From: Henriciella algicola
GTDB taxonomy: Bacteria > Pseudomonadota > Alphaproteobacteria > Caulobacterales > Hyphomonadaceae
Direction: 5' to 3'
Length of the DNA: 64,000 nucleotides
Assembly: GCF_003576245.1 (NCBI RefSeq)
Contig: NZ_QWGA01000003.1
Location: 1,116,001 to 1,180,000, forward strand
Positions within the stretch are counted from its first letter, which is position 1. Every line of letters begins with the position of its first letter. The notes beneath the pieces were generated by a model. It saw nothing but the letters and a program-made list of their open reading frames with translations. It was not told the origin of the DNA and did not search any database. Of the stretch, positions 1-64,000 are shown piece after piece. The position numbers were made by a program, and so were the translations under genes.

Positions 1-725
1 GCGATCGCGGCTGCGCCTGTCGCGCCGCCCGAAACACCCTGCAGCGCCACGCCCGCATAGAGCGGCAGGAGCGCCAGCGTGCCACTATTGATAAGGCCCG
101 CGAGAAACACCGAGATCACCGCCGATGGCGCAATGTCGAACAGGCGCTTGAAGGGCAGCGGTTCGACACTCGGCGCAGGCGGCTCCCCGCGCCTTGTCAG
201 GCAGACCGGCAGCAGCGACAGGCAGAGGAACATCGCGCACCAGAGATATGGCCGGAAATCCACCGGCGCGAGCCCGGCCACAAAGAACGGCCCTGCCATC
301 AGCGCGAATTTGGCAATCAGGTGATAGAAGCCGCTGACACTGCCCCGGTTCTTCACCGAGACGGTCGAGCCAAGCCACGCCTCGATGCTGGAAAACATCC
401 ACGCAAAGGCCGCGCCCTGCAGGATACGCACAAATGTCCAGCTCCAGGGGTCGAGCGCCAGCTGCATGACCAGCACGCTCGCGCCGCAGGTCGCCGCCGC
501 CGCCGAAAACACGCGGATATTGCCGAACAGGATGACCGCATTGCTGGCCGTATAGGCCCCGACCATGAAGCCGAGCGCGTAAACGGCTGCAATCGCACCG
601 ATAAGGCCCGGGCTGACACCCAGCGTCTCAAGGCCGAGCGGGGTGACCACACTGAGGATACCGCCCCCAAGCTGAAGGAAGGCAGCGGCTGCAATCAGCG
701 CCCAGACATTGCGGTAATCGCTCAT
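1..725 (-). CDS. MFS transporter, 3' part beyond the window
   Basis: About 241 codons read leftward from an ATG at 725 and run off the left edge with no stop, so the gene is partial. The translation begins MSDYRNVWALIAAAAFLQ and continues as regularly spaced hydrophobic helices with short polar loops. A cytoplasmic loop carrying TRRGEPP after about six helices is the usual central break of major facilitator permeases. I infer an inner-membrane exporter or permease of unknown substrate. It lies 55 nt downstream of the PhoD-like gene on the same strand and may share its transcript. Confidence 0.8.
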   Translation of the reverse strand, partial: MSDYRNVWALIAAAAFLQLGGGILSVVTPLGLETLGVSPGLIGAIAAVYALGFMVGAYTASNAVILFGNIRVFSAAAATCGASVLVMQLALDPWSWTFVRILQGAAFAWMFSSIEAWLGSTVSVKNRGSVSGFYHLIAKFALMAGPFFVAGLAPVDFRPYLWCAMFLCLSLLPVCLTRRGEPPAPSVEPLPFKRLFDIAPSAVISVFLAGLINSGTLALLPLYAGVALQGVSGGATGAAAI

Positions 726-780
726 GGCAGACCGGGCTCCTTCAGGGCCCCTCTCGGTGTGGCTTGGCGTTCAGCCGGGC

Positions 781-1968
781 TTATTCCACGCCAATGTCAC
801 CAAATGCAATGTCGTTTTGGCGCACCGTCTGCCCTTCATTGTCCTTCAGCAGGAAACTCAGGCTGCGACCTTCCCAGTCGATTTCCACGACGCCGTAATT
901 CTCTGGCGGAAACGCTGCGCCGACCTGGCGCTCATCCATCTCATCGCTCTCGGTCGCAAAGGACACGTTGAGCGAGGACGCGGTCAGCTCATTGGCTTCA
1001 TAGGGCAGCACGCCGGCCTCTTCATAGATGAAGCCGGTATGGCGGTCGCCCGTCAGAAAGACGACACCGCCCGCCTCTGTGCTCTTCACCATGTCGAACA
1101 GGCGCTGGCGTTCATCAGGCAGCTTGTCCCAGGATTCCCAGCCATGCACCGTCGGCAGGACCTGAATGGACGACACGATAAAGCGAAGGTCAGCCGGATC
1201 CTGCAGACGGTTCTGCAGCCAGGTCCACTGCGCACTGCCCAGCATGTCCTGATAGCTGCCTTCCGGCGCCGGCATGTAACGCTCCTTGCCGGGCGCATTG
1301 TACTGGTCTGTCGCCGTCAGGTCAGAGCGGAAGAACCGCGTGTCCAGCATGATGACCTGCACACGCTGGCCTTCCGGCCCGAAGGTACGAGCATAATACG
1401 TGCCCGGCCACTGGCCGACATCCTCGTCGCCAAGGCCCCAGAAGGTCTCGTGGATCATCTCGGCATAGTCGCGAAACGGGAAATGCTTGCCGCCATCATT
1501 GGCGCCGTAATCATGGTCATCCCAGGCCACCATCATCGGGAACTTGGCCCGCACCGCCTGGAATTCCGCGCTCTCTGCAAGGTCTGCGAAGCTTTCACGC
1601 AGCTCGTCGAGCTCCGGCTGGTTATTGGCATAGTCGCGGCCATCACGGTCGCCATAGACATTGTCGCCAATCATCAGGAACAGGTCGGCCTCTTCCCCGG
1701 CCAGAGTCGACAGGGTCGGGCTGGCCTTCTCTTCATCATTGCAGGACGCCAGCAGTACACGCGTCAGCGGCTCGCTCAGCGGCAGGGACACGCCTTCCGG
1801 CGCCTGCGGCAGGCTCGCCGGATCAATCGTCGCATAATAGCGGTTCAGCGCCTCGACGGCGCTCTCAGGTTCACCCTCAAACAGGTCTGACAGGACGGGA
1901 GGTGCGCTTTGTGTCGCGCAAGAGACAAGCCCGAAGGCTCCGATGACAGCCAGAGAGCTGAGACGCAT
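781..1968 (-). CDS. PhoD-like metallophosphatase lipoprotein
   Basis: A 395-residue protein. The ATG at 1968 is preferred to an in-frame GTG at 1986 because it opens directly into a signal peptide ending in the lipobox LVSC, so the product should be a lipoprotein. PhoD-type metal-binding blocks are visible in order: IGDNVYGDRDG, AWDDHDYGANDGG, DTRFFRSD and a late LTGDRHTG. PhoD enzymes are phosphodiesterases/alkaline phosphatases using Fe and Ca. The substrate here is unknown. The weak AAAGGG ribosome-binding element lies just inside the GTG frame. Confidence 0.85.
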   Translation of the reverse strand: MRLSSLAVIGAFGLVSCATQSAPPVLSDLFEGEPESAVEALNRYYATIDPASLPQAPEGVSLPLSEPLTRVLLASCNDEEKASPTLSTLAGEEADLFLMIGDNVYGDRDGRDYANNQPELDELRESFADLAESAEFQAVRAKFPMMVAWDDHDYGANDGGKHFPFRDYAEMIHETFWGLGDEDVGQWPGTYYARTFGPEGQRVQVIMLDTRFFRSDLTATDQYNAPGKERYMPAPEGSYQDMLGSAQWTWLQNRLQDPADLRFIVSSIQVLPTVHGWESWDKLPDERQRLFDMVKSTEAGGVVFLTGDRHTGFIYEEAGVLPYEANELTASSLNVSFATESDEMDERQVGAAFPPENYGVVEIDWEGRSLSFLLKDNEGQTVRQNDIAFGDIGVE

Positions 1969-2115
1969 GAGGAGAGACCCTTTCACTATACCTAGACGCC
2001 CCGCAGTTATGCAGGGCGTTGCATCATAGATAAAGGGTTACTCGCCCAGATGGCGAAGAAGGATTTTCGTGTCCTCGACAGCGACCCGGTACTCCCGGTT
2101 CGCACTGCAGCAGCG

Positions 2116-3339
2116 TCAGGCCTTATCGCCCAGCCACTTCATGGCAATCGAGGATGTGAGGCCGTGCACCAGGATGGAAATCAGCACGACGAAAGCTGTC
2201 AGCGCCCATAGCGTGTCAGCATTGGCGAACTCTGCTTCGCCGAGGGCAAAGGATAGGTAAAAGAACGACCCGATGCCTTTGATGCCGAAGAAACTGATGA
2301 CGCATTTCTCGCGCCGGGAACACGTCGTCCAGCTCAGCGCCAGATAGGCGAAGACAGGCCTGACCACGAGCACGATCAGCAAGCCTGCCGCAATCAGCGG
2401 CCAGGTCAGCGGCTTCAGAATGCCGTCCATGACGGCCCCGCCCAGCAATAGAAGCAGGATCGCCATCAAGGCCCGCTCCAGCTGCGTGGTGAACTCATGC
2501 ATCTTTCTGTGGTGCTCGTGCTCGCGCTCGAAATCGCGAATGGTCAGGGCACAAACAAAGACGGCGATGAAGCCATAACCATGCGCCAGCTCCGTCACAC
2601 CATAGACGGCAAGCGTTGCCGCAACCGCCGTCAGCCCCTCGCGTATCCGGGCGAGCTCCAGCTTCTGCGACAGGTGCAGGAAGACATAGGCGACCGCGCG
2701 CCCACCCAGATAACCGATGACAAGACCCGCGATGATCCGGTAGAAAACATCATAAGAAAGCCACTCGACAAGGACGGCCTGTCCGCCCCCTGCGGCGCCC
2801 GCCAGCGCAATCGCCAGCCAGGTAAAAGGGAATGCCAGCCCGTCATTCATCCCGGCCTCGGCTGTCAGGGCAAATCTGACCCCATTATCATCGCCGCTAT
2901 TGGGCGGGCCCACCTGAACTTCGGAGGCAAGAACAGGGTCAGTTGGGGCAAGCGCCGCGCCCAGCAGGACGGCCGAAGCGGGACCGAGGCCAAGCCACCA
3001 GTACCCAATCGCCGCCAGGGCCGCGATGCTGAGTATCATGGCCACCGACACCAGCATTAACGGGTTCGCCCACCGTTTAATTCCGAACCTGCGATCAATG
3101 CTGAGGCCAGTCGTCATCAGCGCGATGATCACCATCAATTCCGTGAGGTGGATCGCATAGGTCTCCTTCGTAAACGGGGACACCCAGGGCAGTTCCGGGA
3201 AGATGGCGAACACCGCCATGCCCAGCAGCACATAGACGATCGCGTAGGAAACACCGATTTTCTGGGTGAAATGGTAGACCCAGGAGCAGGACAGACCAAC
3301 AAAGCCGATAATCGCAATGCTCAGAAAGTACTGGTCCAA
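2116..3339 (-). CDS. Na+/H+ (cation/proton) antiporter, CPA1-like
   Basis: A 407-residue polytopic protein with about twelve hydrophobic segments. It carries the antiporter signatures APTDPV (Thr133-Asp134) and EAGMNDG (Asn165-Asp166). The Asn-Asp pair in the sixth helix is the ion-binding pair of sodium/proton exchangers. The protein should exchange Na+ or K+ for protons across the inner membrane for pH and salt homeostasis. It has no C-terminal TrkA-N domain, unlike KefB/KefC. The start at 3339 is an ATG followed at once by the first helix. A perfect inverted repeat lies 33 nt upstream. Confidence 0.88.
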   Translation of the reverse strand: MDQYFLSIAIIGFVGLSCSWVYHFTQKIGVSYAIVYVLLGMAVFAIFPELPWVSPFTKETYAIHLTELMVIIALMTTGLSIDRRFGIKRWANPLMLVSVAMILSIAALAAIGYWWLGLGPASAVLLGAALAPTDPVLASEVQVGPPNSGDDNGVRFALTAEAGMNDGLAFPFTWLAIALAGAAGGGQAVLVEWLSYDVFYRIIAGLVIGYLGGRAVAYVFLHLSQKLELARIREGLTAVAATLAVYGVTELAHGYGFIAVFVCALTIRDFEREHEHHRKMHEFTTQLERALMAILLLLLGGAVMDGILKPLTWPLIAAGLLIVLVVRPVFAYLALSWTTCSRREKCVISFFGIKGIGSFFYLSFALGEAEFANADTLWALTAFVVLISILVHGLTSSIAMKWLGDKA

Positions 3340-3371
3340 AGTCTTCTCTCTCGTCGTTCTGCAACGGGCTG

Positions 3372-3392
3372 CGTCATCAGGTACTGATGACG
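3372..3392. promoter_or_regulatory. 9-bp perfect inverted repeat, possible operator
   Basis: CGTCATCAG-GTA-CTGATGACG is a perfect 9+9 palindrome with a 3-nt centre, 33 nt upstream of the antiporter start codon. The spacing suits an operator for a dimeric repressor or activator, but no regulator is encoded next to it. It could also form a short hairpin in the leader. No T-tract follows, so it does not look like a terminator. Confidence 0.4.
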
Positions 3393-3491
3393 ATCATATG
3401 TGCGTCGCAAGGGCTTCGGGGAAAGCTCGCCGGGCCCGTGTGAACGACGTTATCGCTGTTTTCGTTCAATAAGGCCTGCCGAAAACCAGAT

Positions 3492-3518
3492 CGGGGCCCG
3501 GCTTATCGCCGGACCCCG
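3492..3518 (-). terminator. GC-rich hairpin after the DUF2306 gene
   Basis: On the minus strand a ten-pair GC-rich stem with one mismatch and a 5-nt loop starts about 24 nt after the DUF2306 stop. There is only a weak T-rich stretch after it, so it is either a poor intrinsic terminator or a transcript-end stabiliser. Confidence 0.4.
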
Positions 3519-3541
3519 AAAAGTGAGCAGACGTATCGCGC

Positions 3542-4090
3542 CTAGATTGCGAAGAAGATGTGCCACATCATCCGGCCGGGCAGCAGGGTGAACAGGCCCG
3601 CCACAACCATTCCGCCAACGAACATGTTGGTCATCTCCTGACGGTGCTTCTTCACATTGCGCCGTCGAACCGCCGCAATGCCCACCGGAAGGCCGATCAG
3701 TGTCCATGCCGACAGGGCGTGGATCGGGCTCCAGAAATTCTGGAACAGAGTCATGATAAAGAAGGATGAGCCTGCCGTTATGGCCATGGAGATTACCCAC
3801 GCCCACCCAAAAGTCCGGTGCAGGCGAAATCCCTTCGGTGCCGTCATCAGATAGATGCCGATCGCCAGCGTGGTCAGCGCGGCCGCCACATGCACCTGAA
3901 TGGCGATGCCGGATTCGATCAGCGGCTGCGGATCAAACCGGAAGCGCGGCAGGCGGCCGACATCAAGAAGGGTCAGCGCACTGATGGCGCCGTAAACCGG
4001 CACGGCGATGCCGAGCGTCCATGCGGTGCGCGAAAGTTTCGGCAGGCGGGGAAGGCGGCGGGTCTGGGAGGAGACGTCTGTGAGGCTCAT
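3542..4090 (-). CDS. DUF2306-type membrane protein
   Basis: A 182-residue protein with an N-terminal basic cytoplasmic stretch, then four to five membrane helices (about residues 25-45, 65-85, 95-115, 122-142, 160-180). The HRTFGWAWV and HALSAWTLIG helices with conserved-looking His and Trp resemble the DUF2306 family, whose function is not established. It lies 42 nt upstream of the minus-strand DUF2141 stop, same strand, so the two may be cotranscribed with DUF2141 first. Confidence 0.7.
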   Translation of the reverse strand: MSLTDVSSQTRRLPRLPKLSRTAWTLGIAVPVYGAISALTLLDVGRLPRFRFDPQPLIESGIAIQVHVAAALTTLAIGIYLMTAPKGFRLHRTFGWAWVISMAITAGSSFFIMTLFQNFWSPIHALSAWTLIGLPVGIAAVRRRNVKKHRQEMTNMFVGGMVVAGLFTLLPGRMMWHIFFAI

Positions 4091-4132
4091 TGTCCTGTTT
4101 CCTGATCTTGAGGGCAGCGAAAGGCGCGCGGA

Positions 4133-4549
4133 CTAGCGCAGCGCCAGCGTGTGGGCAGTCGTCTCGCCAGCGACGGTGAACTTGGCGGCGCTCCAGCTCG
4201 GCGGGCCAAAGCGCACTGGCGCATCATTGGAAAAGCCATAGGGCTCTACCGGAATGCCAAAGTTTCCACGCTTCAGCTCTCCATTGGAATCGACATCGTG
4301 GAACAGCTTGATCGCGACCTCGCCTTCAGGAAGTCCGTCCAGCGTCACGACGACCTTTCCCGTCGCGGCGTCAGCGCGCGCGTCGGCGACGGACGCGTCG
4401 GTCTTCCAGCCCGTCTCGCTATCAAAGACACCGATCAGGATCTCACCGGAGGCGGTTTCGACGCCGGTAATCGTCAGCTCGACACTCGCGCCCCAGGCGG
4501 TTGGGGCGGCAAGGGCGAGGAGGCTGGCAAGGGCTGCATACTTTTTCAT
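4133..4549 (-). CDS. Secreted DUF2141 protein
   Basis: A 138-residue protein with a classic signal peptide (MKKYAALASLLALAAPTAWGA, cleavage near residue 21). The rest is beta-rich and matches DUF2141, with GEILIGVFDSETGW, the LPEGEVAIKLFHDVDSNGEL turn and a final FGIPVEPYGFSND segment. The ATG at 4549 is preceded by GGAGA and begins the signal peptide; a longer frame from 4618 is rejected for that reason. It is periplasmic or extracellular, function unknown. It is divergent from the LytTR gene at 4727. Confidence 0.8.
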   Translation of the reverse strand: MKKYAALASLLALAAPTAWGASVELTITGVETASGEILIGVFDSETGWKTDASVADARADAATGKVVVTLDGLPEGEVAIKLFHDVDSNGELKRGNFGIPVEPYGFSNDAPVRFGPPSWSAAKFTVAGETTAHTLALR

Positions 4550-4726
4550 GGCTTCGGGTCTCCGTGAGCATTGAGGTGTGTCTGTCGCGGGCCTCGATGT
4601 GCCCGGCCTCCAGAACATGCAGAGACCACCGCATCGCCACGAGCGAGTTTCCGTGAGAGGTCTGGAATCCTTCGCGAAATGCGGCCAATGTCATTCACGA
4701 AGCGCGAATGAAGAGGGGCTTGCAGC

Positions 4727-5494
4727 TTGCGTATCGCGATTGACTGGAAGAAACGCGGACGCGAGGCCCTGCTGCTGGCGGGCATCTCGCTCTTCCTTGC
4801 ATTCGTGCGCCCCTATGGCAGCAACAGCAATGCGCCCTTTCTGCTCAATTTCGGGATCTGGCTCCTGCTGATCCTCTCCGGCTCCATCGTCGGAGAGCTG
4901 ACTGTGACCGCCTATTACCGTCTCCGGCCCAACGGCCCGGCCTGGCTGATGATCATCATCACCTCGCTCATCACCGCAGCGGGCGTCACCTTCGTGATCT
5001 ACGCGCTCGCTTTCGTGACGGGCGGATATATCCGCGTCGGAGACGGGCCGATTCTCATCGTCTACTTCTATGTACTGGTGATCGCGACGGCGATGACGCT
5101 TGTCGGATACACGGTCAGCCGCGCCTTTGATCTCGCAGGACCGGACTTTGTCCACGCCGCAGATGACAGCGACGCCGTACAGACCTTCCTTCAGCGCCTG
5201 CCCGTAAAATTCCACACCGCAGACCTCTGGGCCGTCACCTCAGAAGACCATTACTGCCGCGTGTTCACCTCACTCGGCAGTGACCTCATCCTGATCCGCC
5301 TGTCAGATGTCGACCGTGAGCTGGCCGACGCAGATGGCCTGCGCGTCCACCGCTCTTGGTGGGTCGCCCGCAAAGGTGTCGCCCGCACCGAACGCGGCGA
5401 CGGAAAACTGAAACTGATCCTGCGCTCCGGCGAGGAAGTCCCCGTCTCCCGCTCCTACCAGGCCGCCGTCAAGGACGCCGGCTTCGCGAGCTGA
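4727..5494 (+). CDS. Membrane-anchored LytTR-domain regulator
   Basis: A 255-residue protein with four membrane helices (about residues 16-30, 40-60, 72-98, 108-128), a short linker and a C-terminal LytTR DNA-binding domain from about residue 155. Diagnostic blocks are LWAVTSEDHYCRVFTS, LIRLSDVDREL and VHRSWWVA. It is probably a membrane sensor-regulator that binds DNA directly without a kinase. The start is a TTG, preceded by AGAGGGG; an ATG at 4708 is out of frame. The gene diverges from DUF2141, a plausible target. Confidence 0.82.
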   Translation: MRIAIDWKKRGREALLLAGISLFLAFVRPYGSNSNAPFLLNFGIWLLLILSGSIVGELTVTAYYRLRPNGPAWLMIIITSLITAAGVTFVIYALAFVTGGYIRVGDGPILIVYFYVLVIATAMTLVGYTVSRAFDLAGPDFVHAADDSDAVQTFLQRLPVKFHTADLWAVTSEDHYCRVFTSLGSDLILIRLSDVDRELADADGLRVHRSWWVARKGVARTERGDGKLKLILRSGEEVPVSRSYQAAVKDAGFAS

Positions 5495-5669
5495 ACCGCC
5501 GGCGCCACAAAGAAACCCCGGCCTGCCCGCAAACAGTCCCATTCCGGCCCGGCATGGAACCTATTCGCGGTGCAGCATGTTTCTTGAACAATGCGTCCCT
5601 ACATTCGCGGGGATCGAAACACAGACAATCTGATTGGATCAGCAGGCCGCGCGCCGAAGGAAAAGGACC

Positions 5670-5777
5670 ATGACCCAGGGTTTCTCAAAAGGCCTCTCAC
5701 TCGCCGCACTCGCGGTCATCGCCGCCCTCACCCTCATCATGGCCTTCGCCCCTGCAGGATCGATCTATCAGGGTTAA
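5670..5777 (+). CDS. 35-residue single-helix membrane peptide
   Basis: ATG to TAA with 35 residues. A short polar N-terminus (MTQGFSKG) is followed by a hydrophobic helix of about 19 residues and a tail ending SIYQG. An AAGGA element lies 8 nt upstream. No family was recognised. The hydrophobic segment could be an uncleaved anchor or a signal peptide with a very short mature tail. A GGAAC-N17-TGTT sequence at 5556-5581 resembles, with one mismatch, the general-stress sigma (EcfG) promoter pattern. Confidence 0.55.
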   Translation: MTQGFSKGLSLAALAVIAALTLIMAFAPAGSIYQG

Positions 5778-6048
5778 ACGACCTACCTTTTCCCCTCTCC
5801 TCGGGGAGAGGGGTCAGGGGTGAGGGGAAGCTACCTCAAATCCTTTCGATCCCAGTTGCAGTGATGAAGCAGTGATCAAATCTCTGCTTACTCTTAGCCC
5901 TGCCGCACCGTCTGTCCCCCTCATCCCCAGCCCCCTCATGGTGAGCGAAGTCGAACCACTCCCCAAGGAGAAGGGAGGCGCGCATCATTAGCGAAGCTTG
6001 CCCTCGCGAAGGCGGGGGTCGAAGGACGAGCGCGGGAACGAGGAGCAG
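5778..6048. repeat. Gene-free mosaic of repeat fragments
   Basis: This 271-nt gap has no credible gene. It contains a 9-bp perfect stem (CCCCTCTCC at 5792-5800 with its complement at 5805-5813) followed by CAGGGGTGAGGGG. Near 5919-5975 comes a CCCTCATGGTGAGCGAAGTC-type block. Near 6000-6018 is a half-unit, CGCGAAGGCGGGGGTC, that matches the first arm of the REP copies at 11051 and 12003. I read it as three short intergenic repeat types abutting, downstream of folK. Confidence 0.55.
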
Positions 6049-6525
6049 CTAACCCAGCTTCCGGATCCCGCCAGCCTCAACCACGCCAGCCCAATCAGCA
6101 ACCGCCCGCCCCCCGACAACCAGCTCCGGCGCTATCTCCGCCAGAGGCACCAGCACGAACGCCCGCTCCGTGATGCGAGGATGCGGCAGGGTCAGGCGCT
6201 CGCTTTCCAGCGCCACGCCGCCCATCCAGAGCACATCAATATCGATCAGGCGCGGCCCCCAGCGCTCCCCCGGTACGCGGCCAAGCGCGACCTCAAGGTC
6301 CTTGCAGGCGGAAAGCAGGTCCAGCGGCGCAAGATCTGTCTCGACCAGCGCGCAGGCATTCACGAAATCGGGCTGATCCTCAACGCCCCAGGGCGGGGTC
6401 GCATAGAGGCTGGAGCGCGTCGTCACCGACACGTCCACCATCGCGTCCAGCGCACCGATCGCCCGCCCGATCATCCCGGCGCTGTCGCCAAGGTTCGAGC
6501 CGAACGCCAAGGCAGACCTAGTCAC
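6049..6525 (-). CDS. folK: 6-hydroxymethyl-7,8-dihydropterin pyrophosphokinase
   Basis: A 158-residue enzyme that transfers pyrophosphate from ATP to 6-hydroxymethyl-dihydropterin, the step before FolP in folate synthesis. HPPK signatures are the N-terminal ALAFGSNLGD, the central LYATPPWGVEDQPDFVNA, and RWGPRLIDIDVLWMG with the paired metal-binding Asp residues, then LPHPRITERAFVL. The GTG at 6525 overlaps the folB stop by 8 nt and places the motif at the expected N-terminal distance. A longer frame from 6552 lies inside folB. It is the last gene of folP-folB-folK. Confidence 0.93.
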   Translation of the reverse strand: MTRSALAFGSNLGDSAGMIGRAIGALDAMVDVSVTTRSSLYATPPWGVEDQPDFVNACALVETDLAPLDLLSACKDLEVALGRVPGERWGPRLIDIDVLWMGGVALESERLTLPHPRITERAFVLVPLAEIAPELVVGGRAVADWAGVVEAGGIRKLG

Positions 6526-6886
6526 GCGACAGCTCAATCTCCACGCCCACATGGTCGAGGAAATGCCGGATCGGCGCGTTAGGCTTGCGAATACGCACGC
6601 GCACGGTCGAGACCAGCGGAAACGTCTCCATCACGCCGTGCCCGATCCGCTCGGCCAGCGTTTCGATCAGATTGAACGGCCCGCTGGCGGAAATGCTGTG
6701 CGCGAGGTCGCAGACTTTCCCATAGTCCACCGCATCCTTCATCGTGTCGGACGGCGCTTCATCGCGCGCGACCAGACATTCAATGTCGGCATAGAATTTC
6801 TGCCCCAACCGCTGCTCTTCCGCGATGAGGCCGTGAAAGCCGTGAATGCCGAGATTTTCGACAAAGACCCGTTCAGTGCGCCGCAT
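6518..6886 (-). CDS. folB: Dihydroneopterin aldolase
   Basis: A 122-residue protein that cleaves dihydroneopterin to 6-hydroxymethyl-dihydropterin and glycolaldehyde. Family features are GIHGFHGLIAEEQRLGQKF near the N-terminus, the VDYGKVCDL segment, SGPFNLIETLAERI with the active-site region, and VRVRIRKPNAPI. The length is normal. It overlaps the folP end by 14 nt and the folK start by 8 nt, so the three folate genes should be translationally coupled. Confidence 0.93.
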   Translation of the reverse strand: MRRTERVFVENLGIHGFHGLIAEEQRLGQKFYADIECLVARDEAPSDTMKDAVDYGKVCDLAHSISASGPFNLIETLAERIGHGVMETFPLVSTVRVRIRKPNAPIRHFLDHVGVEIELSRD

Positions 6887-7715
6887 TTTCTATGGTCTCC
6901 CAGAGCTCGATCGCCTGCCGGTGGGCAGCAACATCATGGACGCGCAGCATATGCGCCCCCCGGTGCAGCGAGTCGAGACCAACTGCGACAGACGCTGCAT
7001 CCCGGTCCGCCGCCACCTCAATTCCAAGCCGCTTGCCGATAAAGGATTTACGCGACACGCCGATCAGCACTGGCAGGCCAAGGCCCACTAAATCACCCAC
7101 CCGCGCCAGCACCTGAAAGTTCTGGTCATACGTCTTCGCAAAGCCGACACCCGGGTCGAGGATGATATGGTCCCGCGGCAGGCCTTCAGCCTCGCACGCC
7201 GCAATCGCACCCTCAAAAAAGGCCAGCATGTCAGCGCCGGCATCCAGCGTCTCATCCTTTACGCCACGATTATAGGTCAGCACATAGGCCGCGCCCGCCT
7301 CTGCCGCGGCGCCCACAATCGCCGGGTCCGACATGGCGCTCACATCATTGACGATCACCGCGCCCGCTTCGCACGCCGCCTTCGCGACCCCTGACTTGTA
7401 GGTATCGATCGACACCGGCACCCGGCCCGGCCCTGCCAGCGCCTCGACCACGGACACGGTCCGCGCCAGCTCATCGGCCTCGCTCACGGCGTCAGCGCCC
7501 GGCCGCGTCGACTCGCCGCCCACATCCAGTATATCAGCGCCTGCCTTCACCATCGCCTCAGCATGGGCAAGTGCCGCGCCTGCCTCATCAAACCTGCCGC
7601 CATCAGAGAAACTGTCCGGCGTTACATTGAGGATGCCCATGATCAGCGGGCGCCCCCGCGCCTCGGCCAGCAGGCTATCGCGCAGACGGTCTTTCTCGCC
7701 CCGCGAAAGCCTCAT
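6873..7715 (-). CDS. folP: Dihydropteroate synthase
   Basis: A 280-residue enzyme joining dihydropterin pyrophosphate and p-aminobenzoate, the target of sulfonamides. Signatures are MGILNVTPDSFSDGG (residues 26-40), DILDVGGESTRPGA, VSIDTYK, IVNDVSA and the C-terminal GVSRKSFIG. The start overlaps the preceding methyltransferase stop by 4 nt (ATGA). It heads the folate set. Confidence 0.95.
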   Translation of the reverse strand: MRLSRGEKDRLRDSLLAEARGRPLIMGILNVTPDSFSDGGRFDEAGAALAHAEAMVKAGADILDVGGESTRPGADAVSEADELARTVSVVEALAGPGRVPVSIDTYKSGVAKAACEAGAVIVNDVSAMSDPAIVGAAAEAGAAYVLTYNRGVKDETLDAGADMLAFFEGAIAACEAEGLPRDHIILDPGVGFAKTYDQNFQVLARVGDLVGLGLPVLIGVSRKSFIGKRLGIEVAADRDAASVAVGLDSLHRGAHMLRVHDVAAHRQAIELWETIENAAH

Positions 7716-8194
7716 GCCTTCGGGCCTCCCGGCATGACGGGCCGGTCGCGAAAGCTACTCATGGACAGCACCCGGTCATACATGACCAGCGCGCCCGCAA
7801 GGCTCACATTGATGCAGAACCGCGTGGGGATCTTCACCACATGGTCACAGCGCGCCAGCATCTCCGGCGAGAGGTCGCCCCGCTCACGGCCCAGCACATA
7901 GGCCGCCGACTTCGGATGGCGAAATTCCGGCAGCTCGATCGCATCATCGGTGAGCTCAATCCCCACCATCTGACAGCCTTTGGGCAACGCAATGTCGTCC
8001 ATCGCATCCCACTGATAATAGGGCACGCTCTCGAAGGTCTTCGACGTGTCCGCCTTGTAGGCAACTTTCAGACGGTCCGCCGCGCCGACAGAGAACACAA
8101 AGCTCGCCCCGAACGCATTCGCCGTCCGCATCAGCGCGCCAAGATTCATCGGCTTGGAAATGCCCTCGGCCCCAATCGCAAAATAACCGCGCAT
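7712..8194 (-). CDS. TrmH/SpoU-family RNA 2'-O-methyltransferase
   Basis: A 160-residue SPOUT-fold enzyme. The usual three motifs are present: SKPMNLGALMRTANAFGASFVF, AYVLGRERGDLSPEM and PTRFCINVSLAGALVMYDRVL, the last forming the knotted SAM-binding region. There is no N-terminal substrate-binding extension, as in short TrmL-like enzymes, so a tRNA target is plausible but not shown. It overlaps folP by 4 nt. Confidence 0.85.
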   Translation of the reverse strand: MRGYFAIGAEGISKPMNLGALMRTANAFGASFVFSVGAADRLKVAYKADTSKTFESVPYYQWDAMDDIALPKGCQMVGIELTDDAIELPEFRHPKSAAYVLGRERGDLSPEMLARCDHVVKIPTRFCINVSLAGALVMYDRVLSMSSFRDRPVMPGGPKA

Positions 8195-8198
8195 GAAT

Positions 8199-8633
8199 TT
8201 ACTCCCAGACCTTCAGCGGCCGCGCAATAAGAAAGCTCGCTCCAAAGACAAGGAACATCGCAAGAAAGGCGAAACCGTCACCGTTGTCGGCACTTCTGAG
8301 TTTCCAGAAGACCAAGTGCGCAATCATCAAAGTGGCCAAGTTCCAACCCACGCGCATGAAGTATTGCGCCTTCTGCAGACGCAATGTTTCCTCTGGCCAT
8401 GCTTCCCTCAGGCGCAAGCCCGCTTCGCTCGGCCCGCCGCGCTGGCCAGGCTTCCGCCGGTTTGTCGCTTGGATGATATGCCGACGCGCATCTTCACTAT
8501 CCCGGCTCGGATCATCCTCCATGACCTGACCGAAAAAGCTGCTTTCAAGCCGACGGGTTGAGCGGAACCCGTAAACGAACTGGGCCAGGCCGACCGCCAC
8601 GATCAAAAAGCAGAAGGCATCGACCCAAACCAT
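8199..8633 (-). CDS. Hypothetical membrane protein
   Basis: A 144-residue protein of no recognised family. It has a helix near the N-terminus (residues 4-22), a charged central region with SRDSEDARRHIIQ and RLREAWPEETLRLQKAQ, and a C-terminal helix pair (about 97-113 and 122-138). The ATG at 8633 overlaps the previous stop by one base (TGATG), so it is coupled to the gene upstream. An extended start at 8660 would lie inside that gene. Confidence 0.65.
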   Translation of the reverse strand: MVWVDAFCFLIVAVGLAQFVYGFRSTRRLESSFFGQVMEDDPSRDSEDARRHIIQATNRRKPGQRGGPSEAGLRLREAWPEETLRLQKAQYFMRVGWNLATLMIAHLVFWKLRSADNGDGFAFLAMFLVFGASFLIARPLKVWE

Positions 8634-8980
8634 CAGCCCGCCCCCGCCGTGAACCGCCACGTGACCAGTACCGCAAGGAAAAGCACCGCCGTCACTGCCG
8701 TCGCCAGGCGTGCAATCTTGATGTGACGGATCGCCGCCGGATACTCGGTGCGCAGCCAGGTCGCGGCCTCACCGACGGCGTCGCCCGCGTCCAGCTTGTC
8801 GGTCCCTGCTACCGCGTGCACGACGGCAAAGCGCGCCGTGCCGTCGACCAGCTCACTGAACTTTGCCTGCGCGGCCCGGCGCAGAACCAGCCCCGCCATC
8901 ACCCGCATCTGCACCGCCAGCGCAAACAGGAAGGCGACCAGCACACCCGCAATGAAAAAGCCCAGCGTCGCGCCGCTCAT
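8633..8980 (-). CDS. Hypothetical membrane protein with two helices
   Basis: A 115-residue protein with an N-terminal hydrophobic helix (residues 4-27), a soluble middle of about 60 residues and a C-terminal helix (89-108), with no family recognised. It lies 7 nt downstream of the isoaspartyl peptidase gene and overlaps the next gene by one base, so the three probably form one transcript. Confidence 0.65.
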   Translation of the reverse strand: MSGATLGFFIAGVLVAFLFALAVQMRVMAGLVLRRAAQAKFSELVDGTARFAVVHAVAGTDKLDAGDAVGEAATWLRTEYPAAIRHIKIARLATAVTAVLFLAVLVTWRFTAGAG

Positions 8981-8987
8981 GCTCTGC

Positions 8988-9860
8988 TCACCTCATCGTC
9001 GCGACGTCAAAGCGGCCCGCGCTTGTCACGACACCGCGCTTCATCGTCTCGGCGTTGAACACCACTTCGACATGGCCCAGCACGTCGACGCAGATCATGC
9101 CGCCATCCCCGCCAAGCAGGGTCAGGTCTTCCAGTGAGCCCTCCGCCGCCTCGCGCAGGCCCTGCTTGCCATAGCGCACGCGAGAGCTGACATCGGCTGC
9201 CGCATTGGTGCGCAGGAAATACTCGCCCTGGCCCGTACAGCAGACAGCGACCCGCTCATCTGCCCATAGGCCTGCGCCAATAATCGGCGTATCGCCCACC
9301 CGGCCCGGCGTCTTGCCAAGCAGGCCGCCCGTAGATGTCGCCGCCGCAAGCCGCCCATCGGTATCGAGCGCAATCGCGCCGACCGTGCCGTGCGCCAGCT
9401 CACCCTTCTTCACGGGCCGCGTCACCGCAGGCTTGTAATAATTCTTCGGGCTGTGGACTTTTTCCAGCTTGTGCTCGCGCGCAATCATCGCCGCGCCCTT
9501 GCCGACGATCAGCACGTGCGGCGTCTTTTCCATGACGAGGCGCGCCGCCGTGACCGGTGACTTGTACCCGCGCAGCGACGCCACAGCGCCTGCATTGCGC
9601 GAACGCCCGTCCATGATGGCAGCGTCCAGTTCCCACTGGCCGATCGCATTGGGGGAAGAGCCACGCCCGGCAATGTGATGCCCGCACTCTTCCAGTGCGA
9701 TGACCAGCGAATGCACCACATCCAGCGCCTTGTCGCCGCGCGCCAGGCGCGCTTCGCCCTCGCGCAGCAGTTCGGCCATATGCGTCTCTGCCGCCGCATG
9801 GTCACGCTTTCTCAGCGGACCGGCTCCACCATGAAGGGCCAGCGCCCAGCTTTTCGCCAT
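8988..9860 (-). CDS. Isoaspartyl peptidase / plant-type L-asparaginase
   Basis: A 290-residue Ntn-hydrolase. It begins with the family block ALHGGAGP and carries HGTVGAIALD, in which Thr159 is the expected nucleophile released by autocleavage after Gly158. GRVGDTPIIGAGLWAD and CTGQGEYF line the product site. It should cleave isoaspartyl dipeptides and asparagine in the cytoplasm; no signal peptide is visible. It diverges from the quinone oxidoreductase gene at 9997. Confidence 0.9.
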   Translation of the reverse strand: MAKSWALALHGGAGPLRKRDHAAAETHMAELLREGEARLARGDKALDVVHSLVIALEECGHHIAGRGSSPNAIGQWELDAAIMDGRSRNAGAVASLRGYKSPVTAARLVMEKTPHVLIVGKGAAMIAREHKLEKVHSPKNYYKPAVTRPVKKGELAHGTVGAIALDTDGRLAAATSTGGLLGKTPGRVGDTPIIGAGLWADERVAVCCTGQGEYFLRTNAAADVSSRVRYGKQGLREAAEGSLEDLTLLGGDGGMICVDVLGHVEVVFNAETMKRGVVTSAGRFDVATMR

Positions 9861-9996
9861 CGTTTCAATGCTCCAGCTACGAGGTGTTTTTTCCTCGCGT
9901 CATGCTTCACAGCGCGCGGTGCCATGGATAGGTTCGGCCCGTCAATTACAAGTCCCACAAGACACTGCCAAGTGCTACAGCAAGAGGAATACGCCC

Positions 9997-10989
9997 ATGA
10001 AAGCCCTACTCTCCAAGACCGCCGGTGGCCCCGACGCCCTCGTCCTTGAGGATGTGCCATCGCCAGAACCGGGCAAGGGCGAGGTCGTGATCGACGTCAA
10101 AGCCGTTGGCGTGAACTATCCAGACGTCCTCATCATCCAGGATATGTACCAGTTCAAGCCAGAGCGCCCCTTCTCTCCGGGCGGTGAGCTTTCGGGCATC
10201 GTGAAGGCCGTCGGCGAAGGCGTGACCAAGGTAAAGGTTGGCGACCGCGTCATGGGCTCCATCGGCTGGGGCGGCATGGCCGAAGAAGCCAAGGTCGACG
10301 AAGGCCGCGTGCGTCCTTTCCCGGACTCCATGTCCTTTGAAGAGGCCGCCGCCCTCCTGATGACCTACGGCACCTCCTATTACGCGCTGAAAGATCGCGG
10401 CAACTGCAAGCCCGGCGAAACCCTGCTCGTTCTCGGCGCCGCTGGCGGTGTCGGCCTCGCTGCCGTCGAACTTGGCGCGGCCATGGGCATGGAAGTCATC
10501 GCCGCCGCGTCCAGCCAGGACAAGGTGGACCTCGCCCTTGAAAAAGGCGCAAAGCACGGCCTCGTCTATGACCGCGGCCCCCTCGACAAGGCCCAGCAGA
10601 AAGCCCTCTCGGACAAGATCAAGGAACTTGGCGGCGGCGGCGTGGACGTCATCTATGACGGCGTCGGCGGCGACTATGCCGAACCATCGCTGCGCGCCAT
10701 GAACTGGGACGGCCGCTTCCTCGTCATCGGCTTCCCGGCCGGCATCCCGAAAATGCCGCTCAACCTCACCCTGCTCAAATCCTGCAACATCATCGGCGTC
10801 TTCTGGGGCGCCGCTGTCGCCCGCGACCCGAAAGCGAACGAGCAGAACATCAAGGAAATCTTCGAGCTCTACGAGACTGGCAAGATCAAGCCGCACGTCT
10901 CCAATACCTACCCCCTCGAAAAAGCCGCCGACGCCATCACCGAACTGATGGAACGCAAGGCCAAGGGCAAAGTCGTCGTGACGATGTAG
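9997..10989 (+). CDS. NADPH:quinone oxidoreductase family protein (MDR)
   Basis: A 330-residue zinc-free medium-chain dehydrogenase. A GroES-like N-terminal domain (VGVNYPDVLIIQDMY, PGGELSGIV, VGDRVMG) is followed by a Rossmann domain with LVLGAAGGVGLAAVELG at about residues 146-162. No structural zinc cysteines are present. The ATG at 9997 has an AGAGGA element 10 nt upstream; the longer frame from 9868 has no comparable signal. The physiological substrate is unknown. A strong intrinsic terminator follows. Confidence 0.88.
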   Translation: MKALLSKTAGGPDALVLEDVPSPEPGKGEVVIDVKAVGVNYPDVLIIQDMYQFKPERPFSPGGELSGIVKAVGEGVTKVKVGDRVMGSIGWGGMAEEAKVDEGRVRPFPDSMSFEEAAALLMTYGTSYYALKDRGNCKPGETLLVLGAAGGVGLAAVELGAAMGMEVIAAASSQDKVDLALEKGAKHGLVYDRGPLDKAQQKALSDKIKELGGGGVDVIYDGVGGDYAEPSLRAMNWDGRFLVIGFPAGIPKMPLNLTLLKSCNIIGVFWGAAVARDPKANEQNIKEIFELYETGKIKPHVSNTYPLEKAADAITELMERKAKGKVVVTM

Positions 10990-11011
10990 GCTCTGAGGCC
11001 ACCCCAAACAC

Positions 11012-11045
11012 AAAAGCCCGGCAGGCCAACTGCCGGGCTTTTTAA
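11012..11045 (+). terminator. Rho-independent terminator
   Basis: A perfect 11-bp GC-rich stem (AAGCCCGGCAG with its complement) and a 5-nt loop are followed by TTTTT, starting 24 nt after the quinone oxidoreductase stop. The A-run on the 5' side could let it also work weakly on the other strand. Confidence 0.9.
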
Positions 11046-11050
11046 TGTAC

Positions 11051-11145
11051 CCCCCCAGACCGCTCACCCCCGCGAAGGCGGGGGTCTCAGCCAATTGAAG
11101 TGGGAGATTGCCTCACAAGATCCCCGCCTTCGCGGGGATGAGCGG
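11051..11145. repeat. REP-like repeat, copy 1
   Basis: A 95-bp unit made of two inverted GC-rich hairpins separated by about 45 nt. The first arm centres on CCCCCGCGAAGGCGGGGG and the second on ATCCCCGCCTTCGCGGGGAT, with CCGCTCA at one end and its complement TGAGCGG at the other. The same unit occurs at 12003 and, with base changes, at 12441. It starts 6 nt after the terminator tract. Confidence 0.85.
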
Positions 11146-11169
11146 ATTGTGGACAGGCAGCGTACGGTC

Positions 11170-11472
11170 TCACGAGAACATTTGTGAAAGAAGCACTCCC
11201 AAAGCGGTCACGATGCAACCCGCAATGAAGCTAATTGCCCGGTCCAGCCATCTTGATCTGGCCGATCGCCTTAGTGCTGCCTCGCTCTGTCTCTAAGCAA
11301 TCTCATTCCGCAATCGCATTCGGTACCCCGAATTCAAATCCCGTGGGCCTAGCATTTCGTCCGTAGAGATGAGTTCAACGACCGGAATGGCTGCTATCGC
11401 ATCTTCGCAATCGCGTTTGACCGACGCTTGGAAGACCGCAACGATTTCCTGTCTCCGTAAGTCGGTAATCAT
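11170..11472 (-). pseudogene. 100-codon frame interrupted by one TAG, C-terminal membrane helix
   Basis: From ATG 11472 the frame reads 59 residues (begins MITDLRRQEIVAVFQ), meets a TAG at 11295-11293, then continues in the same frame for 40 more codons to TGA at 11170. The distal part ends in a basic patch and a convincing hydrophobic helix (AISFIAGCIVTALGVLLSQM). A single change of CAG to TAG would explain the break. No good ribosome-binding site is visible. No family was recognised. It may equally be chance or a short 59-residue gene. Confidence 0.3.
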
Positions 11473-11555
11473 GAGCTGTTCACAATGGAATTCGTGGATG
11501 GGCGAGAAAGCGCTGAGTCAAAATGACTCATCCCCGGTTAATTGTTTTCGTGAGA

Positions 11556-11597
11556 TAGAAAAGTGACCGGGCCAACTTTGCGGGCCGACCCGGTCAC
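11556..11597 (-). terminator. Rho-independent terminator after the small basic gene
   Basis: On the minus strand GTGACCGGG pairs perfectly with CCCGGTCAC around an inner GGCC/GGCC pairing, and TTTTC follows. It starts 23 nt after the stop of the 37-residue gene and would end that transcript. Confidence 0.75.
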
Positions 11598-11620
11598 CAC
11601 CGTAAGTCTAGCAAACTAGA

Positions 11621-11734
11621 CTACTTGCAAGGGGCTGGCTTCGAACGTCGATGCGTTTTTACGCGCACTGGTTTCGGGCCGGGCTTCTTGCCGACACGCA
11701 CTTGGCGCGTCACTTGTTTGCAAGATTTTGGCAT
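11621..11734 (-). CDS. 37-residue highly basic small protein
   Basis: ATG to TAG, 37 residues, beginning MPKSCKQVTRQVRVGKKPGP and ending with HRRSKPAPCK. About sixteen Lys/Arg/His, no acidic residue and two Cys suggest a nucleic-acid-binding or ribosome-associated peptide. A near-perfect AAGGAGG lies 9 nt before the ATG; two other ATGs nearby are less well placed. The stop codon lies in a second short hairpin and a terminator follows. No family is recognised. The upstream 250 nt are strongly structured. Confidence 0.6.
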   Translation of the reverse strand: MPKSCKQVTRQVRVGKKPGPKPVRVKTHRRSKPAPCK

Positions 11735-11770
11735 TCGCCATCACCTCCTTCCTCGGGCAGTGGCCCGCGC

Positions 11771-11797
11771 TTAAAGGCGTGCACGAGCGGAGGTCAT
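11771..11797 (-). CDS. Eight-residue upstream ORF (possible leader peptide)
   Basis: ATG-ACC-TCC-GCT-CGT-GCA-CGC-CTT-TAA encodes MTSARARL. An AGGA element lies 4 nt upstream of its ATG. It sits between the structured RNA candidate and the small basic gene, 36 nt before that gene's start codon. Its place and the two Arg codons allow a translational leader role, but a frame this short can arise by chance. Confidence 0.3.
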   Translation of the reverse strand: MTSARARL

Positions 11798-11828
11798 TTG
11801 ATCCTGCGCTGCTATTGGGCCCGATTCG

Positions 11829-11979
11829 AAAGGGAAATTGGAGTCCCTTTGTGGATTAGCGCCCAATGGCGGGACCCCGCCATTAGGCCATAGCCAGCCA
11901 AAGCCCGTTCTGGTTCAGGCGGTCAAGGCTGCCGAAGGCACGGCGTCAGCCGCTCGGCCTTGAGGGCCTGAAACGGGGC
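11829..11979 (-). ncRNA. Structured RNA candidate (leader or small RNA)
   Basis: Three independent folded elements. The main one (11903-11979) has nested helices with symmetric internal loops: GCCCGTT with a bulged partner at 11972-11979; TTCAGGC 11914-11920 with GCCTGAA 11966-11972; TCAAGGC 11923-11929 with GCCTTGA 11957-11963. The last closes two small hairpins, TGCC-GAA-GGCA and CGGC-GTCA-GCCG. Then come a perfect 9-bp hairpin (11865-11884) and a 7-bp hairpin (11829-11850). The strand is inferred from the small gene downstream. It does not match tmRNA, RNase P or SRP RNA motifs that I could check by eye. Confidence 0.5.
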
Positions 11980-12002
11980 GGGCACCTACTAAGTTCGAGA
12001 CA

Positions 12003-12098
12003 CCCCCCAGACCGCTCACCCCCGCGAAGGCGGGGGTCTCAGCCAGTTAAAGTGCGGAGATTGCCTCACAAGATCCCCGCCTTCGCGGGGATGAGCGG
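12003..12098. repeat. REP-like repeat, copy 2
   Basis: Nearly identical to copy 1 over 96 bp, with both GC-rich hairpin arms and the CCGCTCA/TGAGCGG ends, differing at a few bases in the spacer. It ends 11 nt before the stop side of the GIY-YIG gene. Confidence 0.85.
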
Positions 12099-12108
12099 CT
12101 GTCTCCAT

Positions 12109-12393
12109 TCACATGAGCGCATCAGCAAGGTCACGCCAATCCGGGTTGGCCTCTTCAATCAGCCGGATCTTCCAGGCGCGTTCCCATTTCTTAATGCGGC
12201 GCTCTCGCTCAAAAGCAGACTCGCGCGTCTCGTGGACCTCCACCCAGACCAACATTTCGCAATTATACTTTGCCGTAAAACCGCCAATCACATGCTCGCG
12301 ATGCTCCCACGCGCGCCGGTTTATGTCGTCCGTCATCCCTGTGTAGAGGACGCCGTGCGGCTTATTGGTCATAATGTAGACGTAGAAGGCCAT
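12109..12393 (-). CDS. GIY-YIG domain protein (UPF0213-like)
   Basis: A 94-residue single-domain GIY-YIG protein. FYVYIMTN and VLYTGMTDDINRR supply the GIY and YIG equivalents with the following Arg. HREHVIGGFTAKYNCEMLVWVE and SAFERERRIKKWERAWKIRLIEE complete the fold, including the conserved Glu region. Stand-alone members are presumed nucleases but have no settled role. Its coding sequence is tightly framed by REP-like copies on both sides (10 nt and 47 nt away). Confidence 0.88.
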   Translation of the reverse strand: MAFYVYIMTNKPHGVLYTGMTDDINRRAWEHREHVIGGFTAKYNCEMLVWVEVHETRESAFERERRIKKWERAWKIRLIEEANPDWRDLADALM

Positions 12394-12440
12394 GACGTCT
12401 GGTTACGTCCTCTTCTTAAAACCCGCCGTAACTTTCGTAT

Positions 12441-12527
12441 CCGCTCATCCCCGCGCAGGCGGGGATCTCAGCCAATTAAAGTGCAGAGACAGCCTCATGC
12501 GATCCCCGCCTGCGCGGGGATGAGCGG
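12441..12527. repeat. REP-like repeat, copy 3 (diverged)
   Basis: An 87-bp unit with the same plan as copies 1 and 2. Both hairpin cores carry paired changes (CCGCGCAGGCGGGG and CCCCGCCTGCGCGGGG instead of the CGAAG/CTTCG versions), so arm complementarity is kept while sequence differs. It lies upstream of the GIY-YIG start. Between it and the gene at 12663 are about 135 nt with a 14-bp palindrome, TTTCCGACCGGAAA, at 12603-12616. Confidence 0.85.
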
Positions 12528-12662
12528 ACCTCAGAGCAACCTCACCACCACCCCAAAAAACCCAAAACAGTACGCCCCGTACAAACGCACAATCATGGTT
12601 AATTTCCGACCGGAAACAATTTTCCCGTCCGCATATCTCGTGGGTACGGCTATCCTTAATGC

Positions 12663-13340
12663 ATGTCCCCCAACCCGCCCCAGCTGGATCAGACCCTGCA
12701 GCGCCTCTGGCAGCATCTTGCCAGACTGGCAGCCTACCTCCTGATCCTGGTCGAGCAGTCGGGGCCAGGCGCACACCCAAGCTGGATTCGCCCATCACTA
12801 TTGGCAGCAGAGGCACTCACCCGCCGTCTCCTCATGCTGGAGGTACGCGCCCTCGGCCCGCTGCGCCCACACCCCGCGCGTGCCGCCCCTTCAAACCAAA
12901 CCACACGCCTCGCCACCGCCTGCCCAACCCCCTCAAAGCGCGGTTTCCAGCTCACCGAGCCTATCGCGTCCCTGCGCGCAGGTTTCTGGATCGAGGGTCA
13001 GAAGAAAGGCCACTTCGGACCACGTCCGCAGCCCCGAATCCTAGAAATTCTGGACGCCCATTTACCAAAATCCGAGCCAGATAAAACGACACGTTCCAAT
13101 AAAGTGGCCGAGCGGTTACACGCCCTTCTCGCCATCATTGACGACACGGCCGCCGCCACAAGGCGCCTTGCCCGCAGGATGGCCCCGCAGGCCGGCGAGA
13201 CTGCCCTCATCCGGAAACGATCACCGCTCCGCGCCGGTCACCCGCCCGGCGCAAGGTCGGCCCAAGTGCCCGACTGGCTGCGCGACGGCCTCGCTGTCGT
13301 CACCGTCGAACTTCGCGCCCCGCCGCCGCTTCAATCCTGA
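12663..13340 (+). CDS. Conserved-looking hypothetical protein
   Basis: A 225-residue protein with no recognised domain. An amphipathic helical N-terminal half (PPQLDQTLQRLWQHLARLAAYLL, then LLAAEALTRRLLMLEVRAL) is followed by a proline/arginine-rich linker and a second helical block (KVAERLHALLAIIDDTAAATRRLARRM). It is Arg- and Ala-rich with no membrane helix. The ATG at 12663 overlaps another ATG at 12659 in a different frame; the 12663 frame is longer and more helix-like. It is convergent with sdhB. Confidence 0.55.
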   Translation: MSPNPPQLDQTLQRLWQHLARLAAYLLILVEQSGPGAHPSWIRPSLLAAEALTRRLLMLEVRALGPLRPHPARAAPSNQTTRLATACPTPSKRGFQLTEPIASLRAGFWIEGQKKGHFGPRPQPRILEILDAHLPKSEPDKTTRSNKVAERLHALLAIIDDTAAATRRLARRMAPQAGETALIRKRSPLRAGHPPGARSAQVPDWLRDGLAVVTVELRAPPPLQS

Positions 13341-13387
13341 AAGCCTACCCGCACCCGCATCGTGCGGGCGCACGCATGGGCCCAAAC

Positions 13388-13424
13388 GAAAACGGCCCGC
13401 ACCTTGTAAAGGCACGGGCCGTCA
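13388..13424 (-). terminator. Terminator of the sdh operon
   Basis: On the minus strand a stem of ACGGCCCG with CGGGCCGT, extended inward by GCC/GGT-type pairs, is followed by TTTTCG, starting about 24 nt after the sdhB stop. This fits an intrinsic terminator for sdhCDAB. Confidence 0.75.
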
Positions 13425-13447
13425 TCTGATCTTCTGGAAAAGTGGTC

Positions 13448-14230
13448 TTAAGCGACGCGCTCAACCATCATGTGCTTGATCTTTGCGATCGCCTTGGCCG
13501 GATTGAGGCCTTTCGGGCAGACCTGCGCACAGTTCATGATGGTGTGGCATCGATAGAGCTTGAACGGGTCTTCAAGGTCATCGAGGCGCTCACCGGTGGC
13601 TTCGTCGCGGCTGTCGATCAGCCAGCGATAGGCCTGAAGCAATGCGGCAGGGCCGAGATACTTGTCGCCATTCCACCAATAGGACGGGCAGGAGGTCGAG
13701 CAGCAGGCGCAGAGAATGCACTCATAGAGGCCGTTCAGCTCATTGCGCTGTTCTTCCGACTGCTTCCACTCTTTCTCAGGCTCCGGCGTATCGGTCTTAA
13801 GGAAGGGCTGCACATAGGCGTGCTGGGCGTAGAAGTTCGTCAGGTCCGGCACGAGGTCCTTGACCACTGGCAGGTGCGGCAGCGGCGCGATCGTGATGGT
13901 CGATCCGGCAACCTCGTCCCAGCCCTTGGTACAGGCGATCGTATTGTGGCCGCCAATGTTCATCGAACAGGAGCCGCAGACGCCTTCCCGGCACGACCGG
14001 CGGAAGGCCAAAGTCGGGTCGACATTGTTCTTGATCCAGATCAGGACGTCGAGAACCATCGGACCGCAGCGGTCCATGTCCACATGATAGGTGTCCCAGC
14101 GCGGATTGCCGCCCTCTTCAGGAGAGTAGCGATAGATTTTGAACGCCTTGGTGGTCTTGGCGCCATCCGGCTTTGGCCATTCCTTGCCCTTTTTGGGCGC
14201 AGAGCCTTTGGGTAGTGTCAGTTGAACCAT
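13448..14230 (-). CDS. sdhB: Succinate dehydrogenase iron-sulfur subunit
   Basis: A 260-residue peripheral subunit passing electrons from SdhA to quinone. All three clusters are covered: [15 protein letters not shown] for [2Fe-2S], [17 protein letters not shown] and [17 protein letters not shown] for [4Fe-4S] and [3Fe-4S]. The length is normal for alphaproteobacteria. It is the last gene of sdhCDAB, 9 nt after sdhA, and is followed by a terminator. Confidence 0.97.
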
Positions 14231-14239
14231 ATCGCTCCC

Positions 14240-16030
14240 CTAGTACACACGCGCCTTCGGCTTGATGTACTCAATGTCGTTGGACATCGTGAACTCATGC
14301 ACGGGGCGGTAGTCGATTGTCACCTTGCCGGCCTCGTCGACCCAGGCAAGCGTGTGCTTCATCCATTCTGCATCGTCGCGGTCTGCAAAGTCCTCGCGGG
14401 CATGGGCGCCGCGGCTTTCCTTGCGGTTGGCGGCTGAGTTCACCGTCACCGCGGCCTGCGCGATGAGGTTGTCGAACTCCAGCGCCTCGACAAGATCGGT
14501 ATTCCAGATCAGGCCGCGATCCTTCACATCCATGCCGCCGACGCGGCTATAAATGCTGTCGATCTTCTCGACGCCTTCATCAAGGACCTCACCGGTGCGG
14601 AAGACGGCGCAATTGGTCTGCATCGCCTTCTGCATGTCCATGCGCAGCTGCGCGACAGGCTGGTCGCCCTTCGCATTGCGCACGCGGTCAAAGCGGGCAA
14701 GGTGGCTGTCGGTCTGGCTGTCGCGGATCTCAGGCTGGCTTGCGCCCGCTTCCAGCGTCGCGCCGCAGCGAAGACCTGCCGCGCGGCCGAAGACCACAAG
14801 GTCGATCAGCGAGTTGGAGCCAAGGCGGTTTGCGCCGTGGACGGACACACAGGCCGCTTCACCAACGGCCATCAGGCCTTGGACGACGCTATCCGGGTCG
14901 CCGCCCTTCTTGGTGAGAACTTCGCCGTGATAGTTCGTCGGGATGCCGCCCATATTGTAGTGGACTGTCGGAAGGACCGGGATCGGCTCTTTCGTGACGT
15001 CGACGCCAGAGAAGACTTTCGCGGTTTCCGAAATGCCCGGCAGGCGCTCTGCCAGCGTTTCTGGCGGCAGGTGTTCGAGGTGAAGGTGGATATGGTCCTT
15101 GCCCTCACCGACGCCGCGGCCTTCGCGGATCTCCACGGTCATGGCGCGCGCCACGACATCGCGGGAGGCAAGGTCCTTCACGCGCGGCGCGTACCGCTCC
15201 ATGAAGCGCTCGCCGTCAGAATTGGTCAGATAGCCGCCTTCACCGCGTGCTCCCTCAGTAATGAGACAGCCTGCGCCGTAAATGCCGGTCGGGTGGAACT
15301 GGATGAACTCCATGTCCTGCAGCGGCAGGCCAGCGCGGAGCACCATGGCATTGCCATCGCCCGTACAGGTGTGAGCCGAGGTACAGGAGAAGAAGGCGCG
15401 GCCATAACCGCCGGTCGCGAGGATCGTCTTCTGCGCGCGGAAGCGGTGCAGCGTGCCATCATCGAGCTTCCATGCGGTCACACCGCGGCAGGCACCTTCC
15501 TCATCCATGATGAGGTCGAGCGCGAAATACTCGATGAAGAACTCGGTCTCTTCCTTGACGCACTGGCCGTAAAGCGTGTGCAGCATGGCGTGACCGGTAC
15601 GGTCAGCGGCAGCACAGGTGCGCTGGACCGGAGGGCCTTCGCCATATTCGGTGGTGTGGCCACCGAACGGGCGCTGATAGATCTTGCCCTGCTCGTTGCG
15701 CGAGAATGGCATGCCCCAGTGCTCAAGCTCATAAACCGCCTTTGGCGCCTCACGGCAAAGATATTCGATGGAGTCCTGGTCGCCGAGCCAGTCGGAGCCC
15801 TTGACCGTATCGTACATGTGCCAGCGCCAGTCATCCGGGCCCATATTGCCCAGCGATGCGGCGATGCCGCCTTGCGCGGCGACCGTGTGCGAGCGGGTCG
15901 GGAAGACCTTGGTGATACATGCCGTTTTCAGACCCGCCTGCGCCGCGCCAAGGGCAGCGCGAAGGCCTGAACCGCCGGCGCCAACGACGACGACGTCATA
16001 GGTGTGATCGACAAACTTGTAGTCAGACAT
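14240..16030 (-). CDS. sdhA: Succinate dehydrogenase flavoprotein subunit
   Basis: A 596-residue flavoprotein oxidising succinate to fumarate. The FAD-binding [17 protein letters not shown] is near residue 14. [16 protein letters not shown] holds the His for covalent FAD, the catalytic-arginine region lies after FHPTGIYG, and the C-terminus is [12 protein letters not shown]. It is in complex II with SdhBCD, 33 nt after sdhD. Confidence 0.98.
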
Positions 16031-16063
16031 GGTGACGTTTTCCTTCCGGTGGCGGTACGGCTT

Positions 16064-16456
16064 CTAGAGCCCCGCCGAAATCCAGACTTTGAGAACAGAA
16101 AGGGCGGTGGCCGTGAAAAGTCCTACGCAAGCGAATGTGTTGAGGATCAGGAGACCCTGCTTCATGCCTGCCTTTTGAATGTAGTCCTCGATGACCACCT
16201 GCATACCGAGGCGCATGTGGTAGAACGCCGCGCCGAGTGTAAGAATCATCAGGATGGCATTCCACGGCTGGGCCAGCCAGGCGGTTGCGCCATCATAGCC
16301 GCCGCGGCTTGCCGCGATGACGGCATAAAGAAACCACGGGATGAGAAAGAGAAGCGCAATCGCCGAGACGCGCTGCTTGATGTGGTGGCCTGTGCCGGAC
16401 TTGGCAGAGCCAAGACCACGGGCGGAAGCGGTAGGTGTCTTGAAATTCGTGCTCAT
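16064..16456 (-). CDS. sdhD: Succinate dehydrogenase membrane anchor subunit D
   Basis: A 130-residue protein with three membrane helices. GTGHHIKQRVSAIALL precedes the first and AAFYHMRLGMQVVIEDY carries the conserved His and following Asp-Tyr typical of the heme/quinone side of SdhD. It sits between sdhC and sdhA. Confidence 0.93.
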   Translation of the reverse strand: MSTNFKTPTASARGLGSAKSGTGHHIKQRVSAIALLFLIPWFLYAVIAASRGGYDGATAWLAQPWNAILMILTLGAAFYHMRLGMQVVIEDYIQKAGMKQGLLILNTFACVGLFTATALSVLKVWISAGL

Positions 16457-16465
16457 GCCCGCCCC

Positions 16466-16867
16466 CTAGAACAGATTGGTCGCGAGCGACCAGATGATGG
16501 CGGCTGCGACAATCCCGAATGCGAAATTCACGATCGACCACATGCTGGCGGCCTTTGGGTCGAAACCAGCCTTTGGACCATCCCAGATCAGGTGGCGCAG
16601 GCCGTTCGCGAGGTGGAACAGGACCGAGACAAGCCAGAAGAAAAGAAGGATCTGTCCGACAGGGTGAAGCATCACTGCCTCCACCGTGCCATAAGCTTCT
16701 GCGCCCGATGCGAGTGCAATGAGCCACGCGCTGACCAGCAGGGCGCCAAGATAGTTGCCAACGCCGCTGACGCGGTGAAAGATCGATGAGGCCATCGTCC
16801 AGTGCCATTTCCACACTTGAAGGTGTGGTGACATCGGGCGTGGATCAGTCCACTCTGAACCTGACAT
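16466..16867 (-). CDS. sdhC: Succinate dehydrogenase cytochrome b556 subunit
   Basis: A 133-residue protein with three helices. The N-terminal PRPMSPHLQVWKWHW and SIFHRVSGVG are SdhC signatures (quinone-site Ser and Arg), and LFHLANGLRHLIWD carries the heme-ligand His. The ATG at 16867 follows GGGAG and fits the family length; the longer frame from 17017 overlaps the divergent DUF885 gene and is rejected. It is the first gene of the operon. Confidence 0.94.
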   Translation of the reverse strand: MSGSEWTDPRPMSPHLQVWKWHWTMASSIFHRVSGVGNYLGALLVSAWLIALASGAEAYGTVEAVMLHPVGQILLFFWLVSVLFHLANGLRHLIWDGPKAGFDPKAASMWSIVNFAFGIVAAAIIWSLATNLF

Positions 16868-16948
16868 TGGGGTCTCCCGAAAAATATGCCTTACGACACC
16901 GGGTTCTAGAATGGTGCAGCGCGGTGTCAACGCGACAAGAAAGGTCAA

Positions 16949-18736
<1,788 letters not shown>

Positions 18737-18807
18737 AGAGTGGCTTCGCGCCAACCGGCGCTTTCATCGCTTGCGCAGACCATAGACCCGCGCCACATGG
18801 GCGAGCC

Positions 18808-20670
18808 ATGTATCGCTTCTTCGAACGCCGTCTGAACCCATTCCCGGAAGCCCAGGGCGGCCTGCCACCCGGCCGCTTCCTGCCGTTCGTCTGGCATTAT
18901 ATTCGCGGCGCCGTGCCGTGGCTGGTCGCGATGTCATTCTTCACGGCGATCATCGCGGTGGGCGAGGTCGCGCTGTTTGGCTTTCTCGGCGGGATTGTCG
19001 ACTGGCTGGCAGAGGCTGACCGCGACGGCTTTGTCCAGCGCGAGGCTGGGACGCTGATCCTGATGGGCGGGGTGCTGCTGATCGGCTTGCCGCTCGCCAC
19101 GCTGTTGCAGGGGCTGGTCGTCTATCAGGGCCTGATGGGCAACGTCCCGATGAGCGCGCGCTGGCGCATGCACCGCCAGATGCTCGGCCAGTCCATGAGC
19201 TTTTTCGGCAATGAGTTTGCTGGCCGCGTCGCGACCAAGGTCATGCAGACGGCGCTGTCCGTGCGCGAGTCCGTGATGAAAGTGCTCGACGTTTTCGTCT
19301 TTGTGATCGTCTATTTCGCCTCGGCGCTTGCCCTTGTCGCAAGTGCGGACTGGCGCCTCACCCTGCCGCTTATCCTGTGGGCGGTGGTCTATGGCTTCAT
19401 CATGTACTGGTACGTGCCGCGCCTTGGTAAAATCGCCGAGGAGCAGGCCGACGCCCGCTCCATCATGACGGGCCGCATCGTCGACTCCTACACCAATATC
19501 CAGACCGTGAAGCTGTTTGCTCATTCCGGCCTTGAGGAAGACTATGCAAAGGGCAGTATGTCCGGCTTCCTCGGCACGGTGTACCGCCAGATGCGCATGG
19601 TCACGAGCCTCAACGCCATCGTCTATCTCAACAATTCACTCCTCGTTTTTCTGATCGCGGCTGGCGGCATCTATCTCTGGCTCGGAGAGCTGGTGACCGC
19701 TGGCGCCGTTGCTGCTGCGGTCGGCCTCGCCCTCCGCATCAAGTCCATGTCGCAATGGATCATGTGGGAAGTCGCAGGCCTGTTTGAGAATATCGGCGTC
19801 GTCTTTGACGGCATGTCGATGCTGAAAAAGCCGGTGGCCGTTGAGGACCGCGACGGCGCGCAGCCCCTGCCGCCCGTCAGCGGCGCGGTCCGCTTTGACG
19901 ATGTGACCTTCCATTATGGCAAGGGCAGCGGCGTCATTGAGGGGCTGACCCTCGATATCAAGCCGGGCGAGAAGATCGGACTGGTCGGTCGCTCCGGCGC
20001 GGGCAAGACGACGCTGACCAACCTCCTTCTCCGTTTCTATGACGCTGAGGCCGGGCGCATCCTCATTGACGGGCACGATATCGCCGCCGTCACGCAGGAC
20101 TCGCTGCGCTCCCAGATCGGTGTGGTGACGCAGGACACTTCCCTTCTCCACCGCTCCATCCGCGAGAATATCGCCTATGGCCGCCCCGGCGCGAGCGATG
20201 ATGAGATCCTCGCTGCGGCGGGCCGCGCCGAAGCGCTCGGCTTCATCCATTCGCTAGAAGATGCGAAGGGGCGGACCGGGCTTGATGCCCATGTCGGTGA
20301 GCGCGGCGTGAAGCTGTCCGGCGGCCAGCGCCAGCGCATCGCGATCGCCCGTATCTTCCTGAAAGACGCACCAATCCTGATCCTCGATGAGGCGACCTCC
20401 GCGCTCGATTCCGAAGTCGAGGCCGCCATTCAGGGCAGCCTGTTCGACCTGATGGAGGGCAAGACCGTGCTCGCCATTGCGCACCGCCTGTCCACGATTG
20501 CGGCGATGGACCGGCTTATCGTGCTGGATCGGGGCGAGATTGTTGAACAGGGCACACATGAAGCGCTTGTTGCGGCAGGCGGACTTTACGCAGACCTCTG
20601 GTCGCGCCAGTCCGGCGGCTTCCTTGTCGAGCCGGAGCCCGCAAACGACTATTCAGAAGAGACAGATTAA
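18808..20670 (+). CDS. ABC transporter, fused permease and ATPase (exporter)
   Basis: A 620-residue half-transporter. Six membrane helices (residues about 30-320) are followed by the nucleotide-binding domain with Walker A GRSGAGKTT near 395, signature LSGGQ near 503, Walker B ILILDEAT near 525 and the H-loop AHR. The architecture is MsbA/multidrug-like; the substrate is unknown. The stop shares one base with the next start (TAATG), so it is coupled to the amidotransferase gene. Confidence 0.93.
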   Translation: MYRFFERRLNPFPEAQGGLPPGRFLPFVWHYIRGAVPWLVAMSFFTAIIAVGEVALFGFLGGIVDWLAEADRDGFVQREAGTLILMGGVLLIGLPLATLLQGLVVYQGLMGNVPMSARWRMHRQMLGQSMSFFGNEFAGRVATKVMQTALSVRESVMKVLDVFVFVIVYFASALALVASADWRLTLPLILWAVVYGFIMYWYVPRLGKIAEEQADARSIMTGRIVDSYTNIQTVKLFAHSGLEEDYAKGSMSGFLGTVYRQMRMVTSLNAIVYLNNSLLVFLIAAGGIYLWLGELVTAGAVAAAVGLALRIKSMSQWIMWEVAGLFENIGVVFDGMSMLKKPVAVEDRDGAQPLPPVSGAVRFDDVTFHYGKGSGVIEGLTLDIKPGEKIGLVGRSGAGKTTLTNLLLRFYDAEAGRILIDGHDIAAVTQDSLRSQIGVVTQDTSLLHRSIRENIAYGRPGASDDEILAAAGRAEALGFIHSLEDAKGRTGLDAHVGERGVKLSGGQRQRIAIARIFLKDAPILILDEATSALDSEVEAAIQGSLFDLMEGKTVLAIAHRLSTIAAMDRLIVLDRGEIVEQGTHEALVAAGGLYADLWSRQSGGFLVEPEPANDYSEETD

Positions 20671-21389
20671 TGAAACTGACCATTCTCGAAACCGGATTGC
20701 CGCCGCAGGCGATGCGCGATGACTGGCCGCGCTATCCGGCCATGTTCGAAGACCTGATCGCGCCGCACCTGCCGGGCCTTGTCTGTGAGAGCGTTGCTGT
20801 CAGTTCGGGTGAACCCTTCCCGGACCTTGATGAGGTCGAAGCGCTGCTCGTGACGGGCTCTGCCGCTGGCGTTTACGAACAGCATGACTGGATGGGCCCG
20901 CTCCTCAACACGATCCAGCGCGCCGCCGCCAAGGGTGTGCCGCAGATCGGCGTCTGTTTTGGTCATCAGGCGATTGCCAAGGCGCTTGGTGCAAAAGTTG
21001 AAAAGTCCGACAAGGGCTGGGGCATCGGACGGCATGTCTATGATGTCTGTGAACGCCCGGACTGGATGGGTGATTTCTCTGCCGACACATTCTCCCTGGG
21101 TGTGAGCCATCAGGATCAGGTCCAGAGCTTGCCGCCCGGCGCGAGCGTCGTCGCGCGCTCGGATTTCTGCAACTACGCCGTTCTGGACTATGGCCGCGTG
21201 CCCGCCATCAGCTTTCAGGGTCACCCGGAATTCTCCAGCGGCTTCTGCTGCGCGCTTTATAATGTCCGCCGTGGCACCGCATTTTCCGCCGAGCGCGTCG
21301 ACGAGGCCTGTGACAGCCTCGATACGCCGGTCGACAATGGCGAGGTCGGCAAATGGATGGCGAACTTCCTGCGCCAGGCGAGCAAATAA
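20670..21389 (+). CDS. Class I glutamine amidotransferase-like protein
   Basis: A 239-residue free-standing GATase domain. The nucleophile lies in IGVCFGHQ (Cys96) and the remaining triad in QGHPEFS (His185, Glu187). No synthetase domain is attached, so it may be a GMP-synthase-like paralogue or a gamma-glutamyl hydrolase (PuuD-type). It is translationally coupled to the ABC exporter, which hints at a shared export or detoxification task; this is inference. Confidence 0.85.
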   Translation: MKLTILETGLPPQAMRDDWPRYPAMFEDLIAPHLPGLVCESVAVSSGEPFPDLDEVEALLVTGSAAGVYEQHDWMGPLLNTIQRAAAKGVPQIGVCFGHQAIAKALGAKVEKSDKGWGIGRHVYDVCERPDWMGDFSADTFSLGVSHQDQVQSLPPGASVVARSDFCNYAVLDYGRVPAISFQGHPEFSSGFCCALYNVRRGTAFSAERVDEACDSLDTPVDNGEVGKWMANFLRQASK

Positions 21390-21465
21390 GTAACCTTGAG
21401 GCTGGAAAAGTGTCATCTTTTCATGCCATCACAGGTAGTAGACAGTTTCAGGAGACCCGCAGCCC

Positions 21466-22983
21466 ATGATGCCCAAGCCGCGCGCCGACATTGCCCCCAA
21501 CTCGATCGAGTTCGAAACCCTGCCGCTGGTCAAGCCAACTGGCTTTCGAGAATACGATGCGCGCTGGTGGTTCGGTATCCCAGGCAGCGACAAGGCACCG
21601 GAGCTGAACCTGCTGGGCGCTGAAGCACTCGGCCTTGGCATGGCGACGCTGTTCCATGAGCTTGGCGTTCAGCCGAAAGTCGTCACGGGCCATGACTTCC
21701 GCTCCATCTCGCTGCCGATCAAGAACGCGCTGAAGCTTGGCCTCGTCGCCGGCGGCTGCGAAGTTCTGGATGTCGGCCTGGCGCTCTCGCCAATGGTTTA
21801 CTGGGCCCAGTTCGAGCTCGACGCCGATTGCTGCGCCATGGTCACCGCCAGCCACAATGAGAATGGCTGGACCGGTGTGAAGATGGGCGCGAACAAGCCG
21901 CTCACCTTCGGTCCTGATGAGATGGGCCGCCTGAAAGAGATTGTGCTCAATGGCGAATTTCAGCCGCGTGCCGGTGGCGGCACGTTCCGCGTCGATGGCC
22001 TGCGCGAGAAATATATCGCATCGGTGTCGGAAGGCATTTCACTGAAGCGCAAACTGAAAGTCATTGCCGCCTGCGGGAACGGCACGGCAGGCGCCTTTGC
22101 GGCTGACGCCCTTCGCGCCATGGGCGCAGACGTGATCGAGATGGACTGTAATCTCGACAACACCTTCCCGAAATACAATCCGAACCCCGAAGACTCCAAG
22201 ATGCTCCACGAGATGGCGAAAGCCGTCAAAGAGCACGGCGCGGACGTTGCGCTCGGCTTTGACGGCGACGGGGACCGCTGCGGCGTGGTCGACAATACGG
22301 GCGAAGAAATCTTTGCTGACAAGATCGGCCTGATGCTGGCGCGCGACCTTTCAAAGGTGCATCCGGGCGCGAACTTCGTTGTCGATGTGAAGTCGACCGG
22401 TCTCTACAAGACCGATCCGGTGTTGAAGGAGAACGGCTCCACCGTCGATTATTACAAGACCGGCCATTCCTACATCAAACGCCGCACGACTGACCTCGGC
22501 GCGCTGGCGGGGTTTGAGAAGTCGGGCCACTTCTTCTTCCGCCCGCCGATCGGGCTTGGCTATGATGATGGCATCGTCGCTGCTGGCGCGATCCTGCAGA
22601 TGCTGGATCGCAATCCTGACAAGACGATGGCAGACCTCAAGGGTGAGCTTGGCACGGCCTACACTTCGCTCACCATGTCGCCGCATTGCGATGACGAGAT
22701 CAAATATTCGGTCATCGACAAGATGGTCGCCGAGTATGAAGGCATGGCCGGGAAGGAAATCCTCGGCCGCAAGGTGGTCGATGTGAACACGGTCAATGGC
22801 GCGCGCGTCACGCTGGAAGATGGGTCATGGGTGCTCGTCCGGGCATCATCGAACAAGCCTGAGCTGGTCGTCGTTGTCGAAAGCCTTCAGTCTGAAGACG
22901 ATATGCGCGACCTTTTCCGCAAGGAGGTCAAACCGCGCCTCGGCAAGCACAAGGAAGTCGGGGACTACAATCAGGAAATCTAG
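21466..22983 (+). CDS. Phosphomannomutase/phosphoglucomutase
   Basis: A 505-residue alpha-phosphohexomutase interconverting sugar 1- and 6-phosphates. The active-site serine loop VTASHNENGWTG (Ser129), the metal loop GFDGDGDRCG (Asp266-Asp270) and the sugar-specificity loop FEKSGH are all present. The C-terminal phosphate-binding domain has VRASSNKPELVV. It supplies hexose-1-phosphate for nucleotide sugars and lies directly before the UDP-glucose dehydrogenase gene. Confidence 0.93.
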   Translation: MMPKPRADIAPNSIEFETLPLVKPTGFREYDARWWFGIPGSDKAPELNLLGAEALGLGMATLFHELGVQPKVVTGHDFRSISLPIKNALKLGLVAGGCEVLDVGLALSPMVYWAQFELDADCCAMVTASHNENGWTGVKMGANKPLTFGPDEMGRLKEIVLNGEFQPRAGGGTFRVDGLREKYIASVSEGISLKRKLKVIAACGNGTAGAFAADALRAMGADVIEMDCNLDNTFPKYNPNPEDSKMLHEMAKAVKEHGADVALGFDGDGDRCGVVDNTGEEIFADKIGLMLARDLSKVHPGANFVVDVKSTGLYKTDPVLKENGSTVDYYKTGHSYIKRRTTDLGALAGFEKSGHFFFRPPIGLGYDDGIVAAGAILQMLDRNPDKTMADLKGELGTAYTSLTMSPHCDDEIKYSVIDKMVAEYEGMAGKEILGRKVVDVNTVNGARVTLEDGSWVLVRASSNKPELVVVVESLQSEDDMRDLFRKEVKPRLGKHKEVGDYNQEI

Positions 22984-23080
22984 GGCCTGACGGCCTGCCC
23001 CACCGTCTTGACCTGATGGCACAAAAATCGCACCCCTCGCCGCAAATTCGTGGCAGCAACGAAAAACAGGACTTAAAGCC

Positions 23081-24385
23081 ATGCGCGTAGCGATGATCGG
23101 AACAGGCTATGTCGGCCTTGTCAGCGGGGCATGCTTTGCCGATTTCGGCCATGTGGTCACTTGCGTCGACAAGGATGCGAGCAAGATCGACCGGCTGAAA
23201 AAGGGCGAGATCCCGATCTTCGAGCCGGGCCTCGATGCGCTGGTTGCCCAGAATGTCGAAGCAGGCCGCCTGGCTTTCACGACGGAAGCAAAAGACGCGA
23301 TTGCCAGCGCGGACGCGGTCTTCATCGCGGTCGGTACGCCATCCCGTCGCGGCGATGGTCATGCGGACCTCTCCTATGTCTACGCCGCCGCCAAGGAAAT
23401 CGCCGAGCTGATGGACGGCTTCACTGTCGTCGTAACCAAGTCGACCGTTCCTGTCGGTACGGGCGATGAAGTTGAGGCGATCATCCGCGAGACCAATCCG
23501 GATGCTGACTTTGCTGTCGTCTCCAACCCGGAATTCCTGCGCGAAGGCGCGGCGATCAAGGACTTCAAGATCCCTGACCGTGTCGTGGTTGGCACCGATA
23601 GCGAGCGCGCCCGCGAAGTGATGCGGGAGCTGTACCGCCCGCTCTTCCTCAATGAGACGCCGATCCTGTTCACCAGCCGCCGCACGTCTGAGCTGATCAA
23701 GTACGCGGCGAACGCCTTCCTAGCGGTGAAGATCACCTTCATCAACGAGATGGCGGACCTCTGTGAGGCCGTTGGCGCAAACGTTCAGGAAGTCTCCCGT
23801 GGGATCGGTCTAGACGGCCGGATCGGGCGGAAATTCCTCAATGCAGGCCCGGGCTATGGTGGTTCCTGCTTCCCGAAAGACACGCTTGCCCTGACCAAGA
23901 CGGCCAATGATGCAGGCTGCCCGGTGCGCATCGTTGACACGGTTGTCGAGGTCAATGCCGCCCGCAAACGCGCCATGGCCGACAAGGTCATCAAGGCGAT
24001 GGGCGGCGACGTCAAAGGCAAGACGATCGGCGTGCTCGGCCTCGCATTCAAACCGAACACGGACGATATGCGCGACGCTCCATCGCTCGACATCATTCCG
24101 GCGCTCACTGAGGCTGGTGCAACTGTCCGCGCCTATGACCCGGAAAGCATGCATGAGGCAGAGAAGCTTCTCTCCGGCCTCGACTATGCCGAAAGCGCCT
24201 ATGCGGCCATTGATGGCGCAGACGCCATGGTCATCATCACTGAGTGGGACCAGTTCCGTGCGCTCGACCTTGACCGGGTGAAGACATCACTCAAGAGCGA
24301 CATCGTTGTCGACCTTCGCAATATCTATTCGCCTGAAGACATGGCCAAACGAGGCTTCACCTATATCAGCGTGGGACGTCCCTGA
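23081..24385 (+). CDS. ugd: UDP-glucose 6-dehydrogenase
   Basis: A 434-residue NAD-dependent enzyme making UDP-glucuronate. It has the N-terminal [10 protein letters not shown] (residues 7-16), the catalytic [12 protein letters not shown] with Cys263, and the third-domain [16 protein letters not shown]. The stop overlaps the next start by one base (TGATG), so product and consumer enzymes are made together. Confidence 0.96.
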
Positions 24386-25335
24386 TGCATCTGGCACCCC
24401 GGATCATGGTTACCGGCGGTGCCGGTTTCATTGGCTCTTTCCTGTGTGAGCGCCTGCTCGACCAGGGGGCCGAAGTTCTCTGCGTCGACAATTTCTTCAC
24501 GGGCACGCGCAGCAATGTCGCGCACCTCATGGACAATCCGCGCTTTGAGCTGATGCGTCACGATGTGACCTTCCCGCTCTTTGTGGAAGTCGACCAGATC
24601 TACAATATGGCCTGCCCGGCCAGCCCGATCCATTACCAGTTCGACCCGGTGCAGACGACGAAGACGTCAGTGCATGGCGCCATCAATATGCTGGGCCTCG
24701 CCAAGCGCACCAAGGCGAGGATCCTCCAGGCCTCAACATCTGAAGTCTATGGCGACCCGGAAATCCATCCGCAGGAAGAAAGCTATTGGGGCAATGTGAA
24801 CCCGATTGGCCCGCGGTCCTGTTATGATGAGGGCAAGCGCTGCGCCGAGACGCTCTGCTTTGACTATCACCGCCAGCACGGTGTGGAGATCAAGGTCGCG
24901 CGTATATTCAACACCTATGGCCCGCGCATGCACCCGAATGACGGGCGCGTCGTATCCAACTTCATCATGCAGGCACTGCGCGGTGAGGACATCACCATCT
25001 ACGGCGATGGCAGTCAGACCCGCAGCTTCTGTTTCGTCGATGACCTTGTCGATGGGCTGATCGGCCTGATGAACACGGACACCGGCGTCACTGGCCCTAT
25101 CAATCTTGGCAATCCGGGTGAGTTCACCATCAAGGAACTTGCCGAGCTTGTCATCGAGATGACAGGCACGTCGTCCAAGCTCGTGCAGAAGCCGCTGCCG
25201 CAGGATGACCCGCGCAAGCGAAAGCCGGACATTACCCGTGCCCGCGATACGCTCGGCTGGGAGCCGCAGGTGAAACTGCGCGACGGGCTTGAGAAGACCA
25301 TCGCTTATTTCAGAGAGCTGCACGCGGCTGGCTAG
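24385..25335 (+). CDS. UDP-glucuronate decarboxylase (UDP-xylose synthase)
   Basis: A 316-residue extended short-chain dehydrogenase. NAD-binding GGAGFIGS is at residues 11-18, catalytic Tyr147-Lys151 lies in SCYDEGK, and ASTSEVYG is near 117. The block [16 protein letters not shown] is characteristic of UDP-xylose synthases rather than 4,6-dehydratases. It should convert UDP-glucuronate from Ugd into UDP-xylose for envelope polysaccharide. Confidence 0.9.
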
Positions 25336-25386
25336 CCCGACGGGCCCATCATTGCTAAAGCGCCCACAGACGCGCAGGAGGCCCAA

Positions 25387-26037
25387 ATGAAATTCTTCGT
25401 CGACACCGCAGACACAGATGAAATCAAGTCGCTCGCAGAGGCGGGCCTGATCGATGGCGTAACGACCAATCCGTCGTTGATCGCGAAGTCCGGGCGTAAC
25501 ATGTCCGACGTCATCGCCGAGATCTGCGACCTAACCACCGGCCATGTGAGCGCCGAAGTCGTCGCGACCGATTTCGACACGATGGTGAGCGAAGGCCGCA
25601 AGCTTCAGAAGATTGCGTCCAATGTCGCGGTGAAGCTGCCGCTGACCATGGATGGCCTGAAAGCCTGCCGCACGCTGAGCGATGCGGGCACAGCCGTGAA
25701 TGTCACGCTCTGCTTTTCTGCGAACCAGGCGCTTCTCGCGGCCAAGGCCGGTGCGGCCTATATCTCGCCCTTCATCGGCCGGCTCGACGATATGAATATC
25801 GACGGCATGGAAGTGATCGAGGAAATCCGGATCATCTATGACAATTACGGCTTCGAGACCGAAATCCTGGCCGCGTCGATTCGCAATGCGAACCATGTGA
25901 AACTGTCAGCGCTCGCCGGGGCAGACGTCGCGACGGTGCCGCCGAACGTGCTGCGCGGGCTTGCGAGCCACCCGCTGACGGATAAGGGCCTTGCCGCATT
26001 TCTCGCTGATGCTGAGAAAGCTGGCATCAAGATCTGA
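25387..26037 (+). CDS. Transaldolase / fructose-6-phosphate aldolase family
   Basis: A 216-residue short transaldolase of the TalC/FSA type. [13 protein letters not shown], the Schiff-base lysine Lys83 in [20 protein letters not shown] and SPFIGRLDD are all present. Family members either transfer dihydroxyacetone between pentose-phosphate sugars or cleave fructose 6-phosphate; sequence reading does not separate these. It lies 51 nt after the UDP-xylose synthase gene. Confidence 0.92.
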
Positions 26038-26112
26038 TAGAGAGAGCGCCTCTGACGGGCGCGATATCCAACGGGCTCACGCGCCCGAACCCATAGAAAA
26101 CTGAGGTAAGTT

Positions 26113-27111
26113 TTGACCGATACCCGATTTGACGTCGTTGGCCTTGGAAACGCGATTGTCGACGTTTTCGCCAGTGTCGAGGATTCCTTCCTGGAACAGC
26201 ATGACATCCGCAAGAATGGCATGACGCTGATCGACGAAGAGCGCGCTGACGCACTGGTCGATGCCGCCCCTGAAGGCCCGCAGCTTTCGGGCGGCTCTGG
26301 CGCCAACACGATTGTTGGGGTCTCAAGCTTTGGCGGCAAAGCTGGCTATATTGGCAAGGTCGCAAAGGACACGCTGGGCGACGTTTTCCGCAAGGATATG
26401 AATGATAGCGGCATTCCGTTCGACACGCCTGCGCTCGAAGACGGCCCGGCCACCGCGCGTTGTATCGTCTTTGTGACGCCAGACGGCGCACGCAGCATGA
26501 ACACCTTCCTCGGCGCCTCGGTTCTCTTCTCGGCCAGTGACGTGAACCAGCAGATGGTGAAGGACGCTGCGATTCTGTATCTGGAAGGCTATCTGTTCGA
26601 TCAGGAAGACGCCAAAGCCGCTTTCGTCCACGCCTCAGAGATCGCGCAGGCTGCAGGCCGCAAGGTTGCGCTGACCCTGTCGGATGGCTTCTGCGTTGAG
26701 CGTCACCGCGAGAGCTTTCTTCACCTCATCAAGAACCATGTCGATCTCGTGTTCGCGAATGAAGACGAAGCCCTGTCGCTATACCAGACCGACAATTTCG
26801 ACGAGGCGGTTGAGCGGATGCAGGCCGATGCAGGCCTTGCTGCCATCACCCGTTCCGAAAAAGGCTCTGTCGTAATCAGCCCGGAAGGCGCCGTCGCGGT
26901 TGCCGCTGAGCCGGTCGACAAGGTTGTCGATACGACCGGTGCGGGCGACCAGTATGCTGCAGGTTTTCTCTTCGGTGTCAGCCGCGGCTTGCCGCTCGAA
27001 ACCTGCGCGAAGCTTGGCCATATCGCGGCTGCGGAGGTCATTTCGCATTACGGCCCACGCCCGGAAGTCTCTCTGGCAGAGCTTGCCCGCAAAGCCGGCA
27101 TTGAAGTTTAG
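26113..27111 (+). CDS. PfkB-family carbohydrate/adenosine kinase
   Basis: A 332-residue ribokinase-fold enzyme. The N-terminal GLGNAIVDVFA, the double-glycine region GGSGANTIVG and the signature DTTGAGDQYAAGFLFG (Asp279 as base) are present. Alphaproteobacterial members with this start are usually called adenosine kinase, but other sugars are possible. The start is a TTG with TGAGG 6 nt upstream. A strong terminator follows the stop. Confidence 0.88.
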   Translation: MTDTRFDVVGLGNAIVDVFASVEDSFLEQHDIRKNGMTLIDEERADALVDAAPEGPQLSGGSGANTIVGVSSFGGKAGYIGKVAKDTLGDVFRKDMNDSGIPFDTPALEDGPATARCIVFVTPDGARSMNTFLGASVLFSASDVNQQMVKDAAILYLEGYLFDQEDAKAAFVHASEIAQAAGRKVALTLSDGFCVERHRESFLHLIKNHVDLVFANEDEALSLYQTDNFDEAVERMQADAGLAAITRSEKGSVVISPEGAVAVAAEPVDKVVDTTGAGDQYAAGFLFGVSRGLPLETCAKLGHIAAAEVISHYGPRPEVSLAELARKAGIEV

Positions 27112-27118
27112 AGCAGTT

Positions 27119-27163
27119 CGTACTGCGCGTTTTTGTGCAGCGCGCAGTACGGCTAATTTTTTC
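27119..27163 (+). terminator. Rho-independent terminator
   Basis: A perfect 11-bp stem (CGTACTGCGCG with its complement at 27141-27151) around an 11-nt loop is followed by GCTAATTTTTTC. It lies 8 nt after the kinase stop and separates the sugar genes from phyR. Confidence 0.85.
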
Positions 27164-27213
27164 TAAACCTGTTTGGGGCTTAATCCGGCTAACAAAAAGA
27201 AACAGGTGTGTAG

Positions 27214-27951
27214 ATGGGCGTGGCAGACAATCTTGAACGAGAGCTGCCTTACCTGCGCCGCTATGCCCGGGCCGTAACCGGCAGCAGCCAACGCGGCGAT
27301 GCGATCGTCGAGGCCGCCATCTCTTCCCTGATCGCGAATGAAGATCCAGCCGATGACCGTCTGGGCTTTTTCACCAATCTTGAAGCCGCCATTCGCGACG
27401 CCCTGCCCGACCCTCAAGCTGCGGCCGGACTTGATCCAGCTTCACGTTCACGCCGCGCACTTCTTCTGACCAGCATGGAAGGTTTTCCGGTGTCTGATGC
27501 CGCGACCATCCTTGGCTGCGGCGCAGAGGAAGTCGGTGAGCTGATGATAGAAGCCGAGCAGGAGCTCACCCGCTCCCTGCAGACCAGCGTCTTCGTCATG
27601 GAGGACGAGCCGCTTGTCGCTGCCCACATTTCCCAGATTGTCAGCGAACTCGGTCATGATGTCGTGGGGCAGGCCGTAACGCGGGATCAGGCCGTAGAGC
27701 GATGCCGCGCGCTGAAGCCAAACCTCCTCCTCGCAGACGTGCAGCTCGCGGACGGCTCCTCGGGAGCGGATGCCGCTGCCATCATTACAGAAGAGCTGGG
27801 AATACCTGTCGTCTTCATCACGGCTTATCCGCAGAAACTTCTGATGGGGCGCGATGGCGAACCGGTCTACCTGATCGCCAAACCATTCCGGCCGGATATG
27901 GTGAAAGCTGTCGTCAGCCAGGCTCTGATCCAGAAGCTCGCCGCGCAATAA
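27214..27951 (+). CDS. phyR: PhyR-type general stress response regulator
   Basis: A 245-residue protein with a sigma-factor-like N-terminal domain (LPYLRRYARAVTGSSQRGD; DAATILGCGAEEVGELM) and a C-terminal receiver. The acidic pair is Glu130-Asp131, the phospho-acceptor Asp175 lies in LLADVQLADGSSG and Lys223 in IAKPF. Phosphorylated PhyR binds the anti-sigma NepR and frees EcfG. nepR, ecfG and a histidine kinase, often adjacent, are not encoded here. Confidence 0.92.
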   Translation: MGVADNLERELPYLRRYARAVTGSSQRGDAIVEAAISSLIANEDPADDRLGFFTNLEAAIRDALPDPQAAAGLDPASRSRRALLLTSMEGFPVSDAATILGCGAEEVGELMIEAEQELTRSLQTSVFVMEDEPLVAAHISQIVSELGHDVVGQAVTRDQAVERCRALKPNLLLADVQLADGSSGADAAAIITEELGIPVVFITAYPQKLLMGRDGEPVYLIAKPFRPDMVKAVVSQALIQKLAAQ

Positions 27952-27978
27952 AAAAATGGCCGGCGAGGTCGCCGGCCA
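27950..27978 (-). terminator. Hairpin with T-tract on the minus strand
   Basis: TGGCCGGCG pairs perfectly with CGCCGGCCA. Read on the minus strand it is followed by seven T residues; read on the plus strand it lacks a T-tract. It lies just after the phyR stop. It may end antisense transcription entering from the right, and serve only weakly for phyR. Confidence 0.55.
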
Positions 27979-28111
27979 GTTGGATGGGTTGTGGGTAGGA
28001 ATGCATGTGCTTTCACTGTCCCTATGCGCACCTTCCGCGAAACGTTCCCTCTTTCATTGAGCCAGCTGCACAAACTTCGCCCTGAGCGCAAATCAGTTTA
28101 AGCGGTCCATC

Positions 28112-28462
28112 ATGAAGTGGCGCGCGCTTGAAGATGACTGGTGCCCGGTGGCCAGAACACTTTCCCTTGTCGGGGACAGGTGGACGCTTCTTATCCTGCG
28201 TGACTGTTTTCTGGGCCAGACGCGTTTCGAAGCTTTCGCACGCTCAACCGGCGCCACCCGCCATATCATCGCAGACAGGCTGAAACGGCTCGTGACCGCC
28301 GGGCTGCTTGAGCAGAAGGCCTACCAGCAGCGACCCGTTCGCTATGACTATGTCCTGACCGAGCGCGGCAAAGAGCTCGCGCCCGCCCTGGAGACGTTCC
28401 GTGACTGGGGCCGTACGCATCTGCCTATCAGGCGATCGGCAAAGCCAAACGCTACAGAATGA
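28112..28462 (+). CDS. HxlR-family transcriptional regulator
   Basis: A 116-residue winged-helix protein. It has the family N-terminal Cys ([26 protein letters not shown]), the recognition helix ([14 protein letters not shown]) and the wing [16 protein letters not shown]. HxlR proteins often sense electrophiles through the Cys. Target genes are unknown. Its 3' end overlaps the convergent hslU stop by 11 nt. Confidence 0.92.
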
Positions 28463-29756
28463 ACTTCGACAGGTCCGAATTGCCAGCAAGATCGGACAGC
28501 TGCGCATCGACATAATCTGCCGTGATGGTGACGGTCTCGCCCTTGCGGTCATTGGCTGTAAAGCTGATCTCATCCAGCAGGCGTTCGAGCACAGTCTGAA
28601 GACGGCGCGCGCCGATATTCTCAACAGTGTCATTCACGCGGACGGCGACATCGGCGAGCGCGTCGATGGCTGCATCCTCGAATTGAAGGTCGACCCCCTC
28701 GGCCTGCATCAGCGCCTGGTGCTGGCGGATTAGTGAGGCTTCAGGCTCGACCAGGATGCGGCGCATGTCGGCCTTGCTGAGCGGCTTCAGCTCTACCCGG
28801 ATCGGCAGGCGGCCTTGCAGCTCTGGCAGCATGTCGGACGGCTTCGAGACGTGGAAAGCGCCCGACGCGATGAAAAGAATGTGGTCTGTGCGGACAGGGC
28901 CACGCTTCGTTGAGACGGTCGTGCCCTCGATCAGGGGCAGAAGGTCGCGCTGCACACCTTCGCGGGAGACATCGGCGCCGCTGCGATTGCTGCCGCCAGC
29001 GACCTTGTCGATCTCATCGAGGAAGACGATGCCATCGGATTCCACAAGGCGGATCGCTTCGCGGGTGACGCTTTCCTCATCGATCAGCTTGTCGGCTTCT
29101 TCGCCAATCAGCGGCTTGTAGGCATCGCGAACCGTGGTGCGCACGCGCTTGGTGCGCCCGCCCATCGCCTTGCCGAGCAGATCGCCAAGATTGACCATGC
29201 CCATGGAACCGCCGGCGCCTGGAATGTCCATCATCGGCATGCCAGTGCCTGTGTCCTGAAGCTCAATGTCGATATCGCGGTCGTCGAGTTCGCCATCGCG
29301 GAGCTTCCGACGGAAGACCTCACGCGTGGAGTTCTGGGCATCTTCGCCAACGAGGCTGTCGAGCAGGCGCTTTTCAGCGGCTTCGCGGGCCTGTTCCTCA
29401 ACCTGTTTACGGCGCTGGGCTTTCACCATGCCCACAGCGGATTCGACGAGGTCGCGGATGATCTGTTCGACGTCGCGGCCGACATAGCCAACCTCTGTAA
29501 ACTTGGTCGCCTCGACCTTCAGGAAGGGCGCATTGGCGAGCTTCGCGAGGCGGCGGGACACTTCTGTCTTGCCGACGCCGGTCGGGCCGATCATCAGGAT
29601 GTTCTTTGGGGTGATTTCCTCACGCAGATCATCAGGCGCCTGTTTGCGGCGCCAGCGATTGCGGAGGGCGAGCGCGACGGCGCGTTTTGCATCGCCCTGC
29701 CCGACAATGTGGCGGTCCAGCTCGGCGACGATTTCCTTGGGGGTCAAGAGATCCAT
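28452..29756 (-). CDS. hslU: HslU ATPase of the HslUV protease
   Basis: A 434-residue AAA+ unfoldase. The N-terminal [16 protein letters not shown], Walker [11 protein letters not shown] (about residues 56-65), Walker [11 protein letters not shown] and C-terminal LSKFIL that docks into HslV are all present. The inserted I-domain with a GMP-rich linker is typical. Its start shares one base with the hslV stop, so the two are coupled. Confidence 0.97.
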
Positions 29757-30322
29757 CAGTCTTTCAGGTCCAGTTTCTCGATCGAGAAGTTCGAATTGGT
29801 GTACACGCAGATGTCGGCAGCGATTTCCATGGCCTGACGGCCAAGCTTCTCGGCATCTGCTTCATAGGGGTAAAGCGCGCGGGCGGCCGACAGCGCGTAG
29901 TTGCCGCCGGAACCAACAGCCACGACATTATGCTCTGGCTCCAGCACATCGCCTGCGCCCGTAATGACCAGCGTCGTATCGCGGTCAGCGACGATCAGCA
30001 GCGCTTCCAGCTTTTGCAGGTATTTTTCCGTGCGCCAGTCCTTGGCGAGTTCGACCGCGGCGCGCTGCAGCTGGTTCGGAAACCGCTCCAGCTTCTGCTC
30101 GAGGCGCTCAAACAGGGTGAAGGCGTCGGCCGTTGCGCCTGCGAACCCGGCGAGGATGTCGCCCTTGCCGAGACGGCGCACCTTGCGCGCATTGCCCTTC
30201 ATGACGGTTTGACCCATCGACACCTGGCCATCGCTCAGAATGACGACGTGGTCTTTCGTGCGTACGGCCAGGATCGTCGTCCCGTGCCACAGCGCTGAAT
30301 TCTGTCTGTCTTGATCAGTCAC
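29756..30322 (-). CDS. hslV: HslV protease subunit
   Basis: A 188-residue proteasome-like peptidase. Cleavage before Thr15 in HGTTILAV would expose the nucleophile; [21 protein letters not shown] and [15 protein letters not shown] follow. The GTG at 30322 is chosen because it gives the usual 14-residue propeptide; a TTG at 30358 is also in frame. It lies just upstream of hslU and 52 nt downstream of the divergently named but same-strand EAL gene. Confidence 0.94.
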
Positions 30323-30374
30323 GCCCGGTGATGTGGCGCGCGGGACCTGCCTCTGCAAGAGGCATAGCGCTTTC

Positions 30375-32324
30375 TCAGGCTGCAGCCGGCTGACGGTTGC
30401 GGCGGACCATCTCGATGAATTTCTCCAGGCTGACCGGCGGGCTGAACAGGAAGCCCTGATACTGGTCGCATCCGCGGCGTTTCAGGAATTGCAGCTGATC
30501 GTCGGTTTCCACGCCCTCGGCCACCGTTTCCATGCCGAGTGTTTCAGCCATGCCGAGGATCATTTCGACAATTGCCGGCGCCTGTTTGTCGTTGTGCAGG
30601 CTGGAGATAAAGGCGCGGTCGATCTTGAAGACGTCAAATGGCAGGCGGCCAAGCATGGCAAGGTTGGAGTGCCCAGTGCCGAAGTCGTCAATCGCGAGGC
30701 GCACGCCCATGGATTTGAGTGGCCCGATAACGTCCCGGAGCCGCTCAGGGTCGGTCACCGCGACGCTTTCTGTGATTTCCAGCTGAAGCAGCCGCGGAAG
30801 CAGGCCTGCCGTCGTCATGGCATCGATAAGCATGGTGCCAAGATCGTCATTCTCGAACTGGCGCGGTGAGACGTTCACAGCAATCGAGATATCATTATAG
30901 CCCATATCGGCCCATTTGGCCGCGCCCAGACAGGCCTTGCGGGTAATCTGCTCGCCAATATCGCCAATCAGGCCGCAGCTTTCAGCCACAGGGATGAAAA
31001 CACCGGGCGAAACAATGCGTCCGCTATCAAGCTGCCAGCGCGCCAGCGCTTCGGCGCCGACAATCCGGCCCGTCGCGAGATCGACCTTGGGCTGGTAGAC
31101 CGGTGTAAAGGCGCTCTGCTCAACGGCGGTGCGGACTTCCGATTCCAGTCGCTTCCGCGCCGCCGTCTGGCGGTCCAGCTTCGGCGAATAGAACTGCATC
31201 TCCACGCCTTCAGTGCGTTTCGCCTGAACGAGCGCAGTATACGCGCGCTTGCGGATGTCCTGTGGGTTCTGCCCGTCTTCCGGGATCATCGCGATGCCCG
31301 CGAAGGCAGTGAAGGTCACTTTCTTGCCGCCAATCGTATACGGCTCTTTCAAGCGGACGAGCAGCGACTTTGCGATGCGGTTGATTTCGTTACGCGGGCC
31401 GACGCGGTCGAGAAGAATGCCAAAATCATCGGACGCGAGCGCGAAACCGGGCCAGCGGCCATCCGGCAGGCTGTAGGCGGCCTGCTGCTCGCTCAGAAAA
31501 CTCATGATCCTGCGGGAAATCGCAGACTGGACCTCCAGAACGAAAGCCGTGTCCTGATGATCGCCCTCGAGCTGCATCGGCTCTGTGTCAATCTGGATGA
31601 AGGCGGATGGAAACTCGAACGAGGAGCGCGAAATGAACTGCGTCAGCTGGCGGGTCAGCTCAGCGCCATTACCGAGGCCGGTCCGCTCATCGATATAGGC
31701 GGCGCTCACGAGACGCTCATTCTCGCGCTGAAGCTGCTGGATCCGGCGAACCAGGCTTGTGCGCAGACGGCGAAACTCAGTGAACAGGATTGATTTGTCG
31801 GCTTCCGGAAGCCCTTGCTTCAGCGATGTACGGGACACCAGATTGGTGATCTCACCCGACTGCTGCGAGACGAGATGAGCAAAAAAGTTCGCGAAGAGAT
31901 AAGAGATTAAGGTTACGAGCAGGATGGCGCCCATCACGACTGGCAGGGATACGACCATGGTACCCGGCAGGGCGCGCAACATGACGAGTTCGCCGCGAAC
32001 ATCCCCTGCAGACGCGATTGGGTAGCGCCGGCCCTCTTCGAGGACTTGCGGCGACGCTTCGCCTGCAATCACATTGCCTTCAAGGTCAAAGGCAGCGGCG
32101 CGGCCTGGCGAAAGGCGCTCAAGTATTGCGTCCGCATTGGCAGTGTTGCCAAAAGCCAGTTCGACATAAATGCCATCAGCAACGCGCGTCGCAATCCGGT
32201 CAGAGCGTTCGGAGAGGGCATGTTCGGCGGATACGAGAAACAGAATAGAGACCGCGCTTGCTGCAACAAATGCAAGCAAAGCGGCGGCAAACGGCAGAGC
32301 GTTCGCAAAACTGATCCGCGACAA
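30375..32324 (-). CDS. Membrane c-di-GMP phosphodiesterase, degenerate GGDEF plus EAL
   Basis: A 649-residue protein. Two membrane helices (about residues 10-32 and 124-148) enclose a periplasmic sensor of about 90 residues. A GGDEF-like domain follows whose active-site position reads ASDDF near residue 297, so cyclase activity is unlikely. The EAL domain starts near 405 with AEALARW (Glu425), and [23 protein letters not shown] and AEGVET conserve metal and substrate residues. It should hydrolyse cyclic-di-GMP. Confidence 0.9.
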
Positions 32325-32478
32325 AATGCGTTCGAATGTAGACGTCCTACTCAGATGCCACCCCCATGTTCACGCGGTTACTCTCCTGCGCTAGACGGAC
32401 ATTCGGTGATAAACTTTAGAAATCCGTGAACAAATCTGCAGTAGCCCTTGACCGGAACACGAACTATCTCAGGCAGCG

Positions 32479-33075
32479 ATGACAAAGACGCGCAAATCCA
32501 CGATTACCCGCACGACCCGCGAGACCGATATTACGGTCACGGTGAACCTCGATGGGACCGGCAAGGCAAACGTCCAGACTGGCGTTGGCTTCTTCGACCA
32601 CATGCTGGACTCGTTTGCCCGCCACAGCTTCATCGACCTCGACGTGAAGGCCGATGGGGACCTGCACATCGATGCCCACCACACGGTCGAAGATACCGGC
32701 ATCGTGATCGGTCAGGCCATCAAGGATGCGCTGGGCGACTTTGCGGGCATCACCCGCTTTGGCCATGCCTACATTCCGATGGACGAAACGCTGAGCCGCG
32801 CCTCAGTCGACCTCTGCAAGCGGCCTTACCTTGTCTGGAAAGTGGATTTCCGGCGCGACAAGATCGGCGACATGGACACTGAACTCTTCAAGGAGTTCTT
32901 CCACGCGCTCGCCGGAAATGGCGGCATGTGTCTGCACATCGAGAATCTCTATGGTGAGAATAATCACCACATCGCAGAAAGCTGCTTCAAGGCGGCGGCC
33001 CGCGCTCTGCGCATGGCGGTGACGCCTGATGAGCGCCTCGGCGGCAAACCCGCATCGACAAAGGGCAGTCTCTAG
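32479..33075 (+). CDS. hisB: Imidazoleglycerol-phosphate dehydratase
   Basis: A 198-residue single-function dehydratase (no phosphatase domain) in histidine synthesis. Manganese-binding repeats [30 protein letters not shown] and [13 protein letters not shown] are intact. Its stop codon lies in the loop of a terminator hairpin, so hisB is probably transcribed apart from hisHAFE, which begin 1.6 kb further on. Confidence 0.97.
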
Positions 33076-33101
33076 GACTGCCCTTTGCGGATTTTCTTTT
33101 A
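33060..33101 (+). terminator. Terminator overlapping the hisB stop codon
   Basis: AAAGGGCAGTC pairs perfectly with GACTGCCCTTT; the 5-nt loop TCTAG contains the hisB TAG. A T-rich tract (ATTTTCTTTTATTT) follows after 4 nt. The stem's left arm is coding sequence. Confidence 0.8.
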
Positions 33102-34535
33102 TTTGCGGTAGTCGAGCGGCGGTTCCCGGTCGCCGAGCAGTGACTTGTACTCGTAGTCCTCACCGCGCTTTTCCTCGAACTCTTCCCATGCCGCTTCGAC
33201 AAGCGCCGGGTTCTGGTAAAGCTCGATAGCGGCTGCCGTCAGCGTCTTGGCGGCAAGCTCTGTGCCTTTCTCGCCGATGGACATGCCGCTTGCAGCGACG
33301 GCCTGCCAGCTATGGGCAGACGTGCCTGGCACCCAGGTTGCCGTGCGCAGGCCGACGGTCGGGGCCGCGAACGAGACATCACCCACATCGGTCGAGCCAT
33401 AGCCGAGCGAGACATCATAGGCCTGCACCTCCTCCTGCGAGCCAAGCTCATTGCGGGGATTGTCGAAGGTGGAGACGATGTTCTCAGCAAACTGCTGTTC
33501 TTCGGCGGTGTAGGTGATGCCGCCAAACTCACGCAGCTTGCTGTCCATCATCTTGGCCAGCGTTTCGTTGACGAGCAGCGGATTGTTGCCGTGGATGACT
33601 TCCCAGTCGACCTCTGTGCCCGTGCCCATGGCGGCGCCGCGTGCGGCATTCTCAAGGCGCGCCCAGATCTGCTCGACGCCTGAAGGGTCAGGATGGCGGA
33701 CATAATAAAAGACCTCGGCAAAGTCCGGCACCACATTCGGGGCTTCGCCGCCCGAAGTGATGACATAGTGCATGCGGGCATCCTGCGGGATGTGCTCATG
33801 CATCATGTTCGCCATCATGTTCATCGCCTCGACACCGTCGAGGGCCGAGCGGCCACGCTCTGGTGCGCCAGCGGCATGGGCGGACTGACCCGAAAAGCGG
33901 AACTTCGCCGAACGATTGGCAAGCGAGGTGGATGCGGCAGCCGAGTTGCGGTCTGACGGGTGCCAGTGAAGCGCGATGTCCACATCATCGAATAGGCCTG
34001 CGCGGACCATATAGACCTTGCCGCTGCCGCCTTCTTCGGCGGGCGTGCCGTAAAGGCGGATCGTGCCCGTTGCGTTATTGTCCTCCAGCCAATGCCGGAT
34101 TGCGACGGCCGCAGAGACTGAGCCCGCGCCGAAGAGATTATGGCCACAGGCCTGGCCTGCATGCTTGTTCTCAACAGGTGCACGCATGGGGCTGGCGCTT
34201 TGATTGATGCCCGGCAGCGCGTCCATCTCTGCAAGGATGGCGATCACAGGCTCGCCTGAGCCGTATTCAGCTATAAAAGCGGTTGGGATATCTGCGACGC
34301 CCGCCTCAATGGTGAAACCTTCGGCGGCGAGCTGGTCCTGGAGCAGTTTCGAGGAACGGTTCTCCTGATACCCAACCTCGGCCCAATCCCAGAGGCTCAT
34401 CGCGATTTCGGAGATCATCTCCGAGCGCTGCTCAACGAGTGAGCTAGCAGTGTCAGTCGATGGGTCAGCGGCGGCAGGCAGGGCCAGCGCGGCCGATGCA
34501 ATGCCAGCGGCCAGAAGCGGGGGAATCAGGCGCAT
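33099..34535 (-). CDS. Secreted M20-family amidohydrolase (AbgB-like)
   Basis: A 478-residue protein with a signal peptide (cleavage after LPAAA, near residue 22). M20 metal-site blocks are AILAEMDALPG, HAGQACGHNLFGA, YGTPAEEGGSGK and ALHWHP. AbgB/IAA-amino-acid hydrolase relatives cleave aminoacylated compounds; the substrate is unknown. The ATG at 34535 has GGAGA upstream; the longer frame from 34577 adds an uncharacteristic N-terminus. It reads opposite to the his genes on both sides. Confidence 0.88.
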   Translation of the reverse strand: MRLIPPLLAAGIASAALALPAAADPSTDTASSLVEQRSEMISEIAMSLWDWAEVGYQENRSSKLLQDQLAAEGFTIEAGVADIPTAFIAEYGSGEPVIAILAEMDALPGINQSASPMRAPVENKHAGQACGHNLFGAGSVSAAVAIRHWLEDNNATGTIRLYGTPAEEGGSGKVYMVRAGLFDDVDIALHWHPSDRNSAAASTSLANRSAKFRFSGQSAHAAGAPERGRSALDGVEAMNMMANMMHEHIPQDARMHYVITSGGEAPNVVPDFAEVFYYVRHPDPSGVEQIWARLENAARGAAMGTGTEVDWEVIHGNNPLLVNETLAKMMDSKLREFGGITYTAEEQQFAENIVSTFDNPRNELGSQEEVQAYDVSLGYGSTDVGDVSFAAPTVGLRTATWVPGTSAHSWQAVAASGMSIGEKGTELAAKTLTAAAIELYQNPALVEAAWEEFEEKRGEDYEYKSLLGDREPPLDYRK

Positions 34536-34642
34536 AAAATGGTCTCCAATATGATCTGATGCGCGACCTTGCTTCACCCATTCACATCAATCAAGCCAAG
34601 GCCACTTTTACTTCGGCGCTCGCATCGCTATGAGCGCAGGCG

Positions 34643-35287
34643 ATGACCGATCTCGTTCTCATAGATTATGGCTCCGGCAATCTTCATTCGGCCGAACGCG
34701 CCCTGAATGAAGCTGGCAAGGCATGTCCGGGCGGCGCATCAGTGCGCGTGACGGATGACCCGGACGCTGTGCGTAGGGCAGACCGGATCGTGTTGCCCGG
34801 TGTTGGCCATTTCGCAGATTGCGCACGGGGGCTGTTTGCCCGCGAGGGCCTTGTCGAGGCCTTGAGCGAAGCCGTCATGCAGCGCGGTGTGCCGTTTCTC
34901 GGTATTTGCGTCGGCCTGCAGCTGCTCGCGACGCGCGGACTGGAAGATGGCGTGACCGCCGGGCTGGACTGGATCGCCGGCGATGTTGACCGGATTGAAC
35001 CCGGGCCCGGCCTCAAAATCCCGCATATGGGCTGGAATGGTCTGGAAATACTGCGCCCTCACCCCGTCCTGAGTGACCTTGGCGATGATCCGCATGTCTA
35101 CTTCACCCACTCCTACAGCTTTCGGGCACGCGATGAGGCGGACGTACTGGCGCAGACGGACTATGGCGCCCCGCTGACGGCAGCGATCGGCCGAGACAAT
35201 ATGGTCGCCACCCAGTTTCACCCCGAAAAAAGCCAGCGCGTGGGGCTCAAGCTTCTCGCCAATTTCCTTCAATGGAGCCCGCAATGA
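34643..35287 (+). CDS. hisH: Imidazole glycerol phosphate synthase glutaminase subunit
   Basis: A 214-residue class I glutaminase supplying ammonia to His[16 protein letters not shown], the oxyanion LPGVGHF, the nucleophile in [15 protein letters not shown], and [10 protein letters not shown] with the His-Glu pair are present. The TGA overlaps the hisA ATG (ATGA). Confidence 0.96.
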
Positions 35288-36027
35288 CGACGCCTTTCGA
35301 GCTCTGGCCTGCCATCGACCTCAAGGACGGCAATTGCGTGCGCCTCCTGCGCGGCGAAATGGATCAGGCGACGACGTTCAATCCGGACCCGGCCGATCAA
35401 GCCGCCCGCTTCAAGGCAATGGGGTTCGACCGGCTGCATGTCGTTGACCTCAATGGCGCATTTGCGGGCGATAGCGCCAATGGCGACGCCGTCCGTGCGA
35501 TCCTGTCCGCTGTGGATGTGCCGGTCCAGCTTGGCGGCGGTATTCGCACACTGGCGCAGATCGAAGCCTGGCTAGAAGCTGGTCTTAGCCGCGTGATCCT
35601 CGGCACCGCGGCCCTGCGAGACCCGGAACTGGTGAAAACGGCAGCAAAAGCCTTCGAGAACCAGATCGTCGTCGGTATCGATGCCCGCGATGGGCGCGTC
35701 GCTGTCGAAGGCTGGGCAGAAACCTCCGACATGGAAGCGGTGGATCTCGCGCAGCAGTTCGAAGGCTGCGGCGTGGCCGCGCTTGTCGTGACAGATATTT
35801 CGCGCGACGGCATGAAGAGCGGCATCAATGTCGACTTCACCGCGAAGATAGCGAATGCGGTGTCCATTCCGGTCATCGCATCTGGCGGCCTTGCCAGCGT
35901 GAAGGACATCACTGATCTCAAATCGGCTGGCGGCGAACGCGCTGTGGCGGGCACCATTCTTGGCCGTGCGCTCTATGATGGTGACATTGACCCGGCAGAA
36001 GCCATTCAGGCCGCAGGGGCGCGCTAG
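35284..36027 (+). CDS. hisA: ProFAR isomerase
   Basis: A 247-residue beta/alpha barrel isomerising ProFAR to PRFAR. It has the N-terminal [16 protein letters not shown] with the catalytic Asp, VQLGGGIRT and the second-half [12 protein letters not shown]. The ATG at 35284 overlaps the hisH stop by 4 nt; an ATG 12 nt earlier is inside hisH and unneeded. hisF follows with no gap. Confidence 0.96.
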
Positions 36028-36786
36028 ATGCTAAAGTCCCGCATCATCCCCTGCCTCGATGTGAAGGATGGGCGCACCGTGAAGGGCGTCAATTTTGTCG
36101 ATCTGCGCGATGCGGGTGACCCGGTGGCGCTGGCCAAGGCCTATGATGAAGCGGGCGCAGATGAACTTTGCTTCCTCGACATCACAGCCAGCCATGAAGG
36201 GCGCGGCACAATGCTGGACGTTGTCCGCCGCACGGCTGAGCAATGCTTCATGCCGCTGACGGTTGGCGGCGGCGTGCGGAGCGGTGACGACCTCGTCCAG
36301 CTGCTGCGGTCGGGCGCTGACAAGGTGGCTATCAATTCGGCTGCTGTGGCCAATCCGGGCGTGATTTCTGAGTGCGCAGCGCGTGCAGGCAGCCAGGCGG
36401 TCGTGGTTGCGATCGATGCGCGCCAGACCGGCGACCATTGGGAAATCTTCACCCATGGCGGGCGCAAGCCGACCGGCATTGATGCCGTCGAATTTGCGCG
36501 CGAGGCCGAAAAGCGCGGCGCAGGTGAAATCCTGCTCACCTCCATGGACCGCGACGGGACAAAGTCCGGCTATGACATTGCTCTGTTGAAAGCGGTCACC
36601 TCAGCGGTAAATCTTCCTGTGATTGCTTCGGGCGGTGCCGGGTCCGCAGCCGACCTGCCCCCCGCAATACTCGAAGGCGGCGCGACGGCCGTGCTCGCCG
36701 CCTCGATCTTCCATTTTGGCGAAGTCAGCCTCGATGAGGCGCGCAAAGCCCTTTCAGACGCCGGTGCGCCGGTGCGCCCCCTCTAA
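36028..36786 (+). CDS. hisF: Imidazole glycerol phosphate synthase cyclase subunit
   Basis: A 252-residue barrel that turns PRFAR plus ammonia into IGP and [23 protein letters not shown] with Asp near residue 11, [24 protein letters not shown] and VIASGGAGS are conserved. It starts directly after the hisA stop (TAGATG). Confidence 0.97.
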
Positions 36787-37163
36787 TGACGACTGGACAA
36801 AACGACATGTCGAAGACCGAACTCGGCTCTGCCAAACGCCTGAACGAGCTCGTCGCCCTGCTTTCCAAGACGGTGGATAGCCGGGTCGGGGGCGATGTTG
36901 AGAAGAGCTATACGGCACGGCTCATCAAGTCGGGCCCGATCCGCTGCGGCAAGAAGATCGCCGAGGAAGGCGCTGAGGTCGCGCTCGCCATTGCTGCGCA
37001 GGGCCGTAAGGAAGTGGCGGCCGAAACCGCTGACCTCCTATTTCACCTGCTGGTGGGCCTGCGGGCGAAAGGCGTTTCGCTGGACATGGTCGCCGATGCG
37101 TTGGCCGAGCGCCGGGGTGTGTCTGGCCTCGCTGAAAAAGCGGCTCGCGCGAAGAAAGACTAG
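36786..37163 (+). CDS. hisE: Phosphoribosyl-ATP pyrophosphatase
   Basis: A 125-residue all-alpha MazG-like hydrolase for the second step of histidine synthesis. SYTARLIKSGPIRCGKKIAEEGAEVALA and KEVAAETADLLFHLLVGL carry the metal-binding Glu/Asp residues. The start shares one base with the hisF stop; the end overlaps the convergent Smr gene by 4 nt. A second ATG at residue 8 is possible. Confidence 0.95.
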   Translation: MTTGQNDMSKTELGSAKRLNELVALLSKTVDSRVGGDVEKSYTARLIKSGPIRCGKKIAEEGAEVALAIAAQGRKEVAAETADLLFHLLVGLRAKGVSLDMVADALAERRGVSGLAEKAARAKKD

Positions 37164-37669
37164 CGTTTTCTGAGGAATACGTAGAACGCGCCCTCGCCGC
37201 CATGGCGTGGGTGAGCGCCTGCATATCCGGTGATCAGCGAGCGCGCTTCTGGCATTTCCACCCAGCGCAGGAAGTTGTGGCGAAGAACGCCGCCGCCTGC
37301 CTTCCCCTTGCCTGTAATTACAATGACAGCGCGGCTACCGCGTGCCTGTTCACGGGCAAGGAAGGCCGGGAGGGCGCTCCAGGCTGATGCCTGTGTGTGT
37401 CCGTGGAGGTCGAAACGGCCCGAGATGGAAATCTTGCCGCGGCGGACCTGTTTGTCGGCGCTCCGGTCACGAGGTGCAGCCGGGGTGGCTGGACGGTGCA
37501 GTGACGGTGTACTGGCGGTGTTTTCAGAGGGTGTTTTTTCGAGTACCGGTCTTGTGATCGCCGGGGCGCGTGGTCGGGGGACAGATTTACTGCCGCCAAG
37601 TGGGCGCACAGACCGGCGGACCTGTTCCCAGGCTTTCTTTTCATCAGGTTTGAGGGGCCGGTCGCTCAT
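37160..37669 (-). CDS. Smr domain protein
   Basis: A 169-residue protein. A basic, proline-rich N-terminal half of low complexity is followed by a C-terminal Smr (MutS2-related) domain with FDLHGHTQASAWSAL, VIVITGKGKAGGGVLR and YAGAHPRHGGEGAFYVFLRKR. Smr domains are nucleases or RNA-binding modules. It lies 9 nt downstream of mltA in what looks like a Tim44-mltA-smr unit. Confidence 0.9.
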   Translation of the reverse strand: MSDRPLKPDEKKAWEQVRRSVRPLGGSKSVPRPRAPAITRPVLEKTPSENTASTPSLHRPATPAAPRDRSADKQVRRGKISISGRFDLHGHTQASAWSALPAFLAREQARGSRAVIVITGKGKAGGGVLRHNFLRWVEMPEARSLITGYAGAHPRHGGEGAFYVFLRKR

Positions 37670-37678
37670 TGGCCCGAT

Positions 37679-38980
37679 TTAGGGGGCCGGAGGGTTCCGG
37701 CCAAGGTCGGCATAGGCATCGATCCCCGGAATGCGGTCTGCGACTGCGCGCGGCAGCAGCACCCAGAGACGTCCCGGCGCATTCATTGTGCCTGCGCGTT
37801 CGCCTGCTTCCTTGCCTGTGCCGAAATAGATGTCGCCGCGGACCGGACCGTTCACGGCGCCGCCTGTATCCTGCGCGACCAGCATGCCGGACCAGTCACC
37901 GCCAAGACCCGGCGCGGTGGTCTGGATAAACATCGGCACGCCCATCGGGTTATGCTCCCGGTCGATCGCTACAGAGCCAAGCGGGGTCAGCGGAACGCCC
38001 ATCGCGCCTTTGGGGCCTGTCTCGCCCTCTTCGGGTTCTTCCAGCGTAAAGAAGATGTAGCGCGGATTAGCGTTCATAGCCTGACGCACCTGTTCGGGCG
38101 TTGCGCGGTCCATCCATGCGCGGATGCCCTGCATCGAGGCTTCGCCGCGCGTAATCCAGCCGCGATTGAGAAGCCAGTTCGCAGTCGAGCCAAACCGGTG
38201 ACCATTATGGGCAGCGTAAACCGCTTTCATCGTCGTGCCGTCCGGGAAGACGAGCTTCCCCGAGCCCTGAATCTGGAGGAAGAAGACATCTGCCGGGTGG
38301 GCATAGGCCAGCGGTTCGACACCCGCCTCGGTAATCGCCTTGCGATCAGGATATGGCCGGCGCGTGCCGTTTGGCAGGCGCTGAAAGATGCCGACACCGC
38401 TCTCGCGCTCAAGGTCTTGGGGATAAGCAGGGACAGGCTCGGTGAAGGGCGGCTCTGGTGTGGTGCGGGCTTCGTAGACCGGTTCAAAATAGCCGGTGAA
38501 GCGGGATTTGCCGTCTGGGGAGTTGATTTCGACCGGGCGGAAAAGCGTCTGCATCACAGTGCGGGCGGAGACTTCATCCTCAACCACTTCGAGGGCGGCG
38601 CAGGCCGGGAGCCAGTCCATTGTGCTGCCTGCCCAAGGGGCGACAGAGGAAATGGGCGCGTCAGCTGCGCCTTCCCGGAAGACCCTGCAGCTTTTGCGAA
38701 GCGCCATGACGCCCGGATAGAGCGCCGCTTCCTCCCAACCTGGCAGGCTGGCGAAGGCGGCTGGCGCAGGCGGGGCCTTACGCACGGCATTCGGGTTGAT
38801 TTCCTTTTCAGGCGGCCGCTCATCCGGCTGGCGCGAACGCGGTGTTGGCGCGGGATGTCCCATGGAGACATCGCGATGCGCAGTCCCATAGGACCGGCGT
38901 TTGCCGTCTTCAGAGTTTGGAGAGCTCGCACAGGATGCGATCAGGCAGGCTGCCAGAATAAGGCCGGTAAGTCTCATCAT
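37679..38980 (-). CDS. mltA: Membrane-bound lytic murein transglycosylase A
   Basis: A 433-residue lipoprotein (lipobox IASC near residue 17). The MltA barrel spans SRFTGYFEPVYEA through VFFLQIQGSGKLVFPDGT, with the catalytic-Asp 3D domain near the end (VAQDTGGAVNGPVRGDIYFGTG). It cleaves peptidoglycan with anhydro-product formation. Two adjacent ATGs at 38980 and 38977 both lead into the signal peptide; a frame extending to 39097 overlaps the Tim44-like gene and is rejected. Confidence 0.92.
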   Translation of the reverse strand: MMRLTGLILAACLIASCASSPNSEDGKRRSYGTAHRDVSMGHPAPTPRSRQPDERPPEKEINPNAVRKAPPAPAAFASLPGWEEAALYPGVMALRKSCRVFREGAADAPISSVAPWAGSTMDWLPACAALEVVEDEVSARTVMQTLFRPVEINSPDGKSRFTGYFEPVYEARTTPEPPFTEPVPAYPQDLERESGVGIFQRLPNGTRRPYPDRKAITEAGVEPLAYAHPADVFFLQIQGSGKLVFPDGTTMKAVYAAHNGHRFGSTANWLLNRGWITRGEASMQGIRAWMDRATPEQVRQAMNANPRYIFFTLEEPEEGETGPKGAMGVPLTPLGSVAIDREHNPMGVPMFIQTTAPGLGGDWSGMLVAQDTGGAVNGPVRGDIYFGTGKEAGERAGTMNAPGRLWVLLPRAVADRIPGIDAYADLGRNPPAP

Positions 38981-39056
38981 GGCGCAAAGAGTTGCCGGGT
39001 TTCGACGGGATCGACAACCGGAAAGTCTCAGCGAGGCTGAAGCGCGTTTCGCCCGG

Positions 39057-39662
39057 CTATGGCGTGTCGACGTCGTCCAAAAGCCAGTTCGGATCATCCG
39101 AGGACGTGTCCCGCATGAAGGTCCATAGCTCTTCTGAAGTCCGCGTCATGTCGCCGATGCCGAGCTCGGACTGGAAGCGCACCGTCACGCGGGCGGTGCC
39201 GCGAGCATCGAGGTCTGCCGCATCGATTTCGCTCTGCTTCAGGCGAAGAAGCTGAGGTGCCTCGGCGCCGGTCTTCTCACGCTCTGCGATGGCTGCATCC
39301 CAGGTCTCATAGACATCGGTATCGAGCCACTGGCCGAGCGTTGCCCGGTCACCATCAGCAAAGGCTTTCACCAGCATTTCGTAGGCCGAGCGCGCACCGG
39401 AAAGAAATTCCTTCGGGTTGAAGCTTGGATCGGCGGAATGGATCGCTTCGAGACCGCTTGCTGCCGGGCCCGTGAACGCAGGACGCAGGCCAGCCGGGTT
39501 TTCACGCGGCTGGGTCGCCGGCTTGTTGCCGACGGCAGGTTTCTGATCTCGCGAACGTCCCTCCGGCGGGCCAGCATCACTGCCAAGCGTGGTGTAAAGC
39601 CGCCAGCCAACAAAGACGGCAATCGCGGTAAGGAGCAGTAGTTCGATCATCGAAGAGTTCAT
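39057..39662 (-). CDS. Tim44-like domain membrane protein
   Basis: A 201-residue protein with one N-terminal helix (residues 5-22), a disordered polar linker and a C-terminal Tim44/MBA1-like domain from about residue 75 (FLSGARSAYEMLVKAFADGDRATL, VRFQSELGI, WTFMRDTSSDDPNWLLDDV). Bacterial members are inner-membrane proteins of uncertain role, possibly linked to membrane-protein handling. It diverges from secB and shares its strand with mltA and smr. Confidence 0.88.
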   Translation of the reverse strand: MNSSMIELLLLTAIAVFVGWRLYTTLGSDAGPPEGRSRDQKPAVGNKPATQPRENPAGLRPAFTGPAASGLEAIHSADPSFNPKEFLSGARSAYEMLVKAFADGDRATLGQWLDTDVYETWDAAIAEREKTGAEAPQLLRLKQSEIDAADLDARGTARVTVRFQSELGIGDMTRTSEELWTFMRDTSSDDPNWLLDDVDTP

Positions 39663-39788
39663 TTCGTCTCCGTAGAGGGGCCTGGTACGGACTCATATAG
39701 TCAGGATTTGACCTATGCCACCCGTTGTTGCGCAAGCAGGGGCTGCATGATAGGCGCGAAACCCAGTTTTCGAGAGGATTTCGCCGTA

Positions 39789-40322
39789 ATGTCAGATACG
39801 ACAGACACCGCTGCACAGCCACAACAACCGACCGGCCCGAGCCTTCGCGTCCTGAACCAGTACATCAAGGACCTTTCGTTCGAAAATCCGGGCGCGCGTC
39901 TGAACGAGCAGCCAAATGTCGATCTTGGTATTGATGTTCAGGCCAACACGCAGAACCGCGAAGAAGGTATCTTCGAAGTTGTGCTGAAGCTGAACGCACG
40001 TGCCGGCACCAAGGAAACGGCGCTTTTCCTCGTTGAGCTCGAATATGCTGGCCTGTTCCAGCTGCAGGGCGCATCCCAAGCCGATGCCGAAGCCATGCTG
40101 CTGATCGAGTGCCCGCGTCTTCTCTTCCCGTTTGCACGCCGTCTGGTTGCTGACCTGACGCAGGAAGGCGGCTTCCCACCGCTGCGCATCGACCCGGTCG
40201 ACTTCACCGCACTTTACCGCCAGCAGCGTGCCCGCATGCAGCAAGGCACGAATGGCGCGCCGGTCGACAATGGCGCCGCCGCCCCGGCCGGCGAGCCAGA
40301 GACCAAAGAAACCGAAAACTGA
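39789..40322 (+). CDS. secB: SecB protein-export chaperone
   Basis: A 177-residue tetrameric chaperone holding preproteins unfolded for SecA. LNQYIKDLSFENPGA, the beta-strand block VVLKLNARAG, ECPRLLFPFARRLVADLTQEGGFPPLRIDPVDF and the acidic tail are diagnostic. The ATG at 39789 follows GAGAGGA. The 27-residue upstream extension has no family similarity and is rejected. Confidence 0.95.
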   Translation: MSDTTDTAAQPQQPTGPSLRVLNQYIKDLSFENPGARLNEQPNVDLGIDVQANTQNREEGIFEVVLKLNARAGTKETALFLVELEYAGLFQLQGASQADAEAMLLIECPRLLFPFARRLVADLTQEGGFPPLRIDPVDFTALYRQQRARMQQGTNGAPVDNGAAAPAGEPETKETEN

Positions 40323-40571
40323 TCTTGTAAGATCCGCCCGACTGGGCCGCGCCGCCTAGACCAATTCCGCTTGCAGCGGGATCGGTCGTCGGTTTGTTTG
40401 CGCTCACGCTAGCCCGCTGATGCTGCCACTGGCGTGGCCTTCTCCGCCTTCATTTGATCCACTGGATCAAATGATCGCTGCGCGACCGGCTCCGAAGCTC
40501 CGCGGGGGCGGCGCATTCGAGCCGGGCTCGCCTTGCTCGCCTTGCTCGTTTCCGCCGAAGTCGGAAACGCT
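40323..40571. repeat. Gene-free gap with two strong inverted repeats
   Basis: A 249-nt region between convergent secB and dnaQ. TCATTTGATCC-ACT-GGATCAAATGA at 40450-40474 is a perfect 11-bp palindrome with a 3-nt centre. CGTTTCCG at 40547-40554 pairs with CGGAAACG at 40562-40569, ending 2 nt from the dnaQ stop. A short tandem, CTCGCCTTGCTCGCCTTGCTCG-like, precedes it. Neither hairpin has a T-tract. An imperfect stem also spans about 40358-40388. I see no gene. Confidence 0.6.
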
Positions 40572-41276
40572 CTAGCCCTGGTAGCGCGCCCAGATCGGGT
40601 TATCGCCCAGCGTTGCCACGAAGGCGGCATGGGCTGCCTGCTCTTCACCAGTGATTGGTGACGCCAGCGGCTGCGGGCGTGTTTTTGCCCGGCGAAAGTT
40701 CGCCTCGCCGTCGCTTTCATCCCGATTCGAGAAATCAAACGCACGCGCGCGGCCACCGCGAAGCTCCAGATAGACTTCGGCGAGGAGCTGGCTATCGAGA
40801 AGTGCGCCGTGAAGCGTACGCGCTTCGAGGCCAATGCTGTAGCGTTTGCAGAGCGCATCGAGCGAAGCAGGCGCGCCGGGGTGGCGCTTCTTTGCGATTT
40901 CCAGCGTATCGACCCAGCGCTCCAGCGGGACTTCGGCCCGGCCACAACGCACAAGTTCTGCATTCAGGAAGCCGCGGTCGAACGCTGCATTGTGCGCGAC
41001 CAGGGTGGAGTCGCCCACAAATTCCAGAAACGCATCGACGATGCGTGGGTCTTCAAAGAAAGGTTTGTCGACAAGCATCTCGTCCGTGATGCCGGTGATT
41101 TCCACGGTCTTGGCAGACACAGACCGGCGCGGATTAATGCGCTCGTGAAAGGTGCGACCCGTGGCGACATGATTGATGAGTTCGACGGCGCCAAGCTCAA
41201 TGATCCGGTCCTCACCTGACCAGTCGAGACCGGTGGTTTCGGTATCGAAAGCAATCTCACGAAGCGGCTGGCTCAT
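40572..41276 (-). CDS. dnaQ: DNA polymerase III epsilon (proofreading) subunit
   Basis: A 234-residue DEDDh exonuclease. FDTETTGLD supplies Asp11 and Glu13; later [11 protein letters not shown] and [17 protein letters not shown] supply the remaining acidic residues and His. The short C-terminal tail would bind the polymerase alpha subunit. Its ATG overlaps the coaE stop (ATGA). It is the last gene of the five-gene leftward operon from the origin. Confidence 0.95.
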
Positions 41277-41878
41277 CTCTCTTCCCTGTCCATTTTGGTC
41301 AGCAAGTGGATGATTGCGTTTACATGGGTTCGGGCGAAATCGAAACCGAAGGCTGTAGAAATGATGAAGTCCGCGCGGGCCCGCTTTTCCGCATCCGGGA
41401 CCTGTTTGGCGACGATCTTTTCGAAGTCTGATTCCGACATTTCATTGCGCGCCATGACCCGCTCACGCTGGACTTCTGGCGGCGCGGAAACCACCGCAAC
41501 ATAGTCGCAACGCTGGTCGCCGCCCGTCTCATAGAGGAGCGGAATATCGAGCACGGCGAGCCCTGCCCCGGACTTCAGCGCTGAGGTGCGAAATTCTATC
41601 TGGGTCTGGCCGACAAGCGGGTGGACGATGGCCTCCAGGTCTTTCATCGCATCGGGGTCTTCCATGACGATGTCGCGAAGACGCTGGCGGCTGACCGCGC
41701 CATCGACAATCACGCCCGGAAAGCGCTCACCGAGCGGTTCTACGGCAAGGCCGCCCTGCGCATAGATGGAATGGACCGCTGCATCGGCATCGTAAACTGG
41801 CACACCCCCATCCGCGAACATGGCCGCGGTGGCGCTTTTTCCCATGCCGATAGAGCCGGTCAGTCCGAGGATGATCAT
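41273..41878 (-). CDS. coaE: Dephospho-CoA kinase
   Basis: A 201-residue P-loop kinase completing coenzyme A. The P-loop [23 protein letters not shown], and [13 protein letters not shown] are typical. The ATG at 41878 overlaps the aroE stop by 4 nt; a longer frame from 41905 lies inside aroE. Confidence 0.95.
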
Positions 41879-42696
41879 GCATTCTGCTCCAGCGATGTAC
41901 GGCAAGCGGTGAGGGCGACTTCGATATCCGGGCGTACGCCGTCGAACCAGATGGAGAAGCTTTCCGCCGCCTGGCAGACCAGCATGCCGAGACCGTCTTC
42001 GGTCTTCCAGCCTTGGGCATTGGCGTGAGCAAGCTGAGCTTCTGCAGGGGCACCATAGCTCATATCGTAGAATAACCGGCCCTCGCCTGCGGGCAGCGGA
42101 ATATGGGCGCCGCCATGCCCGGCGCTGGTCGTATTGATGACGAGGTTGGCGCGGCCAGCATGGTCAGACAGGGCATCGAGCGGGCCTGAGAGATGAGGCC
42201 GCGAACAACATTCGGCGAGGATCTGTTCGGCTTTTTCAACCGTGCGGTTGAGCAGGATTATATCTGCCCCTGCCCTGTCGAGCGCGAAGAGACCTGCCCG
42301 GGCCGCGCCGCCTGCGCCAAGCATAAGCACCGTCTTGCCCGTAAATTCCGAAAGGCCGAGCCGGCCTAGCGCGGCGATGAGGCCCGGCGCGTCCGTATTG
42401 TCCGCGCGCCAGCCGCCTGATGGTAGCCGGGACAGCGTGTTTGCCGCGCCAATAGCGTCGACTGCGGCAGATTTTTCCGACGCCTTGGGCAATACCGCCT
42501 GCTTATGCGGCAAGGTAACATTGAGGCCCAGAAATTCCTGATGTTCGAAATCATCAAGCGCGGCAGCGGTTTCGCCCGCCGGAACGCGGATCGACTCGTA
42601 AGACGCGTCGAGGCCGAGCGCGTCGATCCACGTCATGTGGATAAGCGGAGAGAGCGAATGGCCGACCGGGTCGCCAATGACTGCGAGGCGTTTCAT
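41875..42696 (-). CDS. aroE: Shikimate dehydrogenase
   Basis: A 273-residue NADPH enzyme of the aromatic amino-acid pathway. [14 protein letters not shown] binds shikimate, [11 protein letters not shown] has the catalytic Lys, and [13 protein letters not shown] plus NRTVEKAE form the NADP site. Both ends overlap neighbours by 4 nt. Confidence 0.95.
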
Positions 42697-43292
42697 GACT
42701 GGAGCACACCGCGCGTGCGAAGGTAGTCGAGCAGCGGCAGAAGCGGCAGGCCGAGGATGGTGAAATAATCCCCCTCGATCCGCGTGAAAAGCTGTGCGCC
42801 GAGGTCTTCGAGCATGTAGGCGCCAACCGTTTTCAGAAGGCCTTCCCCGCTCTTCTCAAGATAGGATGCGATGAAGTCTTCGCTGAGCGGGCGGACTGTC
42901 AGTTTGGGAGCGGCGAGATGGCGCCAGACAGGTTCGCCATTTTCGGCAATTACGATCGCCGTCTCAAGCCGGTGTGTCTTGCCGGAGAATTTTCGCAGAT
43001 GATTGCCCGCGTCCGCCATATCCTTTGGCTTGTCGATCGGTTCACCGTCGAGGTTCAGCATCTGGTCGCCGCCGATGACGAGGCCGGGCCGGCGCTGGGA
43101 GACCTTGATCGCTTTCAGTTCCGCAAGTTGCATCGCCTGGTCGGCAACGCGCATGCCTTTCGCGCGGAAGGTGGCCTTTGCCGCGTCTTCATCGACATTC
43201 GGGCGGACAGCTTCTGCCTCGACACCAGCATTCGCGAGGAGACGCCTGCGGCTTTCACTGCCGGAAGCAAGGATTACGGACTGTGCGCTCAT
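42693..43292 (-). CDS. maf: Maf-family nucleoside triphosphate pyrophosphatase
   Basis: A 199-residue Maf/YceF-type house-cleaning enzyme. The signature LASGSESRRRLLANAG is near the N-terminus, and VIGGDQMLNLDG supplies the catalytic Asp. Maf proteins hydrolyse non-canonical or methylated nucleotides and limit septation when overproduced in other bacteria. Both ends overlap neighbours by 4 nt. Confidence 0.92.
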   Translation of the reverse strand: MSAQSVILASGSESRRRLLANAGVEAEAVRPNVDEDAAKATFRAKGMRVADQAMQLAELKAIKVSQRRPGLVIGGDQMLNLDGEPIDKPKDMADAGNHLRKFSGKTHRLETAIVIAENGEPVWRHLAAPKLTVRPLSEDFIASYLEKSGEGLLKTVGAYMLEDLGAQLFTRIEGDYFTILGLPLLPLLDYLRTRGVLQS

Positions 43293-44122
43293 TCCTGGTC
43301 ATGCCTCTGATTGAGCTTGTTGAGGATGGCGGCAGCGGTTTCTTCCACACTGCGGCGGGAGACATCGATTACAGCCCATTTGCGGCGCTGGAACAGGCGG
43401 CTTGCCTCTGTCACTTCGGCGCGGACGGCTTCCTCGTCAGTATAGTCGGTGATCGAGTTTTCATTGAGCGCCATCAGACGCTGGCTGCGGATCTGGACGA
43501 GGCGTTCCACACCGATCTTGAGGCCAATCACCATCGGGCCGGTCTTCGGGTCAATCTCATCGAGGACGGATGGCATCCGCATACCGGGCACGAGCGGGAT
43601 ATTGCCCGCCTTCACGCCGCGATTGGCTAGATACACACAGGTTGGCGTCTTCGATGTGCGGCTGACACCCAGGAGGATGACGTCTGCGGCAAGCAGGCCT
43701 TGCAGGTTCTGGCCATCATCATGGGCCAGCGCGAAGTTAATTGCTTCGATCCGCTCAAAATATTCGGCATTAAGCGCATGCTGGCCGGCAACGCGGTCGC
43801 TGGCGGTCACGCCAAGGTGGCGGCTGAGCATGTGGATGGATGGGTCGAGCACGGCGAGCGTCGGGATATGACGCGCGCGGCAGAACTGTTCGAGCTTGAG
43901 GCGCAGATCCTCATCGGAAATGGTAAACCAGACAACGCCCGGCGCCGCCTCAATCTCTCGCATCACACGTTCGAGCTGACGCTCAGAGCGAACGAGGTAA
44001 TAATTGTGTTCGAGCGGCGTGACGTTTTCGAACTGCGCGGCCGCTGCGCGCATCACTGCGTTCAATGTCTCACCCGTCGAATCCGACACAAGATGGACAT
44101 TGAAAAATATACTCGGGCGCAT
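43289..44122 (-). CDS. ppsR: Pyruvate, phosphate/water dikinase regulatory protein
   Basis: A 277-residue DUF299 bifunctional kinase/phosphorylase. It has the N-terminal FNVHLVSDSTGETLNAV, the P-loop GVSRTSKTPTCVYLAN and the C-terminal DVSRRSVEETAA. The ATG at 44122 begins the conserved protein; the frame extends 30 codons further into the origin region but without similarity. In Caulobacter the homologue flanks the origin opposite hemE, as here. Confidence 0.92.
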   Translation of the reverse strand: MRPSIFFNVHLVSDSTGETLNAVMRAAAAQFENVTPLEHNYYLVRSERQLERVMREIEAAPGVVWFTISDEDLRLKLEQFCRARHIPTLAVLDPSIHMLSRHLGVTASDRVAGQHALNAEYFERIEAINFALAHDDGQNLQGLLAADVILLGVSRTSKTPTCVYLANRGVKAGNIPLVPGMRMPSVLDEIDPKTGPMVIGLKIGVERLVQIRSQRLMALNENSITDYTDEEAVRAEVTEASRLFQRRKWAVIDVSRRSVEETAAAILNKLNQRHDQE

Positions 44123-44195
44123 TGCGGCTCCGCTGATTGATGAACGGCCGGACCCTGCCGCGTCTTGAAGGAATCGACAACCCCTGTGGAGGGGC

Positions 44196-44204
44196 TGTGG
44201 ATAG
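44196..44204 (-). promoter_or_regulatory. DnaA box (one mismatch)
   Basis: The minus strand reads CTATCCACA against consensus TTATCCACA. It is the best DnaA box in the origin interval. Confidence 0.6.
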
Positions 44205-44302
44205 AGATTCAAGCCCGGCAGCTTTCACCACAATTCCACATTCGACAAATGCTCACAGGGTGGATTCACGAGCTGTTCTTTGGGCGTGAATGGTCCAAAT
44301 GG

Positions 44303-44318
44303 TTAACACTAAATTAAC
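44303..44318 (+). promoter_or_regulatory. CtrA binding site, consensus match
   Basis: TTAA-CACTAAA-TTAAC matches the TTAA-N7-TTAAC consensus exactly. In Caulobacter, CtrA bound at such origin sites blocks initiation in swarmer cells; I infer the same use. Confidence 0.78.
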
Positions 44319-44333
44319 GGCAATTCCAAAAGG

Positions 44334-44349
44334 TTGACGAATGGTTAAC
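44334..44349 (+). promoter_or_regulatory. Second CtrA-like site
   Basis: TTGA-CGAATGG-TTAAC differs from the consensus at one base of the first half-site and lies 15 bp after the perfect site, so cooperative binding is possible. Confidence 0.5.
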
Positions 44350-44478
44350 GCGAACTCCCTCCTATGGACAGGCTGTGGAATTACTGGTGACAAAGCCGCC
44401 TGGGACTGATTGTCCACCTTATCCAGCGCTTAGTAATGATAAGAGCGCATTTTCATGCTGAAGGAAGAAGAGGACCAG

Positions 44479-45525
44479 ATGGCCCCCGTCCCGGAAAAAC
44501 CGCTACTGAATGTACTGAATGGCAAGCGTCAGGACCCTATCCCCCTCTGGATGATGAGACAGGCTGGCAGGCACCTGCCTGAATATATGGAGCTGCGCGG
44601 ACGGGCGAAGAACTTCCTGGATTTCTGCTACACGCCTTCGCTGGCTGTGGAAGCGACCCTTCAGCCGATTGAGCGCTATGGCATGGACGGCGCGATCCTG
44701 TTCGCAGATATCCTGCTGATCCTCGATGCCCTCGGTAGAGGTGTACGGTTCGAGAAAGGCGTCGGCCCTATCGTGGAAACGGTGGAAACCGGCGGCAGGC
44801 TGAACGAAGTCCCGGTCCAGACGGTCGTTGAGCGGCTGTCACCTGTCTATGAGACCGTCTCCCGTGTGAAATCACGCCTTCCGGCTGAAACGACGCTGAT
44901 TGGCTTTGCGGGTGCACCCTGGACGGTGGCGCTCTATGCCATCGAAGGACGTGGCGGCACGGACAAGTCCACTGCGCGCCTCTGGGCGCACCAGCATCCG
45001 GCTGAGCTGGATCTTCTTCTGGATGATCTGGTCGAAGCGACAGCGCACTATATGGCTGCGCAGGCAGAAGCTGGCGCTGAAGCCCTCATGATGTTCGATT
45101 CATGGGCTGAAGGGCTTCCAAACGACATTTTCGAACAGATCATCATTCGTCCGAACCAGAAGCTGGTGAAGCGTCTGCGAGAGCTTGGTGTGACGGTACC
45201 GCTTATCGGCTTTCCACGCGGGGCTGGCGTCCAGCTTCCAGCGTTTGCAGAGCAGACGGGTGTGAGTGCTGTCGGTCTCGACACGGCCGCCCTGCCCTCC
45301 TTTGTGAACCGCGAGCTTCCATCGGGCATGCCGGTTCAGGGGCATCTGGACCCTCTTCTCCTGATGACGGGCGGCGATGCGATGGAACGGCGGATCATCG
45401 AGCTGCTCGAGGCCTATAAGGATCGCCCGCATATCTTCAATCTGGGGCACGGGGTGCTGCCGCAGACACCTATTCCGAATGTGGAGCGCGCTGTGCGCAC
45501 CGTTCGGAACTGGAAAGCAAGTTAG
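44479..45525 (+). CDS. hemE: Uroporphyrinogen decarboxylase
   Basis: A 348-residue enzyme making coproporphyrinogen III. The active-site block PLWMMRQAGRHLPEYMELR is at the N-terminus, with GAILFADILLILDALG, GFAGAPWTVALYAIEGRG and FNLGHGVLPQTP following. The ATG at 44479 has the purine-rich AAGGAAGAAGAGG upstream; the ATG at 44455 would consume that signal as coding. Transcription starts at or within the origin. hemJ follows after 18 nt. Confidence 0.95.
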   Translation: MAPVPEKPLLNVLNGKRQDPIPLWMMRQAGRHLPEYMELRGRAKNFLDFCYTPSLAVEATLQPIERYGMDGAILFADILLILDALGRGVRFEKGVGPIVETVETGGRLNEVPVQTVVERLSPVYETVSRVKSRLPAETTLIGFAGAPWTVALYAIEGRGGTDKSTARLWAHQHPAELDLLLDDLVEATAHYMAAQAEAGAEALMMFDSWAEGLPNDIFEQIIIRPNQKLVKRLRELGVTVPLIGFPRGAGVQLPAFAEQTGVSAVGLDTAALPSFVNRELPSGMPVQGHLDPLLLMTGGDAMERRIIELLEAYKDRPHIFNLGHGVLPQTPIPNVERAVRTVRNWKAS

Positions 45526-45543
45526 ACAGTATACGGATCAAAA

Positions 45544-45969
45544 ATGCTCTATCTTTGGGTCAAGTCATTTCATCTCATCTTTGTCATCGCCTGGATGGCG
45601 GGGCTGCTCATCCTGCCGCGCTACAAGCTGCACCAGCTGACGTCTAAGCCGGGTGAGCCACTGTTTGAGACGATGAAGTCTGCGTCGGCAAAGCTGCGCA
45701 AGATCATCCTGACGCCGAGCATCATTCTGGTCTGGGTGCTGGGGATCAGCCTCATCGTGATCAATCCGGCAATCATGTCGGGCGGATGGCTGCATGCAAA
45801 GCTTCTGCTTGTCCTCCTCCTGTCCGGCCTGCACGGCTACTTCGTTGCGACGGGCAAGAAGATCGACCGCGGCGAGGATGTGCCGGCGAAACGACTGAAG
45901 ATGCTGAACGAAATGCCGTTCATTCTTCTCATCATCATCGTGATCCTGGTGATCGTGAAACCGTTCTGA
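45544..45969 (+). CDS. hemJ: Protoporphyrinogen IX oxidase HemJ
   Basis: A 141-residue membrane protein of the UPF0093/HemJ family with four helices. KSFHLIFVIAWMAGLLILPRYKLHQL carries the conserved His near residue 10, and GGWLHAKLLLVLLLSGLHGYF and KRLKMLNEMPFILLIIIVILVIVKPF complete it. It oxidises protoporphyrinogen in bacteria lacking HemY or HemG. Pairing with hemE supports this. Confidence 0.92.
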   Translation: MLYLWVKSFHLIFVIAWMAGLLILPRYKLHQLTSKPGEPLFETMKSASAKLRKIILTPSIILVWVLGISLIVINPAIMSGGWLHAKLLLVLLLSGLHGYFVATGKKIDRGEDVPAKRLKMLNEMPFILLIIIVILVIVKPF

Positions 45970-45984
45970 CGTGCTGGAAATCTC

Positions 45985-46014
45985 TTGACCTGCCGGGGAA
46001 TTTGATCACATAAG
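45985..46014 (+). promoter_or_regulatory. Candidate rho promoter and leader hairpin
   Basis: TTGACC (45985) and CATAAG (46009) are spaced 18 nt apart, a fair housekeeping-type promoter. A GCGGCC/GGCCGC hairpin at 46014-46031 follows at once, leaving a leader of nearly 100 nt before the rho ATG. rho is autoregulated through its leader in enterics; whether so here is not known. Confidence 0.45.
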
Positions 46015-46116
46015 CGGCCAGAAGAGGCCGCCATTCCTTGGCAGGCCGTGCTTTCCCAAGTCAATCTATCGGTCGCGCATCTCCTCTCAGCGCACCTGCC
46101 ACATCCAGAAGATTTC

Positions 46117-47436
46117 ATGTCAGACACCGAAACGTCCCTCGACCCGCAAGCGGTCTCCGGTTCAGAAGCGCCGAGCCACGTTTATCTGCGCGACCTGAAG
46201 GCCAAGAGCCCGACCCAGCTGCTCGCCTATGCAGAGAGCCTTGAAGTCGAGAACGCGTCTTCACTCCGGACGCAGGACATGCTGTTCGCGATCCTTCGTG
46301 AGCTGGCTGAGCGTGACATCGTCATTATCGGTCAGGGCGTTCTGGAAGTGCTCGTCGATGGCTTCGGCTTCCTGCGTTCACCTGAATCCAACTACCTGCC
46401 CGGCCCGGACGACATCTATGTCAGCCCGAAAGTCATCAAGCAGGCCGGCCTGAAGACCGGTGATACGGTTGATGGCCCGATCAATGAGCCTGGCGAAGGC
46501 GAGCGCTACTTTGCGCTGAATAGCGTCAACTCGATCAATTTCGAGGATCCCGAAAAGGCACGTCAGAAAGTCCACTTCGACAATCTCGTCCCGCTCTATC
46601 CAGAAGAGCGTCTCCAGATGGAGAGCCAGGACCCGACGAAGAAAGACCGGTCCGGCCGTGTTATCGATATCGTCTCGCCGATCGGTAAGGGTCAGCGCGC
46701 GCTGATCGTTGCGCCGCCGCGCACTGGTAAGACGGTTCTGCTGCAGAATATTGCATCCTCAATCGAGGAAAATCACCCCGAATGCTATCTCATCGTTCTG
46801 CTGATCGATGAGCGTCCGGAAGAAGTCACCGACATGAAGCGCTCTGTGAAGGGCGAGGTTATCTCCTCGACCTTCGATGAGCCTGCGACACGTCACGTTG
46901 CCGTTGCTGAAATGGTTATCGAGAAGGCAAAGCGCCTTGCCGAACACGGCCGCGACGTCGTCATCCTGCTCGACTCGATTACGCGTCTTGGCCGCGCCTA
47001 CAACACAACGGTGCCAAGCTCTGGTAAGGTTCTCACCGGCGGTGTTGATGCCAATGCACTCCAGCGCCCGAAGCGCTTCTTTGGTGCAGCACGTAATATC
47101 GAAGGTGGCGGGTCGCTGACGATCATTGCAACCGCACTTATCGATACCGGCTCGCGAATGGATGAAGTCATCTTCGAAGAGTTCAAGGGTACCGGTAACT
47201 CCGAAGTCGTCCTCGATCGCAAGATCGCAGACAAGCGCACCTTCCCGGCCATCGACATCATGAAATCCGGCACGCGTAAGGAAGAGCTCATCACGCCGAA
47301 GGAACAGCTGCAGAAGATTTACATCCTCCGCCGTATCCTCAACCCGATGGGCACGTCCGATGCAGTCGACTTCCTACTCGACAAGCTGCGTCAGACCAAG
47401 ACGAATGACGAGTTCTTCGAGGCAATGAAGAACTAG
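46117..47436 (+). CDS. rho: Transcription termination factor Rho
   Basis: A 439-residue hexameric RNA helicase. The N-terminal RNA-binding fold has [23 protein letters not shown], and the motor has Walker [12 protein letters not shown], the Q-loop region and [13 protein letters not shown]. The ATG at 46117 follows AGAAG and matches the family N-terminus; the GTG at 46048 is rejected. mnmE begins 2 nt after the stop. Confidence 0.97.
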
Positions 47437-47438
47437 GC

Positions 47439-48761
47439 ATGGCCGAGCAGCGCGATACGATCTGCGCGCTTGCCTCTGGTCCGCCGCCTTCGGCAATCGC
47501 AATTGTAAGGATCAGCGGGCCCATGGTCCGCGAGATCTGCGAAAGCGTTTTTGAAGCGGGCCTCCCTGCCCCGCGCCGTAGTGTGTTCGGCCGCTTTCTC
47601 GATGTGTCACGTGAAACAATCGATGAAGGTCTCGGCGTGTTCATGCCGGGGCCGCATTCGTACACAGGCGAGGACACGGCAGAACTTTACCTGCATGGCG
47701 GCGCGGCGGCTATCGACCATGCGCTTGATACGCTCTGCGCTTTCGAGAATGTCCGGCTTGCTGAGCCAGGTGAGTTTACGCGCCGCGCGTTTGAGAATGG
47801 ACGGCTCGATCTGGTTGAGGCGGAAGGCGTTGCTGACCTGATCGATGCGGAGACCCGCGCGCAAAAATCTCTGGCGTTGGACCAGCTTGGTGGAAGCCTG
47901 TCGCAGGTTTATGATGGCTGGCGTGCCGGGCTTCTTGAAGCCATGGCACTTCTTGAGGCGAGCATCGACTTTCCCGACGAAGAAGACGCGCCGGACGAAA
48001 GTACGGGGCCAGTGGCGGGGCTTCTGGGGCGTATGGCTGCCGAACTCGAAACCGCAATTGACGATGATGAGGTTGGCGAGCGTATCCGGGATGGCTTTCG
48101 GGTTGCCATTATCGGCCCTCCAAATGCGGGCAAGTCGTCCATTCTGAATCGCCTCGCCCGTAGAGAGGCCGCGATTGTTTCCGACATTCCAGGCACCACA
48201 CGCGATATTGTCGAAGTTCGTTTGAAGATTGCCGGTCAGGTCGTCTGGCTTGCTGATACGGCGGGTCTTCGGGAAGCTGATGATGCCATTGAGGCGGAAG
48301 GTGTGCGCCGCGCACTGGAGCGGGCCAAGGCAGCAGATCTGCGCATTCAGGTCCGCTCCCCCGATACGTCATCCTCTTTTGAAGGCGCCGGCGCTGAAGA
48401 CATCTGCGTCTACAACAAGGCAGATCTCGAGAAGAGCGAGCATGGTGCGGAGATCATTGTTCTATCGGCGGAAACGGGTGCTGGCTTCTCCGTGCTTGAA
48501 GAGGCGCTAAGTGAGCGGCTCACGAAGCTCTCTTCTTCAAGAACGGCGCCGCTCATCACCAGGCGGCGTCATCGGGAGGCGCTCTCGACTGCTCTGTTTC
48601 ATGTGAAACAGGCGAGAGCTAATCTGGAGCGCGGGTTCGGCGCCGAAATCGTCTCTGAAGATGTGCGGCTTGCTGCTCAAAAGCTTGGCGCACTGGTCGG
48701 TCGGATCGACGTTGAAGATATTCTTGGAGAAGTTTTCTCCAGCTTCTGTATCGGCAAATGA
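47439..48761 (+). CDS. mnmE: tRNA modification GTPase MnmE
   Basis: A 440-residue GTPase that with MnmG makes cmnm5U34 in tRNA. It has the N-terminal tetrahydrofolate domain (SGPPPSAIAIVRISGP), G1 GPPNAGKSS, G3 DTAG, G4 NKAD and the obligatory C-terminal FCIGK. Two parS sites are written into it, at codons 55-60 (DVSRET) and 386-391 (LFHVKQ). Confidence 0.97.
   Translation: MAEQRDTICALASGPPPSAIAIVRISGPMVREICESVFEAGLPAPRRSVFGRFLDVSRETIDEGLGVFMPGPHSYTGEDTAELYLHGGAAAIDHALDTLCAFENVRLAEPGEFTRRAFENGRLDLVEAEGVADLIDAETRAQKSLALDQLGGSLSQVYDGWRAGLLEAMALLEASIDFPDEEDAPDESTGPVAGLLGRMAAELETAIDDDEVGERIRDGFRVAIIGPPNAGKSSILNRLARREAAIVSDIPGTTRDIVEVRLKIAGQVVWLADTAGLREADDAIEAEGVRRALERAKAADLRIQVRSPDTSSSFEGAGAEDICVYNKADLEKSEHGAEIIVLSAETGAGFSVLEEALSERLTKLSSSRTAPLITRRRHREALSTALFHVKQARANLERGFGAEIVSEDVRLAAQKLGALVGRIDVEDILGEVFSSFCIGK
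47603..47618. promoter_or_regulatory. parS: parS site 1 (in mnmE)
   Basis: TGTGTCACGTGAAACA, one mismatch from the palindrome TGTTTCACGTGAAACA, about 3.3 kb right of the origin. It is read as VSRET within MnmE. Confidence 0.85.
48595..48610. promoter_or_regulatory. parS: parS site 2 (in mnmE)
   Basis: TGTTTCATGTGAAACA, one mismatch at the central CG. It is read as FHVKQ near the C-terminal part of MnmE. Confidence 0.85.
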
Positions 48762-48844
48762 CTCCTCCCCCTGTGTTCAGGGGTGAAGATGCGCTATAGC
48801 CGTACATATTCACGGAAATTACCAGAACCAGGGTGCGAGGAGTT

Positions 48845-50719
48845 ATGGCCTCAGCAAATGATTTCGATGTCATCGTCGTTGGCGGCGGACATGCCGGTTG
48901 CGAGGCCGCAGCCGCATCGGCGCGGCTAGGGGCGCGCACGGCGCTGATCACGCATAAGCGCGCGACGATTGGCGAAATGTCCTGCAACCCAGCGATCGGC
49001 GGCCTTGGAAAGGGACATCTGGTTCGGGAAATCGATGCCCTCGACGGGCTTATGGGGCGGATCGCTGACAAGGCCGGTATCCAGTATCGGCTTTTGAACC
49101 GGTCAAAAGGTCCCGCCGTCTGGGGCCCCCGGGCACAGATGGACCGGAAACTCTATCGCGAGGCGATGCAGGCGGAGCTGGCAGACTATCCCAATCTGAC
49201 AATCATCGAGGATGGTGTCGAAGATCTGAGAACTGAAGACGGCCGTGTGACGGGCGTCATTGGTCTGTCCGGTGAGAGTTGGACTGCGGCGGCTGTTGTC
49301 ATCACGACGGGGACCTTCCTGAAAGGCGTCATCCATCGCGGTGAAGAACGCATCCAGGCTGGTCGTGCCGGTGAAGCCCCAGCAATCGGGCTTTCGGACC
49401 GACTTTATGCGCTGGAGCTGCCAATGGGCCGGCTCAAAACGGGCACCCCTGCCCGACTGGATGGCAAGACGATTGACTGGGATCGTCTCGAGACCCAGCC
49501 GGCCGACGACGAGCCTGTGCCCTTCTCTTTCATGAATACGCGTATCGATGTGCCTCAAATCGCTTGTGGCATTACGTATACGAGCGCACGAACGCACGAA
49601 ATCATTGCGGAAAACCTCAATAAGTCGGCTGTGTATTCTGGTGCTATCGCGGGCAAAGGGCCGCGCTATTGTCCTTCCATCGAGGATAAGGTTCACCGCT
49701 TTGCCGATAAGGACCGGCACCAGATCTTCTTGGAGCCAGAAGGCCTGGACGACGATACGGTGTATCCGAACGGGATATCGACCTCCCTTCCCATTGATGT
49801 GCAGGAAGCCTTTATCCGGACGATTGAAGGTCTGGAGAATGTCCGCATCATTCAGCCCGGCTATGCAATCGAATACGACTATGTCGATCCGCGGGCGCTT
49901 TACCGCAGTCTGGAAGTAAAGGCGCTGAGCGGCCTTTATCTCGCTGGTCAGATCAATGGCACGACGGGTTATGAAGAAGCCGGCGCCCAAGGGCTTGTGG
50001 CTGGCATGAATGCGGCGCGCCGCGCCTTCGGCGAAGAAGCGGTCCATTTTGACCGAGCTGAAGCCTATATTGGAGTCCTCGTGGACGATCTTACGACGCG
50101 CGGCGTGACGGAGCCGTACCGGATGTTTACATCCCGCGCCGAATATCGCCTGGCGCTCCGTTCAGATAATGCCGACCAGCGCCTTACGCAGAAGGGTATC
50201 GAAATCGGACTTGTCTCTGGGTCTAGAAAAGAAATGTTTCACGTGAAACATCGCGCTTTAGAATCTGGTCGGTCCTTGCTGAAATCGCTTACTTTGACGC
50301 CAAACGAGGCTGCTCAACACGGCTGGAAGGTTAATCAGGACGGTCAGAAACGTCGAGTCTGGGATTATCTGGCGTACCCAGATATCTCCATGGCAGATAT
50401 CGAGAAGGTTTTCGCAGAGGTGTCCGCATTGGATCCAGCTACAAAGACCCAACTTAGCATCGAAGCTCTGTATGCCGGGTATATCGAGCGCCAGCAGGCA
50501 GATGTAGACGCCCTGCGCCGGGACGAGGCTTTAGAAATACCTCCACGTTTTGACTATGCGGCTGTAGGGGGCCTCTCGAATGAGGTTCGCAACAAGCTGG
50601 AAACGGTTCGCCCATCGACAATCGGCCAAGCGTCGAGGATTGAGGGCGTTACACCAGGGGCACTCGTGGCTCTGCTTGCTGCGGTGAAGCGCAGCCAGAA
50701 GCTGCGTGCGGTAAGCTAA
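48845..50719 (+). CDS. mnmG: tRNA uridine 5-carboxymethylaminomethyl modification enzyme MnmG
   Basis: A 624-residue FAD enzyme, partner of Mnm[17 protein letters not shown] binds [41 protein letters not shown] and [16 protein letters not shown] are family blocks. The ATG at 48845 has GAGGAG just upstream; a GTG 12 nt earlier overlaps that signal. A parS site encodes MFHVKH at 464-469, in a variable surface stretch between conserved blocks. The stop overlaps rsmG by one base. Confidence 0.97.
50235..50250. promoter_or_regulatory. parS: parS site 3 (in mnmG)
   Basis: TGTTTCACGTGAAACA, a perfect 16-bp palindrome, read as FHVKH in MnmG. Confidence 0.93.
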
Positions 50720-51336
50720 TGCAGCGCGCGATAGAGACGGCGCTCATCGACGCCGGTGTTTCACGTGAAACACTGCCGCTTCTGGAAGGTTATGTAGGGC
50801 TTCTGGACGACTGGCGCCAGCGTATGAACCTGATCGGCCCACGCGAAATGGACACGATATGGGAGCGCCACGTCCTGGACAGTGCGCAGATGGCGGGCCT
50901 CACAACAGCAGAGAGCCGCATCGTTGATATCGGCTCAGGCGCCGGTTTTCCGGGTCTCGTGCTCGCTTGCGAGGCAAAAACCCGCGGCGGCGACGTCACC
51001 ATGGTGGAAACAACCGGAAAAAAGTGTGCATTTCTTCAGGCTGTAATTTCCGAACTCGCCCTGCCCGCAAAGGTCGTGCGATCACGTATCGAAAACGCGA
51101 AGGCAGAACGCGTTGATTTTATTACGGCAAGAGCGCTCGCCCCGCTGCCAAAGCTGCTCGGCTATGCGAATCCGTGGATGTCAAAGGGTGCGACAGCCCT
51201 CTTTTTCAAAGGTGAGCGCTGGCAGGAAGAATTGACGGATGCCTCGGATTACTGGACGTTGAGACATGAAGCGATCCCCAGTCGTACGAGCGAACGAGGG
51301 GTAATACTCAAGATCGAGGAGGCGCATCGTGTCTAA
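50719..51336 (+). CDS. rsmG: 16S rRNA (guanine527-N7)-methyltransferase
   Basis: A 205-residue SAM-dependent enzyme. RMNLIGPREMDTIWERHVLDSAQ, IVDIGSGAGFPGLVLA and TARALAPLPKLLGYA are typical. The N-terminus carries GVSRET at residues 13-18, encoded by a perfect parS site. It overlaps mnmG by one base and parA by 8 nt. Confidence 0.95.
   Translation: MQRAIETALIDAGVSRETLPLLEGYVGLLDDWRQRMNLIGPREMDTIWERHVLDSAQMAGLTTAESRIVDIGSGAGFPGLVLACEAKTRGGDVTMVETTGKKCAFLQAVISELALPAKVVRSRIENAKAERVDFITARALAPLPKLLGYANPWMSKGATALFFKGERWQEELTDASDYWTLRHEAIPSRTSERGVILKIEEAHRV
50757..50772. promoter_or_regulatory. parS: parS site 4 (in rsmG)
   Basis: TGTTTCACGTGAAACA, a perfect palindrome, read as VSRET in RsmG, about 560 bp before parA. 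Confidence 0.93.
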
Positions 51337-52150
51337 GACTGGCACCCGGATCCTGGCAATCGCAAACCAGAAGGGCGGCGTTGGCAAGACAACTACGTCG
51401 ATCAATCTTGGCACGGCGCTGGCGGCTGTCGGGCGGCGCGTGCTGGTGGTGGATTTTGATGCGCAAGGGAATGCCTCGACGGGACTAGGCATCAGCCGCG
51501 CCGATCGCAAGCTGACCAGCTACGATGTCGTCGTCGATGAGATTCCGCTTGAAGAAGCGATCCTGCCGACGCTCGTGCCACGTCTGGAGATTGTGCCGGG
51601 CGATGAGAACTTGTCTGGTGTTGAAACGGAGCTCGCCGACAAGGCGCGTCGGTCGTACCGACTGCGCGACGCAATCCGCACGCACGTGGAAAAATATGCA
51701 TTCGACGAAGACAAACGCTACGACTTTATCCTGATCGATTGCCCGCCATCGCTTTCATCGCTCACCATCAATGCGATGACGGCCGCTGATGCGCTGCTTG
51801 TGCCGCTGCAGTGCGAGTTCCTGGCACTGGAAGGTCTTAGCCAGCTTCTGCGCACCGTCGAAGTTGTACGGTCGGGCCTCAATCCCGATCTCGAAATCCA
51901 GGGCATTGTGCTGACCATGTATGACCGCCGCAACAATCTGTCTGACCAAGTCGCCGACGAAGTGCGCGAAGTGCTTGGTTCGAAGGTCTACAAGACGGTC
52001 ATTCCACGCAACGTACGTTTGTCCGAAGCGCCGAGCTTTGGCAAACCCGCCCTGCTCTATGATTATCGTTGCCCGGGCAGCGAGGCCTATATCCGTCTGG
52101 CGTCTGAGGTCCTGCAGCGTGAGCGCGCGCGTGCGATGGAGCCGGCCTGA
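51329..52150 (+). CDS. parA: Chromosome partitioning ATPase ParA
   Basis: A 273-residue deviant Walker ATPase. NQKGGVGKTTTSINLG contains the signature Lys15 and Lys20; VDFDAQGNASTGLG and LIDCPPSLSSLT complete the site. It moves ParB-parS complexes from the old to the new pole. The GTG start has GAGGAGG upstream and lies inside the rsmG end. parB follows with TGATG overlap. Confidence 0.97.
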   Translation: MSKTGTRILAIANQKGGVGKTTTSINLGTALAAVGRRVLVVDFDAQGNASTGLGISRADRKLTSYDVVVDEIPLEEAILPTLVPRLEIVPGDENLSGVETELADKARRSYRLRDAIRTHVEKYAFDEDKRYDFILIDCPPSLSSLTINAMTAADALLVPLQCEFLALEGLSQLLRTVEVVRSGLNPDLEIQGIVLTMYDRRNNLSDQVADEVREVLGSKVYKTVIPRNVRLSEAPSFGKPALLYDYRCPGSEAYIRLASEVLQRERARAMEPA

Positions 52151-53073
52151 TGAGTGGTGATTCAAAGCAGAAGCCAAGCCGTCTTGGGCGGGGCCTTTCC
52201 GCCTTGATTGGCGAGGTTGAGGGTGTCTCCTCATCGTCGGCTGGCGACGAGAAGGGCCCGGAAGCAAAGACCGACGCGTCCACGCTGGCGATCAGTGATA
52301 TCCGGCCGAATCCGCAGCAGCCGCGGCGATATTTCGCTGAGGCTGATCTCAATGAATTGTCGGAATCGATCCGAGCGAAGGGTGTCCTTCAAGCCATTCT
52401 CGTCCGGCCAGACCCGAAAACAGCTGGAAAATATCAGATTGTCGCTGGCGAACGTCGCTGGCGCGCGGCCAAACAGGCAGGTCTGACCGAAATACCGGCG
52501 ACGATCCGCCAGATGGATGAGCTTGAGTTGCTCGAAATCGGCATCATCGAGAACGTGCAGCGCACAGATCTCAATCCTATCGAAGAAGCAGAAGCCTATG
52601 GTGCCCTGATGAAGCGCTTTGGGCGCACGCAGGAAGGCCTGGCTGAAAGCGTCGGAAAAAGCCGTGCCCATATCGCTAATACATTGAGATTGCTGAACTT
52701 ATCTGACGTTGCACGGGAGCATCTTCGCGAAGGTCGTATCTCTGCTGGTCACGCCCGCGCGGCGCTTGGCGCGCCTGACCCAGACGCTGTGATCGCTATG
52801 GCCGTCGACAAAGGGCTCAGCGTTCGCGAGGTAGAGAAGCTCTCTCGCTCTGCAAAGGATGATGGCGGCATCGAAGCCGTTGCTGGCCGCGTTCGCCAGG
52901 CGGAGAAAGACGTCGACACCGAAGCGCTCGAAGCCGATCTGGCACGGGCCCTTGGGCTGAGCGTCGATATTCGCCACAAGGGCGACAGGGGCGAAATGCG
53001 CATTAAATACAGGGACTTGGAGCAGCTGGACGACCTCTGTCGGCGTCTGACAGCCAAGCGTTCAGCGGGCTGA
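52150..53073 (+). CDS. parB: Chromosome partitioning protein ParB
   Basis: A 307-residue CTP-dependent clamp. An N-terminal RLGRGLSALIGEV could contact ParA, the CTP-binding domain has IVAGERRWRAAKQAGL and IGIIENVQRTDLNPIEEAEAY, a helix-turn-helix reads VGKSRAHIANTLRLLNL, and the C-terminal dimer region ends DDLCRRLTAK. Its targets are the four parS sites upstream. The 3' end overlaps convergent holA by 12 nt. Confidence 0.97.
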   Translation: MSGDSKQKPSRLGRGLSALIGEVEGVSSSSAGDEKGPEAKTDASTLAISDIRPNPQQPRRYFAEADLNELSESIRAKGVLQAILVRPDPKTAGKYQIVAGERRWRAAKQAGLTEIPATIRQMDELELLEIGIIENVQRTDLNPIEEAEAYGALMKRFGRTQEGLAESVGKSRAHIANTLRLLNLSDVAREHLREGRISAGHARAALGAPDPDAVIAMAVDKGLSVREVEKLSRSAKDDGGIEAVAGRVRQAEKDVDTEALEADLARALGLSVDIRHKGDRGEMRIKYRDLEQLDDLCRRLTAKRSAG

Positions 53074-54099
53074 TCGCGCCGAGGCTGATTTCACGATATT
53101 GAGCAGCAGTAGCCGTAGCGCCGGATCGGCAGCGGCTGCGGATGTTTTCGCCTGGATCTCAAGATCGTGGATAGCAGCGAGCAGACGCGTCAGCGATGCC
53201 GATGTCCAGAGATCTAGCCGGGCGCGGAAAGCTGGCCATTCTGAGCCCCAGACGGGCGGTCGCAGGCGGCGCCCGATGTCGCCACCGGTTCCCATAAGCC
53301 CCCTCGCCTGCATCAGGCGTCGGATTTCCATTTCGAGAATGCGTAGCACGCTGATCGTGCTGGTGCCGCTTTCGATGACCCGATCATATTCAGCCTGACA
53401 GCGCGCGGCGTCACCATCCAGCGCCGCATTTGCGAGATCACGGACGCTATCATCAGCGTCCGTACGACAGACAGCGCGAACCTCTGCAACAGATATGGGG
53501 CGCCCAAGACCGCGGCCGTAAAGGGAGAGCTTTTCACTTTCCTGGTTGGCAAGACCGCGATGGCCGGGAAGCAGGCTGACAAAGTCGTCGAGCGCGTCAG
53601 GCTCAATCTGCACGTCTAGCGCAGAGAGTTTTTCCTCCACAAGCGACTTCAGCGAGTCAGCGGTATCAGCATACACCTGAATGGTGGCCGCCGTGTTCGA
53701 CTGTTCGATGGTCGCGCGAAGCTTCGACCGCTTGTTCAGGCTGCCATTGAGCACCAGAAGCCGATTTGCGAAACCGTTGCCCATCTGATCGGCGCGCTCA
53801 ATAAGATCCAGCACCGGTTTGGCGATCTTTTCGCCCGAGGTGCGTACGCGAACGATTTCAATCTCACCAAGAAGAGAGCCGGTTTCCACCTTGTCTGAGA
53901 GAAGATGTGGCTCACGGCGGATATCGTCATCGTCGAGGACGACCTGACGCGCATTGCCGGCAGCCTTGCTCCAGCTCGCCGCGATCTGATCGGCGAGATC
54001 ATTTACGACGCCGTCGTCGTCGCCGAAGACGAGGGCGCACCAGGGACTGTTATCTGAACTTTTGAACCTGCTGGCGACCTGACCGCTTTTCAGGATCAT
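53062..54099 (-). CDS. holA: DNA polymerase III delta subunit
   Basis: A 345-residue clamp-loader subunit. The N-terminal VASRFKSSDNSPWCALVFGDDDGVV, the central domain with LVLNGSLNKRSKLRATIE, LLPGHRGLANQESEKLSLYG and the C-terminal collar helices match HolA. It overlaps lptE by 4 nt and parB by 12 nt. Confidence 0.88.
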   Translation of the reverse strand: MILKSGQVASRFKSSDNSPWCALVFGDDDGVVNDLADQIAASWSKAAGNARQVVLDDDDIRREPHLLSDKVETGSLLGEIEIVRVRTSGEKIAKPVLDLIERADQMGNGFANRLLVLNGSLNKRSKLRATIEQSNTAATIQVYADTADSLKSLVEEKLSALDVQIEPDALDDFVSLLPGHRGLANQESEKLSLYGRGLGRPISVAEVRAVCRTDADDSVRDLANAALDGDAARCQAEYDRVIESGTSTISVLRILEMEIRRLMQARGLMGTGGDIGRRLRPPVWGSEWPAFRARLDLWTSASLTRLLAAIHDLEIQAKTSAAAADPALRLLLLNIVKSASARSAR

Positions 54100-54578
54100 C
54101 GGGCCGATTCGAGTTGCAAACGCAGGTCGTCGACAATCTCACCGGCTAGCTCTCGCATGGCACGCGCGGACGATTCTGTTTGTGCAGCAACGTCGCCGAA
54201 CGGAGACTGGGTTGCAGAAATCGGAATCTGAACCTGCGCATCGCCGTTGAAAGCCTCACCGCTTTCCGTAGTGAGCGTAAATTCTGCGCGCCCCTCAAGG
54301 AAGGAGCGCGACACGCTGCCGTCGGTCAGAAGCGTGATACGCTCAAGATCTTCCTCAAGCGCAACTTTGAGATTTGCGCGCTCGTTGAGCCCTGGGAGAC
54401 CGATGGCGAGCTCTTTCAGAAGCTCGCGACGGAGGAGGTAACCTGATCGATCATTGATTTCATCGACGGTAATCAGACCTTCGCCGACCTCGTTGAACGA
54501 CCCGTCAGCATAGAGCGGACGGAAACCACAGCCAGCCAGCATCAATGCGGCAACGGAAGCGAGGAGCAAATTCTTCAT
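54096..54578 (-). CDS. lptE: LPS assembly lipoprotein LptE
   Basis: A 160-residue outer-membrane lipoprotein (lipobox MLAGC followed by GFRPLYAD, the LptE hallmark). LptE plugs LptD to insert lipopolysaccharide. The leuS-lptE-holA order is widely conserved. Both ends overlap neighbours by 4 nt. Confidence 0.9.
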
Positions 54579-57136
54579 GACGCCACGATATTCACGATAC
54601 GGCCGGGAACCACAATGATTTTCTTTACCTCGACGCCGTCGAGGAAGCTCGCAAGTTCTGGCAGCTTCAGTGCCTGCTGCTCAATGTCGTCCTTGCTTGC
54701 ATCCCGCGCGACTTCGATCTCGGCGCGCCGCTTGCCGTTCACCTGAATTGGAAGCGTGATGGTGTTCTCGACCATGAGTTCCGGATCGGACACTGGCCAG
54801 GCCGCGTCAGAGATGAAACCCTGTTCGCCAAGCGCATGCCAACACTCCTCAGCCAGGTGAGGCATGAAAGGTGTCAGACAGATCGCCAGCATGCGCGCGC
54901 TTTCATGGCGCGATGCAGACGTTTCTTCGTCGGCGCCTTCCGCCTTCTTCAGCGTGTTCACCCAGTCATGGCAGAGCGCGATCGCGGCGTTCAGCCTGAA
55001 CTCGGAGATCGCCTTGTTGATTTCAGCCGCTGCACGGTGAGAGAAGCGAAGGAGCGGTGTCGGTTCGGCTTTACCCGCAGGCGTTTCGGAGCCTTTAAGG
55101 CCACCAAAGATCGACCAGACGCGCTGGACAAAACGGGCCGCGCCCTCTGCGCCGGCCTGCGACCACTCAACATCCCGCTCAGGCGGACTGTCGGAGAGGA
55201 CGAACCAGCGGGCAACGTCTGCCCCAAAGGAGACGATGATCTGGTCTGGGTCGACGACATTCTTGCGCGACTTCGACATCTTCTCGACGGGGCCTGCGGT
55301 TACGGTGAGGTCCGTCCCCCGCACGAAGAGGCCGCCATCCCGGCGTTCAATATCCGCCGGTTCGACCCATTTGCCTTCGCTGTTCTTGTAGGTCTCATGC
55401 GTGACCATGCCTTGGGTGAAGAGGCCGAGGAACGGCTCGCCCTTGGGCAGATCCAGCTCACCAACATCGCGCAGCGCGCGTGAGATAAAGCGGGCATAGA
55501 GAAGGTGCAGAACGGCATGCTCGACACCGCCGATATATTGATCGACAGGCATCCAGTAGGCGCGCTCGGCCTTGTCCTTGATCCCTGCAAAACGTGCGAA
55601 ATACCAGGACGAGTCGACAAACGTATCGAGCGTATCGGTTTCCCGCGTGCCTTCGCCTCCGCATTTCGGACAACTCGTCTTCTTCCAGTTCGGATGGTGC
55701 GCGAGCGGGTTGCCCGGCTTGTCGAAGCTCACATCCTCTGGAAGCGTGACGGGCAGATCGGCGTCAGGCACCGGAACAGCGCCGCAGCTCTCACAGTGGA
55801 TGATCGGAATCGGACAACCCCAATAGCGCTGGCGCGAAACACCCCAGTCGCGGAGACGGTAATTGATCGTGCCCTCACCGAGACCGAGCGCTTCCAGTTT
55901 CTCAATCGCGGCTGAGATTGCCGCTTCAGTCGTGAGACCGTTGAGGAAGTCGGAATTATAGATCGTGCCGGGGCCGGTATACGCCGTGTCGGTGATCTCA
56001 TGATTGTCGGCGCTGGTGTCCGGTGGCAGGACCACAGGCTGAACCGGCAGACCGTATTTACGCGCAAAATCGAGGTCGCGCTGGTCCCCGGCAGGCGAAC
56101 CGAAGATGGCGCCAGTGCCGTAGCCAGACAGGACAAAGTTCGCTGTCCAGACAGGGATGGTCCAGCTGGGATCAAACGGGTGCTGGACGCGAAGTCCAAG
56201 ATCAACACCCAGCTTTGGCGCTTTCTCGATCGCTTCTTCAGACGTGCCGATCTTCGCGGCTTCTGTAATAAACTCGCGGATTTCGGGACGGTCTTCTGCA
56301 AGCGCGCGCGTAATGGGGTGATCCGGTGCCAGCGCGATGAAGCTTGCTCCATAAAGCGTATCGGGACGGGTCGTGTAGACCTCGATATGCTTTCCGAACT
56401 CTGCGGATTGATCGCCGTCGATCACCCAGCGGACGGTGGCGCCTTTGGATTTACCGATCCAGTTGGCCTGCATCAGGCGCACCTTGTCAGGCCAGTTTTC
56501 CAACCCGTCCAGACCTTCCAGAAGCTGATCTGCATAGGCAGTGATGCGGAAGAACCACTGCGTCAGTTCACGCTGCTCGACCGGCGCGCCAGTGCGCCAG
56601 CCCTTGCCGTCGATGACCTGCTCATTCGCGAGGACCGTATTGTCGACAGGGTCCCAGTTGACCTTGCTCGCCTTGCGATAGGCGAGACCGGCCTTGAGCA
56701 GTTTGAGGAAGAGGCGCTGCTGTTCGCCGTAATAGTCGGTGTCGCAGGTCGCGAACTCGCGGCTCCAGTCCAGCGTAAGGCCGAGCTTTTCCAGCTGGGC
56801 GCGCATGGTCGCGATGTTCTGATAGGTCCACTCACCGGGATGGACATTGCGTTCGATCGCAGCATTCTCTGCCGGCAGGCCGAAGGCGTCCCAGCCCATA
56901 GGGTGGAGCACGTTGTGCCCGAGCGCGCGGCGGTGGCGGGCAACCACATCGCCCATCGCATAGTTGCGCACATGCCCCATGTGCAGTTTGCCCGATGGGT
57001 AAGGGAACATTTCAAGGACGTAGGACTTGTCCTGTCCCTTCGCCTCATCCGGCGTTTTTGTCTTGAAAATACCGGCGTCTGCCCAGGCCTTACGCCACTT
57101 GGCTTCCGCAGTTTGCGGATCATAGCGAGACGTCAC
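54575..57136 (-). CDS. leuS: Leucyl-tRNA synthetase
   Basis: An 853-residue class Ia synthetase. The HIGH equivalent is in [20 protein letters not shown], the editing domain includes [19 protein letters not shown], a zinc-type cysteine pair lies in [10 protein letters not shown] and [24 protein letters not shown], and KMSKS reads [12 protein letters not shown]. The length is normal. It heads leuS-lptE-holA. Confidence 0.97.
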
Positions 57137-57175
57137 GGCGTCCCTCCTGCAATTGTGTGAGCTGGCTTGTCGCGC

Positions 57176-57607
57176 CTAGCTGAGTTCTGAAGATTTGAGA
57201 ACGCGCGCGCGGGTCAGGATGGCGTTCTCAAGCTGGACGCTGGTGGCGAGGTCCACCGGCGCGTCCGTCCACTGTCCATTATCCTGCACCTGGCGGAAGA
57301 CGGACACTTTCACACCGTCGGCCCGTAGTCGCGAGTCGAGAATGTAGACAGTCGCTCGGATCCGCTCGTCCTGTGCGTCCGGGAAAGACTTCCAGTCATA
57401 ATTGATGATGCCGCCAACCGGGTCGGCGGTCGTAAGTGGCAGCGTGTTCAGCGTGTCGAGGCTGGCGCGCCAGAGATACGGGTTCACCCCGCCTTCGAAG
57501 CTTTCAGCAACGCTGATATTCTGAGCGCCGTCATTGCCCGAAAACAGGCAGCCTGAGAGAGCGAACACCCCGGTGAGGGCAGCGGCGATCTTTGTGGAAG
57601 CCTTCAT
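57176..57607 (-). CDS. DUF3576 lipoprotein
   Basis: A 143-residue protein with lipobox ALSGC near residue 20. NPYLWRASLDTLNTLPLTTADPVGGIINYDW and the RADGVKVSVFRQ segment match DUF3576, an alphaproteobacterial family of unknown function. The ATG at 57607 has AGGA 8 nt upstream; the longer frame is rejected. It lies upstream of leuS on the same strand and diverges from the porin. Confidence 0.85.
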   Translation of the reverse strand: MKASTKIAAALTGVFALSGCLFSGNDGAQNISVAESFEGGVNPYLWRASLDTLNTLPLTTADPVGGIINYDWKSFPDAQDERIRATVYILDSRLRADGVKVSVFRQVQDNGQWTDAPVDLATSVQLENAILTRARVLKSSELS

Positions 57608-57723
57608 TACGAATATCCTGTCGGCAATATCTTCTTCACTAGCCGCTCTGTATATCATCTGGGACCGGTCGGGCCAGTGCTGATATGTGCTCGGCAAGAA
57701 GCAATCGATTGGACCGCCTCCAG

Positions 57724-58878
57724 ATGAGATCAGCCCTGACCCTGATCGCCGCAATTTCGGCGACCTCGACTATGCCGCAGGCACTCGCCCTGCCCCTCGA
57801 CATCGAGAGCGATATCGAGGCGGCGACCGTCGTTTCGCTGCTGGAGGATGAGCGGTCCGATAGCGAAGTTGTTCTCTACGAAATCAGCTTTGATACAGAG
57901 GCCGAAACCATCCTCCAGAATGGGACCGAACTTGGCGCACGCCTTACGCTTCGCGGTCAGAGAGATCACCCGCTGCGTCCCGGCTTTGCGGGTGATTTCG
58001 GGACGGGTCTGCCTGTCGCCGGCGCTTATAGCGGTTTCTCCGGTGGCCCCATTGGCGACGAGACGGGCGCGCGTGGCCGTCTCGAAGCGGCATATCTCCG
58101 CGCTGATGGCGGGTATGGCGAACTTCGTATCGGGAAGGACCGCGGCGTCGCGGCGCGATTTTTCGAAGGCGCCCCAAGCGCCCTCACCTATTCTGCCGTC
58201 GCGAACCCTTATCTTGATCCCACTGGTCTCAAGATAAACCGCACCAATCACGATGTGACCGGGCCGTCGGCAAAGCTCAGCTATGCCAGCCCGCGCATCC
58301 TAGGCCTGCGTGCGGGCATTTCGTACACGCCGGACGCCGACGGACAGAATCTTGATCGCAGCCTTTCCGACGCCGTTGGTCAGCCCGGGCTTTCCGATGT
58401 TGTTGAGGCGTCGGCGAACCTGTCGCGCACGCTGCGCTCTTCAGGCACGCGCATCGAAGCGTCGCTCGCCTGGTCGAGTGCCGAGCCAGATGATTTTGCG
58501 GGCCTGACCCGCGACCGGATGGAAACCTGGTCACTGGGCGCAAATATCGAGCGCGATGGGACCGAGTTCGGGCTTTCCTGGCTGCAGAGCGACAATGGCT
58601 TTGGCGACGCCGACTATTCGGCCTGGGAGGCTGGTGTGGCTCGCGAGTTTGGCGAGACGCGCGTCTCTTTGAACTATGGCGAGGCTGAGGATGACCTCGC
58701 GCAACTTTCCTCGGAAGGCTTCAGCCTTGCGGCCAGTCGGGAACTATCAGACGGCTTCGACGTCGCTCTCTCATACCAGAATGAGCAATTGGATACGCCC
58801 GGCGGGAACCGCACCAGCAGGGGAGTTGTGGTAGAAATCACACTCCAAGCCGATTTTTTCGAGATGAGCAGGAATTAA
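57724..58878 (+). CDS. Outer-membrane porin-like protein
   Basis: A 384-residue protein with a signal peptide (cleavage near LPQALA-L). Alternating short beta-strand patterns run through it, such as GELRIGKDRGVAARFF, AKLSYASPRILGLRAGISYTP and RVSLNYGEAEDD. The last residues, VEITLQADFFEMSRN, lack a clean terminal Phe, which is unusual for a Bam substrate. It resembles general diffusion porins (Porin_4-like). The ATG at 57724 begins the signal peptide. Confidence 0.75.
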   Translation: MRSALTLIAAISATSTMPQALALPLDIESDIEAATVVSLLEDERSDSEVVLYEISFDTEAETILQNGTELGARLTLRGQRDHPLRPGFAGDFGTGLPVAGAYSGFSGGPIGDETGARGRLEAAYLRADGGYGELRIGKDRGVAARFFEGAPSALTYSAVANPYLDPTGLKINRTNHDVTGPSAKLSYASPRILGLRAGISYTPDADGQNLDRSLSDAVGQPGLSDVVEASANLSRTLRSSGTRIEASLAWSSAEPDDFAGLTRDRMETWSLGANIERDGTEFGLSWLQSDNGFGDADYSAWEAGVAREFGETRVSLNYGEAEDDLAQLSSEGFSLAASRELSDGFDVALSYQNEQLDTPGGNRTSRGVVVEITLQADFFEMSRN

Positions 58879-58930
58879 TGTTCAATTCGCGCGTTCGTTT
58901 GATTAAGTAGCCCCGTAACAAAGGTGGCAA

Positions 58931-59368
58931 ATGAAGTATTCTGTAACAGCTCTTGCAGCGCTCGGCGTGTTCGCGGCCCTTCCGGCCACGGCGCAGTCTG
59001 AGCCTATTGAGCTGTCGCCGCCGACTGTTTCCGAGACGGAAAAGGCCCAGCCGGACTGGTATCGCCAGTTCACCCTGAGCTCGCCATCTGACGCCACGCC
59101 GATCTGGCAGGGCGCACCAAGCAAGGAAGTTCGCCTTGCGTGGATCAAGGGCGACCGCTGGCAGCTGAGCGTCGATATGACGTCCCGTCCTGACGGCTCC
59201 CCGCTTGCACGTGAAGAGATGCGTGCTGGCGCAGAATTCCGCATCACGCCGCGCATCAGTGTTGGTGGTGAGCTGACCCTTGGTGCGACGGAGCTTGATG
59301 AGTTTGAGCAGCTCCAGAATGAGACGATCGAGACGGGCATCCGCCTGCGCTCTGCTTTCAAGTTCTAG
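58931..59368 (+). CDS. ntrZ: NtrZ-like periplasmic regulatory protein
   Basis: A 145-residue protein with a signal peptide (cleavage after ATA near residue 21). The C-terminal half, WQLSVDMTSRP, EEMRAGAEFRITPRISVGGELTLG and RLRSAFKF, resembles Caulobacter NtrZ, a periplasmic protein that restrains the NtrY/NtrX two-component pathway. Its place, separated from parB by holA, lptE, leuS and DUF3576 (with a porin inserted), matches the Caulobacter order as I recall it. AAAGGTGG precedes the ATG. Confidence 0.65.
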   Translation: MKYSVTALAALGVFAALPATAQSEPIELSPPTVSETEKAQPDWYRQFTLSSPSDATPIWQGAPSKEVRLAWIKGDRWQLSVDMTSRPDGSPLAREEMRAGAEFRITPRISVGGELTLGATELDEFEQLQNETIETGIRLRSAFKF

Positions 59369-59371
59369 CTT

Positions 59372-59986
59372 TTAGAGAAGCGCTTCAAACGCCGAAACGC
59401 TTGCAAAGCCGCCGAACCGGGCGGCTTTTTCTACATTTGCGGCCGATATTCCACCGAGCGCATAGAGCGGGACGGGCGAGTTGGATGCCGTTGCTGCGAA
59501 GCGCGAGAGCCCGATAGGCGTACCTGCGCTCGGGCTGGCGGAAGGAAAGACGGTCGAATAGATGAGCGCATCGACGGGGTAAGCGCGTGCGGCGTGCGAT
59601 TCGGCCGGTGAGTGGACGCTCATCGTGTGAAGCAGGCCGAGGCTCTGCTTGTGGCGCTGAAGATGCTTCCGCATGCGAAATGGCCAGTGCACGCCGTCGG
59701 CGCCGGTTGCGAGCGCGAGATCCGGATCGGCCCCGATCAGCACAACACGCCCTGCCCTCTGGCAGTCGCTGACAATAGCGAAGGCGTCTTCTATCGCATC
59801 TGCCTGCCCGAAGTGGCGGATAATGACGCCAATCCCGTCAGGCAGACGGGATGCCACGGCGCGCGCATCCTTTACCCGAGCCGGATCTGTCAGGAAAAAG
59901 CCACCCGGCAGCAGGGGCGCGGTGTGCGCCTGCGCGATAGACGCGGCGTTTCGGAACTTGCGGGAGACGGCTGCGGCGTGCTTCAT
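59372..59986 (-). CDS. Thiamine-phosphate synthase-like protein
   Basis: A 204-residue ThiE/TenI-type barrel. FFLTDPARVKDA, GVGVIIRHF-like strands, LIGADPDLALATGADGVHWP, MSVHSPAESHAA, IYSTVFPSASPSAGTPIGL and YALGGISAANV follow the ThiE plan. The phosphate- and pyrophosphate-binding residues look less complete than in true ThiE, so a TenI-like role is possible. The stop is 3 nt from the ntrZ stop. Confidence 0.78.
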   Translation of the reverse strand: MKHAAAVSRKFRNAASIAQAHTAPLLPGGFFLTDPARVKDARAVASRLPDGIGVIIRHFGQADAIEDAFAIVSDCQRAGRVVLIGADPDLALATGADGVHWPFRMRKHLQRHKQSLGLLHTMSVHSPAESHAARAYPVDALIYSTVFPSASPSAGTPIGLSRFAATASNSPVPLYALGGISAANVEKAARFGGFASVSAFEALL

Positions 59987-59992
59987 CCCGCC

Positions 59993-60661
59993 ATGCCTAG
60001 CACTGACCTATCAAACGATATAGCCGCCAGCCGGGACGACATCCTGAAGCAGCTCGCTTCGGTAGCTGATCACCCGGTTGAACTTGTTGCCGTCTCAAAG
60101 AAGCAGCCCGATGAACGCCTTCAGGCGGCGCTCGATTGCGGCCAACGCGTGTTCGGCGAGAACCGGGTTCAGGAAGCGCAGGAACACTGGCAGCACCGGC
60201 GAGACATTGAAGGCCTGACCCTTCACCTGATCGGCCCGCTGCAGAGCAACAAGTCCGAAGACGCCGTTGCGTTGTTTGATGTCATCCAGACGGTGGACCG
60301 AAAGAAGATCGTCCGCACGCTGAGTGAGGCGGCTGAGAAGCTGAACCGGTTCCCGCATCTCCTCATTCAAGTAAATACGGGTGAGGAAGACCAGAAATCA
60401 GGCGTGCTTCCGGCCGATCTGGAAGAACTGATCGATTATACGCGAGCGACTTATCCAGGTGAGCTGAAAGGTCTGATGTCCATCCCGCCCGTGGATGAGC
60501 CTGCAGGGCCGCACTTTGCGCTTCTGAAGAAGCTTGCAGACCGGGCGGGCCTGCCCTGGGTGTCGATGGGGATGAGCGCCGATTATGAGCTTGGCGCAAA
60601 GCTCGGCGCCACGCATGTCCGCGTTGGCAGTGCCTTCTTTGGAGAGCGCAAAACCGCCTAG
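59993..60661 (+). CDS. PLP homeostasis protein (YggS family)
   Basis: A 222-residue PLP-binding barrel. VELVAVSKKQPDERLQAAL holds the PLP lysine, with FGENRVQEAQEHW, LHLIGPLQSNKSEDAV and LMSIPPVDEP following and GMSADYELGAKLGATHVRVGSAFFG at the C-terminus. It keeps free PLP low. The ATG at 59993 lies only 6 nt from the divergent thiE-like ATG. The end overlaps the convergent transpeptidase gene by 4 nt. Confidence 0.93.
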   Translation: MPSTDLSNDIAASRDDILKQLASVADHPVELVAVSKKQPDERLQAALDCGQRVFGENRVQEAQEHWQHRRDIEGLTLHLIGPLQSNKSEDAVALFDVIQTVDRKKIVRTLSEAAEKLNRFPHLLIQVNTGEEDQKSGVLPADLEELIDYTRATYPGELKGLMSIPPVDEPAGPHFALLKKLADRAGLPWVSMGMSADYELGAKLGATHVRVGSAFFGERKTA

Positions 60662-61173
60662 CTGGCGCGCAGGATCTCGATGCCTGTGTCCTTGTCGCAA
60701 TGGGCAAGGAGCAACTGGAGGTCGTCGAAAGCGAGCGCGATGCAGCCTTCCGTCGGCGAATAGTCAGGCTTGGCGATATGCATGAAAATGGCGCTGCCCT
60801 TGCCGGGGACGACCGGGTCAGTGTTGTGATCAAGCTGGACGACGATGTCGTACAGATCATCCTCGCGCCACATGACTTCGTGGCTGGCCGGATATGGGCG
60901 TTTGACCGCGCAATTATAGAGCGGGTCGCCCGGCTCATCGCACCAGCCATCATCCGGGTGAAGTGGCGTTGCGGGAAGAACGGTCTTGGGTCGGTCGAAC
61001 TTGTCGGCGCGCCAGAAAACCCGCTTGATCTTCCAGAGACCGATGGGCGAAGCACCATCGCCCTCGGTCTTCTTCGCGGCGTCCACCATGCCGCCTTTGC
61101 CGATCGCGCACTGGAAGGTCAGGCCCTGCCCGATAATTTTCCTGTCTGGGGTTACCCGGAAACGTGTCGGCAT
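60658..61173 (-). CDS. L,D-transpeptidase (YkuD) family protein
   Basis: A 171-residue catalytic domain. The site reads HIAKPDYSPTEGCIAL with His132 and Cys144. No signal peptide is visible at this start, although GGGAG lies before the ATG. Such proteins crosslink peptidoglycan or attach lipoproteins in the periplasm, so an export route remains unexplained. It is divergent from the CenR-like gene by about 100 nt. Confidence 0.85.
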   Translation of the reverse strand: MPTRFRVTPDRKIIGQGLTFQCAIGKGGMVDAAKKTEGDGASPIGLWKIKRVFWRADKFDRPKTVLPATPLHPDDGWCDEPGDPLYNCAVKRPYPASHEVMWREDDLYDIVVQLDHNTDPVVPGKGSAIFMHIAKPDYSPTEGCIALAFDDLQLLLAHCDKDTGIEILRAS

Positions 61174-61274
61174 CTGGCCGCTCCCAAAATCGTGATCATC
61201 TAGTTATTCGACGGCGAGTCGGTGTTATGTGTATCGCGTCCCGCCAACGGCCAGCAACCCAGCATCGCTTTTAC

Positions 61275-61964
61275 ATGATCAGCACAAAGACACTTCTTCT
61301 TGTCGACGATGACGACGAACTTCGCGGCGCGCTCGCAGAGCAGTTCAACCTGCATGACGGCTTTGAGGCGATGGAGGCAGCAAATGCCTCCGAAGCGCTG
61401 AAGCTGATTGAGACGCAGCGGTTTGACCTCGTTCTGTTGGATGTAGACATGCCGGACATGGACGGGCGCGAAGCCTGCAAACTGATGCGCCAGCGAGGCC
61501 TTCGCGCGCCCGTCGTGATGCTGACGGGCCAGGATAGCGACGCTGACACCATTCTTGGGCTGGAATCCGGCGCGAACGACTATGTCACCAAGCCTTTTAG
61601 GTTTTCGGTCCTGCTTGCCCGTGTGCGCGCCCACCTTCGCAGCTTTGAGCAGAGCGAGGACGCGACCTTCACGCTCGGCCCCTATGAGTTTCAGCCGGCG
61701 ATGAAGCTTCTCGTCACGTCGAGCGACCAGAAAGTGCGGCTGACCGAGAAGGAAACCAATATCCTCAAATATCTATACAGGGCGGGCGGTAAGGCGGTGG
61801 CCCGCGAGGAGCTGCTCGCCGAGGTCTGGGGATATAATGCCGCCGTGACGACGCACACGCTGGAGACGCATGTCTACCGGCTGCGCCAGAAGATCGAGCC
61901 CGATCCGGCGAATGCCCGCATCCTGATTACCGAAGCGGGCGGATACCGGCTGCAAGCAGGCTAG
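61275..61964 (+). CDS. cenR: OmpR-family response regulator, CenR-like
   Basis: A 229-residue regulator. The receiver has LLVDDDDELR, phospho-acceptor Asp56 in LLDVDMPDMDG and Lys106 in VTKPF. The winged-helix domain ends VTTHTLETHVYRLRQKIEPDPANARILITEAGGYRL. The place downstream of parB-leuS-ntrZ matches Caulobacter cenR, an essential envelope regulator, as I recall it; no kinase is adjacent. The ATG at 61275 starts the receiver exactly. Confidence 0.78.
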   Translation: MISTKTLLLVDDDDELRGALAEQFNLHDGFEAMEAANASEALKLIETQRFDLVLLDVDMPDMDGREACKLMRQRGLRAPVVMLTGQDSDADTILGLESGANDYVTKPFRFSVLLARVRAHLRSFEQSEDATFTLGPYEFQPAMKLLVTSSDQKVRLTEKETNILKYLYRAGGKAVAREELLAEVWGYNAAVTTHTLETHVYRLRQKIEPDPANARILITEAGGYRLQAG

Positions 61965-61973
61965 GCCCGCGAC

Positions 61974-62786
61974 CTAGAAATGGAATGTTGTGCTGACCGG
62001 CGCGTGATCGGACGGCTTCCAGCCGCCGCGCCAGCCAAGATGGATGCTGTAGCTCTGAAGGTCTGCGCCGGCCATGGCGGCATCGTTCGCCCAGATATGA
62101 TCAAGACGGCGGCCACGGTTTGAGGCTGCCCAGTCCTTCGCCCGGTATGACCACCAGGTATAGAGCTTCTGGCCGTCGGCGTGACGCGCGCGCGCGATAT
62201 CGGTGAACCCGCCTGCCTTGCGCGCCTTCTCCAGCGCCTTCGTCTCAACCGGCGTGTGCGAGACGATCTTCAGAAGCTGCTTGTGCGACCAGACATCGTT
62301 CTCATGCGGCGCGACATTGAGATCGCCAACGAGAATGTGCGGCTCTGGCGCATTGGCCGAGGACGCAAAGTCCCGCGCCATGCATTCGAGGAAGTCCAGC
62401 TTGTGGGCGAACTTGTCGTTCTTGACCGGGTCCGGTTCATCGCCACCTGCAGGCAGGTAGATATTGTGGATCAGCGCACCCTTGATGCGGGCGGTCTGAA
62501 CGCGGGCATGGCCTTCGCGGCAGAGCGGATGTGCATCAACGGGTTCAATAGGGTGGCGCGAGACAATAGCGACGCCGTGATGGCCGCCAGACTGGCCGAA
62601 GATCTGAAAGTGATTGTACCCGATTTCGCGGAAGGCTTTCTGCGGGAACTGGTCGGTCTGACACTTGATCTCCTGCAGGCAGAGAACGTCAGAGCCTTCC
62701 TCTTTGAGGAAAGCCTGCACGTTCGGTGCCCTCAGGCGGACCGAGTTGATGTTCCAAGTGGTGAGTTTGAGCGGCTGCGCTGGCAT
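61974..62786 (-). CDS. xth: Exodeoxyribonuclease III
   Basis: A 270-residue EEP-fold AP endonuclease. LTTWNINSVRLR, LCLQEIKCQ (metal Glu), the LVGDLNVAPHENDVW core, and RRLDHIWAND and SDHAPVSTTFHF at the end are intact. The ATG at 62786 has AAGGCGG upstream; an upstream TTG at 62822 is rejected. It is convergent with cenR. Confidence 0.95.
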   Translation of the reverse strand: MPAQPLKLTTWNINSVRLRAPNVQAFLKEEGSDVLCLQEIKCQTDQFPQKAFREIGYNHFQIFGQSGGHHGVAIVSRHPIEPVDAHPLCREGHARVQTARIKGALIHNIYLPAGGDEPDPVKNDKFAHKLDFLECMARDFASSANAPEPHILVGDLNVAPHENDVWSHKQLLKIVSHTPVETKALEKARKAGGFTDIARARHADGQKLYTWWSYRAKDWAASNRGRRLDHIWANDAAMAGADLQSYSIHLGWRGGWKPSDHAPVSTTFHF

Positions 62787-62834
62787 GTCGCCCGCCTTAG
62801 CCGCGCTGCCCGGACCGGTCAACGCGACGACTGG

Positions 62835-63710
62835 CTAACCTTCGTTGGACGGCTCAGGGATCGGCTCATAGCGAAGCTTTGAGACCTGCAGCGTAACCGA
62901 CCCGATCGCGTCCGTATCAGCCTGGATCTTCACCGGCATGTAGGTGCCATTGTCCATTGGGGCCATCCACATGCGGAGCGGGCCATCAATCCCGGTCAGC
63001 GTCTCTTTGGCGTTGATCTCATCAGCGTCATAGCCAGCGATCTTGTCCATGGAGACATGACACTCATAGGCCTGCCCGCGATAGGCGTCGGTCTTCACCT
63101 GTTTGAGGCCTGCATTCTCAAAAGTGAGATGGGTCAGCTGGCGGCCGTCAAAAATCTTCATCGGGCCACCGCACGGATTGCCATCTGCAGGTCGCGGCGT
63201 GAAAGCGTGGCCGAGGAAAGCTGTCAGCGGGTCAGCCGCCTCGAGCTTCTGGGCTGGCGTCGCAGGCGGCTCACCGAGATTGCCGAAGGCCGGCGTCGCC
63301 GTCATCGCGACATCGTTTGCACCATAAGTCATCTCGACGCGGCGGTTCTTCTTGCCGTCGCGGTTTTGCGAGACATAGGCGTAAGGCTCAAGGTGGTCGT
63401 CGCGGACATAGCCGCTGGCCGCAAGGCGCATGTCATAATTGACCAGAATGTCAGCGAGACCTGTCGTCTTCACCACGCCATTGATGGAGTAGGTGTCCGG
63501 CTGAAGGTCCATGCGGAAATTGGCGCGGCCCGTGATCGGAATGAACAGCGCCCATGCCGTCGCCTTCACCTCATAGACAAGACGCATTGGTTTGCCGGCC
63601 TGAACTTCTCCAAGTGGAGACACCGTGGCCGCAGCCGATGTAGACTGGGCCGAAGACAGACCTGCGGTCGCAAGCGCAACAAGGCTCGTGGCGGCGATCA
63701 TCTTTTTCAT
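62835..63710 (-). CDS. Secreted DUF3108 protein
   Basis: A 291-residue protein with a signal peptide (cleavage after LSSAQ near residue 22). A beta-rich body (VQAGKPMRLVYEVKATAWALFIPITG, VEMTYGAND, GPMKIFDGRQLTHLTF) matches DUF3108, an envelope family of unknown function. It diverges from rpmB. xth lies 48 nt downstream on the same strand. Confidence 0.82.
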   Translation of the reverse strand: MKKMIAATSLVALATAGLSSAQSTSAAATVSPLGEVQAGKPMRLVYEVKATAWALFIPITGRANFRMDLQPDTYSINGVVKTTGLADILVNYDMRLAASGYVRDDHLEPYAYVSQNRDGKKNRRVEMTYGANDVAMTATPAFGNLGEPPATPAQKLEAADPLTAFLGHAFTPRPADGNPCGGPMKIFDGRQLTHLTFENAGLKQVKTDAYRGQAYECHVSMDKIAGYDADEINAKETLTGIDGPLRMWMAPMDNGTYMPVKIQADTDAIGSVTLQVSKLRYEPIPEPSNEG

Positions 63711-63847
63711 GTAGGAAAGTCCTTAATTCGAGACGTTGGCTCTCACCGTATATAAGTGCATACCAGAACGGCAGCTGAACAGGGGCAACCTGACTTCGCC
63801 GCTATAATACCTCAATTTGGCCGTGTGTAACCGGCTGAGCGTGACGG

Positions 63848-63876
63848 TTGACGTTTGCGTGGCTGGCGCGTATGAG
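63848..63876 (+). promoter_or_regulatory. Candidate rpmB promoter
   Basis: TTGACG and TATGAG are spaced 17 nt apart and end about 43 nt before the rpmB ATG. This is a good housekeeping promoter for an r-protein gene. The remaining divergent space to DUF3108 (63711-63847) shows no other clear element. Confidence 0.55.
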
Positions 63877-63918
63877 CGCCGCTTCGGATTTGATCTAACA
63901 CTATTAAGCGAGCGCCCC

Positions 63919-64000
63919 ATGGCACGCCAATGCGAACTTTCAGGCGTCAAGCCGATCGTCGGCCACAAAGTGAGCCACTCGAATGTAAAGACCAAGCGCC
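63919..64000 (+). CDS. rpmB: Ribosomal protein bL28, 5' part
   Basis: Twenty-seven codons to the window edge, reading [20 protein letters not shown] then SNVKTKR. This is the N-terminus of bL28 (C-E-L-x-G, then VSHSNxxTKR). The gene is cut by the window end. Confidence 0.93.

Follow-up and report, generated by a model that had tools for sequence, protein, structure and literature searches.

The window (the whole stretch of Henriciella algicola DNA that was analysed, 64,000 nt) carries an insertion that sits behind a quinone-oxidoreductase-like gene. The locus aligns with genome G002 as far as position 388, where the alignment breaks off to resume at 1243, and with genome G016 it also runs to position 388 and resumes at 1253. 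At this oxidoreductase site, G002 and G016 have one REP copy and the window has two, which are 96.9% identical; the approximately 855 bp between the latter contain a palindrome, a small gene and a 59-aa ORF. The features are listed below in the order of their coordinates.

11051..11145, unstranded: REP copy that flanks the insertion at its lower-coordinate end, with 96.9% identity to the copy at 12003..12098
11148..12001, unstranded: insertion of about 855 bp with respect to G002 and G016 (locus alignment)
11293..11472, minus strand: 59-aa ORF within the insertion, no Pfam match
11562..11598, minus strand: terminator-like hairpin and T-run, 3′ of the small gene
11621..11734, minus strand: gene for a 37-aa basic protein, including the stop codon (ORF and family conservation)
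11740..11750, minus strand: extended Shine-Dalgarno sequence AAGGAGGTGAT, an 11-nt match to the complement of the 3′ end of 16S rRNA
11754..11767, minus strand: leader hairpin CGGGC-CACT-GCCCG directly before the Shine-Dalgarno sequence (p 0.29 alone)
11771..11797, minus strand: 8-codon uORF, probably chance
11831..11852 (approximate), minus strand: 7-bp hairpin AAAGGGA/TCCCTTT, conservation not seen
11855..11990, minus strand: three-way-junction fold and 9-bp hairpin, together one copy of the dispersed bipartite palindrome, model match 141 bits
12003..12098, unstranded: REP copy at the higher-coordinate end, counterpart of the copy at 11051..11145

REP copies occur near 11051-11145, 12003-12098 and 12410-12540, and they border a gene for a GIY-YIG nuclease (PF01541; 12109-12393, minus strand); close relatives have the same GIY-YIG gene and repeats at this site.

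An earlier note on this DNA had named most of these pieces. The helices TTCAGGC/GCCTGAA and TCAAGGC/GCCTTGA with their CC/CC internal loops, the 9-bp hairpin (AATGGCGGG/CCCGCCATT), the 7-bp hairpin, the 8-codon ORF (11797-11771), the 37-aa basic ORF (11734-11621) preceded by AAGGAGG (full stretch, AAGGAGGTGAT) and the terminator-like site (11598-11562) are indeed all present on the minus strand. The fold, rightly described as structured, belongs to a conserved structured element, and the basic ORF, preceded by a strong ribosome-binding site, is a real gene. The 430-nt minus strand folds better than 100 out of 100 dinucleotide shuffles (z −5.56); terminator-like sites are also common in shuffles, with a mean of 0.8 per region. 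The assertion that no known family explains the pieces was borne out, as none of the Rfam families reached its gathering score in the window, where two chance-like matches were found at E ≤ 1; in 14 related loci, Rfam returned rRNA, tRNA and SRP RNA only.

The same note had joined the pieces into one functional unit with a coherent transcript plan, and this part of it was not supported. Matches to the 430-nt query were found in 12 of 61 genomes (own genome included). Outside the locus itself, nearly all of them fall in bases 1-131 (the repeat); bases 295-422 (gene and terminator) were matched once, in G016, and bases 198-228 once, in G018. Relatives thus match in separate blocks at different places. 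The fold is a dispersed repeat that occurs in many places without the small gene, and a single transcript plan is not supported. We consider it likely that two independent things, a copy of the palindrome and a small gene of a mobile type, lie in one insertion of ~855 bp between REP copies, in which the palindrome would be a DNA element unrelated to the gene.

With a covariance model, the palindrome was found in 15 of the 29 genomes of the genus and, within the own genome, at five distinct positions. The first model (R1) used a poor automatic structure; a second one (R2), which uses a structure of 24 bp plus 13 bp, located it in 28 of 105 genomes of the family, in four of 10 genera. The element is 131-137 bp long and occurs in this genus and in three other genera of the family, mostly between crudely called ORFs, some long ORFs overlapping it. 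Viral contigs contained no match to the palindrome pattern, and plasmids gave no match either when searched with a copy taken from a different genus.

At the window's site, four of the 17 fetched loci, one of them the window's own, gave a model match to the palindrome; seven of 15 did so at the gyrB site. The genes that adjoin the palindrome differ among loci that share a site; at other sites, it is found 43-161 bp upstream of a same-strand gene. Overall, the genes beside it are unrelated and stand in either orientation, the ORF calls of these neighbours being crude. One explanation is that the palindrome marks the end, or a recombination site, of a swapped single-gene cargo, which at this locus would be the small gene; it accords with the change of genes at shared sites and with the presence of palindrome and small gene in one insertion. 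In addition, 13 of 20 right-hand neighbours have a Pfam match at E ≤ 0.01 (one, SEC-C, is below the cut-off), many of them accessory or anti-phage (AbiTii twice, putAbiC, HNH_2, Nmad2, deaminase, DUF4238, DUF488), and PADLOC models match six of the eight right neighbours tested, some weakly. However, among ten right neighbours from 17 further loci, we found PadR, a lipocalin and a restriction-like enzyme domain, and seven of the ten were unmatched; a blastn comparison revealed no common sequence where the cargo ends away from the palindrome, and sites such as gyrB vary in palindrome-free genomes too. We regard the cargo explanation as unlikely. Ten left neighbours included two short-chain dehydrogenases, SlyX, DUF2147, DUF4440 and DUF559, the other four being unmatched.

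Two further observations concern these sites. Read by eye, the palindrome in other genomes adjoins a ribbon-helix-helix-like or relaxase-like gene in L211, L214, L216 and L221 and in L220 and L133, hinting at conjugative elements. In the right flanks of L119, L125 and L135, the variable genes are followed by a block of 147-149 bp that three species have in identical form; since Rfam places an SRP (4.5S) RNA at about the place of this block in L003, the site is likely a hotspot beside the 4.5S RNA gene.

To be checked, according to the earlier note, were compensatory changes in the helices. We extracted 49 palindrome copies, of which 24 of nearly equal length were aligned and counted; the other 25, the window type among them, are outside this count. 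On the structure of a 24-bp plus a 13-bp hairpin (37 pairs, 888 cells), the 24 copies form a long imperfect palindrome with 97.7% of the cells paired and double changes in 15 of the 37 pairs (83 such cells). None of 500 shuffles reached the paired share, the double-change counts or the covariation score, a single one attained the count of further pair types; versions of the structure slid along the alignment pair at 26-52%. In the window-type copies (n = 18), a double change occurs in six of 31 predicted pairs, the covariation term is −0.1, and the two inner helices first proposed are almost invariant. Compensatory changes therefore exist in the family, but the inner helices of the window type hardly vary, and the pattern of the changes has an explanation at the level of DNA.

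Most of the 24 copies have an uninterrupted GTG-to-TGA frame through the palindrome; its final residues are similar to WLWPNGRVCHSA and approach the zinc-ribbon motif found in IS1595 transposases. In several copies, the frame is stopped or shifted, and we do not accept it as coding. A 24-nt stretch of the 3′ hairpin has an exact match in Neorhizobium, in the zinc-ribbon codons of a transposase. Because the model E-values are 0.07-0.36, we leave the resemblance of the 3′ hairpin to part of an IS1595 gene as a possible coincidence.

The departures from Watson-Crick pairing in the 24 copies comprise 11 G.U, eight A.C and 12 others. By our own reading, 14 of the 24 copies have the loop in one orientation and the other 10 have its reverse complement. 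Fifteen pairs of copies occupy the same site, the DNA matching for 200 bp or more on either flank, and seven of these pairs show a reversal of the loop (by eye); the 15 pairs are not independent and represent about nine sites, five with a reversal, and repeated DNA may inflate the flank matches. In L184/L185 and L130/L187, both arms have changed together. Template switching yields arm homogenization along with spacer inversion, as described in PMC8604942 and PMC8794818. With G.U and A.C balanced and the loop reversed, as template switching of DNA predicts, the covariation is no proof of an RNA. Selection on an RNA from one strand should favour G.U, so that the balanced departures speak against it. 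We infer that the palindrome acts, if at all, as DNA or as a single-strand-DNA hairpin, with its arms most likely kept complementary and its loop flipped by template switching in replication.

Its retention at the same sites across species may reflect a function, RNA included. The palindrome could be a functional RNA in itself, for instance, a small RNA of accessory regions, which merely adjoins the gene here. The extent of pairing and the double changes given above would suit such an RNA, as would the same-site conservation in the 15 pairs of copies; the missing G.U excess, the loop reversals and the lack of an Rfam match count against it, and we find it distinctly improbable.

Even more doubtful is the regulated leader or dual-function RNA envisaged at first, with the palindrome as the 5′ part of an mRNA that controls the small gene. 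The two are on the same strand and in the right order, the fold is very stable, its arms covary, and elsewhere the palindrome is often located shortly upstream of a same-strand gene. Nevertheless, it accompanies unrelated genes in either orientation and has balanced G.U and A.C departures, while the small gene occurs without it: the H. marina and Parvularcula loci that we read have the small gene and no palindrome fold upstream. The uORF, claimed as part of the leader, has no visible counterpart in the leaders of relatives (read by eye, not systematically), and the leaders of L066 and L071 have a bare ATG-TGA where it would be. As relatives' leaders lack a visible counterpart, we have set aside a uORF-controlled leader; the 8-codon uORF is probably due to chance.

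Turning to the small gene as the second, independent component of the insertion, we identified 48 genome-contig loci that encode a relative of the 37-aa protein. They carry the labels Erythrobacter, Parvularcula, Rhodobacteraceae, Henriciella, Kangiella and Sedimenticola and, further, Zixiibacteriota, Nitrospina, Scalindua, Planctomycetota, Verrucomicrobiales, Acidobacteria and Dehalococcoidia, many of these loci being metagenome bins that may be mislabelled. The distribution is patchy: at E ≤ 0.01, three of 29 genomes in the genus (two strong) and 10 of 299 in the order (four strong) have the gene. A large protein search, a method of limited power with queries this short, gave only four sequences. 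The protein has no match in Pfam, NCBIfam, PHROGs or PADLOC, and no relative was found in viral contigs; among open-licence papers, we found no description of either the palindrome or the small gene. The family thus extends from alphaproteobacteria to bins labelled Planctomycetota, Zixiibacteriota and Dehalococcoidia, and yet is without a family model.

Eleven positions are invariant in 28 sequences, and the median dN/dS is 0.19 (274 of 946 pairs with usable dS); judged by this conservation, the 37-codon ORF is a real gene under purifying selection. Most members share a core, KPGPK.V.VKPH.RSKP, between cysteines near both ends. The structure prediction has no secondary structure (mean pLDDT 73.7, pTM 0.15), and the 37-residue cationic two-cysteine peptide is probably unfolded. 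By gene names read by eye, the relatives in L069 and L097 (two Rhodobacteraceae) are downstream of gyrB, and those in L075, L082 and L087 (three alphaproteobacteria) adjoin the rpsO-pnp region.

The Shine-Dalgarno match amounts to 9-13 nt in 18 of 43 members (11 nt in the window) and to 8 nt at most in control genes of the same loci (n = 255). Hairpins just before the Shine-Dalgarno sequence score 14.1 on average versus 10.6 in shuffles; they are singly significant in nine of 43 members, to which the window's (p 0.29) does not belong, and L085 has the same leader stem and loop as the window. TTGAC followed by GANTC is seen upstream of the small gene in L062, L067, L069, L074, L076, L081, L082, L087 and others, an arrangement that resembles promoters of the CcrM/GcrA type; if it is one, the small gene would be tied to the cell cycle. 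The gene would be transcribed into a short mRNA of its own, with the 11-nt Shine-Dalgarno sequence and the terminator, for a 37-residue peptide that may bind nucleic acid and serve the element carrying it.

With a scoring that is neutral with regard to G.U, 31 of 42 loci have inverted repeats on either side of the gene; the window copy is without one and has the terminator-like hairpin. The motif TTGAC..GANTC is found upstream in 10 of 41 loci and its mirror downstream likewise in 10, as compared to shuffle maxima of two and three; the reversed motifs (five and six of 41 loci) are within the range of shuffles, and TTGAC upstream and GTCAA downstream are found together in only four loci. With regard to an RNA reading of the repeats around the gene, which these counts neither favour nor reject, there are 18 G.U versus 10 A.C (p 0.18); the gain from G.U exceeds that from A.C in 25 loci, falls short of it in 14 and equals it in three. 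That the 37-codon frame is untranslated and its RNA alone matters is extremely improbable: the inverted repeats in relatives and their leader hairpins, which exceed shuffles on average, could be read in this way, but the invariant residues, the dN/dS and the long Shine-Dalgarno sequence contradict it.

Transposases of the IS1595 type are present in nine of the 48 small-gene loci (a raw count), in six cases upstream on the same strand, 130-754 bp away; Pfam detected PF12762 and PF12760 in all five tested. The own genome has no IS1595-type transposase. Inverted repeats that would enclose both the transposase and the gene did not clearly exceed shuffles (L099 is marginal, 28 versus 25), and no target-site duplication was seen by eye. 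Four gammaproteobacterial loci have upstream genes in common; two of the shared proteins were tested, one matching MqsA and the other, weakly, MqsR. The small-gene unit looks mobile, or recently mobile. Tentatively, it could be a self-contained mini-element of about 270-300 bp that has spread across phyla, carried by several kinds of mobile DNA, with a peptide that acts on its own RNA or on the DNA ends of the element; the window copy would be a form that has lost those ends. The mirrored TTGAC-GANTC-arm ends would double as the promoter and as a stem closing the mRNA, which would combine a leader hairpin and an exceptionally long Shine-Dalgarno sequence with a cationic peptide of 35-40 residues. 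If true, this would place it among the smallest mobile genes that code for a protein.

ERIC, REP, Rickettsia palindromic elements and bacterial MITEs are short imperfect palindromes, present several times per genome and mostly intergenic. The palindrome in the window resembles them in form and copy number and, as far as the crude ORF calls show, mostly in position, although some long ORFs overlap it. Unlike these elements, it consists of two hairpins with exchangeable middle arms that stay complementary, has its loop in both orientations at the same site and matches no Rfam family. IS1595-type elements may carry passenger genes, and the small gene is reminiscent of these, since a transposase with both IS1595 domains is near it in nine of the 48 loci; it differs in that no clear enclosing terminal repeats were found and most loci have no transposase in the DNA examined. 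The arm homogenization and spacer inversion of the palindrome are similar to template switching at inverted repeats as presented in PMC8604942 and PMC8794818; the relevant passages of the former deal with coding repeats of yeast and spacer changes of 2-5 bp, whereas here a whole family of dispersed bacterial repeats is concerned. Strong covariation can, accordingly, arise at the DNA level: between related species, the two arms change jointly and the loop at a shared site is turned round. Covariation alone is to be treated with caution as proof of an RNA. Finally, the anti-Shine-Dalgarno match of the small gene is unusually long, as in the extended Shine-Dalgarno genes of PMC13009471, but here it is the trait of one small gene family.
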